Origin: Dyadobacter sediminis
Lineage (GTDB): Bacteria > Bacteroidota > Bacteroidia > Cytophagales > Spirosomataceae
Assembly (NCBI RefSeq): GCF_005860765.1
Contig: NZ_VCEI01000029.1
Span: 248,001 to 312,000, forward strand
Length of the DNA stretch: 64,000 bases
Reading direction: 5' to 3'
In this document: piece by piece, positions 1 to 64,000 of the stretch
How the letters are laid out: each line of letters begins with the position of its first letter
Position numbering within the stretch: position 1 is the stretch's first letter
Made by a program: the position numbers and the translations under genes
Notes under the pieces: model-generated
The model's input: only the letters and a program-made list of their open reading frames with translations
Told to the model about the DNA's origin: nothing
The model's database searches: none

Positions 1-242
1 TTATACGCATTTTCAGGTCAATTTTTTGCAAAAATAGAATAGTTGTTGGTTTTCTTAAGGTTATATCACCATTTCAACGTATTTCCGATTGATTTATTTG
101 TGAAGTCTGGATTTTTAGTCTTTATCGATTGCAACAAATTCCGCAACCTGCGGCATTGTGCCGGATTGGTCCATAATATCCGTGTTTTGATGAAAAAGAA
201 AATAAAACTTCATTATCATTGCATACTGAAAAAGCACGATCC
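1..242. other. Upstream intergenic region, no gene recognised
   Basis: AT-rich leader before the ABC transporter. A short open frame at 43-246 has no recognisable protein character and overlaps the next gene. A small imperfect inverted repeat (CCGCA/TGCGG, 141-153) is visible but weak. No convincing TAnnTTTG promoter was found. The region probably holds the promoter of the downstream ABC operon. Confidence 0.4.
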
Positions 243-869
243 ATGATTACCGGTACCAACCTGCGCTTCGCGTATTCTGCTCAAAAAAAGTTTAATTTTC
301 CAGATATCAAATGCAAGAACGGCGAAACGCTGCTGATTCTCGGCCAGTCCGGAAAAGGAAAAACAACGCTGCTGCATTTGCTTGCCCTGCTGCTGAAACC
401 GGATTCAGGCGAGATCATGATTGCCGGTACTTCTGCAAACAACCTTTCCAGCTCGCAGCTTGCGCAGGTCAGGGCAAAAAACATCGGCATTATATATCAG
501 CGGCCCCATTTTGTAAGTTCTTTATCGGTTCTGGACAATATTCTGCTATCCAATTACCTTGGCGATAAAAAGCCGGATAAAGCCAAAGCAACAGCACTGG
601 CAGAACAGCTTGGATTTGCAGACCATTTGTCAAAAAAACCTTCAAGGCTAAGTCAGGGCGAACAGCAGCGCGTAAGCATTGCACGCGCGCTGATGAACAA
701 TCCGAACATTATACTGGCCGACGAACCGACATCCAATCTCGACGACAACAATTGCCAGCGAGTCATTGAACTGCTGAAAACCCAGTCCGCCTCCATCGGC
801 GCAAGTCTGGTTGTCGTTACGCATGATCAGCGTCTGAAAGATGTTTTTTCCAATCAGGTTTTTCTGTAA
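243..869 (+). CDS. ABC transporter ATP-binding protein (LolD/ZrgC-like)
   Basis: A 208-residue cytoplasmic ATPase that would power the FtsX-like permease encoded next. Visible motifs are Walker A GQSGKGKTT (about residues 34-42), Q-loop IIYQRPHF (83-90), ABC signature LSQGEQQR (136-143), Walker B IILADEPTSNLD (156-167) and the H-loop VVVTHD (190-195). The size matches the compact LolD/MacB-type ATPases. An in-frame ATG exists at 219, but the ATG at 243 (MITGTNLRF) places the first beta strand correctly, so I chose 243. The permease follows after 56 nt, and a CxxC secreted protein lies next, as in zinc-regulated Zrg-type loci. The ATPase assignment is certain; the substrate is inferred from context. 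Confidence 0.9.
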   Translation: MITGTNLRFAYSAQKKFNFPDIKCKNGETLLILGQSGKGKTTLLHLLALLLKPDSGEIMIAGTSANNLSSSQLAQVRAKNIGIIYQRPHFVSSLSVLDNILLSNYLGDKKPDKAKATALAEQLGFADHLSKKPSRLSQGEQQRVSIARALMNNPNIILADEPTSNLDDNNCQRVIELLKTQSASIGASLVVVTHDQRLKDVFSNQVFL

Positions 870-925
870 GCCATTCGGAAATGCAGGATTGACTTTCGCT
901 TGTTCCAGTAAAAAATAATTTCCCG

Positions 926-2143
926 ATGAATCTTCTTAAAATCAGCATAGCCAATCTTAAGGAAAAAAAGCTCAACAGTTTTCTGAGTGCACTGCTTCTG
1001 ACCCTCGGAATCGGTATGATATCGTTGCTGCTATTGCTTAACAAACAACTGGATGAGCAATTTCGCAGGAACATCAAAGGCATAGACCTCGTCGTCGGAG
1101 CCAAAGGAAGCCCGTTGCAACTCATTCTTTCGAGCATATACCAGATCGATGCGCCGACAGGCAATGTACCTTTGTCGGAAGTAAACAGTTTAAGAAAGAA
1201 TCCGTTTGTCAAAACCGTCATTCCGCTTTCCATGGGCGACAGTTATCAGGGATTCCGGATTGTGGGAACCACTCCAAAATATACCGAGCATTTTCAGGCA
1301 AAAATTGCGCAGGGACATCTTTACAATGCATCCATGGAAGTGACAATCGGCAGTAAAGTGGCAAGGAATACAGGCCTGAAAATCGGTGATACCTTTTCCA
1401 GCTCACACGGACTGGATTCCGAAGGCGACGTGCATGGAAACAGGAAATATGTTGTAAAAGGCGTTTTTGAACCAAACGGATCCGTTGTGGATCAGTTGAT
1501 TTTGACCCGGCTTTCGAGCATCTGGGATATTCACGAACATGCGGAAGAAAATCATGAGGTGGAAAAACATACGCTGGGACCGGAGCATGAAGATGAAGAC
1601 AAACAAGTAACCAGCGCACTCGTACAGTTCCGGAATCCGATGGGACTGATGACCATACCTCGGCAAATCAATGAAAATACATCCATGCAGGCCGCATTGC
1701 CAAGCATTGAAATAAACCGTTTGTTTTCGCTGCTTGGAGTCGGCATTGAAACACTTCGTGCCTTGGCGCTTGTCATTATCATGATAGCCGGTGCGAGCGT
1801 TTTTATTTCACTTTACAACTCGCTGAAAGAAAGAAAATATGAAATGGCGCTGATGCTTTCCATGGGTGCAACGCGTACAAAGCTGTTTCTGATGCTGCTG
1901 CTGGAAGGATTAATGCTGGCCATAATCGGTTTTGTGGCAGGAATCGTATTGAGCCGCATCGGATTATGGCTGTTTTCACGTGCTGCCGAACAGGATTTTC
2001 ATTATTCCATTCGCCAGTTCGGTATATTGCCGGAAGAAATTTATTTGTTTTTTGCGGCGTTGTTCATCGGGTTGCTTGCGGCTGCATTGCCTTCGCTGGG
2101 CATTTACAAGCTTAATATATCACGGACACTGGCGGAGGAATGA
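926..2143 (+). CDS. FtsX/MacB-type ABC permease with His-rich loop
   Basis: A 405-residue inner-membrane permease with the MacB/FtsX layout: one N-terminal membrane helix (about 18-38), a large periplasmic domain (about 40-270) and three C-terminal helices (about 275-300, 325-345 and 370-395), ending in a typical LNISRTLAEE tail. A periplasmic stretch at about residues 201-226 is extremely rich in His, Glu and Asp (His at 203, 205, 210, 215 and 221), which is a plausible metal-binding loop. It pairs with the ATPase immediately upstream. MacB/LolCE relatives act in lipoprotein or efflux work rather than classical import. The His-rich loop and the following CxxC protein instead suggest a Zrg-like metal role. 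That role is inference. Confidence 0.85.
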   Translation: MNLLKISIANLKEKKLNSFLSALLLTLGIGMISLLLLLNKQLDEQFRRNIKGIDLVVGAKGSPLQLILSSIYQIDAPTGNVPLSEVNSLRKNPFVKTVIPLSMGDSYQGFRIVGTTPKYTEHFQAKIAQGHLYNASMEVTIGSKVARNTGLKIGDTFSSSHGLDSEGDVHGNRKYVVKGVFEPNGSVVDQLILTRLSSIWDIHEHAEENHEVEKHTLGPEHEDEDKQVTSALVQFRNPMGLMTIPRQINENTSMQAALPSIEINRLFSLLGVGIETLRALALVIIMIAGASVFISLYNSLKERKYEMALMLSMGATRTKLFLMLLLEGLMLAIIGFVAGIVLSRIGLWLFSRAAEQDFHYSIRQFGILPEEIYLFFAALFIGLLAAALPSLGIYKLNISRTLAEE

Positions 2144-2198
2144 TATTCTGTGTAAATTTGTTAGTGAAGCAAATATCAAAAGACCAAATACAAGCACG

Positions 2199-2651
2199 AT
2201 GAAATCTGTAAAGATCCTATTACTTCTTTTTTGTATTACTTCCCTTTCTGCTTTTGTGCCTGCCGGCAATCCGGTCAAGCTCACGTGGGAGACTTTGCGC
2301 GATGTTACTTTCAAAAAGAAATGGTATGCAGAAGAATCCATTTATATGCTTCACCCTACTTTCGGGCCGAGCGTTCAGAAACTGAAAAACCAGCAGGTAG
2401 CAATTACGGGTTATATTCTGCCTGTAGATCTGGATGCCAATTTATACGTATTGTCTGCATTTCCGTTCAGTGCCTGTTTCTTTTGCGGAGGTGCCGGCCC
2501 GGAAACAGTTATGACATTAAATTTCAAAAAGAAAGACGGCAGAAAGTTCAAAACAGACGAACGGCTGACTTTTGTCGGAACTTTAAAGCTGAATGCAGAC
2601 GATATTTACCAGATGAACTACATTCTGGACGGTGCTGAAATAGCGGAATAA
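2199..2651 (+). CDS. Secreted CxxC protein, DUF3299-like
   Basis: A 150-residue protein with an N-terminal signal peptide (hydrophobic residues about 4-20, then VPAG). The core contains an ITGYILPVD strand (about 69-77) and a conserved-looking segment FSACFFCGGAGPETVM (about 90-105) holding a C93-x2-C96 pair, followed by an LTFVGTLKLN segment. This pattern fits the DUF3299 family, found next to metal-linked ABC systems in Gram-negative bacteria. The ATG at 2199 was chosen because it starts a good signal peptide; the upstream part of the same frame overlaps the permease gene. It ends 18 nt from the convergent nuoH. The family assignment is from memory and moderately sure; its biochemical role is unknown. 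Confidence 0.7.
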   Translation: MKSVKILLLLFCITSLSAFVPAGNPVKLTWETLRDVTFKKKWYAEESIYMLHPTFGPSVQKLKNQQVAITGYILPVDLDANLYVLSAFPFSACFFCGGAGPETVMTLNFKKKDGRKFKTDERLTFVGTLKLNADDIYQMNYILDGAEIAE

Positions 2652-2669
2652 ACCGGGAATGCTTGTTTA

Positions 2670-3794
2670 TCAAATACCTGCCAGCCGCCAGATTCCGGAT
2701 ATAAAAAACAGCACCAGTCCAACGGGCGTAAGTACTTTCCAGCCAAGGTACATCAGCTGATCCACGCGTAAACGGGGCAAAGTCCATCTTGCCCACATCT
2801 GGATCAAGATTCCAAAAATGGCTTTGCTGAGCAGCCAGAAAATTCCGGTTATATAGCCAAACCCGGTTCCCGGCTCTCCGCTTGTCCATTCAGCCAGTTT
2901 TACCGGGCCCATATTGGGTAAAGGTGTGTTCCAGCTTCCCAGAAACAGTATGGCACCTAAAAGGCATACAAGCAGCATCATTCCGTATTCCGATAACATG
3001 AACAATGCCCAGCGCATTCCGGAATATTCTGTATGAAAACCGGCCACGATTTCGGATTCTCCTTCCGGCAAGTCAAAAGGCGCGCGATTGCATTCGGCCA
3101 GTGAAGCAATAAAAAAAACGACGTATGCAATAATGAGAAACGGGTTTCGTACAATGTTCCAGGCCAGAAATCCGCCGACATTTGTGACATCTATTCCAAG
3201 CTTCCGCATGCCGAAAAGATAAACCGTTTCATTGGCATAAATGCCCTGCTGAAAACTGATTACCTGCAAATCGAGCGTTTGCGTGAGCATAACAACGCAT
3301 AAAATGGATAATCCGAGCGGGATTTCGTAGGAAATAATCTGCGCAACAGCACGCATGGCACCAAACAGAGCATATTTGTTATTGGAACCCCAGCCCGCCA
3401 TCAACAATCCGATAACGTCAACGGATACAATTGTCAAAAGGAAAAAAACGCCGACAGCTGCTCCCGAACCAGCCAGATCAGGCGCTAGCGGAACAATGGC
3501 AAAACCGGCAAAAACAGAAACAAAGATGACAAACGGCGCAATCAGAAACAGCCTTCGGTCGGCGGCTTTGGGAACAATGTCTTCTTTCTGAAGTAATTTC
3601 AGCAAATCTGCAAACAACTGCAATAAACCCCATTTTCCGACTTCCATCGGCCCCATCCGATCCTGAATGAAAGCAGAAACCTTGCGCTCCAGATAAACGC
3701 CGACAACTACAAAACCAGGAACGACGAGTAAGAAAATGAGAAGTGTAAATGGAAAAGGCATCAAATGCGATTTGAAGTACGTTACAGATGTCAC
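2670..3794 (-). CDS. nuoH: NADH-quinone oxidoreductase subunit H
   Basis: The membrane subunit of respiratory complex I that forms part of the quinone pocket. The 374-residue product has about eight membrane helices and clear NuoH signatures: YLERKVSAFIQDRMGP near the N-terminus (about residues 34-49), and the later RAPFDLPEGESEIVAGFHTE and YSGMRWALFMLSEY segments. The start at 3794 is used; a Met 11 codons further in, just before the first helix, is an alternative. The neighbour upstream is gldB, 17 nt away, so the two may be co-transcribed. No other nuo gene lies in the window, so this copy is outside a complete nuo operon, at least here. Confidence 0.93.
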   Translation of the reverse strand: MTSVTYFKSHLMPFPFTLLIFLLVVPGFVVVGVYLERKVSAFIQDRMGPMEVGKWGLLQLFADLLKLLQKEDIVPKAADRRLFLIAPFVIFVSVFAGFAIVPLAPDLAGSGAAVGVFFLLTIVSVDVIGLLMAGWGSNNKYALFGAMRAVAQIISYEIPLGLSILCVVMLTQTLDLQVISFQQGIYANETVYLFGMRKLGIDVTNVGGFLAWNIVRNPFLIIAYVVFFIASLAECNRAPFDLPEGESEIVAGFHTEYSGMRWALFMLSEYGMMLLVCLLGAILFLGSWNTPLPNMGPVKLAEWTSGEPGTGFGYITGIFWLLSKAIFGILIQMWARWTLPRLRVDQLMYLGWKVLTPVGLVLFFISGIWRLAGI

Positions 3795-3811
3795 AAAAGT
3801 AAGTAAAAAAC

Positions 3812-4822
3812 TTACTCCTCTTCGTCCGGCTCACCTTTATAACCCGATTCCTGCAAAATCCTTCCTGCATTATCAATTTGCATCAGTTCGGGCAAGGTTA
3901 TTTCAGGCTTTTTGGCAATAAAACGGTTTACAATGCGCCACCCGACCCACCGTGCAATAGCACCCGGGACTTTCGATCCTATTTCGGAAGTAAACGGCCG
4001 TTCTTCAATAAATTTCCTTTTTTTCAGATCACTTTTTTCATAAAGCAATTTGCTTGCAACGAAGTACGACCATATTTCCTGCTGGCTGTTGTAAGTCCGC
4101 CGGAGATTCTCCTCTGAATACCCTGAAATCAGGCTGTCGGGCGTATCCGGCATGACCTGTTTTACAAATTCATACGCTTTTCCGTACCCGATCATATCCG
4201 CCAAAAGCGTCTGATCCTGCGCATTCATCCGGTTATAGCGGTTGGATGTAAAGAAGACAATGGAGGGTACAATGTATTCCTTGCGGTATCTTCTCAGCTG
4301 ATAATCATATACATCCGGGCGATAACGAGCATTTGGCCCGCCAAAATAATCCAGACCGATGATCACCAGCGAATCTGAAACGTACAGGTCATTTCCTTCA
4401 AATCCGGTGGTTATAAACTGGATTTTAGGCGCATTGAAATTCGGGTAATGATATTTGATCTGCTTATATGCCTTTAAAAGCGGTGACAAAACAGTCGCTT
4501 CACGATCACCGATCAGCGAATCCAGATCCTCTTTGAAACTTTGAAAACCCGGGTTCTGGAGAATATTGAAAAGGTGCGAGGCAAGCTGTGCCGAATCTCC
4601 CGGGAAATCAGTAAAATACGCCTTTTGCAGGTAATTATACTTTTGCAGAAAATTTTGTACATCTTTAACCGATTTACAGGAAAACAGTTCTGCATCCAGA
4701 TTTTCTGAAACCAGTTTCATCTGAATGGAGCTGGTATCTGCTTCACGGGTTTCATTGTTGTTGCAAGACGTCGCGACAACAGCCAGCAAAAAGAAAAACA
4801 GCAGGATTCTGGAATTAACCAT
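3812..4822 (-). CDS. gldB: Gliding motility lipoprotein GldB
   Basis: A 336-residue lipoprotein. The start at 4822 gives a signal peptide with the lipobox VATSC (Cys20). An upstream in-frame start at 4915 would run into the divergent gene and spoil the signal. The body matches GldB-family proteins, including a GLDYFGGPNARY segment and a C-terminal ALPEL/QIDNAGRILQESGYKG-like end. GldB is needed for gliding in Flavobacterium and Cytophaga relatives; its exact activity is unresolved. The usual partner gldC is not adjacent. The gene is divergent from the SDR gene with only 20 nt between start codons, so each promoter must lie partly within coding sequence or be shared. Confidence 0.8.
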   Translation of the reverse strand: MVNSRILLFFFLLAVVATSCNNNETREADTSSIQMKLVSENLDAELFSCKSVKDVQNFLQKYNYLQKAYFTDFPGDSAQLASHLFNILQNPGFQSFKEDLDSLIGDREATVLSPLLKAYKQIKYHYPNFNAPKIQFITTGFEGNDLYVSDSLVIIGLDYFGGPNARYRPDVYDYQLRRYRKEYIVPSIVFFTSNRYNRMNAQDQTLLADMIGYGKAYEFVKQVMPDTPDSLISGYSEENLRRTYNSQQEIWSYFVASKLLYEKSDLKKRKFIEERPFTSEIGSKVPGAIARWVGWRIVNRFIAKKPEITLPELMQIDNAGRILQESGYKGEPDEEE

Positions 4823-4842
4823 TTGATTGGATAAAAAGTAAA

Positions 4843-5724
4843 ATGACAGATCAGAAACCAAAAATAGAAAAAAACCGGATAAGCATTCTGGGTTGCGGCT
4901 GGCTTGGGTTTCCATTAGCTCAACGTCTGCTTGCGTCCGATATTACAACGAAAATCAACGGCAGTACAACATCTTTGCCAAAACTGGAAAATTTTAAAGC
5001 AAAAGGAATCAACGGCTATTTGCTGGAACTGAATCCCGGATTTGAAAATGAAAGTGCTTTGACGGAATCCTTTTTTAACGCAGAAACGCTGATTATTTCG
5101 CTGCCGCCGCGTGCCGGAAAAAACGGACCGGGATTTTACGTAAAGCAAATGGAAGCCGTAATCAGTGAAGTCAGAAAGTCGCCTGTCAATGATGTTGTGT
5201 TTATCAGTTCAACAGGCATTTATCCGGAACTAAACCGGATCGTGACTGAAGATGACGTTGATTTACCCGAACAATCCGCTTCGGAAGACATGGTCACTGC
5301 GGAAGTAATGGCAAAATCATTGCGACTGGAACAAACTGTAACGATTCTGCGGCTCGGAGGGCTGCTTGGCTACAACCGTATTCCGGGAAAATACGTAACC
5401 GGGAAAAAAGATCTGACAACCGGCGGAATTCCGGTAAATTACATTCACCGCGACGATGCCATCGGAGTTATAATGAAAATGCTGGAAGACGGACTGGTTA
5501 ATGAAACTTTCAACATTGTAGCGCCGCTGCATCCTTTACGCCGTGAGATTTATGAAACATCCTGTGCGCAGTTCGGCTGGAAAGCGCCGGAATTTGCTGT
5601 TCCTGAAAAAGAACAGGATTTCAAAATTATTTCCGGTGAGAAGCTGAACCGGTTTTACAACTATGATTTTAAATTTCCTGATCCCGTAAATTTCTTTTAC
5701 AGTCTGGAAGATCATGAAATGTGA
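4843..5724 (+). CDS. SDR / NAD(P)-dependent epimerase-like protein
   Basis: A 293-residue protein with an N-terminal Rossmann motif ILGCGWLGFPLA (about residues 15-26), the typical dinucleotide-binding glycine pattern of extended short-chain dehydrogenases (YeeZ-like group). Later segments VVFISSTGIYP (about 119-129, with the Ser-Thr of the active-site strand) and NYIHRDDAIGVI (about 199-210) also fit. The classical YxxxK is not clear, so catalytic activity is uncertain. It has no signal peptide and is cytoplasmic. It stands alone, ending before a strong bidirectional hairpin. The substrate cannot be predicted. Confidence 0.78.
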   Translation: MTDQKPKIEKNRISILGCGWLGFPLAQRLLASDITTKINGSTTSLPKLENFKAKGINGYLLELNPGFENESALTESFFNAETLIISLPPRAGKNGPGFYVKQMEAVISEVRKSPVNDVVFISSTGIYPELNRIVTEDDVDLPEQSASEDMVTAEVMAKSLRLEQTVTILRLGGLLGYNRIPGKYVTGKKDLTTGGIPVNYIHRDDAIGVIMKMLEDGLVNETFNIVAPLHPLRREIYETSCAQFGWKAPEFAVPEKEQDFKIISGEKLNRFYNYDFKFPDPVNFFYSLEDHEM

Positions 5725-5750
5725 AAAAGCATATTTTAAAATTCTCTAAA

Positions 5751-5792
5751 ACAGAAAAGATCCGTAATATGAATTTTACGGATCTTTTCTGT
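5751..5792. terminator. Bidirectional terminator between convergent genes
   Basis: A perfect inverted repeat with 17-bp arms (5751-5767 and 5776-5792) and an 8-nt loop sits between the convergent SDR gene and the thioredoxin gene. The A-rich left end and T-rich right end make it work in both directions. Confidence 0.85.
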
Positions 5793-5807
5793 TTGTTTCT
5801 TTAAATT

Positions 5808-6962
5808 TTACTGCGCTCCCAAAAGCTCTTGAAGTTTGCTTTCCAAAGCAGGGCCGCGCAAGTTTTTAGCAATTATCTTTCCTTCCTTATCCAGTAAAAA
5901 TGTAGCCGGGATCGCATTCACGCCATAAGCCTGCGCCACGCCGGAATTCCATTTTTTCAGCTCCGATCCGTGCTGCCATTTCAGGTTATCCTTTGTAATG
6001 GCCGTTTTCCAGGCTTTTTCATTATCATCAAGCGAAACGCCATATATATCAAATCCTTTATCCTTGAACTTGTCATACATGCGGACAACATTGGGGTTTT
6101 CCATACGGCAAGGTCCGCACCACGATGCCCAGAAATCAATCAATACAAACTTGCCGCGCAGTGAAGACAATGCAACCGGCTTTCCTTCGGGGCTCGTCAG
6201 CGTAAAATCAGGAGCCTGTTGCCCTACTGCTACGCCGGCCATTCTTTTTACCGTACCGATAAACCCTTTTGCAAGTGTTGGCGTAGGCTGGACTTTTTCG
6301 TAATCTTCTGCCAGTTTTTTCAGTACATCAAGATCGTTTTCGGGACTCAGAAAATTGTTGGCCGTAAAAAGAGCAACCAGTGAAGTGCCCATTTCCGGTA
6401 AAAGTTTCTTGATAACATCCAGCCGTTCCTGATCTGCTTTTGCAAAAGACTGCTGTATTTCCTGATTTTTTTTAGTGTCCTTTTTTTCCTCTGCCTTGGC
6501 ATATTCCTCATTCCATACTGTAACCTTTGCGGCAAAATCCTGCATCAGCTGATCAATTTTGGAATAGTACTCCATGTTTCTGGAGCCCGTAATTTCCACT
6601 TTCCCGTTGTTCCCTTTGCTGTCTTTTCCAACGCCGTCGGCCGTAACGTTAAAAGTTTCGCCGCCTTCCACAAGCAGAACCACTTTCTGGCGATCGGCTA
6701 TATTGAGGACAAAGAAACTTCCTCTGTCCTTTTCAACTCCTTTCAAGGAAAATGTGCCGTCAGCGGCAAGCTGTGCAGAATCCAGTTTGACAGGAGATCC
6801 GCCGGATGCAGACCTTGCAAGAATCACTTTTTCTCCTTTGGAACCGTTTTTGACTTTTCCGTTGATGGTAAAATCCTTTGGAGCAAGTTCCTGAGCCATG
6901 GCACAAAAGCCCAGCAAAGCAAAGCTGCAAATGAAAATACTTTGTCTGAATAATCCTTTCAT
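5808..6962 (-). CDS. Secreted TlpA-like thiol:disulfide oxidoreductase with DUF4369-like N-domain
   Basis: A 384-residue exported protein. The start at 6962 gives a signal peptide ending FCAMAQ; the longer frame from 7016 adds a polar stretch before it. The N-terminal part (about 30-125) is a beta-rich domain like DUF4369, the middle (about 130-240) is helical, and the C-terminal part (about 245-384) is a thioredoxin fold with active site WCGPC (281-285) within LIDFWASWCGPC, and a cis-proline region NAIPATFLLD. Such fusions are common in Bacteroidota and act in the periplasm or at the membrane in disulfide exchange. The gene follows gatB in the same direction at 37 nt from its stop. Confidence 0.87.
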   Translation of the reverse strand: MKGLFRQSIFICSFALLGFCAMAQELAPKDFTINGKVKNGSKGEKVILARSASGGSPVKLDSAQLAADGTFSLKGVEKDRGSFFVLNIADRQKVVLLVEGGETFNVTADGVGKDSKGNNGKVEITGSRNMEYYSKIDQLMQDFAAKVTVWNEEYAKAEEKKDTKKNQEIQQSFAKADQERLDVIKKLLPEMGTSLVALFTANNFLSPENDLDVLKKLAEDYEKVQPTPTLAKGFIGTVKRMAGVAVGQQAPDFTLTSPEGKPVALSSLRGKFVLIDFWASWCGPCRMENPNVVRMYDKFKDKGFDIYGVSLDDNEKAWKTAITKDNLKWQHGSELKKWNSGVAQAYGVNAIPATFLLDKEGKIIAKNLRGPALESKLQELLGAQ

Positions 6963-6999
6963 GATCTTCTGTATTGTAAATGGATTAGTTTTTGAAATT

Positions 7000-8493
7000 T
7001 CAGAGTTTTTCAGCAAGCATCTGATTGATCAGCTTGGGATCAGCCGTACCGTTGGATTTTTTCATCACCTCTCCGACAAACAATCCCAACAATCCCTTTT
7101 TACCTTTTCTGTAAGCTGCCACTTTGTCCGGCATTGCATTCATAACCTCCGTAATCAACGTTTCAAGCTCGTTTGTATTGCTGTTTTGCAGCCAGTTATT
7201 TGACGATGCAATTTCAGAAGGCTGCCGTTCCGGTTCTTCCAGGAGTACGGGGAATATTTTCTGTGTCGCCACAGAATTGCTTATCACGCCGGATTCGCTA
7301 AGCTGGATCAGATCGGCCAGGATTTCGGGACTGATTGGAAATGTTTCAATGTTTCCGCCATGATCATTCAAATAGGATTTCACCGGTCCCATCAGCCAGT
7401 TGGAGGCAGCTTTAAAAGCGGATGTTTCCGAACATACCGCCTCAAAATACGCGGCAATTTCCCGTGTATCTGTCAGCACCATGGCATCGTAAGCCGGTAT
7501 TCCATATTGATTTACAAATTTTTCACGCAGTTGCTGCGGCAAAGCCGGCATGCTTTCCCGAATCTTTTCCAGCCATTCCTCCGAAACTACAACCGGACTC
7601 AGATCCGGATCAGGAAAATAGCGGTAATCGTTCATGGTTTCCTTTACCCGCATACCGTAGGTCTGGCCGCTTTCGACATCGAACATCCTTGTTTCCTGCT
7701 GAATCCCCGCGCCATTTTCCAGCAATGCAACCTGTCGTTTTTCTTCAAAACTGATCGCGCGCATCATATTGCGGATCGAGTTCATGTTTTTTATTTCAAC
7801 CTTGGTTCCAAGCCGGGCTTCTCCTTTTTTCCGGATAGAAACGTTTACGTCGCAGCGCAGCGAACCTTCTTCCATATTTCCATCGCTGATTTGCAGATAC
7901 CGGACAAGACGACGGATTTCTGTAACAAACGCGCCTGTTTCTTCTGCCGACCTTAGATCAGGCTCGGAAACCATTTCAACAAGCGGTGTTCCCGCGCGGT
8001 TATAATCCAGGAGCGTTTCCGTTTCACTGCCGTCATGAACAGATTTGCCTGCATCTTCTTCCAGATGAATATGATGAAACCGGATCCACTTTTCAATTAT
8101 TTTTCCTTCCGCATTTTTGATTGCGATTGTAATACCGCCGTTCTCACAGATTGGTTTTTTGTCCTGTGAAATCTGGTACCCTTTTGGAAGATCGGGATAA
8201 AAATAGTTTTTCCGGTCAAAAATGGTTCGTCTGCTGATGGAGCAGCCGCAGGCAAGTCCAAGCCGGATGGCGTACTCCACTGCTTTTTTATTGATTTTTG
8301 GCAATGTTCCGGGCAAAGCCAGTGTCAGCGGGCCAATATTTGTATTGGGCTCCGTGCCAAACCGGTTACGGTCCTGAGCAAATAGTTTGGATTCTGTCAG
8401 AAGCTGGCAATGCACTTCGAGCCCGATTACGGTTTCATAAGTTGCCAGAAGTTCATCCGTTATATCAGAAGGTTGAATTGCGCTTTCAGTCAT
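7000..8493 (-). CDS. gatB: Asp/Glu-tRNA(Asn/Gln) amidotransferase subunit B
   Basis: Part of the GatCAB complex that converts Glu-tRNA(Gln) or Asp-tRNA(Asn) to the amidated form. The 497-residue length is normal. Conserved GatB segments are visible: the N-terminal YETVIGLEVHCQL, the KNYFYPDLPKGYQIS signature, LVEMVSEPDLRS and a C-terminal YqeY-like helical tail ending in NQMLAEKL. gatA and gatC are not in the window, as is common in Bacteroidota where gat genes are scattered. A CAAAGATA element at 8515-8522 (TATCTTTG on the minus strand) is a plausible promoter. Confidence 0.96.
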   Translation of the reverse strand: MTESAIQPSDITDELLATYETVIGLEVHCQLLTESKLFAQDRNRFGTEPNTNIGPLTLALPGTLPKINKKAVEYAIRLGLACGCSISRRTIFDRKNYFYPDLPKGYQISQDKKPICENGGITIAIKNAEGKIIEKWIRFHHIHLEEDAGKSVHDGSETETLLDYNRAGTPLVEMVSEPDLRSAEETGAFVTEIRRLVRYLQISDGNMEEGSLRCDVNVSIRKKGEARLGTKVEIKNMNSIRNMMRAISFEEKRQVALLENGAGIQQETRMFDVESGQTYGMRVKETMNDYRYFPDPDLSPVVVSEEWLEKIRESMPALPQQLREKFVNQYGIPAYDAMVLTDTREIAAYFEAVCSETSAFKAASNWLMGPVKSYLNDHGGNIETFPISPEILADLIQLSESGVISNSVATQKIFPVLLEEPERQPSEIASSNNWLQNSNTNELETLITEVMNAMPDKVAAYRKGKKGLLGLFVGEVMKKSNGTADPKLINQMLAEKL

Positions 8494-8514
8494 ATATAAT
8501 TACAAATGCTTTTA

Positions 8515-8522
8515 CAAAGATA
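8515..8522 (-). promoter_or_regulatory. Putative -7 element of gatB
   Basis: The minus strand reads TATCTTTG, matching the Bacteroidota TAnnTTTG -7 consensus, 22 nt before the gatB start codon. No convincing TTG -33 element was found at the expected distance. Confidence 0.4.
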
Positions 8523-8569
8523 CAATTAGTGACCTAATTAGCATTTTCTGATGTAACATATAAGTCTTC

Positions 8570-10309
8570 TTAATACAATGTCAGCTTCCCTTCCCGTGGC
8601 ATAGTGAAAATCTGTGATCCGTATACGATGTCAATATCGTCGTTTTTAATTGTTACGATCCCGATATTATAGTCTCCCGGCTCGGTTGTATCCTGAAAGA
8701 TATTGACCGTGAAGCCGGAACTGTATTGCTTCTTCATTTTCAGGAATGACATATAACCTTGATTTCTGTTCCACTCGGGTGAGAGAATGTACGTTTTGTC
8801 TTTTGAAACAGACTTTAAAATCAAATAGGTTTCAGCAGTTTCGGGATGAACAATATCATCGGAAAAAATCTGATAGTAATAAACTCCTCCGTAAGCCGGA
8901 AGTATTTTATTCTCAAAGCGAAATTTCAGATCCTTATTAACCTGCCGGCTTGCATTAGTATCGATCCGGTTGCCGACTTTGGTAAAAATTGTTTGTGGAA
9001 ATTGGTAGATGCCTGCTTGTAGTGCATCCTCAAATTGCTCGGCACCTTTTTTCGTAAATGGATAAAGCTTTCCTTGTATTGTCTGGTTTTTCTGAAGCAT
9101 ATAAACATCTGTCTGAAGAGAATTTTGCCAGTGCGCCACAACCGGACCATAGTGCCAGTGCATGTAAGCACAATACAAAAACGAGAACGGAATAGAAACA
9201 AGCAGAAAGTAATTACGCCAGGAACCTCTGAACGAAAACAGTAAGAGGCAATATACCATGACAACAATAAGTACGGAGTAAACTTCATAACGGTCAATGA
9301 TCAGTGTAGAGCTGTTTTGTCCACGAGAAATCGCTGCTCCTGCTGCCGTGATGACAAAAGACACAGCTGTAAAAAAGATGACAAATTCGCTGGATTCTTT
9401 ATCGGAAAGGCTGGAATTACGCTTTGTAAAATAATTCAATAGGAACTTTACAGAAATAAACAGCATCAGCGCAGACAGGATGCCGCCAACTACAACAGCA
9501 TCTGCGGGTTTTAACCTGATAGCAAAAAAAGTACTCCCCATAAAGCTGAAAAAGCAACACAAAATACGCAAAGGTGCATTAAGCAATTGTTCCGACTGGT
9601 TGGAATAGCCATTCAGACCTACGACGGTCGGCATGCCCAGATAGAATACACATGCATACAAACCAACAAACAGCGTCCATATTCCGGCTTTTTTGTAGTC
9701 ATGCATGCTAATCAGCTGAGCGATTCCTAACATGATAACATAAATTCCATTTCCGTTTGTGCAAGGATGCAGGGCGGCCAGTATCAAGGCTGCTATAAAA
9801 CCTTTGTTACTGCGTTTTGAAAGGCAGTAGAACATGGCGATTGTCAGAAAAACCGAAAACATGTACTGCAATGTGCTGATTGGCCAGAAAATATTTCTGT
9901 GGACCGACGGCTGGAACATCAGCAGAGCGACCGGAATCATTGTAACCGGTGACTGTCCGGCACTGCGCATTGTGAAAAACGTTATAACAAAGAACATTGC
10001 ATAAACACTGGTGCCGAGTAGCATCATTGATCTCAGGTTATAGCTTCCTTCAACATAGTAATCGAGCAATGCAATGGAAAACGGAAAACCGAAACGGTGG
10101 CCATTAAAATTCTGAAATAATTCGCCAAAGCGGGTTAAAGGGCTTTCTGAAACCCGCCGGATTATGGATATCACTCTGAAATCATCGAAATACGGTGCGT
10201 TGAAAGCATGCTTGGAAACAAAGAGAAAGAAGTAAAACATAACCAGGCCAAGCGTAAAGAATACGATCCATTTCTGGAAAATGTACTGTTTTGGTGTGTG
10301 CAAGTGCAT
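8570..10309 (-). CDS. Multi-pass membrane protein, GT-C glycosyltransferase-like
   Basis: About 579 residues from the ATG at 10309 (an upstream Met at 10372 adds 21 residues). The N-terminus has a membrane helix, followed by a loop with APYFDDFR. A paired acidic motif in the first external loop is typical of GT-C lipid-linked sugar transferases. About ten more hydrophobic segments follow up to residue about 390, then a C-terminal soluble domain of about 190 residues with no family I recognise. Many such O-antigen or surface glycan enzymes are poorly conserved. It is followed by no partner gene and is separated from the cytochrome gene by a terminator. The function is a guess; the membrane topology is clear. 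Confidence 0.6.
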   Translation of the reverse strand: MHLHTPKQYIFQKWIVFFTLGLVMFYFFLFVSKHAFNAPYFDDFRVISIIRRVSESPLTRFGELFQNFNGHRFGFPFSIALLDYYVEGSYNLRSMMLLGTSVYAMFFVITFFTMRSAGQSPVTMIPVALLMFQPSVHRNIFWPISTLQYMFSVFLTIAMFYCLSKRSNKGFIAALILAALHPCTNGNGIYVIMLGIAQLISMHDYKKAGIWTLFVGLYACVFYLGMPTVVGLNGYSNQSEQLLNAPLRILCCFFSFMGSTFFAIRLKPADAVVVGGILSALMLFISVKFLLNYFTKRNSSLSDKESSEFVIFFTAVSFVITAAGAAISRGQNSSTLIIDRYEVYSVLIVVMVYCLLLFSFRGSWRNYFLLVSIPFSFLYCAYMHWHYGPVVAHWQNSLQTDVYMLQKNQTIQGKLYPFTKKGAEQFEDALQAGIYQFPQTIFTKVGNRIDTNASRQVNKDLKFRFENKILPAYGGVYYYQIFSDDIVHPETAETYLILKSVSKDKTYILSPEWNRNQGYMSFLKMKKQYSSGFTVNIFQDTTEPGDYNIGIVTIKNDDIDIVYGSQIFTMPREGKLTLY

Positions 10310-10445
10310 TATACATGTGAATTGGGTACTTGTTAAATATATCAGGTATTTAACAGGTAATCTGCCAGCCATATGTCATTAATGAGCCATTGCCAATCTG
10401 TAATTATCTAACGTAGCCTACACGCTTATATCCGGCATAATAAAC

Positions 10446-10480
10446 AAAAACGTCCGGCCTGATTCAGGCCGGACGTTTTT
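10446..10480. terminator. Terminator downstream of cytochrome c gene
   Basis: A perfect 17-bp inverted repeat (10446-10462 and 10464-10480) with a GC-rich core and flanking A5/T5 runs. It lies just after the minus-strand cytochrome gene and before the start of the membrane protein gene. Confidence 0.88.
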
Positions 10481-10504
10481 GACAATCTTAATTTGTAATG
10501 CAGC

Positions 10505-11101
10505 TTACAAGGAATTGATCCAGTTCGCTATAACTACAATTTCTGCTTTGGGAACTTGTGGAAACGGTGCCATTGGAGGGTAACCCGGCCAGTGCTCAGG
10601 CTTTGGCGCATGAACAAGTTCCACGATCTGATCCGCTGTATATTTCCTTTTGGCAACTTCCGCATAGGCCGGCCCGATTACTTTGTCATAAGCCTGATGA
10701 CAGGCCAGACATGCATGCTTGTTTAGTAGCGCCGAAACATCCGCCGGAATTGGTTTACGTTTTGGAGCAGCATTTGCTGCCGGTGCTGCGCCAGCCGATG
10801 CCGTGCCAGCCGCAGCTGCGCCTGTTGCACTACCGGAAGAACCTGCTGCCGAAGTGCTGTCACCAGTTTTGCCTGTTTCTGTACCAGAAGCCGCAGGCGA
10901 CGTTGTTGCCGGTGCGCGAACAGGTTCAGGCTGGTTTCTTCTTTCATTCTGAAGCGTCACAAGCGCCGCTTCTTCTCTTGATTTACTGCCGGAACCATAA
11001 TAGTAATCGTATTTTTCACGGTCTTCCTTTGAAGAACAGCCGATGCAGAAGGAAACTGCCAGGGCAACAAGCGCCAAAGAAGTACTTTTTTTAAGTGTCA
11101 T
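10505..11101 (-). CDS. c-type cytochrome lipoprotein with Ala/Gly/Ser-rich linker
   Basis: A 198-residue lipoprotein with lipobox FCIGC (Cys22). After a charged segment (about 23-60) comes a low-complexity linker rich in Ala, Gly, Ser and Thr (about 61-112). A small class I cytochrome c domain follows (about 115-198), with heme site CLACH and a distal Met in PPMAPFP (about 173-179), ending VIANWINSL. It most likely carries electrons at the membrane surface, the linker acting as a flexible tether. It is divergent from rpmG, with no oxidase genes beside it, so its partner is unknown. Confidence 0.88.
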   Translation of the reverse strand: MTLKKSTSLALVALAVSFCIGCSSKEDREKYDYYYGSGSKSREEAALVTLQNERRNQPEPVRAPATTSPAASGTETGKTGDSTSAAGSSGSATGAAAAGTASAGAAPAANAAPKRKPIPADVSALLNKHACLACHQAYDKVIGPAYAEVAKRKYTADQIVELVHAPKPEHWPGYPPMAPFPQVPKAEIVVIANWINSL

Positions 11102-11318
11102 TGTTTTAAAATTTTAAATAATTTCCGCCAGATAAGGATTTCACAATAATTTGCCACACGAAGAAAGCAAGTTTGTACTAGATTTCCTTCATATCGCTTA
11201 TAGAAATTAGCAGTGCCTCAAATATTATGCCGCGTTATCGGTTTGTTCTCCAATTTGTTAAGGCTTATTCCAAAGTAACGGAATCGTTAAAAAATTAATC
11301 TTTATTTAAAACATAGTA

Positions 11319-11349
11319 TTGTGAATAAAACGAAATGTTATTACTTTTG
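11319..11349 (+). promoter_or_regulatory. Bacteroidota-type promoter of rpmG cluster
   Basis: TTG at 11319-11321 and TACTTTTG at 11342-11349, separated by 20 bp, match the Bacteroidota -33/-7 (TTG / TAnnTTTG) consensus. The rpmG start codon lies 30 nt downstream. This is the best promoter match I found in the window. Confidence 0.65.
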
Positions 11350-11378
11350 CAGTCCTATTTGTAAAACGATGTAAAGTA

Positions 11379-11561
11379 ATGGCTAAGAAAGGTAATAGAG
11401 TACAGGTTATATTGGAATGCACAGAACAAAAAGATAGTGGTGTTCCGGGAATGTCACGTTATGTGACTACAAAAAATCGGAAAAATACGCCTGGCCGTAT
11501 GGAACTGAAAAAATTCAATTCATTTCTGAGACGCTATACAGTCCACAAGGAAATTAAATAA
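11379..11561 (+). CDS. rpmG: 50S ribosomal protein L33
   Basis: The 60-residue product starts [16 protein letters not shown] and contains the L33 block [19 protein letters not shown], the usual length and pattern. It lacks the paired CxxC zinc motifs, so it is the zinc-independent form. It leads a cluster with DUF4295, ftsY and rimO, an arrangement typical of Bacteroidota. In many relatives rpmB (L28) sits just before it; here rpmB lies about 23 kb away on the other strand. Confidence 0.97.
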
Positions 11562-11661
11562 GTTGATTGTCATCCGTTAGCTGCGTAAGTGACCGGAAAT
11601 CAGTATTTGACAGTACGCTTATAACAGTTAATATTCATAATACTATTTAAAATATACAGAT

Positions 11662-11814
11662 ATGGCAAAGAAAGTAGTTGCTACCCTGAAAAAAGAAGGC
11701 GGTAAATCATTTGCCAAAGTGATTAAAGCCGTAAAATCTCCTAAAACCGGAGCATATACCTTCAAAGAAGAAATTGTGCCTCTTGACGGTGTTCAAGGCG
11801 CATTAAAAAGCTGA
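11662..11814 (+). CDS. DUF4295 small basic protein
   Basis: A 50-residue basic protein read directly from the sequence, starting MAKKVVATLKKEGGKSFAKV and ending QGALKS. It matches the Bacteroidota-specific DUF4295 family that sits between rpmG and ftsY. It may be a ribosome-associated protein, given position and charge, but no activity has been shown that I know of. It lies 100 nt after rpmG and is followed by a hairpin terminator. Confidence 0.88.
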   Translation: MAKKVVATLKKEGGKSFAKVIKAVKSPKTGAYTFKEEIVPLDGVQGALKS

Positions 11815-11843
11815 GCCTGAAAAGGTTCTGTCATTGAGTTTGT

Positions 11844-11869
11844 AAAAAGTCCCTTTCGGGACTTTTTTT
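11844..11869 (+). terminator. Rho-independent terminator after DUF4295
   Basis: A 10-bp stem (11844-11853 / 11858-11867) with a TTTC loop followed by a T run. It separates the ribosomal genes from ftsY, so ftsY may have its own promoter or depend on read-through. Confidence 0.85.
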
Positions 11870-11923
11870 GTTTATTTTTGGGCACACATGCGCTGTAACT
11901 GATTTTACCCAATTCATACTATT

Positions 11924-12886
11924 ATGAGCCTATTCGGTTTTTTTTCAAAAGAGAAAAAGGAAACACTTGATAAAGGGCTGGAAAAAACCAAAGACAGTTT
12001 CTTTGGCAAATTGTCCCGTGCCATTGTCGGTAAAACCACGATTGATGAAGACGTTCTGGACGAACTGGAAGATATTCTGGTCAGCTCCGATGTCGGCGTC
12101 GAAACGACGGTTAAGATTATCAAGCGTATCGAAGAGCGGGTTGCAAGGGATAAATATGCAACAACTGCCGAGCTGAACGGCATACTGCGTGAAGAAATTG
12201 CAGCACTTCTTACCGAAAATAAATCCGTAGATATCAAGGACAGTTTTGAAACCGAGCATTTGCCCAAACCTTATGTCATTATGGTTGTAGGCGTAAACGG
12301 CGTTGGCAAAACGACAACAATTGGAAAACTTGCGCATCAGTTTCATCAGCGCGGACATAAAGTGGTGCTTGGCGCAGCCGATACATTCCGCGCGGCAGCC
12401 GTAGATCAGCTCAAACTATGGGGAAAACGTGTAGATGTTCCGGTGATTGATCACGGCATGAACACCGATCCGTCTGCAGTAGCTTACGATGCATTGCTGA
12501 AAGGCACTGAAACCGGTGCCGATGTCATTATCATTGACACGGCCGGCCGCTTGCATACGAAAGTTAACCTGATGAATGAACTGGCTAAAATCAAGCGTGT
12601 CATGCAGAAAATCATTCCCGATGCACCGCATGAAGTACTGCTCGTGCTCGACGGAAGCACCGGCCAGAACGCTGTGATCCAGGCAAGGGAATTTACCAAA
12701 GTAACCGAAATCACGGCACTCGCCGTAACAAAACTGGACGGAACGGCAAAAGGCGGCGTTGTAATCGGGATTTCGGATGAATTCAAAATTCCGGTAAAAT
12801 ACATCGGTGTCGGTGAAAAAATGGATGATCTGCAGGTATTTGATCGCAGCGAATTCGTCGATTCTCTGTTCAAGAAAATAGGCTGA
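11924..12886 (+). CDS. ftsY: Signal recognition particle receptor FtsY
   Basis: A 320-residue SRP receptor GTPase that docks SRP-bound ribosomes at the inner membrane. The charged N-terminus is short (about 25 residues), then comes the N-domain, then the NG GTPase domain with G1 GVNGVGKTTTIGKLA (about 122-136), DTFRAAAVDQLK (about 151-162), DTAGRLHTK (about 205-213) and TKLDGTAKGG (about 268-277). The length is in the short FtsY class without a large acidic A-domain. rimO follows after 124 nt. Confidence 0.97.
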   Translation: MSLFGFFSKEKKETLDKGLEKTKDSFFGKLSRAIVGKTTIDEDVLDELEDILVSSDVGVETTVKIIKRIEERVARDKYATTAELNGILREEIAALLTENKSVDIKDSFETEHLPKPYVIMVVGVNGVGKTTTIGKLAHQFHQRGHKVVLGAADTFRAAAVDQLKLWGKRVDVPVIDHGMNTDPSAVAYDALLKGTETGADVIIIDTAGRLHTKVNLMNELAKIKRVMQKIIPDAPHEVLLVLDGSTGQNAVIQAREFTKVTEITALAVTKLDGTAKGGVVIGISDEFKIPVKYIGVGEKMDDLQVFDRSEFVDSLFKKIG

Positions 12887-13010
12887 CACAGATTTCCCGA
12901 ACTTTGCGCTTCGTTTTATGGTTCATTATCAATCACTTTGCTGATAAAAGATAATCTCTATTTTTAATTAAAATCAATAGCTAGCGGCCAGTTGCTAATA
13001 GCTGACTCCA

Positions 13011-14330
13011 ATGAAAACCAAAGGAATTGTCAAGAATAAAGTAAATATTGTAACGCTGGGCTGCTCTAAAAACCTGGTCGATTCCGAAGTGCTTTATACA
13101 CAACTGAAAGGAAACGGATTTACTGTCGCACATGAATCCAAAAAGGATGATTCACAGATCGTTGTAATCAATACCTGCGGATTTATCGATAATGCCAAAG
13201 AGGAATCGGTAAATACGATTCTGCGCTACGCCGATGCAAAGGCAGCCGGAATGGTGGATAAAATTTATGTGACAGGCTGCCTTTCACACCGCTACAAAGA
13301 TGAACTCTCTGTTGAAATACCAACTGTAGACGCATGGTTTGGAACAAACGAACTTCCGAGGCTGCTTAAAACACTGAAAGCGGATTACAAGCACGAACTG
13401 GTCGGAGAACGCTTGCTGACGACGCCTGCGCATTATGCATACCTCAAAATTGCAGAAGGCTGCGATCGTCCATGCAGTTTCTGCGCCATTCCGATCATGC
13501 GTGGAAGCCATGTTTCACGTCCGATTGATGAACTGGTAAAAGAAGCTAAATCGCTGGCGAAACGAGGCACTAAAGAACTGATTCTCATTGCGCAGGACCT
13601 TACTTACTACGGTCTGGATATTTACAAGAAAAGGAATTTGTCTGATCTTATTGCAAGGCTTTCCGATGTGGAAGGCATTGATTGGATCCGCTTGCAGTAT
13701 GCTTATCCGGCCGGTTTTCCGATGGATATTCTGGATGTGATGAACGAACGAAGCAACGTTTGCAAATACCTGGATATGCCTTTGCAGTCCGGCTCAACCG
13801 AAATCCTGAAATCCATGCGCCGCGGTATTACGCGCGAAAAAACAGAGGCTTTGATTGAAACGATCCGCGATAAAGTACCGGGAATCGCATTAAGGACTAC
13901 GCTGATCGTCGGGCATCCGGGTGAAACGGAAGCTTTGTTTGATGAAACTTACGAGTTTGTGGAAAAAATGCGTTTTGACCGGCTCGGTGCGTTTCAGTAC
14001 TCGCATGAAGACAATACGCATTCCTATACCATGGCCGACGACATTCCGGAAGAGATCAAACAGGAACGTGCAGATGCCATTATGGAACTTCAGCAGGGAA
14101 TTTCCTACGAGTTGAATCAGCAGAAAATCGGCAATACCTATAAAGTCCTTTTTGACCGCAAGGAAGGCGGTCATTTTATTGGGCGTACCGAGTTCGATTC
14201 GCCGGAAGTGGATAATGAAGTACTTGTTCCTGCAAGCCAGTATGTAAGGCTAGGCGATTTTGCACGCGTAAAGATTACTTCTGCAGAGGAATTTGACTTG
14301 TACGGAGAAGTAGTTCCCGATTTTCTTTAA
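13011..14330 (+). CDS. rimO: Ribosomal protein S12 methylthiotransferase RimO
   Basis: A radical-SAM enzyme that adds a methylthio group to an Asp of ribosomal protein S12. The 439-residue product has the N-terminal MTTase domain with cysteines in LGCSKN, NTCGFI and VTGCLS, the radical-SAM motif CDRPCSFC (CxxxCxxC, about residues 156-163), and a C-terminal TRAM domain (about 370-439). RimO rather than MiaB is favoured by the LGCSKNLVDSE start and the length. The 124 nt before it contain a partial GCTAGC/GCTAATAGC repeat-like sequence at about 12980-13005, related in style to other intergenic repeats here. Confidence 0.95.
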   Translation: MKTKGIVKNKVNIVTLGCSKNLVDSEVLYTQLKGNGFTVAHESKKDDSQIVVINTCGFIDNAKEESVNTILRYADAKAAGMVDKIYVTGCLSHRYKDELSVEIPTVDAWFGTNELPRLLKTLKADYKHELVGERLLTTPAHYAYLKIAEGCDRPCSFCAIPIMRGSHVSRPIDELVKEAKSLAKRGTKELILIAQDLTYYGLDIYKKRNLSDLIARLSDVEGIDWIRLQYAYPAGFPMDILDVMNERSNVCKYLDMPLQSGSTEILKSMRRGITREKTEALIETIRDKVPGIALRTTLIVGHPGETEALFDETYEFVEKMRFDRLGAFQYSHEDNTHSYTMADDIPEEIKQERADAIMELQQGISYELNQQKIGNTYKVLFDRKEGGHFIGRTEFDSPEVDNEVLVPASQYVRLGDFARVKITSAEEFDLYGEVVPDFL

Positions 14331-14390
14331 CTCTGTTCCGACTTTAGTAAATTTGTGCATTACGCAGCACAGAAAAATATTTTAATTACA

Positions 14391-14867
14391 ATGTTACAAA
14401 GAATTCAGACCGTTTTTTTAGCCATTACAATCATCGGAATGGGCGTTTTTCTCTCTTTTCCGATATGGAGCAAAACTGCCATTGCAGGAGAAGAAAGAGC
14501 AGATCTTACCGCCATCCGATTGAATCACGAAATCAATGCCGTACAATCCAATGTGCAGCCGGTATATTATCTTATTATTCTGGCCATACTTGTAGCCGGC
14601 GTTGCGGCTTATGCCATATTTCAGTACAAAAACCGGGTTTTGCAATCGGCACTTTGCGCAGTGAACTCCATTTTAATGACCATTACAATGGGGCTTGTGA
14701 TTTATTTCACTTTTTATAAAACGGCCAAATTGTTTGATCCAAATTCTCCGGGCAATTACGAAACCGGATTTTACGGCCTTGTGGCGGCCATGCTTGCCAA
14801 TGTTTTCGCCAATCGTTTCATCCGGAAAGATGAACGCACGGTGCAGCAATCCAAAAGATTCAGATAA
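14391..14867 (+). CDS. DUF4293 membrane protein
   Basis: A 158-residue integral membrane protein with four hydrophobic segments (about 6-26, 58-78, 88-108 and 127-145). It begins MLQRIQTVFLAI, the typical start of the Bacteroidota DUF4293 family, hence the choice of the ATG at 14391 rather than one 36 nt earlier. The family function is unknown. It follows rimO by 60 nt and ends at a strong terminator shared with kdsD. Confidence 0.85.
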   Translation: MLQRIQTVFLAITIIGMGVFLSFPIWSKTAIAGEERADLTAIRLNHEINAVQSNVQPVYYLIILAILVAGVAAYAIFQYKNRVLQSALCAVNSILMTITMGLVIYFTFYKTAKLFDPNSPGNYETGFYGLVAAMLANVFANRFIRKDERTVQQSKRFR

Positions 14868-14870
14868 AAC

Positions 14871-14913
14871 AGAAAACAGCCAATTTGATGTAACATCAAA
14901 TTGGCTGTTTTCT
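14871..14913. terminator. Bidirectional terminator, DUF4293 / kdsD
   Basis: A perfect 20-bp inverted repeat (14871-14890 and 14894-14913) with a 3-nt loop. The right arm overlaps the kdsD stop codon, so it serves both convergent genes. Confidence 0.85.
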
Positions 14914-15886
14914 ATACAAGCCCTTCCCGCAAAAGATCGTGCAGGTGAACAAAGCCCAGCACTTTTTCATTTTCCACAACGACAATCTGCGTTATACTTT
15001 TTGCCTGCATGATTTCCAGCGCTTTCACCGCGTATTCGTCTGGAGAAACGCATACTGGAGAAGTTGTCATGATGTCGCAGGCTTTCAGGTGTAAAATGCT
15101 GTCTCCGGCATGCAGATTTAGCATCCGCCGCAAATCTCCGTCTGTAATAATTCCGGCCATATCGCCCGAGGCTTTTTCAACAACAGTCGCGCCGAGCCTT
15201 TTGGAAGTAATTTCAAGTATGACTTCTTTCAGTGTGGCATTTTCCTGTACGACAGGAAGTGCATTATTGGGATAAATGTCACAAACTTTCAGATAAAGCC
15301 TTTTTCCCAAAGAACCTCCCGGATGAAATCTTGCAAAATCGTCATGCGTAAATCCTCTTGCTTCCAGCAGACTTATGGCCAGCGCGTCGCCCAGCGCCAT
15401 GGCAACGGAAGTGCTTGTCGTTGGCGCAAGATTCAGTGAATCGGCCTCGACCGGCGCATATGCATGCAAAACATAATGGCTGTTGCGTGACAAGTACGAA
15501 TCATTGTTGCTGACCATCGCGATCATAACAACGCCCGTCCGTTTCAGAAGCGGAACCAGCACTTTTATTTCAGGCGTATCGCCGCTTTTGGAGATCACAA
15601 TCACAACATCGTTTTGCTGTATCATGCCCAGATCACCGTGTATGGCATCAGCCGCATGCATGAATAATGCAGGTGTTCCGGTGGAATTCAGCGTCGCCAC
15701 AATTTTTTGCCCGACGATCGCACTTTTCCCGATTCCGCTGATTACAACCCGTCCGCCAGAATTTAATATGGCATATACGCATTTTTCAAATTCATCATCA
15801 ATCAAATCGATCAGATTATGCAAAGCTTCAGCCTCCTGCCGCAATACATCTTTTGCTATTGACTGAATATTTTTTATTAATTTCAA
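14912..15886 (-). CDS. kdsD: D-arabinose 5-phosphate isomerase (KdsD/KpsF family)
   Basis: Interconverts ribulose-5-phosphate and arabinose-5-phosphate, the first step to KDO for lipopolysaccharide. The 324 residues comprise an N-terminal SIS sugar-isomerase domain (about 1-190; GIGKSAIVGQK, HGDLGM, SKSGDTPE, ARFHPGGSLGKRL) and two CBS domains (about 205-324). The length and domain order match KdsD. A TATCTTTG -7-like element lies at 15938-15945 upstream on the minus strand. Its stop codon is inside the bidirectional terminator hairpin. Confidence 0.94.
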   Translation of the reverse strand: MKLIKNIQSIAKDVLRQEAEALHNLIDLIDDEFEKCVYAILNSGGRVVISGIGKSAIVGQKIVATLNSTGTPALFMHAADAIHGDLGMIQQNDVVIVISKSGDTPEIKVLVPLLKRTGVVMIAMVSNNDSYLSRNSHYVLHAYAPVEADSLNLAPTTSTSVAMALGDALAISLLEARGFTHDDFARFHPGGSLGKRLYLKVCDIYPNNALPVVQENATLKEVILEITSKRLGATVVEKASGDMAGIITDGDLRRMLNLHAGDSILHLKACDIMTTSPVCVSPDEYAVKALEIMQAKSITQIVVVENEKVLGFVHLHDLLREGLV

Positions 15887-15937
15887 ATCTGAAACACTGT
15901 TTTATTAAGAACCAATTGTAATTGTCAATTTCAAAAG

Positions 15938-15945
15938 CAAAGATA
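15938..15945 (-). promoter_or_regulatory. Putative -7 element of kdsD
   Basis: Minus-strand TATCTTTG, matching TAnnTTTG, 52 nt before the kdsD start codon. It lies in the short divergent spacer between kdsD and recQ. No clear -33 TTG partner was seen. Confidence 0.45.
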
Positions 15946-15979
15946 TAGAAGTTTGGGATAACCATTTTGTTAACAGAGT

Positions 15980-18193
15980 ATGGTAAAGAAGGTTGATACA
16001 GTCGTACTAGACACGTTGAAAGAAAGACTTAAAGAAATATTCGGATACAGTCAGTTCAGGGGAGAGCAGGAAGTAATTATTCAGAATATCCTGCTTGGCA
16101 AAAATACATTCGTGATTATGCCGACAGGCGCAGGAAAATCACTTTGCTATCAGCTGCCGGCCCTTGTCAGTGACGGTTTGACGATTGTCATTTCACCGCT
16201 GATCGCCTTGATGAAAAATCAGGTGGATCAGCTGACAGCGTTCGGGATTAATGCACAGTTTCTTAATTCCACGCTTACAAAAGCAGAAATGACAAGGGTA
16301 AAAACCGACGCACTCGACGGAAGCCTGAAATTACTTTATATCGCACCGGAATCACTTACCAAAGAAGACAATCTGGATTTTCTTAAAAAAGTAAAAATAT
16401 CCTTTGTCGCTATCGACGAGGCACACTGTATTTCAGAATGGGGGCACGATTTCAGGCCGGAGTACCGACGCATTTACGGGATTATTGAAAACATCGGCAA
16501 CCTTCCCATCATTGCGCTAACGGCAACTGCAACGCCGAAAGTACAGCAGGATATCCGCAAGAATCTGCAGATGGAAGAAGCCGAAACCTTTAAATCTTCT
16601 TTTAACCGTAAAAACCTTTACTACGAAATACGTCCTAAGAAAGACGTAAAAAAGCAGCTGATCCGGTATGTGCGCAACAACAAAGGCAAATCCGGAATTG
16701 TATACTGCCTCAGCCGCAAAACGGTGGAAGAAGTGGCCGAGCTGCTGACCGTTAACGACGTACGTGCGTTGCCGTATCATGCCGGGCTCGACAGCAATAC
16801 ACGCATGGCCAATCAGGATGCATTCCTGAATGAAGAAGCAGACGTCATTGTGGCGACAATCGCTTTCGGAATGGGCATTGACAAGCCGGATGTTCGTTTT
16901 GTGATCCATTACGACGTTCCCAAATCGTTGGAAGGATATTATCAGGAAACGGGCCGGGCCGGAAGAGACGGGCTGGAAGGAAACTGCCTGATGTTTTACA
17001 GCTACGAGGACATTCAGAAGCTGGAGAAATTCAATAAAGATAAAACCGTTACCGAACGCGACAACGCACGCCATTTACTGAATGAAATGGTGGCTTATTC
17101 TACCTTGGGCGTTTGCCGGCGGAGACAATTGCTGAGTTATTTCGGTGAATATTTCGAAAAGGACTGTGGTTTTTGTGACAACTGCATCAAGCCGACTGAA
17201 AAAACCAAAGTTCAGGATGATGTTATTCTGGTGCTGAAAGCAGTTCAGCTGACTGAACAGCGCTTTGATGCCGACCATATCGCCGATCTTCTCACAGCTA
17301 CTGAAAATCAGTATGTAAAAAGCTACGAGCATGATCAGCTGGAAGTTTATGGCAAAGGTCTGGAACTGAATGAATCCAGAGATTACTGGGTTTCGGCAAT
17401 CCGCCAGCTTGTGATTTTCAATTACCTTGAAAAAGACATAGAAAATTACGGCGTTATTAAACTGGGAGAAAAAGGTGCTAATTATCTGAATGATCCGTAT
17501 CCGGTTACGCTGCACAAAGACCATAATTTTGACGAAGAAGAAGTAAAACCCGAAGACGACGATAAGGATGCTGCGACCGGCGGCGGAAGTGCGCATGCTT
17601 ATGACGAAGCGCTTCTTGGCATGCTTAAAGCCCTCAGAAAAAAAGTAGCCAAAGAGAAAAATCTCCCGCCATATGTTATCTTTCAGGATCCTTCCATGGA
17701 AGAAATGGCCACGACTTATCCTACTACCCAGCAGGAAATGGCGCAGATCAACGGCGTGGGAATGGGAAAAGTCCAGAAATTCGGACGTCAGTTCCTGGAT
17801 CTGATTACAAGATATGTTGAAGAAAATGAAATAGAAACCGCGAAAGATGTCGTTATCAAATCGACGGTCAATAAATCCAAGATCAAAATATTTATCATTC
17901 AGCAGGTTGACAGGAAAGTAAGTCTGGACGAAATTGCCGAAGTGAAAGACCTTGCATTGGCTGATGTTATTGAAGAAGTGGAACATATCTGTTATTCCGG
18001 CACCAAATTAAATCTGGATTATTATATTAACCAGGTTATTGACCGCGAACGGCAAAAAGATATTTATGACTACTTTATGACAGCTGAAACAGACAACATC
18101 GCTGCTGCGTTGGATGAATTTGCCAATGATGAAATAAGCGAAGAGGAACTTCGGCTGATGCGTATCAAGTTTTTATCAGAACTGGCAAACTAA
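15980..18193 (+). CDS. recQ: ATP-dependent DNA helicase RecQ
   Basis: A 3'-5' DNA helicase of recombination and repair. The 737-residue product shows motif I PTGAGKSLCYQLPA (about 49-62), DEAH box IDEAHCISEWGHDFRPEY (about 146-163), motif III ALTATATP and motif VI QETGRAGRDG. The RQC zinc-binding region has cysteines in GVCRRRQLL and CGFCDNC (about 390-410), and an HRDC-like domain lies at about 540-610. It is longer than E. coli RecQ (about 610 residues) owing to a C-terminal helical extension, which is common in Bacteroidota. It is divergent from kdsD; purD follows after 46 nt. Confidence 0.96.
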   Translation: MVKKVDTVVLDTLKERLKEIFGYSQFRGEQEVIIQNILLGKNTFVIMPTGAGKSLCYQLPALVSDGLTIVISPLIALMKNQVDQLTAFGINAQFLNSTLTKAEMTRVKTDALDGSLKLLYIAPESLTKEDNLDFLKKVKISFVAIDEAHCISEWGHDFRPEYRRIYGIIENIGNLPIIALTATATPKVQQDIRKNLQMEEAETFKSSFNRKNLYYEIRPKKDVKKQLIRYVRNNKGKSGIVYCLSRKTVEEVAELLTVNDVRALPYHAGLDSNTRMANQDAFLNEEADVIVATIAFGMGIDKPDVRFVIHYDVPKSLEGYYQETGRAGRDGLEGNCLMFYSYEDIQKLEKFNKDKTVTERDNARHLLNEMVAYSTLGVCRRRQLLSYFGEYFEKDCGFCDNCIKPTEKTKVQDDVILVLKAVQLTEQRFDADHIADLLTATENQYVKSYEHDQLEVYGKGLELNESRDYWVSAIRQLVIFNYLEKDIENYGVIKLGEKGANYLNDPYPVTLHKDHNFDEEEVKPEDDDKDAATGGGSAHAYDEALLGMLKALRKKVAKEKNLPPYVIFQDPSMEEMATTYPTTQQEMAQINGVGMGKVQKFGRQFLDLITRYVEENEIETAKDVVIKSTVNKSKIKIFIIQQVDRKVSLDEIAEVKDLALADVIEEVEHICYSGTKLNLDYYINQVIDRERQKDIYDYFMTAETDNIAAALDEFANDEISEEELRLMRIKFLSELAN

Positions 18194-18239
18194 CAGTCTG
18201 AAAACTTGTTATCAATGCTAAGTGAAACAATAACCATTT

Positions 18240-19529
18240 ATGAACATACTTATATTGGGATCGGGCGGGAGAGAACATGCTTTTGCCTGGAAAATTGCCC
18301 CAAGCCCTCTTTGTGACAATTTGTTTGTAGCACCCGGAAATGCCGGTACCGCAAATATTGCAACAAACCTTTCGATAACTTACAACGACTTTGAAGCCAT
18401 TGCAGATGCTGTTCTGGAAAATAATGTCGAGCTGGTTATTGTTGGCCCGGAGGAACCTCTTGTCAACGGGATCGTTGATTACTTTGCATCAAGGCCGGAT
18501 CTTTCCAGAATAAAAATCATAGGCCCGAACAAAGCCGGCGCTCAACTGGAAGGAAGCAAGGATTTTTCCAAACAGTTTATGCAGAAGTACGGCATTCCAA
18601 CCGCTTCTTCCAGAACTTTTACTGTTGAAACCCTGACGGAAGGTCTTAAATATCTGGAAAACCATCCGCTTCCGATCGTGCTTAAGGCAGACGGGCTTGC
18701 GGCTGGTAAAGGCGTTATTATAGCTGAAAAACATGCGGAGGCCGAGCAGGCGTTCAAGGAAATGTTGCTGGATGGCAAATTTGGAGAAGCAGGAAGTAAA
18801 GTGGTTATTGAACAGTTTCTGAAAGGAATTGAATTGTCGGTGTTTGTACTTACAGACGGCGAACATTATAAAATACTGCCCGAAGCAAAAGATTATAAAA
18901 GAATCGGAGAACATGACACGGGACTGAATACAGGCGGAATGGGAGCTGTTTCTCCGGTACCTTTTGCCGATGCGAATTTTCTGAAAAAAGTAGAGGAAAA
19001 AGTGGTCAAGCCTACTTTAAACGGCCTGAAAAAGGAAGGAATCAAGTATGTCGGCTTTATATTCATAGGATTAATGAATACAAAAGGCGAACCTTATGTT
19101 ATTGAGTATAATGTACGGATGGGTGATCCGGAAACGGAAGTTGTCATACCTCGTATTCAATCTGATTTTGCGATGCTGATGGCTTCTACAGCCAAGGGAA
19201 CGCTGAATGATTTTGAACTTCAGATTTCTCCTCAGACAGCCGTTACAACGGTGGTTGTTTCGGGCGGCTATCCGGGCGAATATGAAAAAGGGAAAGTGAT
19301 TTCCGGAAGTGAAAAAGTAGAAGACGTATTTTTGTATCATGCCGGAACCACTTTCAACGGAAACACCGAAATCGTGACAAACGGAGGAAGGGTAATGGCA
19401 CTTACCGGTCTTGCCAATTCCCTTGAAAACGCCGTGCACAAGTCGCAGCGTGCTGCGCAGGCCGTTCAGTTTGAGGGAAAATATTTCCGGCATGATATCG
19501 GTGTGGATTTAATTCGGTACAATGATTGA
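18240..19529 (+). CDS. purD: Phosphoribosylamine-glycine ligase
   Basis: ATP-grasp enzyme that makes glycinamide ribonucleotide in purine synthesis. The 429 residues start with the N-domain MNILILGSGGREHAFAWKI, followed by the ATP-grasp region (VLKADGLAAGKGVI, TGGMGAVSP) and the GARS signature RMGDPETEVV (about 297-306). Its length is standard. It is followed by the PSP1/RicT gene only 15 nt after the stop, so the two are probably co-transcribed. Confidence 0.97.
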   Translation: MNILILGSGGREHAFAWKIAPSPLCDNLFVAPGNAGTANIATNLSITYNDFEAIADAVLENNVELVIVGPEEPLVNGIVDYFASRPDLSRIKIIGPNKAGAQLEGSKDFSKQFMQKYGIPTASSRTFTVETLTEGLKYLENHPLPIVLKADGLAAGKGVIIAEKHAEAEQAFKEMLLDGKFGEAGSKVVIEQFLKGIELSVFVLTDGEHYKILPEAKDYKRIGEHDTGLNTGGMGAVSPVPFADANFLKKVEEKVVKPTLNGLKKEGIKYVGFIFIGLMNTKGEPYVIEYNVRMGDPETEVVIPRIQSDFAMLMASTAKGTLNDFELQISPQTAVTTVVVSGGYPGEYEKGKVISGSEKVEDVFLYHAGTTFNGNTEIVTNGGRVMALTGLANSLENAVHKSQRAAQAVQFEGKYFRHDIGVDLIRYND

Positions 19530-19544
19530 TGAATATGTGTAATT

Positions 19545-20744
19545 ATGGGATGTGGATCATGTTCATCCGGAGGATGCGGCACGAGTGAATCGGCTGTTTC
19601 CGGATGTGGAAGTAAAGGAACCTGTGGAACAGGCGGATGTAATAAAATGAATGTTTTTGACTGGCTGAGCCACATGGATGTGCCCGCCAGCCAGCGTTTT
19701 GATGTAGTAGAAGTAAAGTTTAAAGGCGGAAGAAAAGAATACTTCCGGAATATAAATCAACTGGAATTTGTCACAGGCGATTACGTTGTCTGTGAAATGG
19801 CTTCCGGCCAGCATATCGGTGCCATTTCCTTGCAGGGTGAATTGGTAAGGCTTCAGATGAAACGGAAAAACGTCGTGATAAACGACGACATGCACGTGAT
19901 TTATCGTATCGCAACCGAGAAAGACCTTGACAAGCATACGCAGGCAATGGCCCGTGAGATGCCGACGCTTTACCGGACGCGCGAAATCATTCGTGAGATG
20001 AAGCTGAATATGAAGCTGTCGGACGTTGAATTCCAGTCGGATAATACCAAAACAACTTTTTACTACTCATCCGAAGAACGGGTTGATTTCCGTGAGCTGA
20101 TCAAAGCATTGGCATCGGAATTCAAGGTAAGGATTGAAATGCGGCAGATCAGCCTGCGGCAGGAAGCAAGTCGTTTGGGCGGTCTGGGTTCATGCGGACG
20201 CGAATTGTGCTGTTCAACATGGCTTACGGATTTTAAAAATATATCAACGGCTGCCGCCCGCTATCAGAATCTTTCGCTGAACCCGGCCAAGCTTTCCGGA
20301 CAATGCGGAAGACTGAAATGCTGCCTCAACTACGAGCTGGAAACTTATATTGATGCCTTGCGCGATATTCCGACCGTAGACGCACCGCTGAAAACCAAAA
20401 AAGGAAATGCCGTTTTGCAGAAAACAGACATTTTCAAAAAAATCATGTGGTTCGGGTTTGATAAAGATACAAACTGGTATCCGGTCGCCATTGATAAAGT
20501 AATGGAGATCATTGCATTGAACAAAAAGGATATTCTTCCGGAATCTCTCGATATCCTGACGCCGGAACCTGAAAAAGGCATTGAAAAAATTCCTGGCAAA
20601 CTGAACAGTGATCTTGAAAACCTTGACAAGAAATACAGCGAGGAACAGAAGAAGAAAAAGAAGAAAAAAAACAAGTCCGGTAAAAATAAGAATAATGCAA
20701 ACAAACCGCAGGCTACTGCTTCACCGGCAACCGATAGTAAATAA
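19545..20744 (+). CDS. PSP1/RicT-like protein with Cys-rich N-terminus
   Basis: A 399-residue cytoplasmic protein of the PSP1 (RicT/YaaT) family. In Bacillus, RicT forms a complex with RicA and RicF that binds iron-sulfur clusters and affects RNA maturation. The central domain carries the family cysteine segments LGSCGRELCCSTW (about 220-232) and SGQCGRLKCCLNYE (about 250-263). Two unusual ends are visible: a Gly/Ser/Cys-rich N-terminus with six Cys in the first 32 residues (positions 3, 6, 11, 21, 27 and 32), and a Lys/Asn-rich basic tail (about 365-399). The gene is tightly coupled to purD. Its role in Bacteroidota is unknown to me. Confidence 0.85.
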   Translation: MGCGSCSSGGCGTSESAVSGCGSKGTCGTGGCNKMNVFDWLSHMDVPASQRFDVVEVKFKGGRKEYFRNINQLEFVTGDYVVCEMASGQHIGAISLQGELVRLQMKRKNVVINDDMHVIYRIATEKDLDKHTQAMAREMPTLYRTREIIREMKLNMKLSDVEFQSDNTKTTFYYSSEERVDFRELIKALASEFKVRIEMRQISLRQEASRLGGLGSCGRELCCSTWLTDFKNISTAAARYQNLSLNPAKLSGQCGRLKCCLNYELETYIDALRDIPTVDAPLKTKKGNAVLQKTDIFKKIMWFGFDKDTNWYPVAIDKVMEIIALNKKDILPESLDILTPEPEKGIEKIPGKLNSDLENLDKKYSEEQKKKKKKKNKSGKNKNNANKPQATASPATDSK

Positions 20745-20764
20745 CAGGGATGGAACATCTCTTG

Positions 20765-20798
20765 AAAAGAAGTCAGGTTTTAAAGCTTGACTTCTTTT
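20765..20798 (+). terminator. Terminator between RicT-like gene and anmK
   Basis: An 11-bp inverted repeat (20765-20775 / 20788-20798) followed by T residues. It sits 20 nt after the RicT-like stop codon and before the anmK start at 20816. This is why the in-frame upstream start of anmK at 20750 is rejected. Confidence 0.75.
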
Positions 20799-20815
20799 TT
20801 TACACTTTATATTCT

Positions 20816-22009
20816 ATGAAAAAACACATAGAGAAACTTTACGGAATTGCCGGCAAAAAAAGCAGGCGCATTGTCGGGTTGATGTCCGGTACTTCGCTGG
20901 ACGGATTGGACGTAGCCTTGTGCAACATTGAGAACAGCGGAACCGATACGATCCTGAAAATGGAAAATTTTGTAACGGTACCCTATTCTGATGATTTTCG
21001 GAACGAGATCCGCAAGATCTTTGCCAAAAGGGAAATTGATTTCCAGCAACTCTGTCTTTTAAATCCCTACATCGGCAGTGAACACGGGAAAATCATTCTG
21101 GATTGCCTGAAACAATGGAATATTGCACCAGAGGAAATTGACCTGATTGCAAGTCACGGACAAACCGTTTTTCATGCGCCTAAAAAGCAGCACGGACAAA
21201 GCCTGTTCCCCGATTCGACCCTGCAGATCGGCGACGGTGACCATATCGCCGTAAAGACCGGAATCATCACCTTGAGCGATTTTCGTCAGAAGCACATCGC
21301 AGCAGGCGGAGAAGGCGCTCCGCTCGCCGTGTACGGCGATCATTTCCTGTTTTCCAAAAAAGGTGAAAACCGCATCCTGCTGAACATGGGCGGCATTGCT
21401 AACTTTACTTTCCTTCCCGGAAACCAGGATACCGCAGCGGTTTTCACCAGCGATACGGGTCCGGGAAATACATTGATTGATGCCTACACAAGAAGATTTT
21501 TTCATAAACCATTTGACGAAAACGGCGAAATTGCTGCCAAAGGAAAAGTAAATGCTCCGTTACTGGAAGCATTAAAGTTGTTCCCTTTTTTCAAGCAGCC
21601 ATTTCCAAAAACAACGGGTCCTGAGATATTTAATTTTGATTACGTGGAAGCAGCCATTCAGAAAGCAAAACTTACGTCGCTGTCGCGGCAGGATATCATT
21701 GCTACACTCACCCGTTTAAGCGCCGATACCATTACCGATGCAATAAAAAGCGTAATGAGCCAAAATGATTCCTATACGGTTTATGCCAGCGGAGGCGGTG
21801 CGCATAATCCCCTGCTGATGCAGGCCATTCAGGAAGAACTGAATGCTCCGGCCAAACTGATTGATGAGCTTGGTGTTCCCGGAGATGCCAAAGAAGCCGT
21901 ACTTTTTGCAGTTCTGGCCAATGAAGCCATTGCAGGAGATCAAAGTCACTTTGGAGAAAAAGAAGGCGTTCCAGGCATATCAATGGGGAAAATATCACTT
22001 CCTGCGTAA
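20816..22009 (+). CDS. anmK: Anhydro-N-acetylmuramic acid kinase
   Basis: Phosphorylates and opens 1,6-anhydro-MurNAc to MurNAc-6-phosphate in peptidoglycan recycling. The 397-residue product has the AnmK N-terminal ATPase motif GLMSGTSLDGLDVALC (about 22-37), SHGQTVFHAP (about 112-121), the NMGGIANFT region (about 189-197), and TDTGPGN-like and YASGGGAHNP segments. The start at 20816 follows a terminator hairpin. lhgO follows 33 nt later. A MurQ etherase, the next step, is not in the window. Confidence 0.93.
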   Translation: MKKHIEKLYGIAGKKSRRIVGLMSGTSLDGLDVALCNIENSGTDTILKMENFVTVPYSDDFRNEIRKIFAKREIDFQQLCLLNPYIGSEHGKIILDCLKQWNIAPEEIDLIASHGQTVFHAPKKQHGQSLFPDSTLQIGDGDHIAVKTGIITLSDFRQKHIAAGGEGAPLAVYGDHFLFSKKGENRILLNMGGIANFTFLPGNQDTAAVFTSDTGPGNTLIDAYTRRFFHKPFDENGEIAAKGKVNAPLLEALKLFPFFKQPFPKTTGPEIFNFDYVEAAIQKAKLTSLSRQDIIATLTRLSADTITDAIKSVMSQNDSYTVYASGGGAHNPLLMQAIQEELNAPAKLIDELGVPGDAKEAVLFAVLANEAIAGDQSHFGEKEGVPGISMGKISLPA

Positions 22010-22042
22010 TTTTCGGATCAAACAAGCAGTAATTTATATTTC

Positions 22043-23242
22043 ATGTACGATATTACAGTTATAGGCGGCGGCATTGTCGGCCTTGCTACCGCGCTTCGGA
22101 TCAAGGAGCAAAAACCTTCATTGAAACTGCTTTTGCTGGAAAAGGAAAATGAAGTTGCAAAGCATCAGACCGGACACAACAGCGGCGTGATTCATTCCGG
22201 ACTTTATTACAAGCCGGGAAGCCTGAAAGCAACAAACTGCATCCGCGGATATCAGATGCTCATCGATTTCTGCGACCGTGAAGGCGTTTCTTATGATCTG
22301 TGCGGTAAGATCGTTGTGGCGACCAGCGAAGATCAGAAACCTTTGCTGCGCAACCTTTACGAACGAGGCATGCAGAATGGCCTTGTAAAAAATAAAATGA
22401 TTTCCAAAGCTGAAATCCGCGAAATTGAACCGCACGTAACGGGAACAGAAGGTATCTGGGTTCCTTACACAGGCATTATCGATTACAAATCGGTTTCTGA
22501 AAAGTATGCCGAATGCCTGCAAAAGCTGGGAGGTGAAATCCGGTTCGGTGAAAAAATAATTGATATAAAAAACCGCAATACTCATTCCGAAGTTGTTTCG
22601 GCAACAGGTAAAGTTTTTGAAACATGCCTGATCGTGAATTGTGCCGGATTGTATTCAGATAAAATTGCACAGCTAACGCAGCCGGAAAATATAAAGGTGC
22701 GGATTATTCCTTTTCGCGGAGAGTATTACAAAATTGTTCCGGAAAAACAATATCTGGTCAAAAACCTGATTTATCCCGTTCCCGATCCGAATTTTCCATT
22801 TCTGGGCGTGCATTTTACCAGAATGATCGAAGGAGGTGTTGAAGCCGGCCCAAACGCTGTTTTTGCATTCCGACGTGAAGGTTACCGTAAAACAGATCTG
22901 AATGTCGGTGAAATGATGGAATCGCTGGCTTGGCCGGGCTTCCGCAAAGTTGCCGCCAAATACTGGAAAACAGGCATGGGCGAATATTATCGTTCTTTTT
23001 CCAAAGCAGCTTTTACAAAAGCACTCCAGGGCTTGATCCCGGAAATCCAGAGTGAAGATCTTGTTCCCGGCGGTGCGGGCGTACGTGCGCAGGCTTGTGA
23101 TTACGATGGTGGCTTGCTGGACGATTTTTCCATTATCGAAAACAAGAATGCAATCAACATTTGTAATGCCCCGTCACCGGCAGCAACTTCTTCATTGTCA
23201 ATAGGACAAACGGTCTCAGAACGGGTTCTTGCAAGGATATAG
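22043..23242 (+). CDS. lhgO: L-2-hydroxyglutarate oxidase
   Basis: FAD-dependent enzyme oxidising L-2-hydroxyglutarate to 2-oxoglutarate. The 399-residue protein has the N-terminal FAD motif ITVIGGGIVGLATALRI (about 3-19), the HNSGVIHSGLYYKPGS block (about 48-63) and the C-terminal GGAGVRAQACD and NAPSPAATSSLSIG segments typical of LhgO (YgaF). It has no signal peptide. It probably shares a transcript with anmK. The stop codon directly abuts the start of the TGTTGGC repeat. Confidence 0.93.
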   Translation: MYDITVIGGGIVGLATALRIKEQKPSLKLLLLEKENEVAKHQTGHNSGVIHSGLYYKPGSLKATNCIRGYQMLIDFCDREGVSYDLCGKIVVATSEDQKPLLRNLYERGMQNGLVKNKMISKAEIREIEPHVTGTEGIWVPYTGIIDYKSVSEKYAECLQKLGGEIRFGEKIIDIKNRNTHSEVVSATGKVFETCLIVNCAGLYSDKIAQLTQPENIKVRIIPFRGEYYKIVPEKQYLVKNLIYPVPDPNFPFLGVHFTRMIEGGVEAGPNAVFAFRREGYRKTDLNVGEMMESLAWPGFRKVAAKYWKTGMGEYYRSFSKAAFTKALQGLIPEIQSEDLVPGGAGVRAQACDYDGGLLDDFSIIENKNAINICNAPSPAATSSLSIGQTVSERVLARI

Positions 23243-23243
23243 C

Positions 23244-23320
23244 TGTTGGCTGTTGGCTGTTGGCTGTTGGCTGTTGGCTGTTGGCTGTTGGCTGTTGGCT
23301 GTTGGCTGTTGGCTGTTGGC
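23244..23320. repeat. Tandem heptamer repeat (TGTTGGC)x11
   Basis: Eleven perfect head-to-tail copies of TGTTGGC fill 77 bp beginning two bases after the lhgO stop codon. The copies show no variation, which suggests recent expansion or ongoing slippage. There are no spacers, so this is not a CRISPR. It is followed directly by the lhgO terminator. Partial relatives (GCTGTTAGG-, GCTAATAGC-like) occur in other intergenic regions here. Confidence 0.97.
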
Positions 23321-23330
23321 TTTAAAATAA

Positions 23331-23370
23331 AAAGTCTTGCTCCCAGGTTCCTGAAAGCAAGACTTTTTTA
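23331..23370. terminator. Terminator after repeat tract
   Basis: An 11-bp inverted repeat (23331-23341 / 23356-23366) with a T run. It is the probable terminator for the anmK-lhgO transcript, which would therefore include the repeat tract in its 3' UTR. Confidence 0.8.
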
Positions 23371-23504
23371 CGATTATTCAGAACTGTTTAGCAGTTAGCG
23401 TTCAACTGCCAGCAATCAGCTTTTGGTTAAAGTCACAAATCAAAAACAACCAATGACAACAAATGACCATCACTGACAATAAATCACCGTCACCCACTCA
23501 AAAC
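23371..23504. repeat. Low-complexity intergenic DNA with degenerate repeats
   Basis: It contains imperfect repeated words such as AATGACAACAAATGACCATCAC and CAGTTAGC/CAGCAATCAGC. This looks like a degenerate relative of the short-tandem-repeat type seen at 23244-23320. No open reading frame or RNA was recognised. Confidence 0.4.
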
Positions 23505-24956
23505 CTACTCTCTTCCCAACTTACTGTTCTTCTTGCCATAGCCGAAATAAACCACAAGACCCAGCGCAAGCCAGATTGCCAGACGAAACCAGCTTTCTAC
23601 CGGTAAAGAATACATCAGGTAAACACAAACTACAATACCCATAATTGGTACAAACGGAACGAGCGGAGTGCGGAATGAACGCGGAAGATCAGGCCTTTTT
23701 ACACGCAGCATCCAAACGCCTACACAAACCAGGCAGAATGCAAACAATGTTCCGATACTTACCATATGGCCAAGATCACTCACCGGAACAAGCCCGGAAA
23801 AGATACTTACAAATGCCATAAAGAAAAGGTTTGTTTTCCACGGTGTATGGAATTTGGCATGTACATCGCTGAAAAATCCAGGCAGCAGCCCATCTTTACT
23901 CATGGAATAAAATACACGGCTCTGGCCCAGAAGCATCACAATGATTACAGAAGTATATCCCGCCAGAATCGCGATGATCAATCCGGTCTGAAGTGAATCG
24001 TAGCCAGTTTTGGCAAAAGCCGTTGCAGCCGGTTTGGCATCATTTGCAAATTCAGTATATTTTACCAAACCCGTCATGACATGCGCAAAAAGCACATACA
24101 GGATTGTACAGACAACCAATGAACCCAGAATTCCGATTGGCATTCCTTTTTGCGGGTTTTTAGCTTCCTGCGCGGCAGTTGAAACCGCATCAAATCCGAT
24201 AAAGGCAAAAAATACTACGGCCGCTCCGGTGGCAATGCCTGTCCAGCCAAAGTTTTCATAATTTCCGGTATTTTCAGGAATATAAGGAACGTAATTCTGC
24301 GGATCAATATGGCTCCATCCCAATGCGATGAATATCAGTACAACTGCTACTTTCAGGATAACAAGCAAATTGTTCAGGAAAGCAGAACTTTGCGTTCCTC
24401 TGATCAAAAGCAATGACAGCAAGCAAACAATGATGATGGCCGGCAAATTGACAATGCCATTATCGATAACCGTTCCGTTACTCAGTTTAACTACTTCAAA
24501 AGGAGAGCAAACAAGCTGAGTAGGAAGATGAATATCAAACTTATTAAGGAATTCGAGCAGATACCGCGACCAGCTTACAGAAACGGTTGCGGCACCGAGC
24601 GCATATTCCAGAACAAGGTCCCAGCCTATGATCCAGGCTACGAATTCGCCCATTGTAGCGTAGGAATAAGTATAAGCACTTCCTGCAATGGGTATCATGG
24701 AAGCAAACTCAGCATAGCACAGTCCTGCAAATCCGCAACCAACGGCGGCCAGTATAAATGAAATGGTAACTGCCGGTCCGGAATGTTCTGCGGCGGCAAT
24801 TCCTGTTAATGAAAAAAGTCCTGCACCAATAATGGCACCAATTCCAAGTGCAACCAAACTGGCTGATCCCAACGATCGTTTTAATTGGTTTGCTTCTCCG
24901 GTTGATTCCTGTAATAATTTTTCAATAGGCTTTTTAACCCATAATTGATTTGCCAT
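23505..24956 (-). CDS. APC-family amino acid permease
   Basis: A 483-residue transporter of the amino acid-polyamine-organocation superfamily, cationic amino acid transporter-like. The N-terminal part after a charged region (KRSLGSASLVALGIGAIIGAGLF, about 26-48) carries the unwound first-helix GxGxI-type motif that binds substrate. About 12-13 membrane helices are visible, including SGPAVTISFILAAVGC, FAFIGFDAVSTAAQE (helix 6 region) and FRTPLVPFVPIMGI near the end. The substrate cannot be read from sequence. It is a single gene, opposite to lhgO. Confidence 0.9.
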   Translation of the reverse strand: MANQLWVKKPIEKLLQESTGEANQLKRSLGSASLVALGIGAIIGAGLFSLTGIAAAEHSGPAVTISFILAAVGCGFAGLCYAEFASMIPIAGSAYTYSYATMGEFVAWIIGWDLVLEYALGAATVSVSWSRYLLEFLNKFDIHLPTQLVCSPFEVVKLSNGTVIDNGIVNLPAIIIVCLLSLLLIRGTQSSAFLNNLLVILKVAVVLIFIALGWSHIDPQNYVPYIPENTGNYENFGWTGIATGAAVVFFAFIGFDAVSTAAQEAKNPQKGMPIGILGSLVVCTILYVLFAHVMTGLVKYTEFANDAKPAATAFAKTGYDSLQTGLIIAILAGYTSVIIVMLLGQSRVFYSMSKDGLLPGFFSDVHAKFHTPWKTNLFFMAFVSIFSGLVPVSDLGHMVSIGTLFAFCLVCVGVWMLRVKRPDLPRSFRTPLVPFVPIMGIVVCVYLMYSLPVESWFRLAIWLALGLVVYFGYGKKNSKLGRE

Positions 24957-25033
24957 ATAAAGCGCTTAGTTGTAGTTATAGTAACAGCATAAAACTAGAA
25001 TAAAATTTGTCAAGTATGTATAGCTACAAAATA

Positions 25034-25066
25034 AAAAGGGGAAAAGTATAAAACTTACCCCCTTTT
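25034..25066 (-). terminator. Terminator downstream of secDF
   Basis: AAAAGGGG (25034-25041) pairs with CCCCTTTT (25059-25066), with an inner AAGT/ACTT pairing in the loop. It lies 13 nt after the secDF stop on the minus strand and is A/T-flanked. Confidence 0.65.
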
Positions 25067-25078
25067 ATTCTTTAAAAC

Positions 25079-28051
25079 CTATGCTTTAATTTTTTTTCCA
25101 GCAACCGGTGAAGTAGTATCTGTAACAGTAAGTGCCGGCTCTTTTGATTTCTCACGCTGTAAAAGATCCACAACAATCGGGGCTGCCACGAACAGAGAAG
25201 AATAAGTACCAACAATTACACCAAGCAGCATACAGAATGTAAATCCGCGGATGACAGCACCGCCGAAGATCATCAATACAACCAGTACAAGTATTACCGA
25301 GATACCCGTTACGGCCGTACGGCTGAGCGTACTGTTCAATGCGTTGTTGATAACCGTTGACATGCTTTGTCCGCGTGACCGTTCATCGTTCAGATAATCA
25401 CGGATACGGTCATAAATTACAACGGTGTCATTCATTGAATATCCGATCATGGTCAGGATTGCACCGATGAAAGCCTGATCAATGTCCAGCGACCATGGCA
25501 GCCATCCGTTGAACAAGGAGAATATGGCAAGAATAATCACAACGTCATGCGCAAGCGAAACAACAGCGCCGTAACTGAATGCAACACGTTTGAAACGAAT
25601 CAGAATGTAGATAAAGTTGGCAGCAAGCGCAAGCAGAATGGCATACACAGCAGATAACAGCGTATCGTAAGCCATTGTAGGACCCACTTTATTGGAGCTG
25701 ACAATTTTTGCAGGGTTGCCCTTTATCTGGGAAATACCCGACAGGATTTTAGCCTCGGCCTTCTGGTCTGCATCCGGCCTTGTGTCTTCAATCAGATAAG
25801 GCGTTGTAATTTTAACCTGATCAAGGCCACCAAAAGTTTTAACTTCTGTTGTAGAACCCAGTTCCGTATCCATAATTGTTCTCAGATCATCCGCATCAAC
25901 CGAATTCTCAAAACGGACAACATAAGAACGTCCTCCTTTGAAATCAATACCCAGACCAAATCCTTTGAAAATAAACGATCCTACTCCGATGGCAATGATA
26001 ATCGTAGAGATAATGTAGAAACGACGACGCTGCGAAACAAAGTCAAAGTTGTTGTCCTTAAACCAGTTTTTGGTAAGGTTAGTATAAAAATTAAAGGTCT
26101 TCCCGTTTTTAATCTGGTTTTCAAGCAACAGACGTGTGATGAAAATAGCCGTAAACAAAGAAGTAATCAAACCAATTACCAGCGTTGTTGCAAAGCCAAG
26201 CACAAGACCCGTTCCGAAAGTATAAAGGATGATACCGGTAAGCAACGTTGTAACATTGGAGTCAATAATGGCAGTCAGCGAGTGCTTGAAACCATCCTGC
26301 ACAGCCTGTCCGAATGGCTTGCCGTCTGCCAGTTCCGCCTTGATCCCTTCATAGATCAGTACGTTCGCATCCACGGCCATACCGATGGAAAGCACAATAC
26401 CTGCAATTCCTGAAAGCGTTAAAACGGCTCCCAGAGATGCCATTACTCCCAAAAGGAAGAACAAGTTGATAAGCAATGCAATATCCGCGATCCAGCCAGC
26501 CTTGTTGTAGTAGGCAACCATGAAAACCAACACGATAACCAGACCGACAACTGAAGAGAGGATACCGTCACGGATTGCTTCCGCGCCCAGTGAAGATCCT
26601 ACAACAGCTTCTTCCACAATGTGCGTCGGAGCAGGCAATTTACCGGCTTTAAGCACGTTGGACATGTCTTTTGTTTCTTCAACGGTAAAGTTTCCTGTAA
26701 TGCTCGAATTACCGTTCGGAATTTCACCTTGCACTGTCGGAGCCGTATAAACCAGATTGTCAATAATAATGGCAACCGGACGGTTAATGCTGCGGGCTGT
26801 TAATGAACGCCATTTACGTGCGCCTTCACCGTTCATACGCATTGTAACTTCTGGACGACCGCGTTCATCGTAGTCATGCGTTGCATCCACGATTACGTCA
26901 CCTTCCATTGCAGGCTCGCCATTTGCCTTTTTGATAAAGTACAAAGGCAGGATCAATTGATTGTTTGCACCTTCAGTTCCTTTACGGTCCCACATGAAAA
27001 CAAGGTCTGCAGGAAACAGTGAACGAACTTCCGGACGCTTAAGGATTTCGTTTGCACGTGCTGTATCTTTCAGGTAAACGCCCAGTCCCTGCGGCATTGG
27101 CACAAACAGGCTGGTTAAAGCTGCGCTCTGAGCTGCAAGCGCGGAAGAATCGGAAACTGTAGAATCGGATTTCTGTTCAAGCTGTGCGGCCAGTCCGCCC
27201 AGGCCTGTTTTCTTCGTAGTATCTGTTGCTGCTGCGGTAGCGGCAGGCTTTGCAGTGGCTTTTTTGATTTCATCCTGTTTGGCCAGGTATTTTCCTAGTC
27301 CGTCCAGCGCAGGCGCAACTTCATTGGTAAGATATACTTCTGCAAATTCCAGTCTTGCAGCGCCGGAAAGCAAACGACGTACACGCTCCGGATTGTCAAC
27401 GCCCGGAAGTTCTACTAGAATGCGGTTCTGACCCGGAAGACGCTGAATATTCGGGTTTGTAACACCGAATTTGTCAATACGCGCCTGTGTAATCTGAAAT
27501 GCGCGATCGATGGAACCATTGATTTCCGTATTCAGCATTTTGATCACATCGCCATCTGAAGAGTTGCTGCTGATTTTTCCACGGTTGGCACTTGTTGCAA
27601 AAATGCTCGCCAGACTGGTGTTCGGAGCAGCTTCTTTATATGCCGATACAAAGCGATTGATAAAAGTGCTGTTGCTGGCTGCTTTATCTTCACCGGCTTT
27701 TTTCAAGGCACTCTGAAATGCCGCACTGCGCGCATTTCCGCCTGCCATTCCTTTCAGAATGTCGGCAGGAGAAACTTCCAGCACAACGTGCATACCGCCC
27801 TGAAGGTCAAGTCCCAGGTTAAGTTCGCGTTCGGTAACTTCCTGCAAAGTATGTCCTAAATAGACATCTTCACGCCACAATGAGTCAATATAGCGTTGCT
27901 TTTTTGACATATCCACTTCACCTTTTGCATCCGTTGCAAAAGTCAGCGCTTTGTTCTTTATGTTCCTTGAAACGAAGGTAAAAGAAAGATAATAGACGCT
28001 GATCAGGGCAATCACAATGGTTAGCCCTAATATTCCATTCCTATTGGCCAT
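25079..28051 (-). CDS. secDF: Protein translocase SecDF fusion
   Basis: Fused SecD and SecF subunits that use proton motive force to help pull exported proteins through SecYEG. Of 990 residues, about 1-660 are SecD-like (LNLGLDLQGGMHVVLEV near 75-91; periplasmic P1 domain; five membrane helices with GMAVDANVLIYE), and about 680-990 are SecF-like (GLGIDFKGGRSYVVRFE; IGYSMNDTVVIYDRIR). A low-complexity Ala/Thr/Lys/Ser-rich insert at about 255-305 breaks the P1 domain. Fusion is normal for Bacteroidota. It stands as a single gene. Confidence 0.96.
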   Translation of the reverse strand: MANRNGILGLTIVIALISVYYLSFTFVSRNIKNKALTFATDAKGEVDMSKKQRYIDSLWREDVYLGHTLQEVTERELNLGLDLQGGMHVVLEVSPADILKGMAGGNARSAAFQSALKKAGEDKAASNSTFINRFVSAYKEAAPNTSLASIFATSANRGKISSNSSDGDVIKMLNTEINGSIDRAFQITQARIDKFGVTNPNIQRLPGQNRILVELPGVDNPERVRRLLSGAARLEFAEVYLTNEVAPALDGLGKYLAKQDEIKKATAKPAATAAATDTTKKTGLGGLAAQLEQKSDSTVSDSSALAAQSAALTSLFVPMPQGLGVYLKDTARANEILKRPEVRSLFPADLVFMWDRKGTEGANNQLILPLYFIKKANGEPAMEGDVIVDATHDYDERGRPEVTMRMNGEGARKWRSLTARSINRPVAIIIDNLVYTAPTVQGEIPNGNSSITGNFTVEETKDMSNVLKAGKLPAPTHIVEEAVVGSSLGAEAIRDGILSSVVGLVIVLVFMVAYYNKAGWIADIALLINLFFLLGVMASLGAVLTLSGIAGIVLSIGMAVDANVLIYEGIKAELADGKPFGQAVQDGFKHSLTAIIDSNVTTLLTGIILYTFGTGLVLGFATTLVIGLITSLFTAIFITRLLLENQIKNGKTFNFYTNLTKNWFKDNNFDFVSQRRRFYIISTIIIAIGVGSFIFKGFGLGIDFKGGRSYVVRFENSVDADDLRTIMDTELGSTTEVKTFGGLDQVKITTPYLIEDTRPDADQKAEAKILSGISQIKGNPAKIVSSNKVGPTMAYDTLLSAVYAILLALAANFIYILIRFKRVAFSYGAVVSLAHDVVIILAIFSLFNGWLPWSLDIDQAFIGAILTMIGYSMNDTVVIYDRIRDYLNDERSRGQSMSTVINNALNSTLSRTAVTGISVILVLVVLMIFGGAVIRGFTFCMLLGVIVGTYSSLFVAAPIVVDLLQREKSKEPALTVTDTTSPVAGKKIKA

Positions 28052-28234
28052 TTGGTTTGATTATAAAAAATTAAATAAAATTCTGTGAATATAACGAAGT
28101 TGTAAAAAGCCTGTAAACAGGCAACGAAAGCTGAAAAATCAATGATTGAACAAATCAAGGCATTTAACAGAGACAACGGAAACAGGCTGTATCAAGTATA
28201 TGGAGAAATAACGTTCAATCGCCTGAAAAGGTAT

Positions 28235-28666
28235 TCAGGGCGCGTTGGTGACTAACGTTCTTCCGAAGATCCGGTGAAAGTAGGAAAAAAAGAAAAAAGG
28301 CTCTTCAAAAGCAACTTTTACAATTGCCTTACCGGAAACAAAATGCCAGTCAGGCTGCGGCAGAAAATAAAAATAATGGGAAAAATCGTATGAAATGGCG
28401 GGCGTGATAACCGCATCAAGCGACAGCGTACTTACTTTCGCCTGATCGGACTTCGATGAGCCCGAAAAATCCTTTTTTGTAAAATCCTTGCTTGCTTTCT
28501 CAGCCTTTGAAGCATAATCCTGAACGGAACCATGATGTGCAGGCCAAGACCGCATTCCTGCAACCATCAGAAGGATGATGGCCAGCATTAAGCTGATTGT
28601 CTGATTAATAACCTTTGCAGTCTTCAAGTCCAAGAGCGGGATTCCAATTAAACGGCAAATTTTCAT
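28235..28666 (-). CDS. Small single-pass membrane protein, unknown
   Basis: A 143-residue protein I do not recognise. One hydrophobic segment (about 24-42, ISLMLAIILLMVAGM) is followed by a polar Lys/Ser-rich stretch (about 50-80) and a C-terminal part rich in aromatic residues (SHYFYFLPQPDWHFV, FFFFSYFHRIFG). Several internal Met codons make the start uncertain; a start nearer the helix is possible. It lies alone between secDF and the P1 peptidase, in the same direction. It looks like a Bacteroidota-specific hypothetical protein. Codon use by eye is like the neighbours, so it may be real, but support is modest. Confidence 0.5.
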   Translation of the reverse strand: MKICRLIGIPLLDLKTAKVINQTISLMLAIILLMVAGMRSWPAHHGSVQDYASKAEKASKDFTKKDFSGSSKSDQAKVSTLSLDAVITPAISYDFSHYFYFLPQPDWHFVSGKAIVKVAFEEPFFFFSYFHRIFGRTLVTNAP

Positions 28667-28728
28667 TTAAAAAATCACAATCGCAAATTTTTTATGAGGA
28701 AAGAATAAAAAGTCGGGCAAAGTATCGG

Positions 28729-29850
28729 CTATTGCTTCAATCTGCCATATTTTCGCATGATTCCCAGCAGTTTATCTTTCGGAAGTTCTTCAACCTTGTG
28801 GCCTTGCGTGCCCTCCGAAGTACGCGCCATCAAAAGTGAATTGATAATGGCTTCCTCCGTAGATTCCATGGCAGCAAGAAAAAGCGGCGACACATAATCA
28901 TTATGCAAATAGTTGGCACTGAAAGTGGATTCCGAAGTTTCATGCAAAACCCGGTTGGCAGTAGAAAAGGCAATTACATAATCGCCGCTGCCGTTTGATG
29001 CAATGCCGCCTGTTTGCGCCATGCCCATAAAAACCCTTTTGGCAAGTCGTTTCAGATTTCTGGCGTCCAACGGCGCATCCGTAGCTACAACCATCATGCA
29101 TGAGCCGTCCGAAGATTTATCCAGCGATTCCTTGAATGCGTATTTTCCCATTTCTTCACCTACAGGTACGCCGTTCACTTTCAGCACACCTCCAAAGTTG
29201 GTCTGCACCAGAACGCCGACCGTGTAGCCGCCCAGATTTTTAGGAAGTTTCCGGGATGACGTTCCGATGCCTCCTTTCCAGTTGAAACAGACCGTTCCCG
29301 TTCCCGCGCCTACGTTGCCCTCTGTTACCGGCCCGCTTGCTGCCTGCGCCAACGCGTTGAGGACATGCTCCTTTTTTATATATCTGCCTCGGATATCATT
29401 CAGGTAACCGTCGTTTGTTTCTCCTACAACCGGATTTACAGATCTTACATTTTCATTGCCTTTCTGCATTAATGTCCAGTCAATGATTGCATCCGCTGCT
29501 GTTAGGACACTCAGCGTATTTGTCAGTATAATCGGCGACTCCAGCGTTCCAAGCTCTTCCACCTGCGAGTAGCCGGCCAGTTTACCAAAGCCGTTGCCGA
29601 TATACATGGCAGCCTGTACTTTCTGCTGGAAAAGATTTCCGTCATGCGGAAGTATGGCCGTTACGCCCGTTCTTACATCAGCACCTTCCGACAAAGTAAC
29701 CTGCCCGACTTTTACGCCTGCAACATCAGTAATGGCATTGAGGCTGCCCGGAGAAAGCACGCCGATTTTAATCCCCAGTTCCCTCGAACGTTTCTGTGCA
29801 GCAGCAGAAAAAGTTAAAAGCATTAAAATGACCAGTATGTTTATTTTCAT
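28729..29850 (-). CDS. P1-family (DmpA-like) aminopeptidase
   Basis: A 373-residue exported peptidase of the DmpA/BapA (S58) family, which cleaves itself to form an N-terminal nucleophile enzyme. The start at 29850 gives a signal peptide ending FSAAAQ. The family N-terminus ITDVAGVKVGQVTL, the region EGNVGAGTGTVCF and the segment KGGIGTSSRKL around the self-cleavage site are visible; the exact nucleophile within GTSS is not assigned here. The C-terminal half has GGIASNGSGDYVIAFS. It probably acts in the periplasm on peptides. It is a single gene. Confidence 0.9.
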   Translation of the reverse strand: MKINILVILMLLTFSAAAQKRSRELGIKIGVLSPGSLNAITDVAGVKVGQVTLSEGADVRTGVTAILPHDGNLFQQKVQAAMYIGNGFGKLAGYSQVEELGTLESPIILTNTLSVLTAADAIIDWTLMQKGNENVRSVNPVVGETNDGYLNDIRGRYIKKEHVLNALAQAASGPVTEGNVGAGTGTVCFNWKGGIGTSSRKLPKNLGGYTVGVLVQTNFGGVLKVNGVPVGEEMGKYAFKESLDKSSDGSCMMVVATDAPLDARNLKRLAKRVFMGMAQTGGIASNGSGDYVIAFSTANRVLHETSESTFSANYLHNDYVSPLFLAAMESTEEAIINSLLMARTSEGTQGHKVEELPKDKLLGIMRKYGRLKQ

Positions 29851-30045
29851 GATCGGGTGTTTGATGTAGCTGGTGGCTGTTAGGAAAATACGCATTTAGT
29901 AAAGACAGACTTTAAAAACTTTCATTCAGCTTGTTTTTACCTTCCTTATATTGAAATAAGCAGTTGATTGAATTTAGCCCGGATGAGCATCTTTTACAAA
30001 CTAAAAGCTCAAAGCTAATCGCCAGAAGCTGTTTATAACAAAAAA

Positions 30046-30071
30046 CCGCTGGCAAACTGAATTGCCAGCGG
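30046..30071 (-). terminator. Terminator downstream of DUF4249 gene
   Basis: A perfect 10-bp inverted repeat (30046-30055 / 30062-30071) with a 6-nt loop, 21 nt past the DUF4249 stop, with A5 on its left side (T-run on the minus strand). Confidence 0.8.
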
Positions 30072-30092
30072 AACATCATTTTATAAAAAACC

Positions 30093-31034
30093 TTAATCAT
30101 CGTCCGGACGGGCTTTTGCCGGATCAATAACCGTTTCTTTCCGACTGATTGCCGAAGCGCCAAAAAAGCCAAGTGCCTTCGGCCCGTCTGGATTTGCATT
30201 GATGACATTGGACCGGATATTCGTGATCGGCGTTGCAAACAATCCGCCGTTGGAAGCCTGTTCACGGATCTGGTTCAGGTATTCAAAAGTTTCATTGGTT
30301 ATGCTGTGAAGTTCCACACCCACGGATGCACCGGCAGAATATAGTGAATCCGTTGTAATGGATTCACGCAGCGGAAGGATAAAAATCAGTCCGTCCGTAG
30401 CTGCGCCGGAGCCAAATGCGGCGTCATATGCAATGGAAATATTGACGGCTTTGTCCACAACTGCTTTGCCGCCTACATATGGTTTTATCCAGTACGTATC
30501 GCCTGAGCCGGCGAAATCCCTTGCATAAAATTGCGCTACAAATCCTTCTCTCGGACCTTTGTCGGGTTCAAAAGGCAGCTTTTCATTTCGGTAAACCACA
30601 GAATCCACGGCCGGAACCCGTTTTATTTCGGTAACTGCGGAATACATTTCTGCGCCGTTCCTGATTTTTAATGTATAAGTTCTTCCGATCTGCCCCAAAG
30701 TATCGGCATTGGAAGCGCCCCATATATACGTTCCGTTTGCATCGGCATCTTCAAATTCAAAGGTTTTTCCAAGATTATCCGTAACGGTAACTTCCGCGTT
30801 CAGTACAGGCTTTGGCGCATTGTTATTGAAATAATTTGCGGACCAGGTCAGTTTGATGGTTTGCGGACCGGCTTCATTCGTAATCCATCCATCCACAACC
30901 ATTTGCTCCGGGCCGGTTTGTGTTTCAAGGTCAATAACATCTTCACAGCTTATAAAAAAGAAACAAGCGGCTGCACAAAGCATGTTTACGGCTGTATTTC
31001 TGACTTTTACATGTTGCAGGAAATTTTTCATCAT
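30093..31034 (-). CDS. DUF4249 outer-membrane lipoprotein
   Basis: About 313 residues from the ATG at 31034 (a Met codon also follows directly at 31031). The N-terminus has a hydrophobic signal with lipobox FFISC, then EDVIDLETQTGPEQMVVDGW. This is the typical DUF4249 opening, with beta-rich domains after it (VDGWITNEAGPQTIKL, NAEVTVTDNLGKTFEF). DUF4249 proteins accompany TonB-dependent receptors in Bacteroidota and probably sit on the outer membrane as a receptor partner. It is downstream of such a receptor, separated by a perfect hairpin. The substrate is unknown. Confidence 0.85.
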   Translation of the reverse strand: MMKNFLQHVKVRNTAVNMLCAAACFFFISCEDVIDLETQTGPEQMVVDGWITNEAGPQTIKLTWSANYFNNNAPKPVLNAEVTVTDNLGKTFEFEDADANGTYIWGASNADTLGQIGRTYTLKIRNGAEMYSAVTEIKRVPAVDSVVYRNEKLPFEPDKGPREGFVAQFYARDFAGSGDTYWIKPYVGGKAVVDKAVNISIAYDAAFGSGAATDGLIFILPLRESITTDSLYSAGASVGVELHSITNETFEYLNQIREQASNGGLFATPITNIRSNVINANPDGPKALGFFGASAISRKETVIDPAKARPDDD

Positions 31035-31053
31035 CCGATTTTTTTCTGGCATA

Positions 31054-31087
31054 AGAAACTGGTTTTTACTTGTAAAAACCAGTTTCT
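31054..31087 (-). terminator. Intercistronic hairpin between TonB receptor and DUF4249
   Basis: A perfect 16-bp inverted repeat (31054-31069 / 31072-31087) with a 2-nt loop. It overlaps the receptor stop codon (31086-31088) and ends about 20 nt before the DUF4249 start. It could act as a partial terminator/attenuator or as a stabilising mRNA end. Confidence 0.75.
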
Positions 31088-33458
31088 AGAATTTAAAGTT
31101 ATAAGTAATTGTCGGAATGAAGCTCCCGATAACCGCGTAACGGATGGCCTCGGTCTTGAGCGGCGTATCTTCATTGGACCTTGTATAAACCGAGAATGGA
31201 TTCCGGCGGTTGTAAACATTGTAAACTGAAAGCACCCATTCGCCTTCTCCGGATCTAAACAGTTTGCGTTTTGCCTTTAACGTTGCTGCAAGGTCAAGAC
31301 GGTGATAGGCAGGAATTCTGTTGTTGTTTCTGGAACCGGCATAATTGTTTGCAATCGGCCATCCGCCCCATTCGTAACGATTGGTCGGAAATGTTGCCGG
31401 CGTTCCGGAAGTAATCGTAAAGTTGGCCGAAAGCGACCATTTTTTGTTCAGGTCGTAAATAGCAACGGATGTAAAGTTGTGCGGCTTGTCAAAACGCGCA
31501 GGAAACCATTCATTATTACTGACTGTCTCCACAAGCCGTTCCGTGCGTGAAAGCGTGTAACTTACCCAGCCGGTCAGTTTTCCTTTATTTTTCTTTACAT
31601 AAAATTCAGCGCCGTACGCCCGGCCTTTTCCAAAAAGGAGATCACCGGCAACAAACCGGTTCAAAAGCAGATCGGAACCCGGCACATAATCAATCTGGTT
31701 ATAGAGTTTTTTATAATAAACCTCAATCGAAGCTTCATACGTATTATCCCTGAAATTCTGGAACCAGCCCAACGCAACCTGATCGGCTTTTTCCGGGCGG
31801 ATATTGACTGAACTTAATGTCCATACGTCCAAAGGCGAACTGGCAGCCGTATTGGACAAAAGATGCAGATATTGCGCAGTACGATTGTAACTTGCTTTAA
31901 TAGAAGCATTGGAAGTCAGGCCGATATTCAGCGAAGCACGTGGTTCCCAGTTTCCGTAACTTTTAATTACATCTCCTTTTTCATACTGGTTGCCGGGAAA
32001 TACAGGCCGCTTGCGCTGCCCTTTTGAAATTTCGGCATACTGATATTCCGTTCCTGGCCCAAGACTTCTGAAATAGGAATACCGAATGCCGTACTGCAAG
32101 GAAATCCGGTCTGAAAATTTCTGTTCGTTGCCGATGTACAAAGCCGACTCGTCCGCATACCTCGGATCCAGGCTGATGTCCGTACTCTGGCCTTCCGAAA
32201 CCGCCGTTGCTCTTCCGGGACGCGTATCGTAATAAATGTATTGTCCGCCAAAAGTCAGCTGATTATTCGGCGTAATGTAAAAAGTGAAATCGGGCTTTAT
32301 GCTTTTACTGATGATTTTGGATTTCCAGTCAAAGCGGTCCTTGGCACTCGGGTCGTTCTGGTTCTGGCCGAGCGAATAATCGTAATTACTGTAAAAACCG
32401 GTCAGGTTCATAAATAATTTATTCGAGAAAATATGGTTCCAGCGGGCCGTAGCCGTAGCATTTCCCCAGCCAAAGCCAAAATCGCCGCCACCGAAAACAT
32501 CTTTTCCAAAATAGCCTGAAGCATAAAACGTATCCTTGTTTCCAAGCTGATAATTCACTTTGGCCGTAAGGTCATAAAAATAAAATCTTGAATCTTTCAG
32601 ATCGGAATTCAGAAACGGTTTTGCCAGAATGTCAATATAAGACCGGCGGCCGGCTACTATAAATGATCCTTTTCCTTTTGCAAACGGCTGCTCATACGTA
32701 AGTCTTGAAAAAATAGTCCCGATTCCGCCGTTTATTTCACGCTTTTTTGAATTTCCTTCTTTCATCCTTACATCAAGAATGGATGAAATACGCCCGCCGT
32801 ACTGCGCCGGGATTCCGCCTTTAATCAGCTTTACATCTTTGACAGCATCCGGATTGAAAACCGAGAAAAAACCAAATAAATGGGATGAATTATAAACCGG
32901 AGCTTCATCCAGCAAAACCAGATTCTGGGAAATATCGCCTCCACGCACATTGAACCCGGACGCGCCTTCTCCAACGGAAGTAACGCCCGGCAAAAGCTGA
33001 ATGCTCCGGATCAAGTCCACTTCACCGAGCAAGGCAGGCATTTTGCGTATGGTTTTCATTTCCACTTTGTTTACGGACATTTCGATGCTCCGGACATTTT
33101 CATCTTCCTTTTGCGTAGAAACCGTTACTTCCTGAAGTTCATTGCTTTCGGTTGTCATTTCGATGCTTTCCGTTTTGTCAGCATCAAGGGAAATGGATTT
33201 GGTTACTTTCTGAAAGCCGATATAGCTGAAAACAAGTGTATAGGAACCTGCCGGAAGTGTTATCGAGTAAAATCCGTACGCGTTTGTAACCACGCCGGTG
33301 CTCGCTTCCCGCACGTAAACCGATACGCCGATAAGCCCTTCGCCATTGGACTGATCCTTGACATATCCGCTGACGGTATGCCGGTTCTGAGCTTCTGCCG
33401 GCAGGCTTATGCTGAATATACCCAGTAAAAGAAAACAACAAAGTACCTTATATTTCAT
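31086..33458 (-). CDS. TonB-dependent receptor with carboxypeptidase-like N-domain
   Basis: A 790-residue outer-membrane receptor. The start at 33458 gives a signal peptide (LLGIFSISLPAEAQ); the longer frame from 33488 adds ten residues before it. Next are a carboxypeptidase D regulatory-like domain (about 25-110, HTVSGYVKDQSNGEGLIGVSV), a plug domain (about 120-240, including FNVRGGDISQNLVLLDE and GGIPAQYGGRISSILDV) and a 22-strand-type barrel to the C-terminal Phe (ITYNFKF). A TonB-box-like VTVSTQKED lies at about 122-130. It pairs with DUF4249 downstream and imports an unknown substrate. Confidence 0.92.
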   Translation of the reverse strand: MKYKVLCCFLLLGIFSISLPAEAQNRHTVSGYVKDQSNGEGLIGVSVYVREASTGVVTNAYGFYSITLPAGSYTLVFSYIGFQKVTKSISLDADKTESIEMTTESNELQEVTVSTQKEDENVRSIEMSVNKVEMKTIRKMPALLGEVDLIRSIQLLPGVTSVGEGASGFNVRGGDISQNLVLLDEAPVYNSSHLFGFFSVFNPDAVKDVKLIKGGIPAQYGGRISSILDVRMKEGNSKKREINGGIGTIFSRLTYEQPFAKGKGSFIVAGRRSYIDILAKPFLNSDLKDSRFYFYDLTAKVNYQLGNKDTFYASGYFGKDVFGGGDFGFGWGNATATARWNHIFSNKLFMNLTGFYSNYDYSLGQNQNDPSAKDRFDWKSKIISKSIKPDFTFYITPNNQLTFGGQYIYYDTRPGRATAVSEGQSTDISLDPRYADESALYIGNEQKFSDRISLQYGIRYSYFRSLGPGTEYQYAEISKGQRKRPVFPGNQYEKGDVIKSYGNWEPRASLNIGLTSNASIKASYNRTAQYLHLLSNTAASSPLDVWTLSSVNIRPEKADQVALGWFQNFRDNTYEASIEVYYKKLYNQIDYVPGSDLLLNRFVAGDLLFGKGRAYGAEFYVKKNKGKLTGWVSYTLSRTERLVETVSNNEWFPARFDKPHNFTSVAIYDLNKKWSLSANFTITSGTPATFPTNRYEWGGWPIANNYAGSRNNNRIPAYHRLDLAATLKAKRKLFRSGEGEWVLSVYNVYNRRNPFSVYTRSNEDTPLKTEAIRYAVIGSFIPTITYNFKF

Positions 33459-33692
33459 ATGCTTTATTTTGATAATTTTAAAAGACAAAATAGAACTTTT
33501 CTGTTTTGCCGAAAATGCTTGGATCAGGATTCGAAACCTGTTTTCTGATAATACAATTCAGGCTTATGACAAGTCGCAGACAAAGCAAGTGTTAATCAGC
33601 TTAATATGACACAAAAAAATGATGAATCCCTCAAAATAAAGAATAAGTGGCTAAAAGCCCTGAATGAAAAGCCAGATCCAAATAGCATTTTT

Positions 33693-34184
33693 TTAGGAAA
33701 TCCGCGCGACTATGCCTTCATCACTGCATTCGGACAACAACTGAAAAGAAGTTTTATGAAGAAGCGGGTTAATGAAGTCCGGCGCTATTTCAGCCAGCGG
33801 GATTAAAGTAAAGCGGCGGTCCTGCAGGCGTGGGTGCGGTACGGTAAGCCGGGCACTGTCCAGAATCAAATTGTTATAATAAAGCAGATCAATATCAATA
33901 ACCCGTGCGCCCCAGCGTTCGTAACGGACCCGCCCGAGCTCATGCTCAATATCCAGAATATTTCTTAGAATTTCTTCCGGCTCCTGCTCCGATTCGACAA
34001 CAATCACCTGATTCAGAAAAGCGGGCTGATCCGTAACGCCCCACGGTGCCGTTTCATAAACGGCAGACTGAATGCTTATCTTTCCGACTTTTTCACTAAT
34101 CATTTCACGAGCCATGGCAAGCGTATGAAGCCTGTCGCCCAGATTGGAGCCCAAAAGCAGAAAAATCCCTGAATTGTCAGTCAT
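33693..34184 (-). CDS. folK: 2-amino-4-hydroxy-6-hydroxymethyldihydropteridine pyrophosphokinase
   Basis: Makes the pterin pyrophosphate used in folate synthesis. The 163-residue length is typical. Visible motifs are LLLGSNLGDR (about 8-17), ETAPWGVTDQPAFLNQV (about 44-60), and RWGARVIDIDLLYYN (about 89-103), in which D97 and D99 would bind magnesium, then VPHPRLQDRRFTLIPLAEIAP. A short plus-strand open frame (33606-33806) overlaps its 3' end and is probably not a gene. Confidence 0.95.
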   Translation of the reverse strand: MTDNSGIFLLLGSNLGDRLHTLAMAREMISEKVGKISIQSAVYETAPWGVTDQPAFLNQVIVVESEQEPEEILRNILDIEHELGRVRYERWGARVIDIDLLYYNNLILDSARLTVPHPRLQDRRFTLIPLAEIAPDFINPLLHKTSFQLLSECSDEGIVARIS

Positions 34185-34217
34185 AACCGGAATATGAATT
34201 GGAAATGTACTTTACAA

Positions 34218-34249
34218 AAAAAGGACTTCCCGCATTGAGAAGCCCTTTT
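34218..34249 (-). terminator. Terminator downstream of rpmB
   Basis: AAAAGGaCTTC pairs with GAAGcCCTTTT with one mismatch, 23 nt after the rpmB stop codon, flanked by A/T runs. Confidence 0.65.
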
Positions 34250-34271
34250 CAATAAATTCGTAAATTTTCTT

Positions 34272-34511
34272 TCAGAAGGTAAGCGTTCCTTTGTCGTACG
34301 CTTTTTGTATAGTTGCCTCGATACCGTTTTTGTTAATAGTACGAAGTGCAGAAGCTGCTACTTTCAACGTAACCCATTCTCCTGAAGAAGGAAGGAAGAA
34401 ACGTTTCTTTTGCAAATTCGGGAAGAATTTACGCTTTGTTTTATTGTTAGCGTGAGAAACGTTATTTCCAACGCGTGTTCTTTTACCTGTAATTTGACAA
34501 ACCTTAGCCAT
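34272..34511 (-). CDS. rpmB: 50S ribosomal protein L28
   Basis: The 79-residue product begins MAKVCQITGKRTRVGNNVSH and contains NNKTKRKFFPNLQKKRF, the L28 signature; the length is standard. It lies alone, 92 nt from the response-regulator stop codon. In many Bacteroidota it is directly before rpmG, but here rpmG is about 23 kb away and on the opposite strand. The upstream spacer contains CAAATATG on the plus strand, only a partial match to a promoter element. Confidence 0.97.
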   Translation of the reverse strand: MAKVCQITGKRTRVGNNVSHANNKTKRKFFPNLQKKRFFLPSSGEWVTLKVAASALRTINKNGIEATIQKAYDKGTLTF

Positions 34512-34603
34512 AACCTTGCAATTTTTTCAAATGAGGGTGCAAATATGCATTATTATTTTTCTTTCAGCAAATAACCGGCAAACAAATTTTATAAAAACAT
34601 TGT

Positions 34604-35290
34604 TTACCAACGCATCCGAAAGCCAACGCCGTGTACATTATCAATGCGTATATCCGGATCGCCGGACAGATATTTTCGCAAACGGGATATAAAAACATCC
34701 AGACTACGGCCCATAAAATAATCGTCGTCGCCCCAGATCGCTTTCAAAAGTTCATCTCTGCGGATAACCAGGTCGGGGCGTTCCGCGAGGTATTTCAATA
34801 CTTCGGCTTCGCGAAAAGTAAGGTTTTGCGTGCTTCCGTTTATAGCCAGTGTAAGTTTCTGAAAATCAAACGCGTATTTACCGATTCTTGCAGCATCCGT
34901 CCTGGATGCTTCCGGCTTGTCCGATTTGCTGCGGCGTAGGAATACATCAATGCGCAGTTTCAGTTCTTCAATGCTGAACGGCTTTGTTACATAATCGTCA
35001 GCTCCGAGTTTAAGTCCTTTGATCTTGTCTTCCTGAAGAGCGCGCGCCGTGAGGAACAATATTGGAACCTGACTGTCGGAACTCCTGATTTTTTCTGCCA
35101 GCGTAAAACCGTCCATTTTCGGAAGCATGATGTCGAGCACGCATATATCGAAATGCTCTTTGCCGAAAAAATCCAGTGCCTCAACGCCGTCCGTCGCATG
35201 CACGACTTCATAATCATACTCTTCCAGATTATCTTTGGTGGCAAAGGCCAGGTTCGGATCGTCTTCTACGTATAAAATTCGTTTTTTCAT
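34604..35290 (-). CDS. OmpR-family response regulator
   Basis: A 228-residue DNA-binding response regulator. The receiver domain (about 1-120) has acidic residues D10/D11, phosphoacceptor D53 (in VLDIMLPKMDGF) and K103 (in VTKPFS). The C-terminal winged-helix domain (about 130-228) has LTFREAEVLKYLAERPDLVI and SLDVFISRLRKYL. Its start codon overlaps the kinase stop codon (TGATG), so the pair is translationally coupled. It is similar in layout to the RprY regulators of Bacteroides. Its targets are unknown. Confidence 0.93.
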   Translation of the reverse strand: MKKRILYVEDDPNLAFATKDNLEEYDYEVVHATDGVEALDFFGKEHFDICVLDIMLPKMDGFTLAEKIRSSDSQVPILFLTARALQEDKIKGLKLGADDYVTKPFSIEELKLRIDVFLRRSKSDKPEASRTDAARIGKYAFDFQKLTLAINGSTQNLTFREAEVLKYLAERPDLVIRRDELLKAIWGDDDYFMGRSLDVFISRLRKYLSGDPDIRIDNVHGVGFRMRW

Positions 35291-36540
35291 CAGGCTTGTT
35301 TCTGAGGTATGGTTATTCTGAATGTGCTGCCTTTTCCAAGTGTGCTTTCCAGGTCAAGATGCCAGTGATGGGCCCGTGCAATCTGCTTTACATAGCTTAA
35401 CCCGATTCCAAATCCTTTTACATTATGTACATCGCCGTAAGGAATCCTGAAAAACTGGTTAAAAATCTTTTTCTGATACTCCGGTGCAATGCCGATTCCT
35501 TGATCACAAACGGCAATAACAAGGCTTTTTTCCTGATTATATGCTTCGATTTTCACATCCGGATCGCCGTTGGAATATTTCAATGCATTGTCAATAAGAT
35601 TGGTGATCATGCAGCGAAAATGGAACGGATCGGCTTCAACAAAGTTATTTTCAGCTTTTGAATCAAATCTGATCCTGTCTTCAAATGGCAGCAGAATGGA
35701 TTGAATTACGTTTTCTGCATTCAATATTTCCTTATTCAGCGTAAGCGCATTGCGTTCGGCTTTGGCCATTGAAAGCACCATTTCCACTTGTCCCTGCAAT
35801 CGCAGAATTTCTTCCTGTACAATGCTGACGTATCTTTTATGCCGCGTTGGCTGCGATACAATCGTTTCAGAGTTGAGCACGTCGGCAGCAATGCGGATCG
35901 TGGAAATCGGTGTCTGAAGTTCATGCGTCATGTTATTGACAAAATCGCGCTGTACTTCGGAAAGTTGCTTCTGCCTTAAAATCACAAACAGTGCATATGC
36001 AAAAAAAGATACCGCCACAAGCACCAGAATCGACGACCAAATGGCACCGTTAATGCTGCCGGCAAAATACGCTTCCTGCTCCGGAAAACGTACACCGAAA
36101 TAATAAGGATACTTGTCTGTTTTAATCCAGTTCGAGGTTTTGGTTGGAATCTTGTCGTTATTTTTGGTACTCAGCGACATGCCGTAACGCATCCGGTTGG
36201 TCGTACAGTCGTATATCCCAACTTCGAAATCCGCAATCAGATTGTGTTTCTGAAAGCTGTCTTTAATAAAATGTTCAAGCAAGTCCGGCTGCGTCGTTGC
36301 ATTGGTATTAACAAGAAAATATTCGGGCGAAAGCTGTTCTACAGGATTGGTGGTCTGCATCACGCCATTGACCTTGGCCAGTTTTCCGGCAACATCCTGC
36401 AATGCCACATGCGCATTCTGATTGAATTGCCGGTGCCGAAGATCAAGTGCCTGTTTTACCCAGAATATCTGTGTGATGACTACGCCGATAATGAGCAGCG
36501 CAGAAAAAACAGTAAGTAATTGGATCGTGCGTCTCGACAT
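35290..36540 (-). CDS. Sensor histidine kinase
   Basis: A 416-residue membrane kinase with an N-terminal helix (about 8-28), a periplasmic sensor region (about 30-165) and a second helix (about 167-188). The dimerisation/phosphoacceptor helix has H206 in NNMTHELQTPIST, and the ATPase domain has an N-box around ITNLIDNALKYS, G1 DQGIGIAPE and G2 GFGIGLSYV. It is coupled to the response regulator by overlapping stop and start codons. The sensor domain is not a family I can name. RprX-like kinases are the closest type by memory. Confidence 0.93.
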   Translation of the reverse strand: MSRRTIQLLTVFSALLIIGVVITQIFWVKQALDLRHRQFNQNAHVALQDVAGKLAKVNGVMQTTNPVEQLSPEYFLVNTNATTQPDLLEHFIKDSFQKHNLIADFEVGIYDCTTNRMRYGMSLSTKNNDKIPTKTSNWIKTDKYPYYFGVRFPEQEAYFAGSINGAIWSSILVLVAVSFFAYALFVILRQKQLSEVQRDFVNNMTHELQTPISTIRIAADVLNSETIVSQPTRHKRYVSIVQEEILRLQGQVEMVLSMAKAERNALTLNKEILNAENVIQSILLPFEDRIRFDSKAENNFVEADPFHFRCMITNLIDNALKYSNGDPDVKIEAYNQEKSLVIAVCDQGIGIAPEYQKKIFNQFFRIPYGDVHNVKGFGIGLSYVKQIARAHHWHLDLESTLGKGSTFRITIPQKQA

Positions 36541-36566
36541 GACAGTTTAACAAACAGAAATTTATT

Positions 36567-37427
36567 TTATTGTTTATCCGTCATATAATATTGTACCAGC
36601 CCTTCCAGCGGGGATTTCAGGATTCGTCCCGACCTCAGCCCTTTTCTTTCCAGTTCCTTTTTTAAAACATCCCGGTAATGCCATGCAACTGATCCGGTAA
36701 AATGCACCGGATATTTTTCTGCATGCGCATGTTTGCAAATGTACTTTTCTGTAAACAGCCTGAACGCATTCCCAACCATTTCCTGTAAAAAAGGATGACC
36801 AATATGCGCCGCTATAAACATAGAATGGGACGCAAAATACCGGTTTGGATACGGCTTTTTATACGCATTGTCCAGAACCCGCAGCCGGTCGGTTCCGGGA
36901 TAAGCAAGGTTAAATGCTTCATGAAGATCCGGCGGCAGCTCATTCTGAAGAAAATGCACAACCAGTGTTTTTCCAAGATACGAACCGCTGCCTTCATCTC
37001 CGAGCCAGAACCCGAGCGAACCGATGGAATGAACAATATTTTTGCCGTCGTAAAAAGCATTGTTGGCGCCGGTTCCCAGTATGCAGGCCAGTCCGGGCTC
37101 GTGTCCGCACAGCCCGCGTGCAGCACCCAGCATGTCCGTAGCCACTTCTATTTTACCCGCAGCATTTACAACCTGACGCAATGCATCAAATACCGGTTTG
37201 CTCGTTTTTTCATCTGCACAGCCGGCACCGTAGAAAAATATACTTTCCGGATCTTCTGTCAGGTTAGGCAAAACCTGCTTCTGCAGAACCGGAACAATTT
37301 CCTCTGCAGTCTGGTAAAAAGGATTGATTCCATCCGACTGAAACCGATGCATGCCGTTCTTGCCGGCCAGAATCCAGTCCGTTTTGGTAGAACCGCTGTC
37401 AGCGATCAGATAAATTTTTGGGAGCAT
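36567..37427 (-). CDS. BadF/BcrA-type N-acetylglucosamine kinase-like ATPase
   Basis: A 286-residue ASKHA-fold kinase. The phosphate-binding loop LIADSGSTKTDWILAG (about 6-21) and the acceptor/adenosine segments LACILGTGANNAFYDG (about 113-128) and WLGDEGSGSYLGKTL (about 142-156) match the BadF/BadG/BcrA/BcrD group that includes bacterial GlcNAc kinases. It would phosphorylate GlcNAc or a related amino sugar in recycling. Glucosamine or MurNAc cannot be excluded. It is followed 13 nt later by a cytochrome b5-like gene on the same strand order (upstream in transcription). Confidence 0.82.
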   Translation of the reverse strand: MLPKIYLIADSGSTKTDWILAGKNGMHRFQSDGINPFYQTAEEIVPVLQKQVLPNLTEDPESIFFYGAGCADEKTSKPVFDALRQVVNAAGKIEVATDMLGAARGLCGHEPGLACILGTGANNAFYDGKNIVHSIGSLGFWLGDEGSGSYLGKTLVVHFLQNELPPDLHEAFNLAYPGTDRLRVLDNAYKKPYPNRYFASHSMFIAAHIGHPFLQEMVGNAFRLFTEKYICKHAHAEKYPVHFTGSVAWHYRDVLKKELERKGLRSGRILKSPLEGLVQYYMTDKQ

Positions 37428-37440
37428 TTCTATAAAATGG

Positions 37441-37683
37441 CTATGATTCAGAAACAGGCTTCAAACGACCGATTACACTAAAACGTGCGAAAACTTTTTC
37501 CGTATGCGGCGCATCGCCAAGTTCTTTTGTAAGGTCCTGCCCTGCCCAATGTTCGTAATGATGTCCGTTCCGCCAGAGCCGCGACGAACTCACGTCGTAA
37601 ATCTTTCCTTTATATGCGCACCATATTTCTTCCCGGTCCTGACCGTTTCGGAGCGCCAGCTGCGCCCGTGTATATCCTTTCAT
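37441..37683 (-). CDS. Cytochrome b5-like heme-binding protein
   Basis: An 80-residue soluble domain of the bacterial cytochrome b5-like group. Recognisable are WCAYKGKIYDVSSSRLW (about 21-37), then NGHHYEHWAGQDLT with a candidate axial His at 45, and GDAPHTEKVF with the second candidate His at 60. It has no membrane anchor or signal peptide. It ends 13 nt before the GlcNAc-kinase-like gene, so the two likely form an operon with no obvious shared function. The heme ligands are inferred by position. Confidence 0.83.
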   Translation of the reverse strand: MKGYTRAQLALRNGQDREEIWCAYKGKIYDVSSSRLWRNGHHYEHWAGQDLTKELGDAPHTEKVFARFSVIGRLKPVSES

Positions 37684-37818
37684 GCTATTTTCTAAAACCG
37701 CAAATTAGCAATAATGCCCTTCAGACAGGAAAATAAATGATCTTGCCGGAATATTTTGACAATAAGACTAAAATGTAGGAACTTGGCGTTTTGTTAGTAA
37801 ATTCATGAAAAAGAAAAT

Positions 37819-38274
37819 ATGAAAAAAAGTTACTCTCTTCTTTGGTGTACCATGCTGGTGCTTGCAATGGCTGCAACAGGTTGTAAGGAAAAAGTAAAAC
37901 CGGTTTCCGAACGTATCGCCAAAGCCTGGACTGCGGAATCTGTGAAGCACGGAAGCACGGTTGTATACACAAGAGGCGGATCAAATAACCAGACACCCGC
38001 ATACTCGGCGTTCAGACTGACGCTTAATAATGCATCCGGTGCAAAAACAGCTACTTATACAGAATTTGACGGAAATACTTTCAACGGAAGCTGGGATGTT
38101 GAAAATGATAATAAATTGATCCTGAGCGGCCTTACTCCCGCTCCGACCGGAAGCGGCGGAAGAATTGAATTTACCATTACTTCCATTGAAGACGCCAAAC
38201 TGGTATTGACAAGGTTAACGACAAGCCCGAAAACAGGCGGTTCCATTAATGAGTATACACTGACCAATCCATAA
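37819..38274 (+). CDS. Small lipoprotein, lipocalin-like fold suspected
   Basis: A 151-residue lipoprotein with lipobox AATGC (Cys22). The rest is beta-rich with alternating polar and hydrophobic residues (FRLTLNN, ATYTEFDG, GSWDVENDNKLILSG, FTITSIEDAKLVLTRL), like the lipocalin-like or DUF5004-type proteins of Bacteroidota. I do not recognise a named family with certainty. It is a single gene with its own strong terminator, opposite to the cytochrome b5-like gene. Confidence 0.7.
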   Translation: MKKSYSLLWCTMLVLAMAATGCKEKVKPVSERIAKAWTAESVKHGSTVVYTRGGSNNQTPAYSAFRLTLNNASGAKTATYTEFDGNTFNGSWDVENDNKLILSGLTPAPTGSGGRIEFTITSIEDAKLVLTRLTTSPKTGGSINEYTLTNP

Positions 38275-38306
38275 TTACAGAGCTTTTTCCGGATAACAGT
38301 ACACAG

Positions 38307-38346
38307 GCCGAAGCCGTTTCACAAAGAAGCGGCTTCGGCTTTTTTT
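38307..38346 (+). terminator. Strong terminator after lipoprotein gene
   Basis: A 10-bp GC-rich stem (38307-38316 / 38330-38339) followed by a run of T's, 33 nt after the stop. It sits directly before the thiL promoter-like element. Confidence 0.9.
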
Positions 38347-38349
38347 ACC

Positions 38350-38357
38350 TAATTTTG
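38350..38357 (+). promoter_or_regulatory. TAATTTTG -7-like element of thiL
   Basis: Matches TAnnTTTG and ends 4 nt before the thiL start codon. If used, transcription would start at or very near the ATG, giving a leaderless or nearly leaderless mRNA. The region at -33 is taken by the preceding terminator stem and lacks a TTG. Confidence 0.35.
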
Positions 38358-38361
38358 CAAG

Positions 38362-39381
38362 ATGGAAACAAGAACTGAAATAAGCAGTCTGGGAGAATTC
38401 GGACTGATAAAAAGGATCAATAAAGGAATAAAGACCCAATTGCCGGATACAATCAAAGGAATAGGTGACGACGCTGCCGTAATTGATTCCGGTGAAGAAT
38501 ACGGATTGCTTACTTCCGACCTCCTGCTGGAAGGCGTCCATTTTGACTTGACTTTCTTTCCTTTAAAACACCTTGGCTACAAAGCCATTGCTGTAAATGT
38601 ATCGGATATTGCGGCTATGAACGGCATTCCGCGTCAGGTTACGGTAAGTCTTGCATTGAGCAACCGCTTTTCGGTTGAAGCCGTTGACGAACTGTATGCC
38701 GGAATGAAAGCTGCCTGTACCGATTTCAACGTAGATCTTGTTGGAGGCGATACTTCTTCTTCCCGTTCGGGCCTGCTGATTTCCGTAAGTGTATATGGAA
38801 AAGTAAAAAAGGATAAAATAACGTACCGCAATACGGCAAAGCCCAACGATCTGTTGTGCGTAACCGGTGATCTTGGCGGCGCATATCTTGGCTTGCAGCT
38901 GCTGGAAAGAGAAAAACAGGTTTTTCTTGCCAATCCGGAAATGCAGCCCGAACTCGAAGGAAAAGATTATGTAATTCAGCGGCAGCTGAGGCCGGAAGCA
39001 AGAATGGATGTTGTGTATGAACTGGCCGAGGCCGGCGTACTGCCAACGGCCATGATTGATGTTTCCGACGGTCTTGCCTCCGATTTGCTGCATATATGCG
39101 CGCAATCCGGCGTTGGCGCTGTCGTTTTTGAAGAACGCCTTCCAATCGATGAACAGACTTTCCTTGCAGCATCGGAACTGAACATCGGCCCGGTAACGGC
39201 CGCATTGAACGGCGGAGAAGATTATGAACTGCTCTTTACCGTTCCGCAGGCTTCCTATGAACTGATCAGAAATAATCCCAAAATCAGCTTTATCGGCTAT
39301 ATCACGGATAAAAAAGATGAAGTTGTGCTGCATACCAAAGCAGACAGCCGCGTTCCGATTACGGCTCAGGGCTGGAACTGA
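38362..39381 (+). CDS. thiL: Thiamine-monophosphate kinase
   Basis: Makes thiamine diphosphate, the final cofactor step. The 339 residues show the PurM-like fold with N-terminal ISSLGEFGLIKRI, the magnesium site GIGDDAAV (about 33-40), TSDLLLEGVHFDL (about 52-64), VGGDTSSSR (about 130-138), MIDVSDGLASDLLHI (about 231-245) and NGGEDYELLFT (about 280-290). The conserved start close to the ISSLGEFGLI block supports the ATG at 38362, despite its closeness to the promoter-like element. No TPP riboswitch was seen upstream. Confidence 0.95.
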   Translation: METRTEISSLGEFGLIKRINKGIKTQLPDTIKGIGDDAAVIDSGEEYGLLTSDLLLEGVHFDLTFFPLKHLGYKAIAVNVSDIAAMNGIPRQVTVSLALSNRFSVEAVDELYAGMKAACTDFNVDLVGGDTSSSRSGLLISVSVYGKVKKDKITYRNTAKPNDLLCVTGDLGGAYLGLQLLEREKQVFLANPEMQPELEGKDYVIQRQLRPEARMDVVYELAEAGVLPTAMIDVSDGLASDLLHICAQSGVGAVVFEERLPIDEQTFLAASELNIGPVTAALNGGEDYELLFTVPQASYELIRNNPKISFIGYITDKKDEVVLHTKADSRVPITAQGWN

Positions 39382-39397
39382 AACAGCATTGACAAGT

Positions 39398-39430
39398 GAA
39401 AAAAGCACAGCCCAACGGTTGTGCTTTTTC
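39398..39430 (+). terminator. Terminator after thiL
   Basis: An inverted repeat with arms GAAAAAAGCAC (39398-39408) and GTGCTTTTTC (39421-39430), one base uneven, 16 nt after the stop codon. Confidence 0.75.
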
Positions 39431-39514
39431 GTTTACAACCTCACGCAACCTCCGCGCCGGTTCCATCGTAATGGCTACTAACCAATTCATCTCTAACAAT
39501 AAATAATCATTACA

Positions 39515-40363
39515 ATGACAATCTTAAAATTTACGCGCTGGCTCTTTGCAATGGGGCTTTTGGTTGCTGTCAGTATTTCCTGCTCGGATGACGACAACAA
39601 TGACAATACATCGCCTGTTCCGGCAGTGGATGTGATGATCAAGGAAACAACCCTTGGAAAAGTGCTTACGGACGGAAGCGGAAAAACGCTTTACTTCTTT
39701 ACAAAAGATGTAGCCGGCAATTCGGCATGTACGGGAGGCTGCCTCACGGCGTGGCCTGTTTTCTCCGTTGCCAGCCCGCGCCTTGAAGCCGGCCTGAACC
39801 CTGCCGATTTCACTACAATCACGCGAGCTGATGGCAAGGCGCAGATTGCGTACAAAGGCTGGCCAATGTATTATTACAAAGATGACGTTGCGGCAGGCGA
39901 TGTAAAAGGAGAAAATGTGAACGGCGTCTGGTTTGTTGCCAAAACGGATTATACCATGATGCTTGGCAATGCGCAGCTCGTAGGAAATGACGGAAAATCG
40001 TACAAATCGGATTATACGGAAGGAACTGCCGATACGCAATTTCTTGTGGATTCGCTCGGACGTACGCTGTATGCTTTTATCAATGACAAAAAGAACGTGA
40101 ACAAGTATACCAAAGCAGATTTCAGCAATGACGATTTCTGGCCGATTTACTATGCTGATATCAAGTCGCTTCCTTCTACAATTGACAAATCGCTTTTTAC
40201 AGTGATTGATGTTTTTGGCAAAAAGCAGCTGACTTACAAAGGATGGCCTTTATACTATTTCGGACCTGATAGTAAAACAAGAGGAATGACAAAAGGTGTG
40301 AGCGTTCCCAGGCCGGGAGTCTGGCCGATTGTCAACAAGGAATCACCAAATGCGCCTGACTAA
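39515..40363 (+). CDS. Lipoprotein with PF03640-type secreted repeats
   Basis: A 282-residue lipoprotein with lipobox VSISC (Cys23) and an acidic spacer. Two related regions follow. The first (about 40-145) has LGKVLTDGSGKTLYFFTKDV, CTGGCLTAWPVF and YKGWPMYYYKDD. The second (about 155-270) has FLVDSLGRTLYAFINDK and LTYKGWPLYYFGPDS. These match the secreted repeat family of unknown function (PF03640), which carries the LYxF and KGWPLYYF motifs. The second copy lacks the cysteine pair. It probably sits on the cell surface; no biochemical role is known to me. The terminator at 40389 follows. Confidence 0.85.
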   Translation: MTILKFTRWLFAMGLLVAVSISCSDDDNNDNTSPVPAVDVMIKETTLGKVLTDGSGKTLYFFTKDVAGNSACTGGCLTAWPVFSVASPRLEAGLNPADFTTITRADGKAQIAYKGWPMYYYKDDVAAGDVKGENVNGVWFVAKTDYTMMLGNAQLVGNDGKSYKSDYTEGTADTQFLVDSLGRTLYAFINDKKNVNKYTKADFSNDDFWPIYYADIKSLPSTIDKSLFTVIDVFGKKQLTYKGWPLYYFGPDSKTRGMTKGVSVPRPGVWPIVNKESPNAPD

Positions 40364-40388
40364 TTCTGATTTATTACATGTAACCCGG

Positions 40389-40422
40389 AAAACGGCTGGT
40401 CATCTGATCAGCCGTTTTTTTA
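40389..40422. terminator. Bidirectional terminator, lipoprotein / aminotransferase
   Basis: A 10-bp inverted repeat (40389-40398 / 40409-40418) with a T run, shared by the convergent genes. It overlaps the end of the aminotransferase stop region. Confidence 0.85.
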
Positions 40423-41250
40423 TTTTCCCCAGTCTGCAACCAGGTCTTCGAACAACTTTTGCAAAAAGAGCGTCTGTTTTCCTGCAAGCCCGTTTCCTAC
40501 GGCTGCATCCCCGATCTGGACAATAGGCATAACCCATTTGGTTGTGCTGGTTGTAAACACTTCATCTGCCGTAAGCACTTCTTCATACGATACGGTCCTT
40601 GTTTCCACTTCAAAATAAGACGCTGCAAGTTCCATAACGACGCGTCGTGTAATGCCGTTCAGAATGTTACGGTTGGAAGTAATGAGCTTGTTTTCACGGA
40701 AAATAAAAACATTGCTTCTTGTCAGTTCGCTTATTTCCCCGTTTTTGTGAAAAAGCAGATCGGATGCCTGCGTACGTTTCATTTCATCCGCCATCAGCAC
40801 CATATGCATGTAATTGGTCGTTTTAATTTCCGGCAGGTCACGTACGTATTCATATGGCAGCACTTTTATACCTTTGAGCCGGCCAGCCGGATTATCCTGC
40901 GGCAATGCTTCCGTTCTGATCAGAAAATTGGGCTGGACTACATTGACGCTGTCCGGTGCATAGCCGCCGGTAAGTACAAAGCGAAAAGCAACTTCGCGTT
41001 CACCGCACATGGCATGCAGATCGGCCAGCATTTTTGCTGTTTCTTCCTGTGAAACCGGTAATGAAAGTTTTAGTAAACGAGCTGAATTTTCAAACCGCTG
41101 CCAGTAATCGTTCCAGCGGAACGGAATGCCGTTGTACGTCCTGAAATAATCAAACAAGCCGTAACCGCGCAGCAATCCGAGATCGTTGGTTTTGAAAAGC
41201 GGGCTGTCAACCGGAAAAATTTCTCCGTTGAAATACTGATGAAATGCCAT
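40420..41250 (-). CDS. Class IV PLP-dependent aminotransferase
   Basis: A 276-residue fold-type IV aminotransferase (branched-chain aminotransferase / D-amino acid aminotransferase / PabC-type lyase). The catalytic lysine is probably K143 in LPEIKTTNY, with E175 in GEISELTRSNVF contacting PLP and a phosphate loop near GITRRVVM. The N-terminal FNGEIFPVDSPLFKTNDLGLLRGYGLFDYFRTYNG region is split here into recognisable halves, FNGEIFPVD and RGYGLFDYFRTY. The substrate class cannot be fixed; PabC and Dat are both possible. Confidence 0.88.
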   Translation of the reverse strand: MAFHQYFNGEIFPVDSPLFKTNDLGLLRGYGLFDYFRTYNGIPFRWNDYWQRFENSARLLKLSLPVSQEETAKMLADLHAMCGEREVAFRFVLTGGYAPDSVNVVQPNFLIRTEALPQDNPAGRLKGIKVLPYEYVRDLPEIKTTNYMHMVLMADEMKRTQASDLLFHKNGEISELTRSNVFIFRENKLITSNRNILNGITRRVVMELAASYFEVETRTVSYEEVLTADEVFTTSTTKWVMPIVQIGDAAVGNGLAGKQTLFLQKLFEDLVADWGK

Positions 41251-41469
41251 AATTTTAAATGCAGGATTGGAAATTGTTCAGGACAGAAAACACCAAAAGG
41301 CTGCTTTTCCGCTCCGAAACTAACATAAATCGGATGCAATGACGAAAGTTGTGACGTATAATTACAAATCTGGTTATTAAATTTTCCTACTTTGCACAAA
41401 CGCTGGCTGGAATTACAGCGTTGATTTTTATCCGGCAGAACAACTCGCGGCAGATTTTTACAAATTAAA

Positions 41470-42444
41470 ATGATTAGTATCGAGCAACTACTTGAAAAGC
41501 TTCAGGCTGAAATTGAAAGTCATTCCTACGGCGAAAATCCGGCGGAACTTTATGATCCCATAAAATACATGATGTCTCTGGGCGGAAAACGGTTTCGGCC
41601 GTTGCTTACATTGATTGCAGCTTCCATTTATACCAATGAATGGGAAACGGCCATCAAACCTGCCATGGCGGTTGAAGTTTTTCACAACTTTACTTTGATG
41701 CACGACGACATTATGGACCGTGCGCCTTTGCGTCGCGGTGAGCCAACTGTCCATGAAAAATGGAACGCCAACACGGCAATATTGTCCGGTGATGTCATGC
41801 TGATCCGCGCCTACGACCTGTTGCTGGATATACCGAAAGAACGCTTAAGGCTTGTTCTGGAACGGTTCAACTGCACAGCAGGCGAAGTTTGCGAAGGCCA
41901 GCAGCTCGACATGAACTTTGAAACGCGCTGGGATGTGAGCGAAGAGGAATATCTTGAAATGATCCGTTTGAAAACTTCTGTACTGCTCGGCTTTGCGCTG
42001 GAACTGGGCGGAATAATCGGCAGAGCGGATGAAAAATCCATAAAACTGCTGTATTCGGCAGGCGAAAATATCGGAATCGGGTTTCAGCTGAAAGACGATC
42101 TGCTGGATGTATACGGCGATCCTTCCAAGTTCGGAAAGCAGGTCGGCGGCGATATTATTTCCAATAAAAAGACTTTCCTGCTTATTGAAGCACTTTCCAG
42201 AGCAGGTGGCGACATACTTGCCGATCTGCAGAGATGGATTGCAATGGAAACTTTTGAAAAAAATGATAAAGTTAATGCGGTCCGAGATATTTATGAAGCA
42301 CTGGATATCCGTAGCTTTACCGAAGAAAAAATCAAAGCGTATTTTACACGCGGCATTGACTGTCTGAAACAACTGGATATTGACAATGACCGAAAAACTT
42401 TTCTGCTCGCGTTTGTTCAACAGCTTGTCGAGCGCGAAAAATAA
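41470..42444 (+). CDS. Polyprenyl (GGPP/octaprenyl-type) diphosphate synthase
   Basis: A trans-prenyltransferase making a longer isoprenoid diphosphate for menaquinone, carotenoids or other lipids. The 324 residues carry both aspartate-rich motifs: DDIMD (79-83, in LMHDDIMDRAPLRRG) and DDLLD (209-213, in QLKDDLLDVYGD), plus the GGKRFRP block (38-44). A Phe five residues before the first motif hints at a geranylgeranyl-range product, but chain length is not settled by this. The rhomboid gene follows 23 nt later, so they are co-transcribed. Confidence 0.92.
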   Translation: MISIEQLLEKLQAEIESHSYGENPAELYDPIKYMMSLGGKRFRPLLTLIAASIYTNEWETAIKPAMAVEVFHNFTLMHDDIMDRAPLRRGEPTVHEKWNANTAILSGDVMLIRAYDLLLDIPKERLRLVLERFNCTAGEVCEGQQLDMNFETRWDVSEEEYLEMIRLKTSVLLGFALELGGIIGRADEKSIKLLYSAGENIGIGFQLKDDLLDVYGDPSKFGKQVGGDIISNKKTFLLIEALSRAGGDILADLQRWIAMETFEKNDKVNAVRDIYEALDIRSFTEEKIKAYFTRGIDCLKQLDIDNDRKTFLLAFVQQLVEREK

Positions 42445-42467
42445 CTTACTCCAAAGTTGCCTGAATT

Positions 42468-43097
42468 ATGTCAATTACATTATTACTGATCATCATCACG
42501 TGCGGAATCAGCTATTATGCCTTCAATAATCCCGATCTGATGGACAGGCTGATTCTCAATCCATACCGGATTACGAGCCGCAACGAATACTATCGTTTTG
42601 TAACATCCGGATTTATCCATGCGGATTTTGGCCATTTGATATTCAATATGCTGAGCTTATGGTTTGTAGGAGAAGGAATTGAACGGCTTTTCGGAATGCT
42701 GTTTGGCTCCGGCGGCTCCTTGTATTTTTTATTTTTGTACCTGGTCGGAATTATCGTTTCAGATATTCCGACATTCTTGAAGCACCGCAACAGTTCGAGT
42801 TACAATTCGCTGGGTGCTTCGGGAGGCGTTTCGGCCGTTTTGTTTGCTGCCATTCTCTTCGCCCCTACCATGACAATTTCCCTGTACTTCTTCATCAGAA
42901 TGAAAGCATTCATCTTCGGGATTCTGTTTCTGGGATATTCGTTTTACGAGGCTAAAAAAGGCACAAGTTACGTCAATCACAGCGCACATATGTACGGTGC
43001 AATTTTCGGGATGGTGTTTATGGCAGTTGTATATCCGGCGTCCGTTCCCGGCTTTTTCGCGCAGATCGGTGAGTGGATAGGAACTTTAAGACCCTGA
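42468..43097 (+). CDS. Rhomboid family intramembrane serine protease
   Basis: A 209-residue six-helix membrane protein. The rhomboid features are HADFGHLIFNMLSL (about 51-64; oxyanion His and Asn), catalytic S118 in GASGGVSA and H174 in NHSAHMYGAIFG. Active-site residues look complete, so it should be a working protease. It has no extra soluble domain. It is probably in an operon with the prenyl synthase and ends 1 nt before the convergent psd stop codon. Substrates are unknown. Confidence 0.92.
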   Translation: MSITLLLIIITCGISYYAFNNPDLMDRLILNPYRITSRNEYYRFVTSGFIHADFGHLIFNMLSLWFVGEGIERLFGMLFGSGGSLYFLFLYLVGIIVSDIPTFLKHRNSSSYNSLGASGGVSAVLFAAILFAPTMTISLYFFIRMKAFIFGILFLGYSFYEAKKGTSYVNHSAHMYGAIFGMVFMAVVYPASVPGFFAQIGEWIGTLRP

Positions 43098-43098
43098 G

Positions 43099-43758
43099 TT
43101 ATTTTAATTCGGCAAGAACCGTTACACTGCCTATCGTTTTATCCTGAAGGTTTACTTTTATGTCTGCATCCAGCGGCACAAAAATATCCACTCTGGAGCC
43201 AAACTTGATAAAACCCATTTCGGTACTCTGCTCTACTTGGTCGCCTTCTTTTACGTACCAGCGGATGCGGCGGGCAGCGGCTCCGGCTATCTGGCGAAAA
43301 AGTACGTCTATGCCTTCCACCGTTCTGATTACGACCGTTGTGCGCTCATTGTCCGTGCTTGATTTCGGGTGCCAAGCCACCAGATACAGGCCGGGATGAT
43401 ATTTAAAATACTGGATAACGCCACTTACCGGATTCCAGTTGATATGCACATTAAGCGGTGACATAAAAATGCTTATTTGTCTTCTCGGACCTTTAAAGTA
43501 TTCACTTTCAACAACTTCTTCAATAACCACAACTTTGCCGTCACACGGAGCAACAATCTGCCGGTCGCTTTTATAAACGATTCTTTTAGGAACTCTGAAA
43601 AACTGGACAACGAGCAAAAAAACAATAATGCTCCCGATCAAAACCAATCTTGGAATCCAATAACCGTCAGGAAGGAGATAATGAACACCTAAGTTTATCA
43701 ATATCAATACAATGGCAGTTACCGCCATAATCGTATAACCTTCTTTGTGTAATTTCAT
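43099..43758 (-). CDS. psd: Phosphatidylserine decarboxylase, short archaeal-type
   Basis: Makes phosphatidylethanolamine. The 219-residue product has two N-terminal hydrophobic segments (about 10-30 and 36-52), then VAPCDGKVVVIEEV (about 70-83), the FMSPLNVHINWNPVSG region and the self-cleavage motif FGSRVDIFVP (about 191-200), where Ser becomes the pyruvoyl group. The length and GSRV (rather than LGST) cleavage motif place it in the short form. It is downstream of secA in the same direction but separated by 220 nt with a terminator. It is a single gene. Confidence 0.93.
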   Translation of the reverse strand: MKLHKEGYTIMAVTAIVLILINLGVHYLLPDGYWIPRLVLIGSIIVFLLVVQFFRVPKRIVYKSDRQIVAPCDGKVVVIEEVVESEYFKGPRRQISIFMSPLNVHINWNPVSGVIQYFKYHPGLYLVAWHPKSSTDNERTTVVIRTVEGIDVLFRQIAGAAARRIRWYVKEGDQVEQSTEMGFIKFGSRVDIFVPLDADIKVNLQDKTIGSVTVLAELK

Positions 43759-43830
43759 TCAGGGCAATGTTTGGTGAGTATCGATCTTACAGGTACAAAT
43801 ATCGTATAAATCCTGATTTACTTTCAATCA

Positions 43831-43867
43831 AAAGCCCTGCCAATCCGATTTTGAAAGGCAGGGCTTT
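43831..43867 (-). terminator. Possible secA terminator
   Basis: A perfect 11-bp inverted repeat (43831-43841 / 43857-43867) with a 15-nt loop, 112 nt past the secA stop on the minus strand. The flanking T-run is weak, so it may also be an RNA-end stabiliser. Confidence 0.55.
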
Positions 43868-43978
43868 GTATTTGATCAGGTATATAAAAGCATGGTCAGA
43901 AACTTTATTTTAATCAGAATACTTCATTTTAAATCAACAGAAGTACCTCTGATCGTTCCTGACAAAGTTAATTACGGA

Positions 43979-46900
43979 TTATTCAATTACTACGCATTCT
44001 CCGTTTTTAACTTCCTGCTCTACTTTTTTAAATTTCACATCGCGTAAAATCCGTCCGTCGCGGTACTGAACCGATACTTTCTGATTTCTGTCCGCTACTT
44101 TAATCGTACGCACAGGCTGCGCTTTGGTTGTCGATTCCATCTGGCGGGCATATTCGTTCGGCCCGTCCAGCTCGGTATCAAATTCCTCTTCCCGGTTTGT
44201 ATGCAAAGCCGGCGCAGGAACCGGTGCAGGACGACGTACTGTTTGTTGAACTGCAGTAGCCGGCACAGCTTCTTCCTGAGGAATATCCGCCTTCATCAGG
44301 AATGAAATCATGTCAAAGTTAACCTTGCTCAAAAACCGCTTGAAAAGTTCTACGGATTCAAACTTGTAAATCAGCAAAGGGTCTTTTTGTTCAAAAACGG
44401 CATTCTGCACGGATTGTTTAAGGTCGTCCATTTCACGCAAATGCTCTTTCCATTCCTGATCGATCAGCGAAAGCACAATGGCTTTTTCCATTTCGTGCGT
44501 GATTTCGTGACCTTCATTGGCAATTGCCTTTTTAAGGTTGACTACAACGCCTGCCTGACGGATTCCATCACTGAAAGGAATCATGATCTCTGAAATCGTA
44601 GCACCGCGGTCTTCCAGAATGGATGTCAGTACGGGCAATGCTTTTTGTGAAATAGCATTGTTTTTGTCCTGATAATGCTTTTCAGCTGCTTCGTAAAGCT
44701 TCTGAGAGCGGTCAGCAGGCTTAAATGACCCGTATTCTGTTTCTGTAAACGGAAGCTCCATTCCGAGTGTGGTGATTACGGCCAGTTCCAGTTCCGTATA
44801 AGTACCGGCATTTGTGACAATTTCGTCGCATACGTCATACAACGTATTGGCAATATCCACTGCCAGACGATCACCGAACAAGGCGTTACGACGACGCGTA
44901 TAAATGGCATCGCGCTGGTAATTCATGACATCGTCATATTCCAAGAGACGCTTGCGCATGCCGAAGTTATTTTCCTCCACTTTCTTCTGCGCTCTTTCAA
45001 TGGATTTGGTGATCATGCCGCTCTGGATCACTTCGCCTTCTTCAAGGCCCATCCGGTCCATTACTTTCGCCATCCGGTCGGAACCGAAAAGGCGCATGAG
45101 GTTATCTTCCAGCGAAACAAAGAACTGCGATGAACCCGGGTCGCCCTGACGTCCGGAACGTCCGCGCAGCTGCCTGTCCACACGCCGGCTTTCATGACGC
45201 TCCGTACCGATAATGGCCAGACCGCCTGATTTTTTTGCTTCCGGAGTCAGTTTTATATCCGTACCACGGCCCGCCATGTTCGTTGCAATCGTAACGGTTC
45301 CGGGCTTTCCTGCTTCTGCCACCACTTCCGCTTCGCGCTGATGCTGCTTGGCGTTCAGCACCTGATGCTGGATTTTGCGGAGTGTAAGCATCCGGCTGAT
45401 AATTTCTGAGTTTTCAACCGAAGTCGTACCCACCAGAACCGGACGACCTGCTTCCACAAGCTCCACGATTTCATCCGTAACTGCATTGTATTTCTCCCGA
45501 ACCGAACGGTAAACCTTGTCTTCATGATCCTTACGAACAGCCGTTACGTTAGTAGGAATGGAAACAACGTCCAGTTTGTAGATTTCCCAGAATTCGCCTG
45601 CTTCTGTTTCCGCCGTACCGGTCATACCCGCCAGCTTGTGATACATCCGGAAATAGTTCTGAAGTGTAATCGTTGCATACGTTTGTGTAGCGTCTTCAAC
45701 CCTTACATTTTCTTTTGCTTCAATGGCCTGGTGCAAACCGTCGGAATAGCGACGGCCATCCATGATACGACCGGTCTGTTCATCAACGATTTTAACCTTT
45801 CCGTCCATGATTACGTATTCCACATCTTTTTCAAAAAGCGTAAATGCCTTTAAAAGCTGGTTTACGGTGTGGATACGCGCTGTTTTTACAGAATAATCAC
45901 GGATCAGTGCTTCTTTTTTGATAATTCTTTCCTGTTCATTCAGCGAAGAATCTTTTTCAATGGCATCCAGATCTACGGCTATATCCGGTAAAATAAAGAA
46001 ATTGGTTTCATCCGATTCGCCTGTAAGGAAGTCAATCCCTTTTTCAGTCAGTTCAATGCTGTTGTGACGCTCATCAATCGTAAAATAAAGAGGCGCATCC
46101 GCAACAGGCATCAGTTTCTGGTTTTCCGCCAGATAAATGGATTCAGCCTCCTGCATGGTTGCCTTGATACCCGATTCACTCAGATATTTAATCAAAGGCT
46201 TGTATTTCGGCATACCGCGGTGTGCGCGGAACAAGGCAAGACCGCCTTCTTTTTTGTCGCCTGCTGTAATTTTCTTCTTGGCATCGTTCAGAAAATCCAT
46301 TGCGAGTTTTTTCTGAGCTTCCACGATTCTTGATACACGCGGTTTCAGTTCCAAGTATTCCTGCTCGTCACCACGCGGAACCGGGCCGCTGATAATCAAT
46401 GGCGTACGCGCATCATCGATCAAAACGGAGTCAACCTCATCGACCATTGCAAAATGGTGCTTGCGCTGCACCAGTTCTTCCGGCGTACGTGACATATTGT
46501 CACGCAGGTAATCAAAACCGAATTCGTTATTGGTTCCGTACGTAAGATCCGCCTTGTATGCATTTCTGCGGGCTGTTGTATTGGGTTGATGACGGTCGAT
46601 ACAGTCCACGCTCATGCCATGGAATTCAAAAAGCGGCGCATTCCATTCGGCATCTCTTTTTGCAAGATAATCGTTGACGGTGACGATGTGAACGCCCTGT
46701 CCGGCCAGCGCATTCAGAAACGCCGGAAGTGTTGCAACCAGCGTTTTACCTTCACCCGTAGCCATCTCGGAAATTTTTCCCTGGTGCAAAACCACGCCAC
46801 CGATCAGCTGCACATCGTAATGCAGCATGTTCCATTTAATGGGTTGCCCGATTACATCCCAGGTTGTATTCCAGTGTGCTTTATCGCCTTCTATAATGAC

Positions 46901-47329
46901 ATGAGATTTTCTTGCTGCAACTTCACGGTCGAAGTAGCTGGCTGTAACTTCCAGTTTATCATTTTCCTTGAAGCGGCGTGCAGTTTCCTTTACAATGGCA
47001 AAAGCCTTTGGCAGAATATCCAGCAGTATTTTTTCCAGTTCTTTGTTGCGATCCAGTTCCAGGGCGTCAATTCGCTTGAAAACAGCTTCTTTCGCATCAA
47101 CATTCGGCTCATCGTTTGCCTGTTGCTTCAACACAGCAATCTGATCGTCAATGGATTTGAGTTTTTCTGAAATATGTTGTTTCAGTTCTTCGGACTGAGC
47201 GCGGAGTTCATCGTTGGATAGTGAAGCCAGTAATGCATATTCGGCATTGACTTTATCAACATACGGGGTTAATTCTTTCAAATCCCGTTCTGACTTTGTG
47301 CCAAATAGCTTGGAAAATATTTTAAACAT
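43979..47329 (-). CDS. secA: Protein translocase ATPase SecA
   Basis: The motor that pushes unfolded proteins through SecYEG. The 1116-residue length is long, as in other Bacteroidota (E. coli 901). Motifs visible include Walker A MATGEGKTLVATLPAFL (about 186-202), the FDYLRDNM block, DEVDSVLIDDARTPLIIS (about 292-309), TNMAGRGTDIKL and RQLRGRSGRQGDPG (helicase motif VI). The C-terminal tail lacks the zinc-binding cysteine cluster of E. coli. The extended middle and C-terminal regions fit the phylum. The gene stands alone, and 292 nt separate it from the divergent PspC gene. Confidence 0.97.
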   Translation of the reverse strand: MFKIFSKLFGTKSERDLKELTPYVDKVNAEYALLASLSNDELRAQSEELKQHISEKLKSIDDQIAVLKQQANDEPNVDAKEAVFKRIDALELDRNKELEKILLDILPKAFAIVKETARRFKENDKLEVTASYFDREVAARKSHVIIEGDKAHWNTTWDVIGQPIKWNMLHYDVQLIGGVVLHQGKISEMATGEGKTLVATLPAFLNALAGQGVHIVTVNDYLAKRDAEWNAPLFEFHGMSVDCIDRHQPNTTARRNAYKADLTYGTNNEFGFDYLRDNMSRTPEELVQRKHHFAMVDEVDSVLIDDARTPLIISGPVPRGDEQEYLELKPRVSRIVEAQKKLAMDFLNDAKKKITAGDKKEGGLALFRAHRGMPKYKPLIKYLSESGIKATMQEAESIYLAENQKLMPVADAPLYFTIDERHNSIELTEKGIDFLTGESDETNFFILPDIAVDLDAIEKDSSLNEQERIIKKEALIRDYSVKTARIHTVNQLLKAFTLFEKDVEYVIMDGKVKIVDEQTGRIMDGRRYSDGLHQAIEAKENVRVEDATQTYATITLQNYFRMYHKLAGMTGTAETEAGEFWEIYKLDVVSIPTNVTAVRKDHEDKVYRSVREKYNAVTDEIVELVEAGRPVLVGTTSVENSEIISRMLTLRKIQHQVLNAKQHQREAEVVAEAGKPGTVTIATNMAGRGTDIKLTPEAKKSGGLAIIGTERHESRRVDRQLRGRSGRQGDPGSSQFFVSLEDNLMRLFGSDRMAKVMDRMGLEEGEVIQSGMITKSIERAQKKVEENNFGMRKRLLEYDDVMNYQRDAIYTRRRNALFGDRLAVDIANTLYDVCDEIVTNAGTYTELELAVITTLGMELPFTETEYGSFKPADRSQKLYEAAEKHYQDKNNAISQKALPVLTSILEDRGATISEIMIPFSDGIRQAGVVVNLKKAIANEGHEITHEMEKAIVLSLIDQEWKEHLREMDDLKQSVQNAVFEQKDPLLIYKFESVELFKRFLSKVNFDMISFLMKADIPQEEAVPATAVQQTVRRPAPVPAPALHTNREEEFDTELDGPNEYARQMESTTKAQPVRTIKVADRNQKVSVQYRDGRILRDVKFKKVEQEVKNGECVVIE

Positions 47330-47621
47330 GATTCTAGTATATGTTTTAACCTAACATTTTATTGAAAATATTGATCCTGCACCGATTTGAATGTCAGATT
47401 GTCAGCAACAATATCCTATTCAGCCCCAAAGGTAATTCATTGCCAATAGTATTGTGCAACTTCTTTGATAATCCGTCATACAACTCTAATCATTTTTCAT
47501 CAAAACTCATACAATTATATCGCCCGTACTAATCCAGGATGACCGTTTATACCAAAACAGAAGGACTACTATGCATTACACAGTACCTTTGGATCATCAA
47601 ACAAAATAAAGAGCCATAGCC
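47330..47621. other. Intergenic region secA / pspC
   Basis: 292 nt between two divergent genes with no open frame of note and no RNA gene recognised. It must contain both promoters. A TACCTTTG element at 47584-47591 fits the PspC side. I see no clear -33/-7 pair on the secA side. Confidence 0.5.
47584..47591 (+). promoter_or_regulatory. TACCTTTG -7-like element before PspC gene
   Basis: Matches TAnnTTTG, 30 nt before the PspC start codon. No TTG is present at the ideal -33 distance, so it is a partial promoter match. Confidence 0.4.
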
Positions 47622-47855
47622 ATGAACAACAACAGATTATTTCGCGATACCAACCATAAAATGATTGGCGGGGTTGCTGCCGGACTTGCCGAGTACCTGC
47701 AAACAGATGTAACGATCATCAGGATACTTTTTGTACTCGCAATCTTTATTCCGCTCAATTTTCCGGTTGTCCTATTTTACATTATCCTCTGGATCGTCAT
47801 GCCTGATGTAGCAAAACGCCCGAAAATACTGCAAAACAGCCATATTCCATCCTGA
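47622..47855 (+). CDS. PspC-domain membrane stress protein
   Basis: A 77-residue protein consisting of one PspC domain: FRDTNHKMIGGVAAGLAEYLQ (split here as FRDTNHKMIGG and AAGLAEYLQTD, about 7-28), then a hydrophobic helix (about 34-60; LFVLAIFIPLNFPVVLFYIIL) and IVMPD. PspC helps sense or respond to inner-membrane stress in enterobacteria; single-domain copies are common in Bacteroidota. It is a single gene ending before a stem-loop. Confidence 0.87.
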   Translation: MNNNRLFRDTNHKMIGGVAAGLAEYLQTDVTIIRILFVLAIFIPLNFPVVLFYIILWIVMPDVAKRPKILQNSHIPS

Positions 47856-47890
47856 AATATTCTGTTAATGAAATAAATAAGGCAGTCCCG

Positions 47891-47918
47891 AACCGCCGGA
47901 AAACAAATTCCGGCGGTT
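47891..47918 (+). terminator. Stem-loop after PspC gene
   Basis: An 11-bp perfect inverted repeat (47891-47901 / 47908-47918). There is only a modest T content afterwards, so it is a probable but not ideal terminator. Confidence 0.65.
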
Positions 47919-47952
47919 TGTTGTTTTATATATAATTGCTATTTTTACAATG

Positions 47953-47966
47953 GTATGCAGGCATAC
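47953..47966. promoter_or_regulatory. Palindromic operator GTATGC-AG-GCATAC before thiolase
   Basis: A 14-bp palindrome with 6-bp arms, 49 nt before the thiolase start. It shares the core TATGC-N2-GCATA with two sites around the acyl-CoA dehydrogenase promoter (54353-54366 and 54400-54413). A T/A-rich -7-like stretch (TATTTTTA, 47940-47947) lies just upstream, so a bound repressor would cover the start of transcription. Confidence 0.65.
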
Positions 47967-48014
47967 TAACCCGTGTGGAAAACTGCATCCAACAACCGAT
48001 CAAAAACTTGTAAT

Positions 48015-49193
48015 ATGAATGCATATATAGTTGCCGGATACCGCAGTGCAGTTGGAAAAGCTTCAAAAGGCGGCTTTCGGTTTACCCGCCCGGATGATCT
48101 TGGCGCAACGGTTATCAAGCATCTTCTGGAAAAACTGCCCGCACTTGACCCGGCCAGAGTTGATGATGTCATTGTAGGAAATGCCGTTCCGGAAGCAGAA
48201 CAGGGCATGCAAATGGGACGATATGTGGCTTTGCTTGCATTGCCCAAAAATGTATCCGGCATAACAATTAACCGCTATTGCGGCTCCGGCGTGGAAGCCA
48301 TTGCGATGGCTGCTGCCAAAATCCATTGCGGAATAGCTGACTGCATTATTGCAGGCGGAACAGAATCCATGTCGCTGGTACCGACTATGGGCTGGAAAAC
48401 AGCGCTCAACTATGAAATCGCACATAGTAATCCCGATTATTATCTCAGCATGGGACTGACTGCCGAACAGGTTGCAAAGGACTTTGATATCAGCAGGGAA
48501 AAACAGGATGAATTTTCATTTCAGTCGCATCAAAAAGCATTGCGTGCCCAAAAAGAAGGCTGGTTTGCAGACGGCATTGTGCCGGTGACAGTTAAAGAAA
48601 CCTATTTTGACGCTGCAAGCGGCAAGAAAAAGACAAAGGAAATCGTAGTAACGCAGGACGAAGGCCCGAGAGCGGATACAACGCTTGATGCTTTGAACAA
48701 ACTGAGACCGGTTTTTGCTGCCGGTGGGACGGTTACGGCAGGAAACTCTTCTCAGACTTCCGACGGTGCTGCATTCGTGATGGTGATGTCGGAAAGCATG
48801 GTTAATGAACTTAATCTGAAACCCATAGCAAGAATGCTGTCTTATGCAACTGCGGGAGTGGACCCGAGAGTAATGGGAATCGGTCCGGTTGCCGCCATTC
48901 CGATTGCCCTGAAACAAGCCGGACTGAAACTGAACGATATAGAACAGATTGAGCTGAATGAAGCATTTGCCGCACAGTCGCTGGCGGTTATTCAGAAGCT
49001 GGACATAAATCCGGAAATTGTGAATCCAAATGGCGGCGCCATCGCCTTGGGCCATGCATTGGGATCAACCGGAGCAAGGCTTTCCGTACAGCTTTTTAAT
49101 GAAATGAAGCGCAGAAACCAGAAGTACGGCATGGTGACGGCATGTGTCGGCGGCGGACAGGGTGTGGCAGGAATTTATGAAAGGCTGAATTAA
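48015..49193 (+). CDS. Acetyl-CoA C-acyltransferase (thiolase)
   Basis: The last step of fatty acid beta-oxidation. About 392 residues, starting [15 protein letters not shown]. Catalytic residues visible are C89 (INRYCGSG), H347 ([11 protein letters not shown]) and C377 ([10 protein letters not shown]). The ATG at 48015 fits the thiolase N-terminus; an in-frame GTG at 47973 would add 14 unsupported residues and overlap the regulatory region. Upstream is a palindromic operator matching those before the acyl-CoA dehydrogenase gene at 54444. Other beta-oxidation genes are not adjacent. Confidence 0.94.
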
Positions 49194-49227
49194 GCCGGAG
49201 GATAAACAGAACATACATATTTGAGGG

Positions 49228-49273
49228 TCTCCCGGGAAGATAAATCATTCTTCCCGGGAGATTCTTTATTTTT
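49228..49273 (+). terminator. Terminator after thiolase
   Basis: A perfect 13-bp GC-rich inverted repeat (49228-49240 / 49249-49261) followed by a T-rich run. It shows that the glycosyltransferase gene starts after it (ATG at 49299), not at the upstream in-frame ATG at 49221. Confidence 0.88.
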
Positions 49274-49298
49274 GCCCGTTAATCATCTCGGATTTTTC

Positions 49299-50306
49299 AT
49301 GGATGTATCCATTATTATTATCAATTACAGAACGCCGGAGCTCATTCTGAACTGCCTGGATTCCATTTACAGGTTTACATCCGGCGTAAGTTTTGAAATA
49401 ATTGTGGTTGATAATGATCCTGAAAACGGAAACGGCGCAATGGTCCGGAAAGCATATCCGGATATTCACTGGATCGACATGGAATACAATGCCGGCTTCG
49501 GCAGAGCCAATAACAGAGGAATGTCGGAGGCAAACGGAACGTATTTTTTACTGCTGAACGCAGATACGCTTGTTACGGATAATGTGATTGGCCGGTGTTT
49601 TGTGCGGATGAACAAAAGACATGACGTTATTGCCTGCGGCGCACTTCAGTATTATGCAGACGGCACGCCGATGCCTTTTTACAAAAGTTTCAATGAATTC
49701 AGAAAGACCTTTTTTATTCTTCCGCCAAGTGCGCTGTTTACAAGAATCCTGAACAAAATGTACCCCGAGCCACAGTACGCTGATCCCGAACAGCACGACT
49801 GGCTTGTTGGCGCATTTATATTTCTAAGGAAAGAAGGGTTTGAAAAAACAGGCGGTTTCAGCAGTCATTTTTTTATGTACGGCGAAGATGTGGAATGGTC
49901 TGCAAGGCTGGGAAAATGGGGCAAACTCTGTTATTTCAAGAACTGTACCTTCATTCATCTGGAAAACAAAAACCCTTTCCGACGCACCAATATTTCCTGG
50001 ATCAACCGTTTCAGCACGCAAATGCAAGTTTCCAATTTCTTATGGGTACGAAAGCAATACGGCCTGTTTCAGTACCTGCTGCTCATTGCAAATTATATAC
50101 TGATGATCCCCGTTATTTATATCTGGAAAATGATCATGAACATCAAACAGAACGGAAACCCGTTTTCCGAACTCCGCACGCAGCACATCTATGTAAGGAA
50201 AATACACGTACTTTTAAAATATTTCATAAAAACAGTACGCCTGAAAAATGAACTTTTCAGGATCGGCCCAAATGAGAATATAGACTTGTTAACTTCCGCT
50301 AAATGA
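49299..50306 (+). CDS. Family 2 glycosyltransferase
   Basis: A 335-residue GT-A fold glycosyltransferase. The N-terminal MDVSIIIINYRTPELILNC start is typical of WcaA/rhamnosyltransferase-type GT2 enzymes, with NAGFGRANNRG (about 72-82), the sugar-nucleotide metal site LLLNADTLV (about 92-100), WLVGAFIFLRKEGFEKTGGF (about 168-187) and the catalytic FFMYGEDVEWSARL segment. A C-terminal hydrophobic helix (about 255-280) suggests membrane association. It overlaps the following GT4 gene by 4 nt (ATGA). A TATTTTTG -7-like element is at 49267-49274 (inside the terminator tail). The product is likely a surface polysaccharide sugar transfer. Confidence 0.88.
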   Translation: MDVSIIIINYRTPELILNCLDSIYRFTSGVSFEIIVVDNDPENGNGAMVRKAYPDIHWIDMEYNAGFGRANNRGMSEANGTYFLLLNADTLVTDNVIGRCFVRMNKRHDVIACGALQYYADGTPMPFYKSFNEFRKTFFILPPSALFTRILNKMYPEPQYADPEQHDWLVGAFIFLRKEGFEKTGGFSSHFFMYGEDVEWSARLGKWGKLCYFKNCTFIHLENKNPFRRTNISWINRFSTQMQVSNFLWVRKQYGLFQYLLLIANYILMIPVIYIWKMIMNIKQNGNPFSELRTQHIYVRKIHVLLKYFIKTVRLKNELFRIGPNENIDLLTSAK

Positions 50307-51418
50307 ATAGTACCAAGAAAAAAATTCTCTTTTTTACCCCATATGCCACAAGGACAGGATCTGAAATGATGCTGCTTTACATTCTTGAAAAACTGGACCG
50401 CACCCGCTTTGACGCAGGCATCGTCAGTTTTGCAGATGGCGAATTGCTGAAAGAATTTCCTGAAGATATTCCCGTTTACATCGTTCCGAAAAATTTTAAC
50501 CTGTTCCAGAAGATCTCGTTTCAGCTCGGCGTCAACCCGACGCTGGAATTTCTCAGAAAACTGGCCAAATCGTTCAAGGCTGACTTCTGGTATATCAATA
50601 CGACCATGATTCCCGAAGCCGTAGCCATAGCCAGAGAATTTTCTATAAAAATGGTTACGCACTTTCATGAACTGCCATTAACGTATGCTTACCTGAAAAA
50701 ACCGGAATTCAAAAGTATTATCGATGATTCGGATTTGCTCATCGGATGCTCGCAGGCAACCTGCAAAGCATTGCAGGATTCCGGTGGTAAAAATGTAAGC
50801 CTGCTTTATTCTTTTATAGACCCTAACAAAGTAAAAAAAGACGATCAGCGTGCCGGTGAACTGAAACAAAAGCTAGGAATTCCGCAAGGTGATTTTGTAT
50901 GGGTACTGTCCGGCATCACTTCCGAGCGGAAAGGATTCGATCTGCTGCCGGATATAGCGCAAGAATTGAATGAATCCGGCGTTCATCTGGTATGGGTCGG
51001 GAAAAAGCTGGACGACGGTCTTGTTTATTATACCGAACAGCGCAGCAAGCATTCCAGTGCCGCAACCAGAATCCACTTTGCCGGAGAACAAAAGGAAGAT
51101 TATTACAACTATCTGAATATGGCAAACGGATTTCTGCTCACTTCGAGACAAGACCCGTTTCCGCTTGTCATGATTGAAGCTGCATTGCTCGGCAAACCGA
51201 TCGTTTCTTTTCCTTCCGGCGGCGCATCCGAGTTCGTTCAGGAAGGAATGGGAATTGTAACCGAAGATATCAGCGTAAAACAGCTTGTGAATGCAATGCG
51301 CTCGGTCATGAACGGGCAGACAACTACAGACAGTACCAAAAGTATTGAAGTGGCCAGCCGGTTCAACGTGGAAAACGGGTATAAAAACTGGATCGAACTC
51401 ATAGATAAAAATTACTAG
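50303..51418 (+). CDS. Family 4 glycosyltransferase
   Basis: A 371-residue GT-B fold glycosyltransferase. N-terminal Rossmann half: KKKILFFTPYATRTGSEMML. C-terminal half: VLSGITSERKGFDLL (about 201-215), GFLLTSRQDPFPLVMIEAALLGKPIVSF (the E-x7-E-type nucleotide site, about 278-305), and PSGGASEFVQEG. It is co-transcribed with the GT2 gene by a 4-nt overlap and with the next T9SS gene (1 nt between stop and start). It could build a surface glycan; substrates unknown. Confidence 0.9.
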   Translation: MNSTKKKILFFTPYATRTGSEMMLLYILEKLDRTRFDAGIVSFADGELLKEFPEDIPVYIVPKNFNLFQKISFQLGVNPTLEFLRKLAKSFKADFWYINTTMIPEAVAIAREFSIKMVTHFHELPLTYAYLKKPEFKSIIDDSDLLIGCSQATCKALQDSGGKNVSLLYSFIDPNKVKKDDQRAGELKQKLGIPQGDFVWVLSGITSERKGFDLLPDIAQELNESGVHLVWVGKKLDDGLVYYTEQRSKHSSAATRIHFAGEQKEDYYNYLNMANGFLLTSRQDPFPLVMIEAALLGKPIVSFPSGGASEFVQEGMGIVTEDISVKQLVNAMRSVMNGQTTTDSTKSIEVASRFNVENGYKNWIELIDKNY

Positions 51419-51419
51419 C

Positions 51420-54311
51420 ATGGACAAACTGATGCATACTTCCCGTTTGCCGGCCCGGATCCTGTTTTGCTTTTTTTGCTGGATTCTTTCTGTAAAAACG
51501 GCTTACGCCCAAATCAGTCAGTCAACAACCGAAGCTGATCCGCAGCGCTATCTTGCCCTGATGCTTCTGAACCTTACCGAGGCCAGTAACCGCGGTCCGG
51601 AACCTGATCTGATACGCACTTCCCGGCAATATGGCCTCAATGCGGTTTACATCAATATTCCATGGGACAAAGTTTATGACAAATCTCCCGCTGACGCGCC
51701 GAACTGGGCGAAATACGACGAGCAGATTAAAATTGCTACGGACCTTGGCATGAAAGTGGCATTGCGGATCAACATTGCACGCCACAACTCACGGATCAAG
51801 GGATACTGGGAAGTGTCCGACAGCCAGATCAGTCAGCAGGGCAAACCTTTGCAGGGCGGTTACGGAGATACTTTTGTCGGATTTGATAACCAGCCCATTA
51901 TTAACAAAGGCATCGGATTCGTCAGGGAAGTTGTAGCGCATTACAAACATCTTCAGACCAGCAACAGCCTTTTATTTGTGTCTGTAACCAATACACCGAC
52001 GCAGGAAGGAGAATATCCTAGCGTGCTGATCACCGACGGAAAAGAAATTCCGGCCGTTTACGATTACTCCACATCCATGGTAAAAGGCTTTCAGGCATGG
52101 CTTAAAAGTAATTACAAGAAAATAGAGCGCCTCAACTTTCTCTGGGGAACTGCATACAAATCCTTTGATAATGCTCCCGCCCCTTCCACTCCATGGGAAC
52201 CAGCCAGTTCTTTCAAGCAGCGTTACGGCAAAGACTGGTATATTTACAGGCATCTGGTATTCAAAAACTATACGGAACAGATGATTGCTGCCGTAAAATC
52301 CATTGATCCGACTATCAAGTTTGTTTCCGATTATGGCTCTGTTTTTGACGCGGCTTCTGTTTCCAGAGGAACTTTGGGTTTCCGCAGCCTTAACGAAAAA
52401 TCGGACGGAATCAAGGTGAATGATGCTTTGGCCGTTTATGATCACAGATGGTCCGTGGATATCATCAAAAGCACTTCCCGGCCTAATTTCATTACAGCCA
52501 ATGAATTGTTTGTCAGCTCATTCTTTGACAGCAACATACATCTGAAACAGATTAATGAAAATTTTGAGCACGGCGCCAATATCGTAGCTGCTGTCATTTC
52601 AACGCCGGATCAGCTGGCGAGGTCTGAGAACTTTCTCAGGCAGGCATCGTCTAACTGGCTTGGCAAACCCATACCTCCGATTATTTATACGGATTCGGTT
52701 GGATACCGCCTGTCTGCAGCAGTTGAAAAATCAGGTGCAACCAATGTGATTTACAGTGAATGGGCAAGAAGGGCCTACGCAGATCCTGCCAATCCGAAAC
52801 CGGTATTGATCCGTCTGGATGAAGACCTGCTTTCGCCCGATTACTGGAAAGATGCATCCAATTATGCTCCCTATGTTTTCAGGCCGGTTCCGATGCAGAT
52901 CATTGCGGTAAACAAGGAATTTACATACAAACTGCCGACAGACACTTTCTCGGATGTGGACGGAACTATTGTGCGAACAGAAGTAACCGCATTGCCGGGC
53001 TGGCTGCGGTATGAAAGCGGACAGCTGAGAGGCAAACCTACTGTTTTGGGTGATTTTCGCATCACTGTAAAGGGAATTGATGATGAAGGCGGTTCTGCGG
53101 AAGCGTTTTTTACCATTCGGGTGGATGCAAGTGAAAACGCCAATCATCCGCCGACTGTAGACAGCAATTTCTCCAATCAGCTTGTTGCGGTAAATACTCC
53201 ATTTAACCTTGTTATTCCAAAAGGCGCCTTTAAAGACAGTGACGGACAAATAACGAAAATAGAAGCCAGCGAACTTCCCGAGTGGGTAAAATTCAACGGC
53301 ACGGCGCTGAGCGGCATGCCTGCAAAACTGGGTGAATACCGTATTATCCTGAAAGCGTATGACAATCAGAATGCTTTTGTAGAAACGTACTTTACGATCC
53401 GGGTCGTTGAACCGCAGTTCCTGAATGCACCTCCGTTTGCAAGCAATACGCTTCCGGTCAAATATGCACAGGTGAATATGCCGTTCAACTACATTCTGCC
53501 GGTCAATATCTTTGGTGATCCTGACGGCTATATTTCATCCATAACAATTCAGAACAGACCGTCGTGGCTGGACTTTTCGCTGAATGTGCTTTCGGGAACG
53601 CCAACCGAAGAAGGAGAATACCGCCTGATCGTTCGGGCGTATGACAATGCCGGCGCTTATGTCGAGATTCCGTTTATCCTGATTATAGAAATTCCCGAAC
53701 TTCGTTTTGAACTCGTGAGAGGCGGCAGTAAAGTAGAGCAGCAGGTTATACAAAAATTAAATGCAGACGACGTGCTTCCATATAGTGAAATGCCTTCGCT
53801 GCTGAACATTTATGCGTACGGTAATTTTGAATATGACCATGTAACTTTCAACCTGAACGGTCCTTATCGCCGACAATCGACTACTTCCAAATTCCCGTAT
53901 GCACTTTACGAAAACGGTTCCGGCTTTGCGCCTTACATTGGCCGTTATACTCTGAATGTCACAGCATTCAAGGCAGATTCTGCCGTTGTAACGAATTCCG
54001 TACAGTTCAGCATTTCCTATGGCGACTCGGTCAATATTACGAAAGATCTGGAAGCATGGCGGTTTTATCCGAATCCGGTCGAAAATATATTCAATATCAA
54101 GCTGCCGGAGCAACAATTGCAGGAAGAACTGAATTTTGTCCTCATCAACGCTTCAGGAAACAGCATAACCATTCCTGAAAATTTCATTTCTGTTTCCGAC
54201 AATCTCGCCAGCATTGATCTGTCCGCAGCGAGCCTTTCGGCCGGCATTTATTTTATCCATGTTGAAAGTAACGGAATGCTGCTCAAACAGTTCAAGGTCT
54301 TCAAAAAATAG
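51420..54311 (+). CDS. Large secreted GH-like protein with three Ig/CADG-type repeats and T9SS signal
   Basis: A 963-residue secreted protein with a signal peptide (to AYA30). Residues about 40-470 look like a TIM-barrel glycoside hydrolase of the GH42/GH35 type (YGLNAVYINIPWDK, LGMKVALRINIAR, VSVTNTPTQEGEY, NFITANELFVSS), with Glu candidates in QEGEY and NELF. Three related domains follow (about 482-570, 574-662 and 668-757), each with a D-x-DG motif and a GEYR/GDFRI(T/I)-type strand, resembling cadherin-like Ig repeats. After a linker domain comes a type A T9SS C-terminal domain (about 880-963; FYPNPVEN to LKQFKVFKK). It likely acts on or is tied to surface glycans made by the two upstream GTs. 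The catalytic family is inferred. Confidence 0.8.
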   Translation: MDKLMHTSRLPARILFCFFCWILSVKTAYAQISQSTTEADPQRYLALMLLNLTEASNRGPEPDLIRTSRQYGLNAVYINIPWDKVYDKSPADAPNWAKYDEQIKIATDLGMKVALRINIARHNSRIKGYWEVSDSQISQQGKPLQGGYGDTFVGFDNQPIINKGIGFVREVVAHYKHLQTSNSLLFVSVTNTPTQEGEYPSVLITDGKEIPAVYDYSTSMVKGFQAWLKSNYKKIERLNFLWGTAYKSFDNAPAPSTPWEPASSFKQRYGKDWYIYRHLVFKNYTEQMIAAVKSIDPTIKFVSDYGSVFDAASVSRGTLGFRSLNEKSDGIKVNDALAVYDHRWSVDIIKSTSRPNFITANELFVSSFFDSNIHLKQINENFEHGANIVAAVISTPDQLARSENFLRQASSNWLGKPIPPIIYTDSVGYRLSAAVEKSGATNVIYSEWARRAYADPANPKPVLIRLDEDLLSPDYWKDASNYAPYVFRPVPMQIIAVNKEFTYKLPTDTFSDVDGTIVRTEVTALPGWLRYESGQLRGKPTVLGDFRITVKGIDDEGGSAEAFFTIRVDASENANHPPTVDSNFSNQLVAVNTPFNLVIPKGAFKDSDGQITKIEASELPEWVKFNGTALSGMPAKLGEYRIILKAYDNQNAFVETYFTIRVVEPQFLNAPPFASNTLPVKYAQVNMPFNYILPVNIFGDPDGYISSITIQNRPSWLDFSLNVLSGTPTEEGEYRLIVRAYDNAGAYVEIPFILIIEIPELRFELVRGGSKVEQQVIQKLNADDVLPYSEMPSLLNIYAYGNFEYDHVTFNLNGPYRRQSTTSKFPYALYENGSGFAPYIGRYTLNVTAFKADSAVVTNSVQFSISYGDSVNITKDLEAWRFYPNPVENIFNIKLPEQQLQEELNFVLINASGNSITIPENFISVSDNLASIDLSAASLSAGIYFIHVESNGMLLKQFKVFKK

Positions 54312-54352
54312 GCTGTATATCAGACTTGTTCCTGGAATTTATTTCGCTGTTG

Positions 54353-54366
54353 TTATGCTTGCATAA
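54353..54366. promoter_or_regulatory. Palindromic operator TTATGC-TT-GCATAA
   Basis: A 14-bp perfect palindrome sharing the TATGC-N2-GCATA core with 47953-47966 and 54400-54413. It lies about 12 bp upstream of the TATATTTG -7 box of the acyl-CoA dehydrogenase, i.e. around the -33 position. Confidence 0.6.
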
Positions 54367-54377
54367 TGAATAAAATT

Positions 54378-54385
54378 TATATTTG
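54378..54385 (+). promoter_or_regulatory. TATATTTG -7 element of acyl-CoA dehydrogenase
   Basis: An exact TAnnTTTG match, flanked by two copies of the palindromic operator. A TTG at 54359-54361 lies in the first operator 16 bp upstream, giving a slightly short -33/-7 spacing. Confidence 0.55.
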
Positions 54386-54399
54386 TAATCACGATAATA

Positions 54400-54413
54400 G
54401 TATGCACGCATAC
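54400..54413. promoter_or_regulatory. Palindromic operator GTATGC-AC-GCATAC
   Basis: A 14-bp palindrome differing from the thiolase site (47953-47966) only in one spacer base. It lies 14 bp after the -7 box and 30 nt before the start codon, a classical repressor position over the transcription start. Confidence 0.65.
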
Positions 54414-54443
54414 CTTTTAATTCAAACCTGATCAATAAAAAAT

Positions 54444-56258
54444 ATGGCTGTTGCAGAAGATAAAAAAACGTCTATTAAAGGCGGTGAATTTTTGATTAAA
54501 GAAACTTCCGCCTCACAGATTTTTATTCCTGAGGAATTTACCGAAGAGCAGCGTATGATTGCAGATACCTGCAAAGATTTTCTGAGCAGAGAAATCTGGC
54601 CGCGGCTGGATGAAATTGACAATGCAAAAAGTCCTGATCTGATATCGGGCCTGATGGATAAAGCCGGCGAACTGGGATTGCTCGGAACAGCAGTTCCGGA
54701 AGAATATGGCGGTTTCGGGATGAATTTCAATACTTCCATGCTGGTGGCGGAAGCAACCGGCGCAGGAAATTCGTTTTCCGTTGCACTGTCCGCACATACC
54801 GGAATCGGCACCTTGCCGATCCTTTATTATGGAAATGAAGAACAAAAGTCAAAATACCTGCCCAAACTCGCAACAGGCGAATGGAAAGCAGCTTACTGTC
54901 TGACAGAACCCGACTCCGGATCGGACGCCAATTCTGGAAAAACAAAAGCCCGGCTTACTGAAGACGGAAAACACTATGCGATAACCGGGCAGAAAATGTG
55001 GATTACAAACGGCGGTTTTGCAGATATTTTTATTGTTTTTGCCAAAATAGAAGAAAATGGCCAGATTGATAAAAACCTGACGGCCTTCATCATTGAAAAG
55101 TCTTCAAACGGCATTACAATGAATGAGCCCGAGCATAAAATGGGCATCAAAGGTTCTGACACACGCCAGATTTTTTTCAATGACTGTCTGGTTCCGGCCG
55201 AGAACATGCTTTCGGAAAGAGGAAACGGCTTCAAAATTGCGGTTAACATCTTAAATATCGGCAGGATCAAACTGGCAGCAGCTGCACTCGGAGGCGCAAA
55301 AATGGTCACAAGACAAGCCATTCAGTACGCAAATGAACGCAAACAATTCGGAACGGCCATTTCCGGTTTTGGCGCCATCAAATACAAGCTCGCGGAAATG
55401 GCAGTCGGCATGTTTGCAACAGAATCGGCATCGTACCGCGTCGGACAAAATATTGATGACCTGATTACCGCATTTCAGGAAAAAGGAATGCCGGATTCAG
55501 AATCCAAGCTCAAAGCGCTGGAAGAACTGGCCATAGAATGCGCCATTATGAAAGTACACGGCTCCGAAGTACTGGATTATGTTGTGGACGAAGGCGTTCA
55601 GATTTACGGCGGAATGGGCTTTTCAGCGGATGCGCCTATGGACCGCGCTTACCGCGACAGCCGGATCAACCGTATCTTTGAAGGAACTAATGAAATCAAC
55701 CGGTTACTGGTTGTGGATATGCTCCTGAAAAGAACCATGAAAGGCCAGCTGGATCTGATGGGCCCGGCAATGGCTGTTGGAAAAGAAATCATGTCCATTC
55801 CGGATTTCAGTTCAGATGAAGATGAATCGCTGTTTGCGGCAGAAAAGAAGGTAATCCGGAGTCTTAAAAAAGCCGTTCTGATGATTGCCGGAGCTGCCGT
55901 TCAGAAATTTATGATGAAGCTTTCGGAAGAGCAGGAGATTATCATGAATCTGGCCGATATGATCATAGAAACATACGTTGCGGAATCGGTGTTGCTGCGG
56001 GTGGAAAAACGGATCGGGCTTCTGGGCGCCGATGCCAATGCACTTCAGAAGGATATGGCGGTCGTTTACCTCAACAAAGCCGTTGAAAAAATAAATAACG
56101 CCGGAAGATCGGCCATTACAAGTTTTGCAGAAGGCGACGAACTCCGCGTAATGCTGATGGGACTGAAACGGTTTACAAAAACGGAGCCTGTAAACCTGAA
56201 AGATGCACGCCGCCGTATTGCAGATAAGCTGATTGCAAAAAATGACTACGCTTTCTGA
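54444..56258 (+). CDS. Acyl-CoA dehydrogenase (long, VLCAD/ACAD9-type)
   Basis: FAD enzyme making the first double bond in acyl-CoA beta-oxidation. The 604-residue length includes a C-terminal extension beyond the usual 380-residue core, as in VLCAD-like enzymes. Visible are FTEEQRMIADTCKDFL, the AYCLTEPDSGSDA signature (about 152-164), WITNGGFADIFIVFAK, QIYGGMGFSADAPMDRAYRD (about 387-406) and IFEGTNEINRL (about 411-421), the region with the catalytic Glu in this family. Two palindromic operators flank its promoter. It lies next to the T9SS gene but is not part of that operon. Confidence 0.94.
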   Translation: MAVAEDKKTSIKGGEFLIKETSASQIFIPEEFTEEQRMIADTCKDFLSREIWPRLDEIDNAKSPDLISGLMDKAGELGLLGTAVPEEYGGFGMNFNTSMLVAEATGAGNSFSVALSAHTGIGTLPILYYGNEEQKSKYLPKLATGEWKAAYCLTEPDSGSDANSGKTKARLTEDGKHYAITGQKMWITNGGFADIFIVFAKIEENGQIDKNLTAFIIEKSSNGITMNEPEHKMGIKGSDTRQIFFNDCLVPAENMLSERGNGFKIAVNILNIGRIKLAAAALGGAKMVTRQAIQYANERKQFGTAISGFGAIKYKLAEMAVGMFATESASYRVGQNIDDLITAFQEKGMPDSESKLKALEELAIECAIMKVHGSEVLDYVVDEGVQIYGGMGFSADAPMDRAYRDSRINRIFEGTNEINRLLVVDMLLKRTMKGQLDLMGPAMAVGKEIMSIPDFSSDEDESLFAAEKKVIRSLKKAVLMIAGAAVQKFMMKLSEEQEIIMNLADMIIETYVAESVLLRVEKRIGLLGADANALQKDMAVVYLNKAVEKINNAGRSAITSFAEGDELRVMLMGLKRFTKTEPVNLKDARRRIADKLIAKNDYAF

Positions 56259-56317
56259 AACAAAAAGGCACTCGATGTCATTATTAACTGTACAGGAAAT
56301 CAATACCGATTATCAGG

Positions 56318-56350
56318 AAAGCCGAATCTGCCTCAGATGCGGCTTTTTTA
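56318..56350 (+). terminator. Terminator after acyl-CoA dehydrogenase
   Basis: A stem-loop with arms 56318-56330 and 56334-56346 (one internal mismatch) followed by T residues, 60 nt after the stop. Confidence 0.78.
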
Positions 56351-56506
56351 ATACGCCTGAAAGGTTTTTTATTCTACCTCAAATTACGCAATTTTGGGAA
56401 ACCAAAATCAGGAACTTTCTCGTTACGTTTAAAAGGTTCTTTTGATCTCAATATCGCAAAATTAACTACGTTGGCTTCTATACCCGCTACTGAAAAATCC
56501 GCTTTC

Positions 56507-58057
56507 ATGAGTCTGCAATCGCTAGATCTGCGCAGAACTGGACAATTCCCTGCTTTCCTTCTGGATTATCTGGACGGAAAAACGGAACTGAAAGAATTTT
56601 ACAGTATCTATCCCACGCTGGAAAATGCGAAGGAAGCCATCTTACGCAAAAAAGATTTTGATCCGGAAAAACGCAAAACGCTTGTTGACGTACTGACAAG
56701 GCAATACAAAGGACTTCCCGATTTGCCGGATTTTTCTGCTCTGCTGGATGAAAATACCTTTACCGTTACGACCGGGCATCAACTGAATATTTTTACCGGG
56801 CCGCTTTATGTTGTTTACAAAATCGTAACGACAATCAATCTGGCGCAAGCGCTGAAAAAAGCATATCCGGAATACAATTTTGTCCCGGTTTACTGGATGG
56901 CGTCCGAAGACCACGACTTTGAAGAAATTGCTTCATTTCATCTTTTCGGGCAAACACACAAATGGGCCGGCGAGCATAAAGGTGCCGTTGGCAGGCTTGA
57001 TCCGCGCGAACTGGAAAGCATTATCAAACAGCTTCCTTCAAAGCCGCTTTTATTTGCAAAAGCATACCTTGAAAACAGTACACTTGCTGATGCAGCCCGA
57101 TGTTACATGCACGAGTTGTTCGGACAATACGGACTGATTTCCGTTGATGCCGATCATACGGACTTGAAAAGGCATTTTCTTCGGGTTATCAAAGACGAAC
57201 TTACGCAATCCTCTTCTGAAAAAATCTTTACGGAAACCGCTGCAAAGCTTGAAAAACTGGGTTATGATCCGGGGCTGCACGTCAGGGAAATAAACCTTTT
57301 TTATCTGGATACCAATCTGAGGGAACGCATTGTCAAAGAAGACGGCATTTACAAAGTCCTGAACACGGAACTGACTTTTACAGAAGAGGAAATTCTGGAT
57401 CTTGCTGAAAAAAGTCCCGAAATGTTCAGCCCGAATGTGATTCTCAGACCGTTGTACGAAGAAATCATTTTACCCAATCTGGCGTATATCGGCGGGCCGT
57501 CAGAACTGCCTTACTGGATGTCGCTGAAAGGGATTTTTGATTATCACAACGTTCCTTATCCCATGCTGATTCCGAGGAACTTTGCGATGTATGTAACGAA
57601 CGAGCAGGTAAAAAAAGCAAAGAAACTCAAAGTAGACTGGGAAGAACTTTTCAAGGATGAATTTTCACTGCGCAGAAATTACGTTCTTCAGAATACGACG
57701 AACAAGCTGAGCCTGCAATTTCAGAAAGATGCTTTCAGAAAAATAATGGATGAAATTGTAGCGCAGGCCGTTCAGGTGGACCCGACGATGAAAGGCGCGG
57801 TGGAAGCCGAACATACACGACTTTGTAACTCGCTGCAAAAGCTGGAAAAACGGATCATCAAAGCCGAGGAACACAATCAAGAATCGAATATCAGCCAGTT
57901 GCTGAACCTTAAAAACAAGCTGTTCCCGGGCAGAAGTGCCCAGGAACGCTACGATAACTTTCTGAATTTTTACATCAACGATCCCGAATTTATTCAGAAA
58001 CTTTTCAGGGCATTTGATCCGCTGGATTTCAGGTATAATATCCTTTTGGAAGAATAA
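56507..58057 (+). CDS. bshC: Bacillithiol biosynthesis cysteine-adding enzyme BshC
   Basis: Joins cysteine to glucosaminyl-malate in bacillithiol synthesis. About 516 residues. Characteristic BshC segments are VTTGHQLNIFTGPLYVVYKI (about 99-118), VYWMASEDHDFEEI (about 141-154), and PSELPYWMSLKGIF, then a long C-terminal coiled-coil region (about 440-490) ending FYINDPEFIQKLFRAFDPL. I chose the ATG at 56507; an in-frame TTG at 56471 could add 12 residues. No bshA or bshB is nearby. The gene is convergent with the DUF4097 gene. Confidence 0.93.
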   Translation: MSLQSLDLRRTGQFPAFLLDYLDGKTELKEFYSIYPTLENAKEAILRKKDFDPEKRKTLVDVLTRQYKGLPDLPDFSALLDENTFTVTTGHQLNIFTGPLYVVYKIVTTINLAQALKKAYPEYNFVPVYWMASEDHDFEEIASFHLFGQTHKWAGEHKGAVGRLDPRELESIIKQLPSKPLLFAKAYLENSTLADAARCYMHELFGQYGLISVDADHTDLKRHFLRVIKDELTQSSSEKIFTETAAKLEKLGYDPGLHVREINLFYLDTNLRERIVKEDGIYKVLNTELTFTEEEILDLAEKSPEMFSPNVILRPLYEEIILPNLAYIGGPSELPYWMSLKGIFDYHNVPYPMLIPRNFAMYVTNEQVKKAKKLKVDWEELFKDEFSLRRNYVLQNTTNKLSLQFQKDAFRKIMDEIVAQAVQVDPTMKGAVEAEHTRLCNSLQKLEKRIIKAEEHNQESNISQLLNLKNKLFPGRSAQERYDNFLNFYINDPEFIQKLFRAFDPLDFRYNILLEE

Positions 58058-58070
58058 ACCGTTAGTTTCA

Positions 58071-59132
58071 TTAATCTTTCAGCTTTACGTCGCCGAAACG
58101 GGAGTTTACAGTAATTTTTGTACCGGAACCCGCTCCTACTTTTCCCTGATATTGCCTTACTTTATACGAAGCGGTTTCCCCTTTTGCCGGCTGCATTGAA
58201 AAATTGACGTTGCTGGAAGGATAACTGAAATTCCCGTAAGTAACCGTTACATTAAACTGATTGGCTTCTGCAGGCAGAACTACCGAAGAATAGGAAGCCT
58301 GAATATCCACGTTTTCCGCAGAATTGGTCAGTTCGTCGATCCTGAAATTTCCTGAGTAATTCAGCTTGATTTTTCCCGATCCGCGGATGGAGCCGATTTT
58401 CGCTCCGGAATAATCGATATCCGCATTCAGGTTGATAACGTCGCCAATGTTCAGTTCTCCGAATTTGTTGCTGAGAAATAACTTTTTTGCATGATCCAGT
58501 TTGAGATCCGAATACTGAAACTCCAGTTTTCCGCCATCCATTTTCCCGATTTTTGCACTTCCGTAACGCACATCAATCGTGTTTTCAGCATTTTCAAGAA
58601 GGTTTGCGACAAAATTGCCATACTTTGAATCAATGGTTAACGGCGCATGAAAAGACGGAATGTCCGTATCTCCAAACTTGTTGCGGACGACCAAAGCATT
58701 CTCCTTGGGCATATAAACGGTATAGTCGATTTTTATAAAGTTCTTCTCGCCTTTTTTATTGTTCCAGCCATTGTTGCCAAACTGTCTTCTGTCAATATCC
58801 GTTGTCAGCATAATCTGGTTTTTTGTCCTTTTTTCATCAATATTTACAGCACTGAGGTATTCCGAAGCCCTTCCGTCCGTAGCTGCATTGGCGGTAATGA
58901 CAATTTCAACCTTGATTTCTTCCTTGCTCCACAAATTGATCTTGACTTGCCCGAACTGGTTGTCAACAACCAGCATATCGTCGGTCTTTACATCAAAAAC
59001 CTTTACGACATTCCTTCTTTTTTCAACGAGCGTATTCTGTTCCGGATCAGGATGCACGGCATACGCCAGCATTGGCAGCAAGGCAATCAGGTTAAATAAC
59101 AGGTGTATTTTTATTTTCTTTATCGTTGTCAT
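58071..59132 (-). CDS. DUF4097-like exported beta-repeat protein
   Basis: A 353-residue exported protein with a signal peptide (IALLPMLAYA). The rest consists of repeated beta-helix-like strands with an (hydrophobic)xxxxFGxxxI pattern (VVDNQFGQVKI, VVRNKFGDTDIP, DSKYGNFVAN, VRYGSAKIG, LSNKFGELNIG, TVTYGNFSY, VNSRFGDVKLKD), matching DUF4097-like adhesin/head-GIN proteins. Its start codon overlaps the end of the upstream membrane protein gene by 41 nt, so the two are coupled. It is the third gene of the ECF sigma operon. Function unknown; it may be an envelope sensor or effector. Confidence 0.72.
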   Translation of the reverse strand: MTTIKKIKIHLLFNLIALLPMLAYAVHPDPEQNTLVEKRRNVVKVFDVKTDDMLVVDNQFGQVKINLWSKEEIKVEIVITANAATDGRASEYLSAVNIDEKRTKNQIMLTTDIDRRQFGNNGWNNKKGEKNFIKIDYTVYMPKENALVVRNKFGDTDIPSFHAPLTIDSKYGNFVANLLENAENTIDVRYGSAKIGKMDGGKLEFQYSDLKLDHAKKLFLSNKFGELNIGDVINLNADIDYSGAKIGSIRGSGKIKLNYSGNFRIDELTNSAENVDIQASYSSVVLPAEANQFNVTVTYGNFSYPSSNVNFSMQPAKGETASYKVRQYQGKVGAGSGTKITVNSRFGDVKLKD

Positions 59133-59700
59133 CTTTTACTTTGTTAATGCGTTGCAGAATATGAAGTTGTTGGTTGAGCAAATCAACCTGTAATTGTAAG
59201 TTCCGGACCATAGCTTCCAGCAATGCTTCCTGGTTCGGCGCAGTGGACAAGCTGGAACGCAGATTCCGGTAACTCACTTCCAGACTTTCCAGATCTGCAG
59301 AGAAATCCTTGTAAATCTCGGGATTGTTACGCGCCAGTTTGATAATCTCTTCTCTTTTCTGCTCTATTGCATTGTTATACTGATTGAATTCGCGTGCATA
59401 AGTAGGAACTTTCAACGCTACACGCGGGTCACGTGTAATGCCGTATTCATTATTCAGATATACCAGAAAACCGACTCCAAGCGCAAGGAACACGCCGGCC
59501 GCAATGCGCCAGTCGAAATACGGATTGTTTAACCGCCGGATTTTTTTTCTGGATTTCTCGGATACTACCGGAATTTCGTTGTGAAGTTTGCTTTCAATCT
59601 GGCCCCATAAAGAATCCTGCGGTAAGAAAGTATCAAATCCATCCCTGTTATCTCGCACAAACCGCTCCAATCGATCCTTTTTATCAGAAGAACTTTTCAT
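59092..59700 (-). CDS. Single-pass membrane protein, probable anti-sigma factor
   Basis: A 202-residue protein with a cytoplasmic N-terminal region (about 1-60; DRLERFVRDNRDGFDTFLPQ start), one membrane helix (about 64-82, IAAGVFLALGVGFLVYL) and a periplasmic coiled-coil-like region (about 95-190; long heptad-like stretch of Leu, Glu, Lys and Arg). There is no clear zinc-binding anti-sigma domain, so the anti-sigma role rests on position after an ECF sigma gene and on topology. It precedes the DUF4097 gene with overlap. Confidence 0.65.
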   Translation of the reverse strand: MKSSSDKKDRLERFVRDNRDGFDTFLPQDSLWGQIESKLHNEIPVVSEKSRKKIRRLNNPYFDWRIAAGVFLALGVGFLVYLNNEYGITRDPRVALKVPTYAREFNQYNNAIEQKREEIIKLARNNPEIYKDFSADLESLEVSYRNLRSSLSTAPNQEALLEAMVRNLQLQVDLLNQQLHILQRINKVKDDNDKENKNTPVI

Positions 59701-59794
59701 AGATTCATTAACTTGTCAAGTGTAAATAATTGTCTCAAATCATTCATTTTTTAAGTAAAAACTCAGGCCCGGCATTACTTTGAAACGGCAATAA

Positions 59795-60358
59795 TTACCG
59801 GACCAGCATTTCGGTCAATTTTCTTTTAGCCCGCATATACTGGGTTCGCGACGTTGTTTCACTGATCCCGAGCACTTCCCCGATTTCTTCATGGTCATAA
59901 CCTTCGAACAGATAAAGGCTCAGCACCACCCTGTAACCGTCGGGAAGTTTCTGCATCATGTTGCGGACCCGTTCCACTTCCAGCGACAATTCATTTTCGG
60001 AAAGCCCGGTACTTTCCTCCAAACTGCTGTATGCTTCAATGGCCTCCTGATGTTCATCAATTTCCACCCACTTCACTTTTCTGCTTCTCATATGGTTGAT
60101 TGCCTTGTTCACGACGATCTGCTTCAGCCATGCACCGATTGTGGACTGGTGCCTGAACTGATGAAGGTTTGTGAATGCATCCACAAACGCCTCCTGCAAA
60201 GCGTCTTCTGCTTCACCCATATGGTTCAAGATCCGCATGCAAATGTTGAACATGGCCTTAGAGTAACATTTGTAAAGTTCGTACTGAGCCTTACGCTCGC
60301 CGAGTTTACAACGCTCTACCAGTTCGACATGCCGGTCGGGGTACAATTGTGTTTTCAA
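59795..60358 (-). CDS. ECF-type RNA polymerase sigma factor
   Basis: A 187-residue sigma-70 family factor of the extracytoplasmic-function class. Region 2 (about 24-85) has KAMFNICMRILNHMGEAEDALQEAF and STIGAWLKQIVVNKAINHMRS. Region 4 (about 128-182) has LPDGYRVVLSLYLFEGYDHEEIGEVLGISETTSRTQY, a helix-turn-helix typical of ECF factors (written in parts here: LPDGYRVVLSLYLFEGYDHE, EIGEVLGISETTSRTQY). It heads a unit with a membrane protein and a DUF4097 protein. Target promoters are unknown. Confidence 0.92.
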   Translation of the reverse strand: MKTQLYPDRHVELVERCKLGERKAQYELYKCYSKAMFNICMRILNHMGEAEDALQEAFVDAFTNLHQFRHQSTIGAWLKQIVVNKAINHMRSRKVKWVEIDEHQEAIEAYSSLEESTGLSENELSLEVERVRNMMQKLPDGYRVVLSLYLFEGYDHEEIGEVLGISETTSRTQYMRAKRKLTEMLVR

Positions 60359-60556
60359 GCAGAAGGTTTAATTTGAACGTTCCGGATAAAGACAATCTTT
60401 TTATTTACATGTTGCACGGATTGAAAAGATATTTTTGCAATATGTTGCGGCTGAACAAAGTTTAATAAGCTGTTGTTCTTGAAAAGGTGAATGTAATTTT
60501 TGAATATTGGTAATGAAATATCCTGATCTGTTACCTGCAATCTATCAATTTAGTCA

Positions 60557-61780
60557 ATGAAAACGTTTAATATTCCTGATTTTTACCGGAGCCGGATTAT
60601 AACCCCGATTAAGGAATTCCGTCGTAAAAACGATAAACTGAAACGTGATTATGCTCCTACATTGCTGGATTTCGGCCCGGTTCAATTCCTGATCGCACGT
60701 CATTTCGGATTTTGCTATGGTGTTGAAAACGCCATTGATATTGCCTATAAGGCCATTAATGAAAATCCGGACAGACGTATTTTCCTGCTGAGTGAAATGA
60801 TCCATAATCCGGACGTAAACCGTGATCTTACCGACCGCGGCGTACGTTTTATGATGGACACCAAAGGAAACCAGCTTATTCCATGGGAAGAACTGACGCC
60901 TGAAGATATCGTCATTGTGCCGGCATTTGGCACCACGGTGGAAAACCAGAAGAAGCTCGCCGAGCTCGGGATCAATTCGTATGTTTACGATACAACCTGT
61001 CCTTTTGTGGAAAAAGTATGGAACCGCGCTGCGCAGATCGGGGAAAAGGATTATACGATTATTGTTCACGGCAAGCCCAATCATGAAGAAACAAGGGCTA
61101 CTTTCTCGCACAGCAAGGAAAATGCCCCGACGATTGTGATCAAAGACCTGAAACAGGCCGTACAGCTTGCAAAATACATGACGGGCGAAGTTCCACTTTC
61201 CGGCTTTGCAACAGATTTTCAAGGCCAGTTCTCGGAAGGTTTTGATCCGAAAAAGGATTTGCAGCGCATTGGCGTTGTCAATCAAACGACTATGCTGGCT
61301 TCTGATACACAAGGCATTGCGGATTACCTTAAAAATGTGATGATCAAACATTACGCACTCAAACCGGAACAGGTGGAAGAACGGTTTGCGAATACCCGCG
61401 ATACGCTTTGCTATGCTACCAATGATAATCAGGACGCTACTTATGCCCTGCTGACCCATCAGGCGGATCTTGTGATTGTAGCAGGCGGCTACAACAGCTC
61501 AAACACATCGCATCTGGTGGAACTTTGCGAACAGAAATTCCCGACTTACTTTATTGAATCGGTTAATAAATTGCTTGACAATGAGTTAATAAGGCATTTT
61601 GATCTTTTCAAAAAAGAAGAAGTTGTAACGAAACATTATCTTCCGGAAACTACGCCGGCGCGCATCATGCTTACTTGCGGCGCTTCCTGCCCGGATGCTG
61701 TTGTAGAGGCAATTTTGATGCGTCTGCTTTCTTTCTTTGAAGGCACCAAACCCGTTGAAGAAGTGATGCAGGCATTTTAA
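60557..61780 (+). CDS. ispH: 4-hydroxy-3-methylbut-2-enyl diphosphate reductase (long form)
   Basis: The last enzyme of the MEP isoprenoid pathway, holding an iron-sulfur cluster. The 407-residue length is well above E. coli IspH (316). The cluster cysteines are C53 in ARHFGFCYGVENAIDI, the Cys of DTTCPFVEKVW and the Cys in LTCGASCPDAVVEAIL. Active-site SxN-type segments such as GGYNSSNTSHL are visible. The N-terminal extension before the first cysteine motif and the inserts resemble the cyanobacterial/plant form. The gene is divergent from the sigma factor gene, with 198 nt between. Confidence 0.93.
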   Translation: MKTFNIPDFYRSRIITPIKEFRRKNDKLKRDYAPTLLDFGPVQFLIARHFGFCYGVENAIDIAYKAINENPDRRIFLLSEMIHNPDVNRDLTDRGVRFMMDTKGNQLIPWEELTPEDIVIVPAFGTTVENQKKLAELGINSYVYDTTCPFVEKVWNRAAQIGEKDYTIIVHGKPNHEETRATFSHSKENAPTIVIKDLKQAVQLAKYMTGEVPLSGFATDFQGQFSEGFDPKKDLQRIGVVNQTTMLASDTQGIADYLKNVMIKHYALKPEQVEERFANTRDTLCYATNDNQDATYALLTHQADLVIVAGGYNSSNTSHLVELCEQKFPTYFIESVNKLLDNELIRHFDLFKKEEVVTKHYLPETTPARIMLTCGASCPDAVVEAILMRLLSFFEGTKPVEEVMQAF

Positions 61781-61864
61781 TCCGACCGTAAAAATAGTCA
61801 CAATTGCCGATTGCTCATTTTACGTATACAATTTGACCGGGTTGATTTATAAAGATTAATTTCG

Positions 61865-61897
61865 AAGGATGGATTTTCAGAAATTCATCCTTTTTTA
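61865..61897 (+). terminator. Terminator after ispH
   Basis: AAGGATG (61865-61871) pairs with CATCCTT (61886-61892), extended by a weaker inner pairing and followed by a T run, 85 nt after the ispH stop. Confidence 0.7.
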
Positions 61898-61965
61898 TTG
61901 CATTGGATTTATCGCGCATGTTCCAAACAAATGATTTCCGCGTACAGTCGCACGCTCTCCTATTT

Positions 61966-64000
61966 ATGAAAAATTATTCAGTTGCCTTTTGCATTTTCGT
62001 CGTTGTTTCACTGCTGTTTGGCGGCTGTTCCCCGGTGAACGAAGTGCGTGTTTCCGGTACGAATTTCACTAATGAAATCAGTCAGTCGCAGAACCTGATT
62101 TTCACATTCAACAAAGATCTTGTTTCCAAAAACGAGCTGAATGACTGGGATTCCACGCAGTATATTGCCTTTGAACCGGCCGTACGCGGAAAATTCAAAT
62201 GGACTGCTCCGAATGAGCTGGTTTTTTCTCCGGTAACAGGATTCGGCGCAGCCACTGCATACAAAGCAAAACTGACCGAATTTCTGATTTCCAAAACCGG
62301 TCCGGATAAAAAGTTAGGCATTTCCAAAGAACCCGTTGATTTTCACACCCCTTACCTTCAATTAACCGAAACCGAAAGCTGGTGGACTATTTCACCGGAA
62401 AGCGGAAGGCAGGAAGCAAGGCTGAAACTGATTTTCAATTATCCGGTCAATGCGCAGGATGTAGCGCAGAAATTAAAGGTTTCACTTTCCGGCAAACCAC
62501 TGGATTACAGAATACTGACTTCCACAAACGATCATATTGTGACGCTTGCACTGGCCAACACTGGCAAAGCCGACAACAATCCCGCACCGATCAAGTTAAC
62601 AATTGAAAAGGGGCTGAAAGCACAAAATACAACGTATTTAACCCAAGAAATTCTTGTGCATAATGCCAGTTTGCCATCCCCGCTGCATCTGGAAATCACG
62701 GATATCAAGACCGGTTTTGAAAACAATACGCCATTTGTCCGCATCATTACAACACAGGAACTGAACCGTGAAAGTATTGAAAAAGGCTTCAGTATAAATC
62801 CAGCCGTTACTGCCAAGGCGGAACCCGTTGAAAATGGTTTTACGATCAGCGGTGATTTTAATGAAACCGATACGTATGCATTGATCGTCAATAAAGCACT
62901 GAAAGGAATTCTTGGCCCGGCTCTGGAAGAAGAAACTTCGCGGGATTTATTCTTTGGCAAAATGCCTCCGGGAATTTCATTTGTAAATAAAAAAGCACTT
63001 TATCTGACGCCCAAAGGTTCCAAAAACATTGGCGTTCAGATTGTCAACATCCCGAAGGTACAGGTGCATATATCCAAGTTGTACGCCAATAATATTCTTG
63101 CCTACATCCGGAATAACCGTTGGAACAATTATGACTATGTTGACGAAGAATGGCTTCCGTCCGGAACTTTCAATTTCAGTGAGGATATGAACGGCGATTT
63201 CAGCGATGTACTTGTGGATAAGTTAGTCGAAACTGAAAACCTGCCTAAAAACAAAGGGATTTCTGCATTGAACATTGCACTGCCCGATGACAATCAGCGG
63301 CACGGAATCTATGTGGTTTCGGTCAATTCCAGCGAAGACCGGTTCAGAGGAGCTACCAAACTGGTTTCTATTTCGGATATCGGACTCATTGCAAAACAGG
63401 GCAAAGATGAAATTTGGGTATTTGCCAATTCCATCAAAACCAACGAACCGCTTTCGGATCTTGAAATTACATTGGTCAGCTCAAATAATCAGAATATTCA
63501 GACCGTCACTACGGACGCAGAAGGCATTGCGCATGTTGACAAACTGAGCGAGAAAGCGCCGGGTTTTAAAGTTGCAATGATTACTGCAGAAAACAAGGAA
63601 GACTTTAATTACCTCATTCTGAATGACACCAAAGTTGAAACGTCACGCTTTGAAGTAGAAGGACGGCGCGATAACGCTTCCGGTTTTCAGGCTTTTGTTT
63701 ATGGTCAGCGGGATATTTACAGACCCGGCGAAACCATGCATTTCAACACCGTGCTGAGAATGCAAGGCTGGCAGAATGCAGGAAATATTCCTTTGAAACT
63801 GCGCATGCTGACGCCGAACGGACGTGAATACCGAACCTGGCGAAAGAGTACAAACGAGCAGGGTGCCGTGGAAACCGAAGTAAAAACGGACGCAGCCGTA
63901 CTCACCGGCACTTACGTACTGGAAGTGTATAATGCCAATGACGTTTTGCTGACTTCCCAATCGGTAAGCGTGGAAGAATTTATGCCCGACCGGATCAAAG
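61966..64000 (+). CDS. Bacterial alpha-2-macroglobulin family lipoprotein (partial)
   Basis: The reading frame starts at ATG 61966 and stays open for 678 codons to the window end, so the 3' part is missing. The N-terminus is a lipoprotein signal (LFGGC, Cys21). The beginning matches MG1/BACON-type domains (NEISQSQNLIFTFNKDL), and around residues 555-590 the typical segment FVYGQRDIYRPGETMHFNTV marks the macroglobulin scaffold of YfaS-type proteins. Complete family members have about 1500-2000 residues and often lie before a pbpC gene. The protein probably traps proteases or supports the envelope. Whether a CxEQ thioester motif is present cannot be seen here. Confidence 0.87.
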   Translation, partial: MKNYSVAFCIFVVVSLLFGGCSPVNEVRVSGTNFTNEISQSQNLIFTFNKDLVSKNELNDWDSTQYIAFEPAVRGKFKWTAPNELVFSPVTGFGAATAYKAKLTEFLISKTGPDKKLGISKEPVDFHTPYLQLTETESWWTISPESGRQEARLKLIFNYPVNAQDVAQKLKVSLSGKPLDYRILTSTNDHIVTLALANTGKADNNPAPIKLTIEKGLKAQNTTYLTQEILVHNASLPSPLHLEITDIKTGFENNTPFVRIITTQELNRESIEKGFSINPAVTAKAEPVENGFTISGDFNETDTYALIVNKALKGILGPALEEETSRDLFFGKMPPGISFVNKKALYLTPKGSKNIGVQIVNIPKVQVHISKLYANNILAYIRNNRWNNYDYVDEEWLPSGTFNFSEDMNGDFSDVLVDKLVETENLPKNKGISALNIALPDDNQRHGIYVVSVNSSEDRFRGATKLVSISDIGLIAKQGKDEIWVFANSIKTNEPLSDLEITLVSSNNQNIQTVTTDAEGIAHVDKLSEKAPGFKVAMITAENKEDFNYLILNDTKVETSRFEVEGRRDNASGFQAFVYGQRDIYRPGETMHFNTVLRMQGWQNAGNIPLKLRMLTPNGREYRTWRKSTNEQGAVETEVKTDAAVLTGTYVLEVYNANDVLLTSQSVSVEEFMPDRIK

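Follow-up and report, generated by a model that had tools for sequence, protein, structure and literature searches.

A shared palindrome before beta-oxidation genes as the likely operator of a MarR-type regulator in Dyadobacter and many other Bacteroidota

A palindrome that occurs upstream of the genes for thiolase and acyl-CoA dehydrogenase (ACAD) in Dyadobacter sediminis is most likely the operator of one MarR-type regulator of beta-oxidation genes, and the same site recurs in many relatives across the phylum. Judging from the sequences, we put the probability of this reading, in which the regulator would be a repressor released by an acyl-CoA-type ligand, at roughly 0.88. Within it, direct binding, repression rather than activation and acyl-CoA as the ligand are parts that we infer, the last two from the biology of MarR proteins and from the nature of the target genes.

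The window, i.e. the whole stretch of 64,000 nucleotides that was analysed, at G000:C29:248001-312000, contains three exact copies of the core TATGCNNGCATA, with starts at 47954, 54354 and 54401. Each of these has perfect 6-bp arms and all of them lie before the thiolase or the ACAD gene, as the initial annotation had claimed from 14-mers that begin one base before the cores. The features concerned are as follows.

47954..47965, no strand: operator core TATGCAGGCATA (14-mer GTATGCAGGCATAC, 47953-47966), 61 bp upstream of the thiolase ATG
48015..49193, + strand: thiolase, acetyl-CoA C-acyltransferase, FadA-type, 392 aa (Thiolase_N 6.5e-70, Thiolase_C 7.6e-46; TIGR01930 446 bits, cut-off 240.55)
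54354..54365, no strand: operator core TATGCTTGCATA, ACAD promoter site 1, 5' of the -7 box and 90 bp upstream of the ACAD ATG
54378..54385, + strand: putative Bacteroidota -7 element TATATTTG (TAnnTTTG), between both ACAD sites
54401..54412, no strand: operator core TATGCACGCATA, ACAD promoter site 2, 3' of the -7 box and 43 bp upstream of the ATG; spacing to site 1, 47 bp
54444..56258, + strand: acyl-CoA dehydrogenase, FadE-type, 604 aa (NF058590 794.8 bits, cut-off 600; Pfam ACAD domains)

The further claims made for this arrangement also stand: the window holds no other full match; a 5.25 kb interval containing other ORFs separates the coding sequences of the two targets (about 5 kb had been given); and the two dehydrogenase sites flank the -7 box. 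In 100 shuffles of the window the core occurred 0.07 times on average and in none of them three times. One of the intervening ORFs (51420-54311, 963 aa) would by eye encode an exported protein with repeated Ig-like segments. At one mismatch the window has two more matches (15459 and 48014), which is within chance (shuffle mean 1.99). The near-match at 48014, which is also seen in relatives, lies over the start codon of thiolase; it was rejected as a second thiolase operator, since it is coding sequence and its recurrence is expected as such.

Across the 6.2 Mb genome of D. sediminis the enrichment of the bare core is modest: there are 15 sites versus 6 for the reversed pattern, and at one mismatch 203 versus 171. 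Of the 15 exact sites, seven are within ORFs of at least 336 codons, two are at unrelated genes (one 5' of a GH9 cellulase gene, the other between convergent genes), and six fall in five promoters, namely those of thiolase, ACAD (two sites), etfBA, a 4Fe-4S/CCG gene pair and MarR-fadB. The cellulase site (G000:C12:269486; L019:4487), 56 bp upstream of its gene, is a bare core without matching flanks. In full, the operator palindrome is about AATAGTATGCWWGCATACTATT, also written GTATGCNNGCATAC or GTATGCTTGCATAC. Its flanked pattern WDKTATGCNNGCATAMHW has exactly five perfect sites in the genome, one in each of the five promoters (MarR-fadB, thiolase, ACAD, etfBA and the gene pair, a two-gene EtfD-type ETF:menaquinone oxidoreductase), versus one for the reversed control; at up to two mismatches the counts are 180 and 167. 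Only the exact flanked form is a specific genome-wide predictor, the bare core alone being a poor one. Random spread through the genome, which had been named beforehand as evidence against a regulon, is thus seen for the bare 10-base core (with its seven sites in ORFs) and not for the flanked operator. As the extended pattern was partly drawn from these own-genome sites, the independent test is provided by the relatives.

The notion that the site precedes every fatty-acid gene of this genome did not hold, as three further ACAD-like genes lack it at up to one mismatch in the stretches examined. One of the three has an apparent orthologue (same neighbour gene, by eye) in a congeneric genome, and there the site is present (L363). 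The FadD of a relative gave 0 matches in the genome at 1e-20 in a search that had no positive control, and we therefore make no statement on fadD in D. sediminis.

The 4Fe-4S/CCG pair (L018:6426-8618; G000:C31) comprises two adjacent genes, one for each half. The FeS protein matches residues 16-333 of 9ojn at 7.8e-47 and the CCG protein residues 477-741 at 4.1e-75; 9ojn is described as EtfD, which connects ETF to menaquinone in mycobacterial beta-oxidation (PMC13083937). The mycobacterial EtfD is one protein, whereas here it is split over two adjacent genes. By their sequence matches to 9ojn, both halves relate the pair to the EtfD/FadF ETF:menaquinone oxidoreductase. Hence, the target set extends beyond dehydrogenation, hydration with the second oxidation, and thiolysis to electron transfer toward menaquinone.

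A TetR/MarR-type regulator encoded elsewhere had been proposed at the outset. Of this, the MarR part and the location hold: the contig of the window carries, beyond the window itself, a MarR gene preceded by the site. TetR finds no support, the conserved neighbour being a MarR.

G000:C29:333119-333583, - strand: MarR-family regulator, 155 aa, ~21 kb past the window's right end, followed by fadB

The protein has a MarR winged-helix domain (PF01047, 37.9 bits; cut-off 24.6), and all Pfam matches of the gene product at E <= 0.001 are to MarR or other winged-helix models, with no TetR model among them. It resembles the SlyA model in part (38.9 bits, 7.4e-10; cut-off 120), and none of the 13 NCBIfam models among the matches listed reaches its cut-off. 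The nearest named relatives are from Dyadobacter, that of D. flavalbus being 94% identical. The latter was used for a structure model built from 19 aligned named-locus sequences (pLDDT 84.6), for which the 50 PDB matches shown are MarR/SlyA-type by title or name, or unnamed regulators. Its first Foldseek match is CouR with p-coumaroyl-CoA (5cyv, 21% identity) and the next is AbfR, with small differences in score; 6c28 matches the MarR protein by sequence at 1.1e-5. The gene is single-copy in 120 of 121 family genomes and found in all 36 genera, and on sequence evidence a palindromic operator lies at or near its own promoter.

In relatives, footprints were counted as exact cores within 300 bp upstream, in locus sets that share some genomes. 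All of the closest 30 MarR loci (of 120 genomes) have the exact site, as do 28 of 39 diverse family loci, or 31 of 39 at up to one mismatch; 40 stretches had been taken for the diverse set, and one of them (L157), chosen for another gene, held no MarR. The other eight diverse Spirosomataceae loci have no site at up to one mismatch within 300 bp, and two of these have a symmetric two-mismatch variant instead. They belong to genus g13 (L155 and L164), and in both of them the halves have changed together to GGATGC..GCATCC, ~62 bp upstream of MarR; L134, also of g13, has one old-type and one new-type site. The search near MarR genes of relatives that had been suggested as a check was extended to 80 named loci with 400 bp upstream: the site is exact in 70, has one mismatch in seven, two in one and three in two. 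Its presence goes with that of fadB: it is exact in 65/65 named loci with FadB nearby versus 5/15 without, and all ten loci that lack an exact site (Runella included) have no FadB nearby. Families f1 and f2 mostly have a G at the half-site position adjoining TATGC, and families f6 and f7 a C or a T. The reversed-pattern control gave no exact match, and one at one mismatch, in 229 upstream regions. A MarR-fadB locus was also found under the title Flavobacterium sp. SUN052 (L219, NZ_JAPQNS010000003.1); its MarR is 73% identical to the query and Spirosomataceae-like, and the label may be wrong.

The target genes were followed through the best 30 loci each for ACAD, thiolase, etfB and etfD, out of the 59, 57, 58 and 57 genomes of the family in which these gave a match. 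An exact site lies within 300 bp upstream of the ACAD orthologue in 30/30 loci, 25 of which have two sites at a spacing of 46-52 bp. Exact upstream sites are likewise found in 30/30 loci for etfB, in 24/30 for the N-terminal half of etfD (the other six best loci have no site), and in 16/30 for thiolase (19/30 at up to one mismatch). Among the 14 thiolases without an exact site, eight stand directly behind FadB (27-239 bp, same strand), three have a one-mismatch site, and three have neither a site at up to one mismatch nor FadB in front. Absence of the motif before orthologues, the other observation that was to count against the proposal, is therefore not what the relatives present.

Of the 61 family genomes, 59 contain the extended motif, with 399 sites versus 9 for the control. 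In 12 genomes it marks at least 75 distinct places: 45 that, judged from their coordinates, are by the five known genes, and 30 others, 29 of which were examined (G036:C2:295381 was left out). Twenty-five of the 29 are directly before further beta-oxidation genes: ACADs of two more types, FadB, thiolases, FadD-like ligases, enoyl-CoA hydratases, a 2,4-dienoyl-CoA-reductase-like SDR and a CCG protein; ten of the neighbour proteins were assigned by Pfam scan and the others by tblastn against these and earlier queries. With these sites and those before the orthologous genes, the proposed fatty-acid-gene regulon is supported. At L378 the site is 579 bp upstream of FadB with a 182-codon ORF between. 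Three of the 29 sites lie outside the beta-oxidation set: two perfect extended operators in G021, one beside an agmatine deiminase gene and what is by eye a sigma-factor-like gene (L357), the other 5' of a TonB-dependent receptor gene (L358); and one site inside an ORF (L370).

Beyond the family, a search of 296 genomes of the phylum with a MarR profile at 1e-15 matched 54, of which three are Spirosomataceae; among the remaining 51, loci of 40 that represent six families were examined. In 37 of these 40 loci MarR, fadB, thiolase and ACAD follow in this order on one strand, and all 37 clusters have the operator 5' of MarR: 34 exact, including nine with two exact sites, and three with one mismatch. 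The other loci (L267, L268 and L270, of the one genus g56) have a related MarR with neither the site nor fad genes within 12 kb, which is perhaps a paralogue with another job. Given the intact cluster with its upstream operator in 37 of 40 loci of six other families, the MarR-fadB-thiolase-ACAD operon looks ancestral. The simplest reading, in which we infer the direction of change, is that it was dispersed in Dyadobacter and other Spirosomataceae, with the pieces keeping an operator. In Larkinella (6 of the 80 named loci), MarR, fadB and thiolase are followed some kb on by ACAD, with operators before both MarR and ACAD: this arrangement is intermediate. A broader account appears reasonably probable to us: one orthologous MarR subfamily would long have been the master switch for beta-oxidation, including its electron outlet, across much of Bacteroidota. 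Its ancestral operon would have fallen apart in Spirosomataceae, with a copy of the operator in front of every fragment and others recruited to etfBA, etfD, fadD, fadH-like and other ACAD genes, giving a graded series of break-up in which co-regulation was kept.

The position of the site relative to the promoter bears on how the regulator might act. The -7 element of Bacteroidota has been given as TAnnTTTG, with a much less evident -33 element (PMC6847099). Relative to an expectation that is rough, since the distance ranges were picked after seeing the data and the control used single-base rather than dinucleotide shuffles of the upstream region outside the operator, TAnnTTTG begins 17-24 bp beyond the centre of the operator in 34/58 family MarR promoters with the site (shuffles: mean 0.2, maximum 2), 13-24 bp downstream of it in 23/34 outside-family MarR promoters (mean 0.34, maximum 3), and at +17 to +24 in 13/30 ACAD promoters (mean 0.17, maximum 3). 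Elsewhere the signal at a set distance is weak, with slightly wider ranges: 4/30 for etfB, 2/24 for etfD and 4/16 for thiolase. In the thiolase and etfD promoters -7-like sequences are seen by eye upstream of the operator. The spacing at MarR fits repression by promoter occlusion and, from their positions relative to the -7 element, the sites would cover the upstream promoter or the start region, as for a blocking repressor.

It is unlikely that MarR is instead an activator working from the same sites. At the MarR and ACAD genes the site precedes the -7 box by ~20 bp, a position from which RNA polymerase could be contacted; however, blocking is what fits both the second ACAD site, which in the window lies 3' of the -7 box and recurs in 25 of 30 loci, and the thiolase and etfD sites downstream of -7-like sequences. 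Moreover, the majority of MarR proteins act as repressors. Under repression, a MarR dimer would most likely bind the operator, at the promoter or beside it, and block transcription, occupying the -33 region at MarR and ACAD and probably the start region at thiolase and etfD. When fatty acids are in use, acyl-CoA or a related ligand would probably release MarR, and its release would induce the MarR gene itself as well as the beta-oxidation cycle with its electron outlet, namely ETF and the EtfD-type ETF:menaquinone oxidoreductase.

With MarR as the one regulator that was followed, we regard it as more improbable still that the palindrome belongs to another regulator, for example of the TetR type, whose targets include the MarR operon while MarR does something else. 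A site at MarR promoters does indicate co-regulation without proving autoregulation, but it stands directly 5' of the MarR that leads the fad cluster in 37/37 outside-family cluster loci (at up to one mismatch), the family retains one MarR copy almost without exception (120/121), and the exact site is rarer where the MarR locus has no FadB nearby. Chance, or a structural feature of the RNA or DNA, was rejected as next to impossible: the modest excess of the bare core and its occurrence in ORFs would suit it, but the window shuffles, the lack of exact reversed matches in 229 upstream regions, the 399 versus 9 family sites, the conservation across families and the concerted change of both half-sites in g13 are against it.

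A MarR-type catabolic repressor is a known kind of mechanism; the regulator, motif and regulon here are, to our knowledge, apparently undescribed. We know of no described regulator of fatty-acid breakdown in Bacteroidota. The MarR regulators that bind a CoA thioester (CouR, PDB 5cyv; also 6c28) have the MarR fold in common with the present regulator. CouR controls a CoA-ester catabolic pathway and the present regulator probably does likewise, the difference being that its target is fatty-acid beta-oxidation together with ETF/EtfD; it is these target genes that suggest a CouR-like sensing of CoA-thioesters. The SlyA operator is TTAGCAAGCTAA: SlyA-type operators are short inverted repeats of similar layout, with a half-site that differs from the one here. 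The FadR of Bacillus is a TetR protein whose regulon takes in etfBA and fadF, thereby joining beta-oxidation with ETF and a membrane acceptor as here, with TetR there and MarR here. PMC13083937 lists FadF as a homologue of EtfD. In Proteobacteria, FadR (GntR), PsrA and FadP (TetR) govern fatty acid degradation regulons (PMC5343134): these concern the same pathway, while the regulator here is of the MarR type and both operator and phylum differ. Among the papers listed when part of the open-access literature was searched, neither a MarR regulator of beta-oxidation in Bacteroidota nor this motif was found.

Flavobacterium psychrophilum is reported to induce its beta-oxidation genes strongly in response to fish mucus and plasma (PMC9723704, in the main text of which the terms 'MarR' and 'palindrom' do not occur). 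If this species has the same cluster, its MarR would be a candidate switch for that induction. For fatty-acid breakdown in Bacteroidota the analysis thus provides a likely regulator along with an operator and a list of targets, and a ready test case for how co-regulation survives the scattering of an operon.
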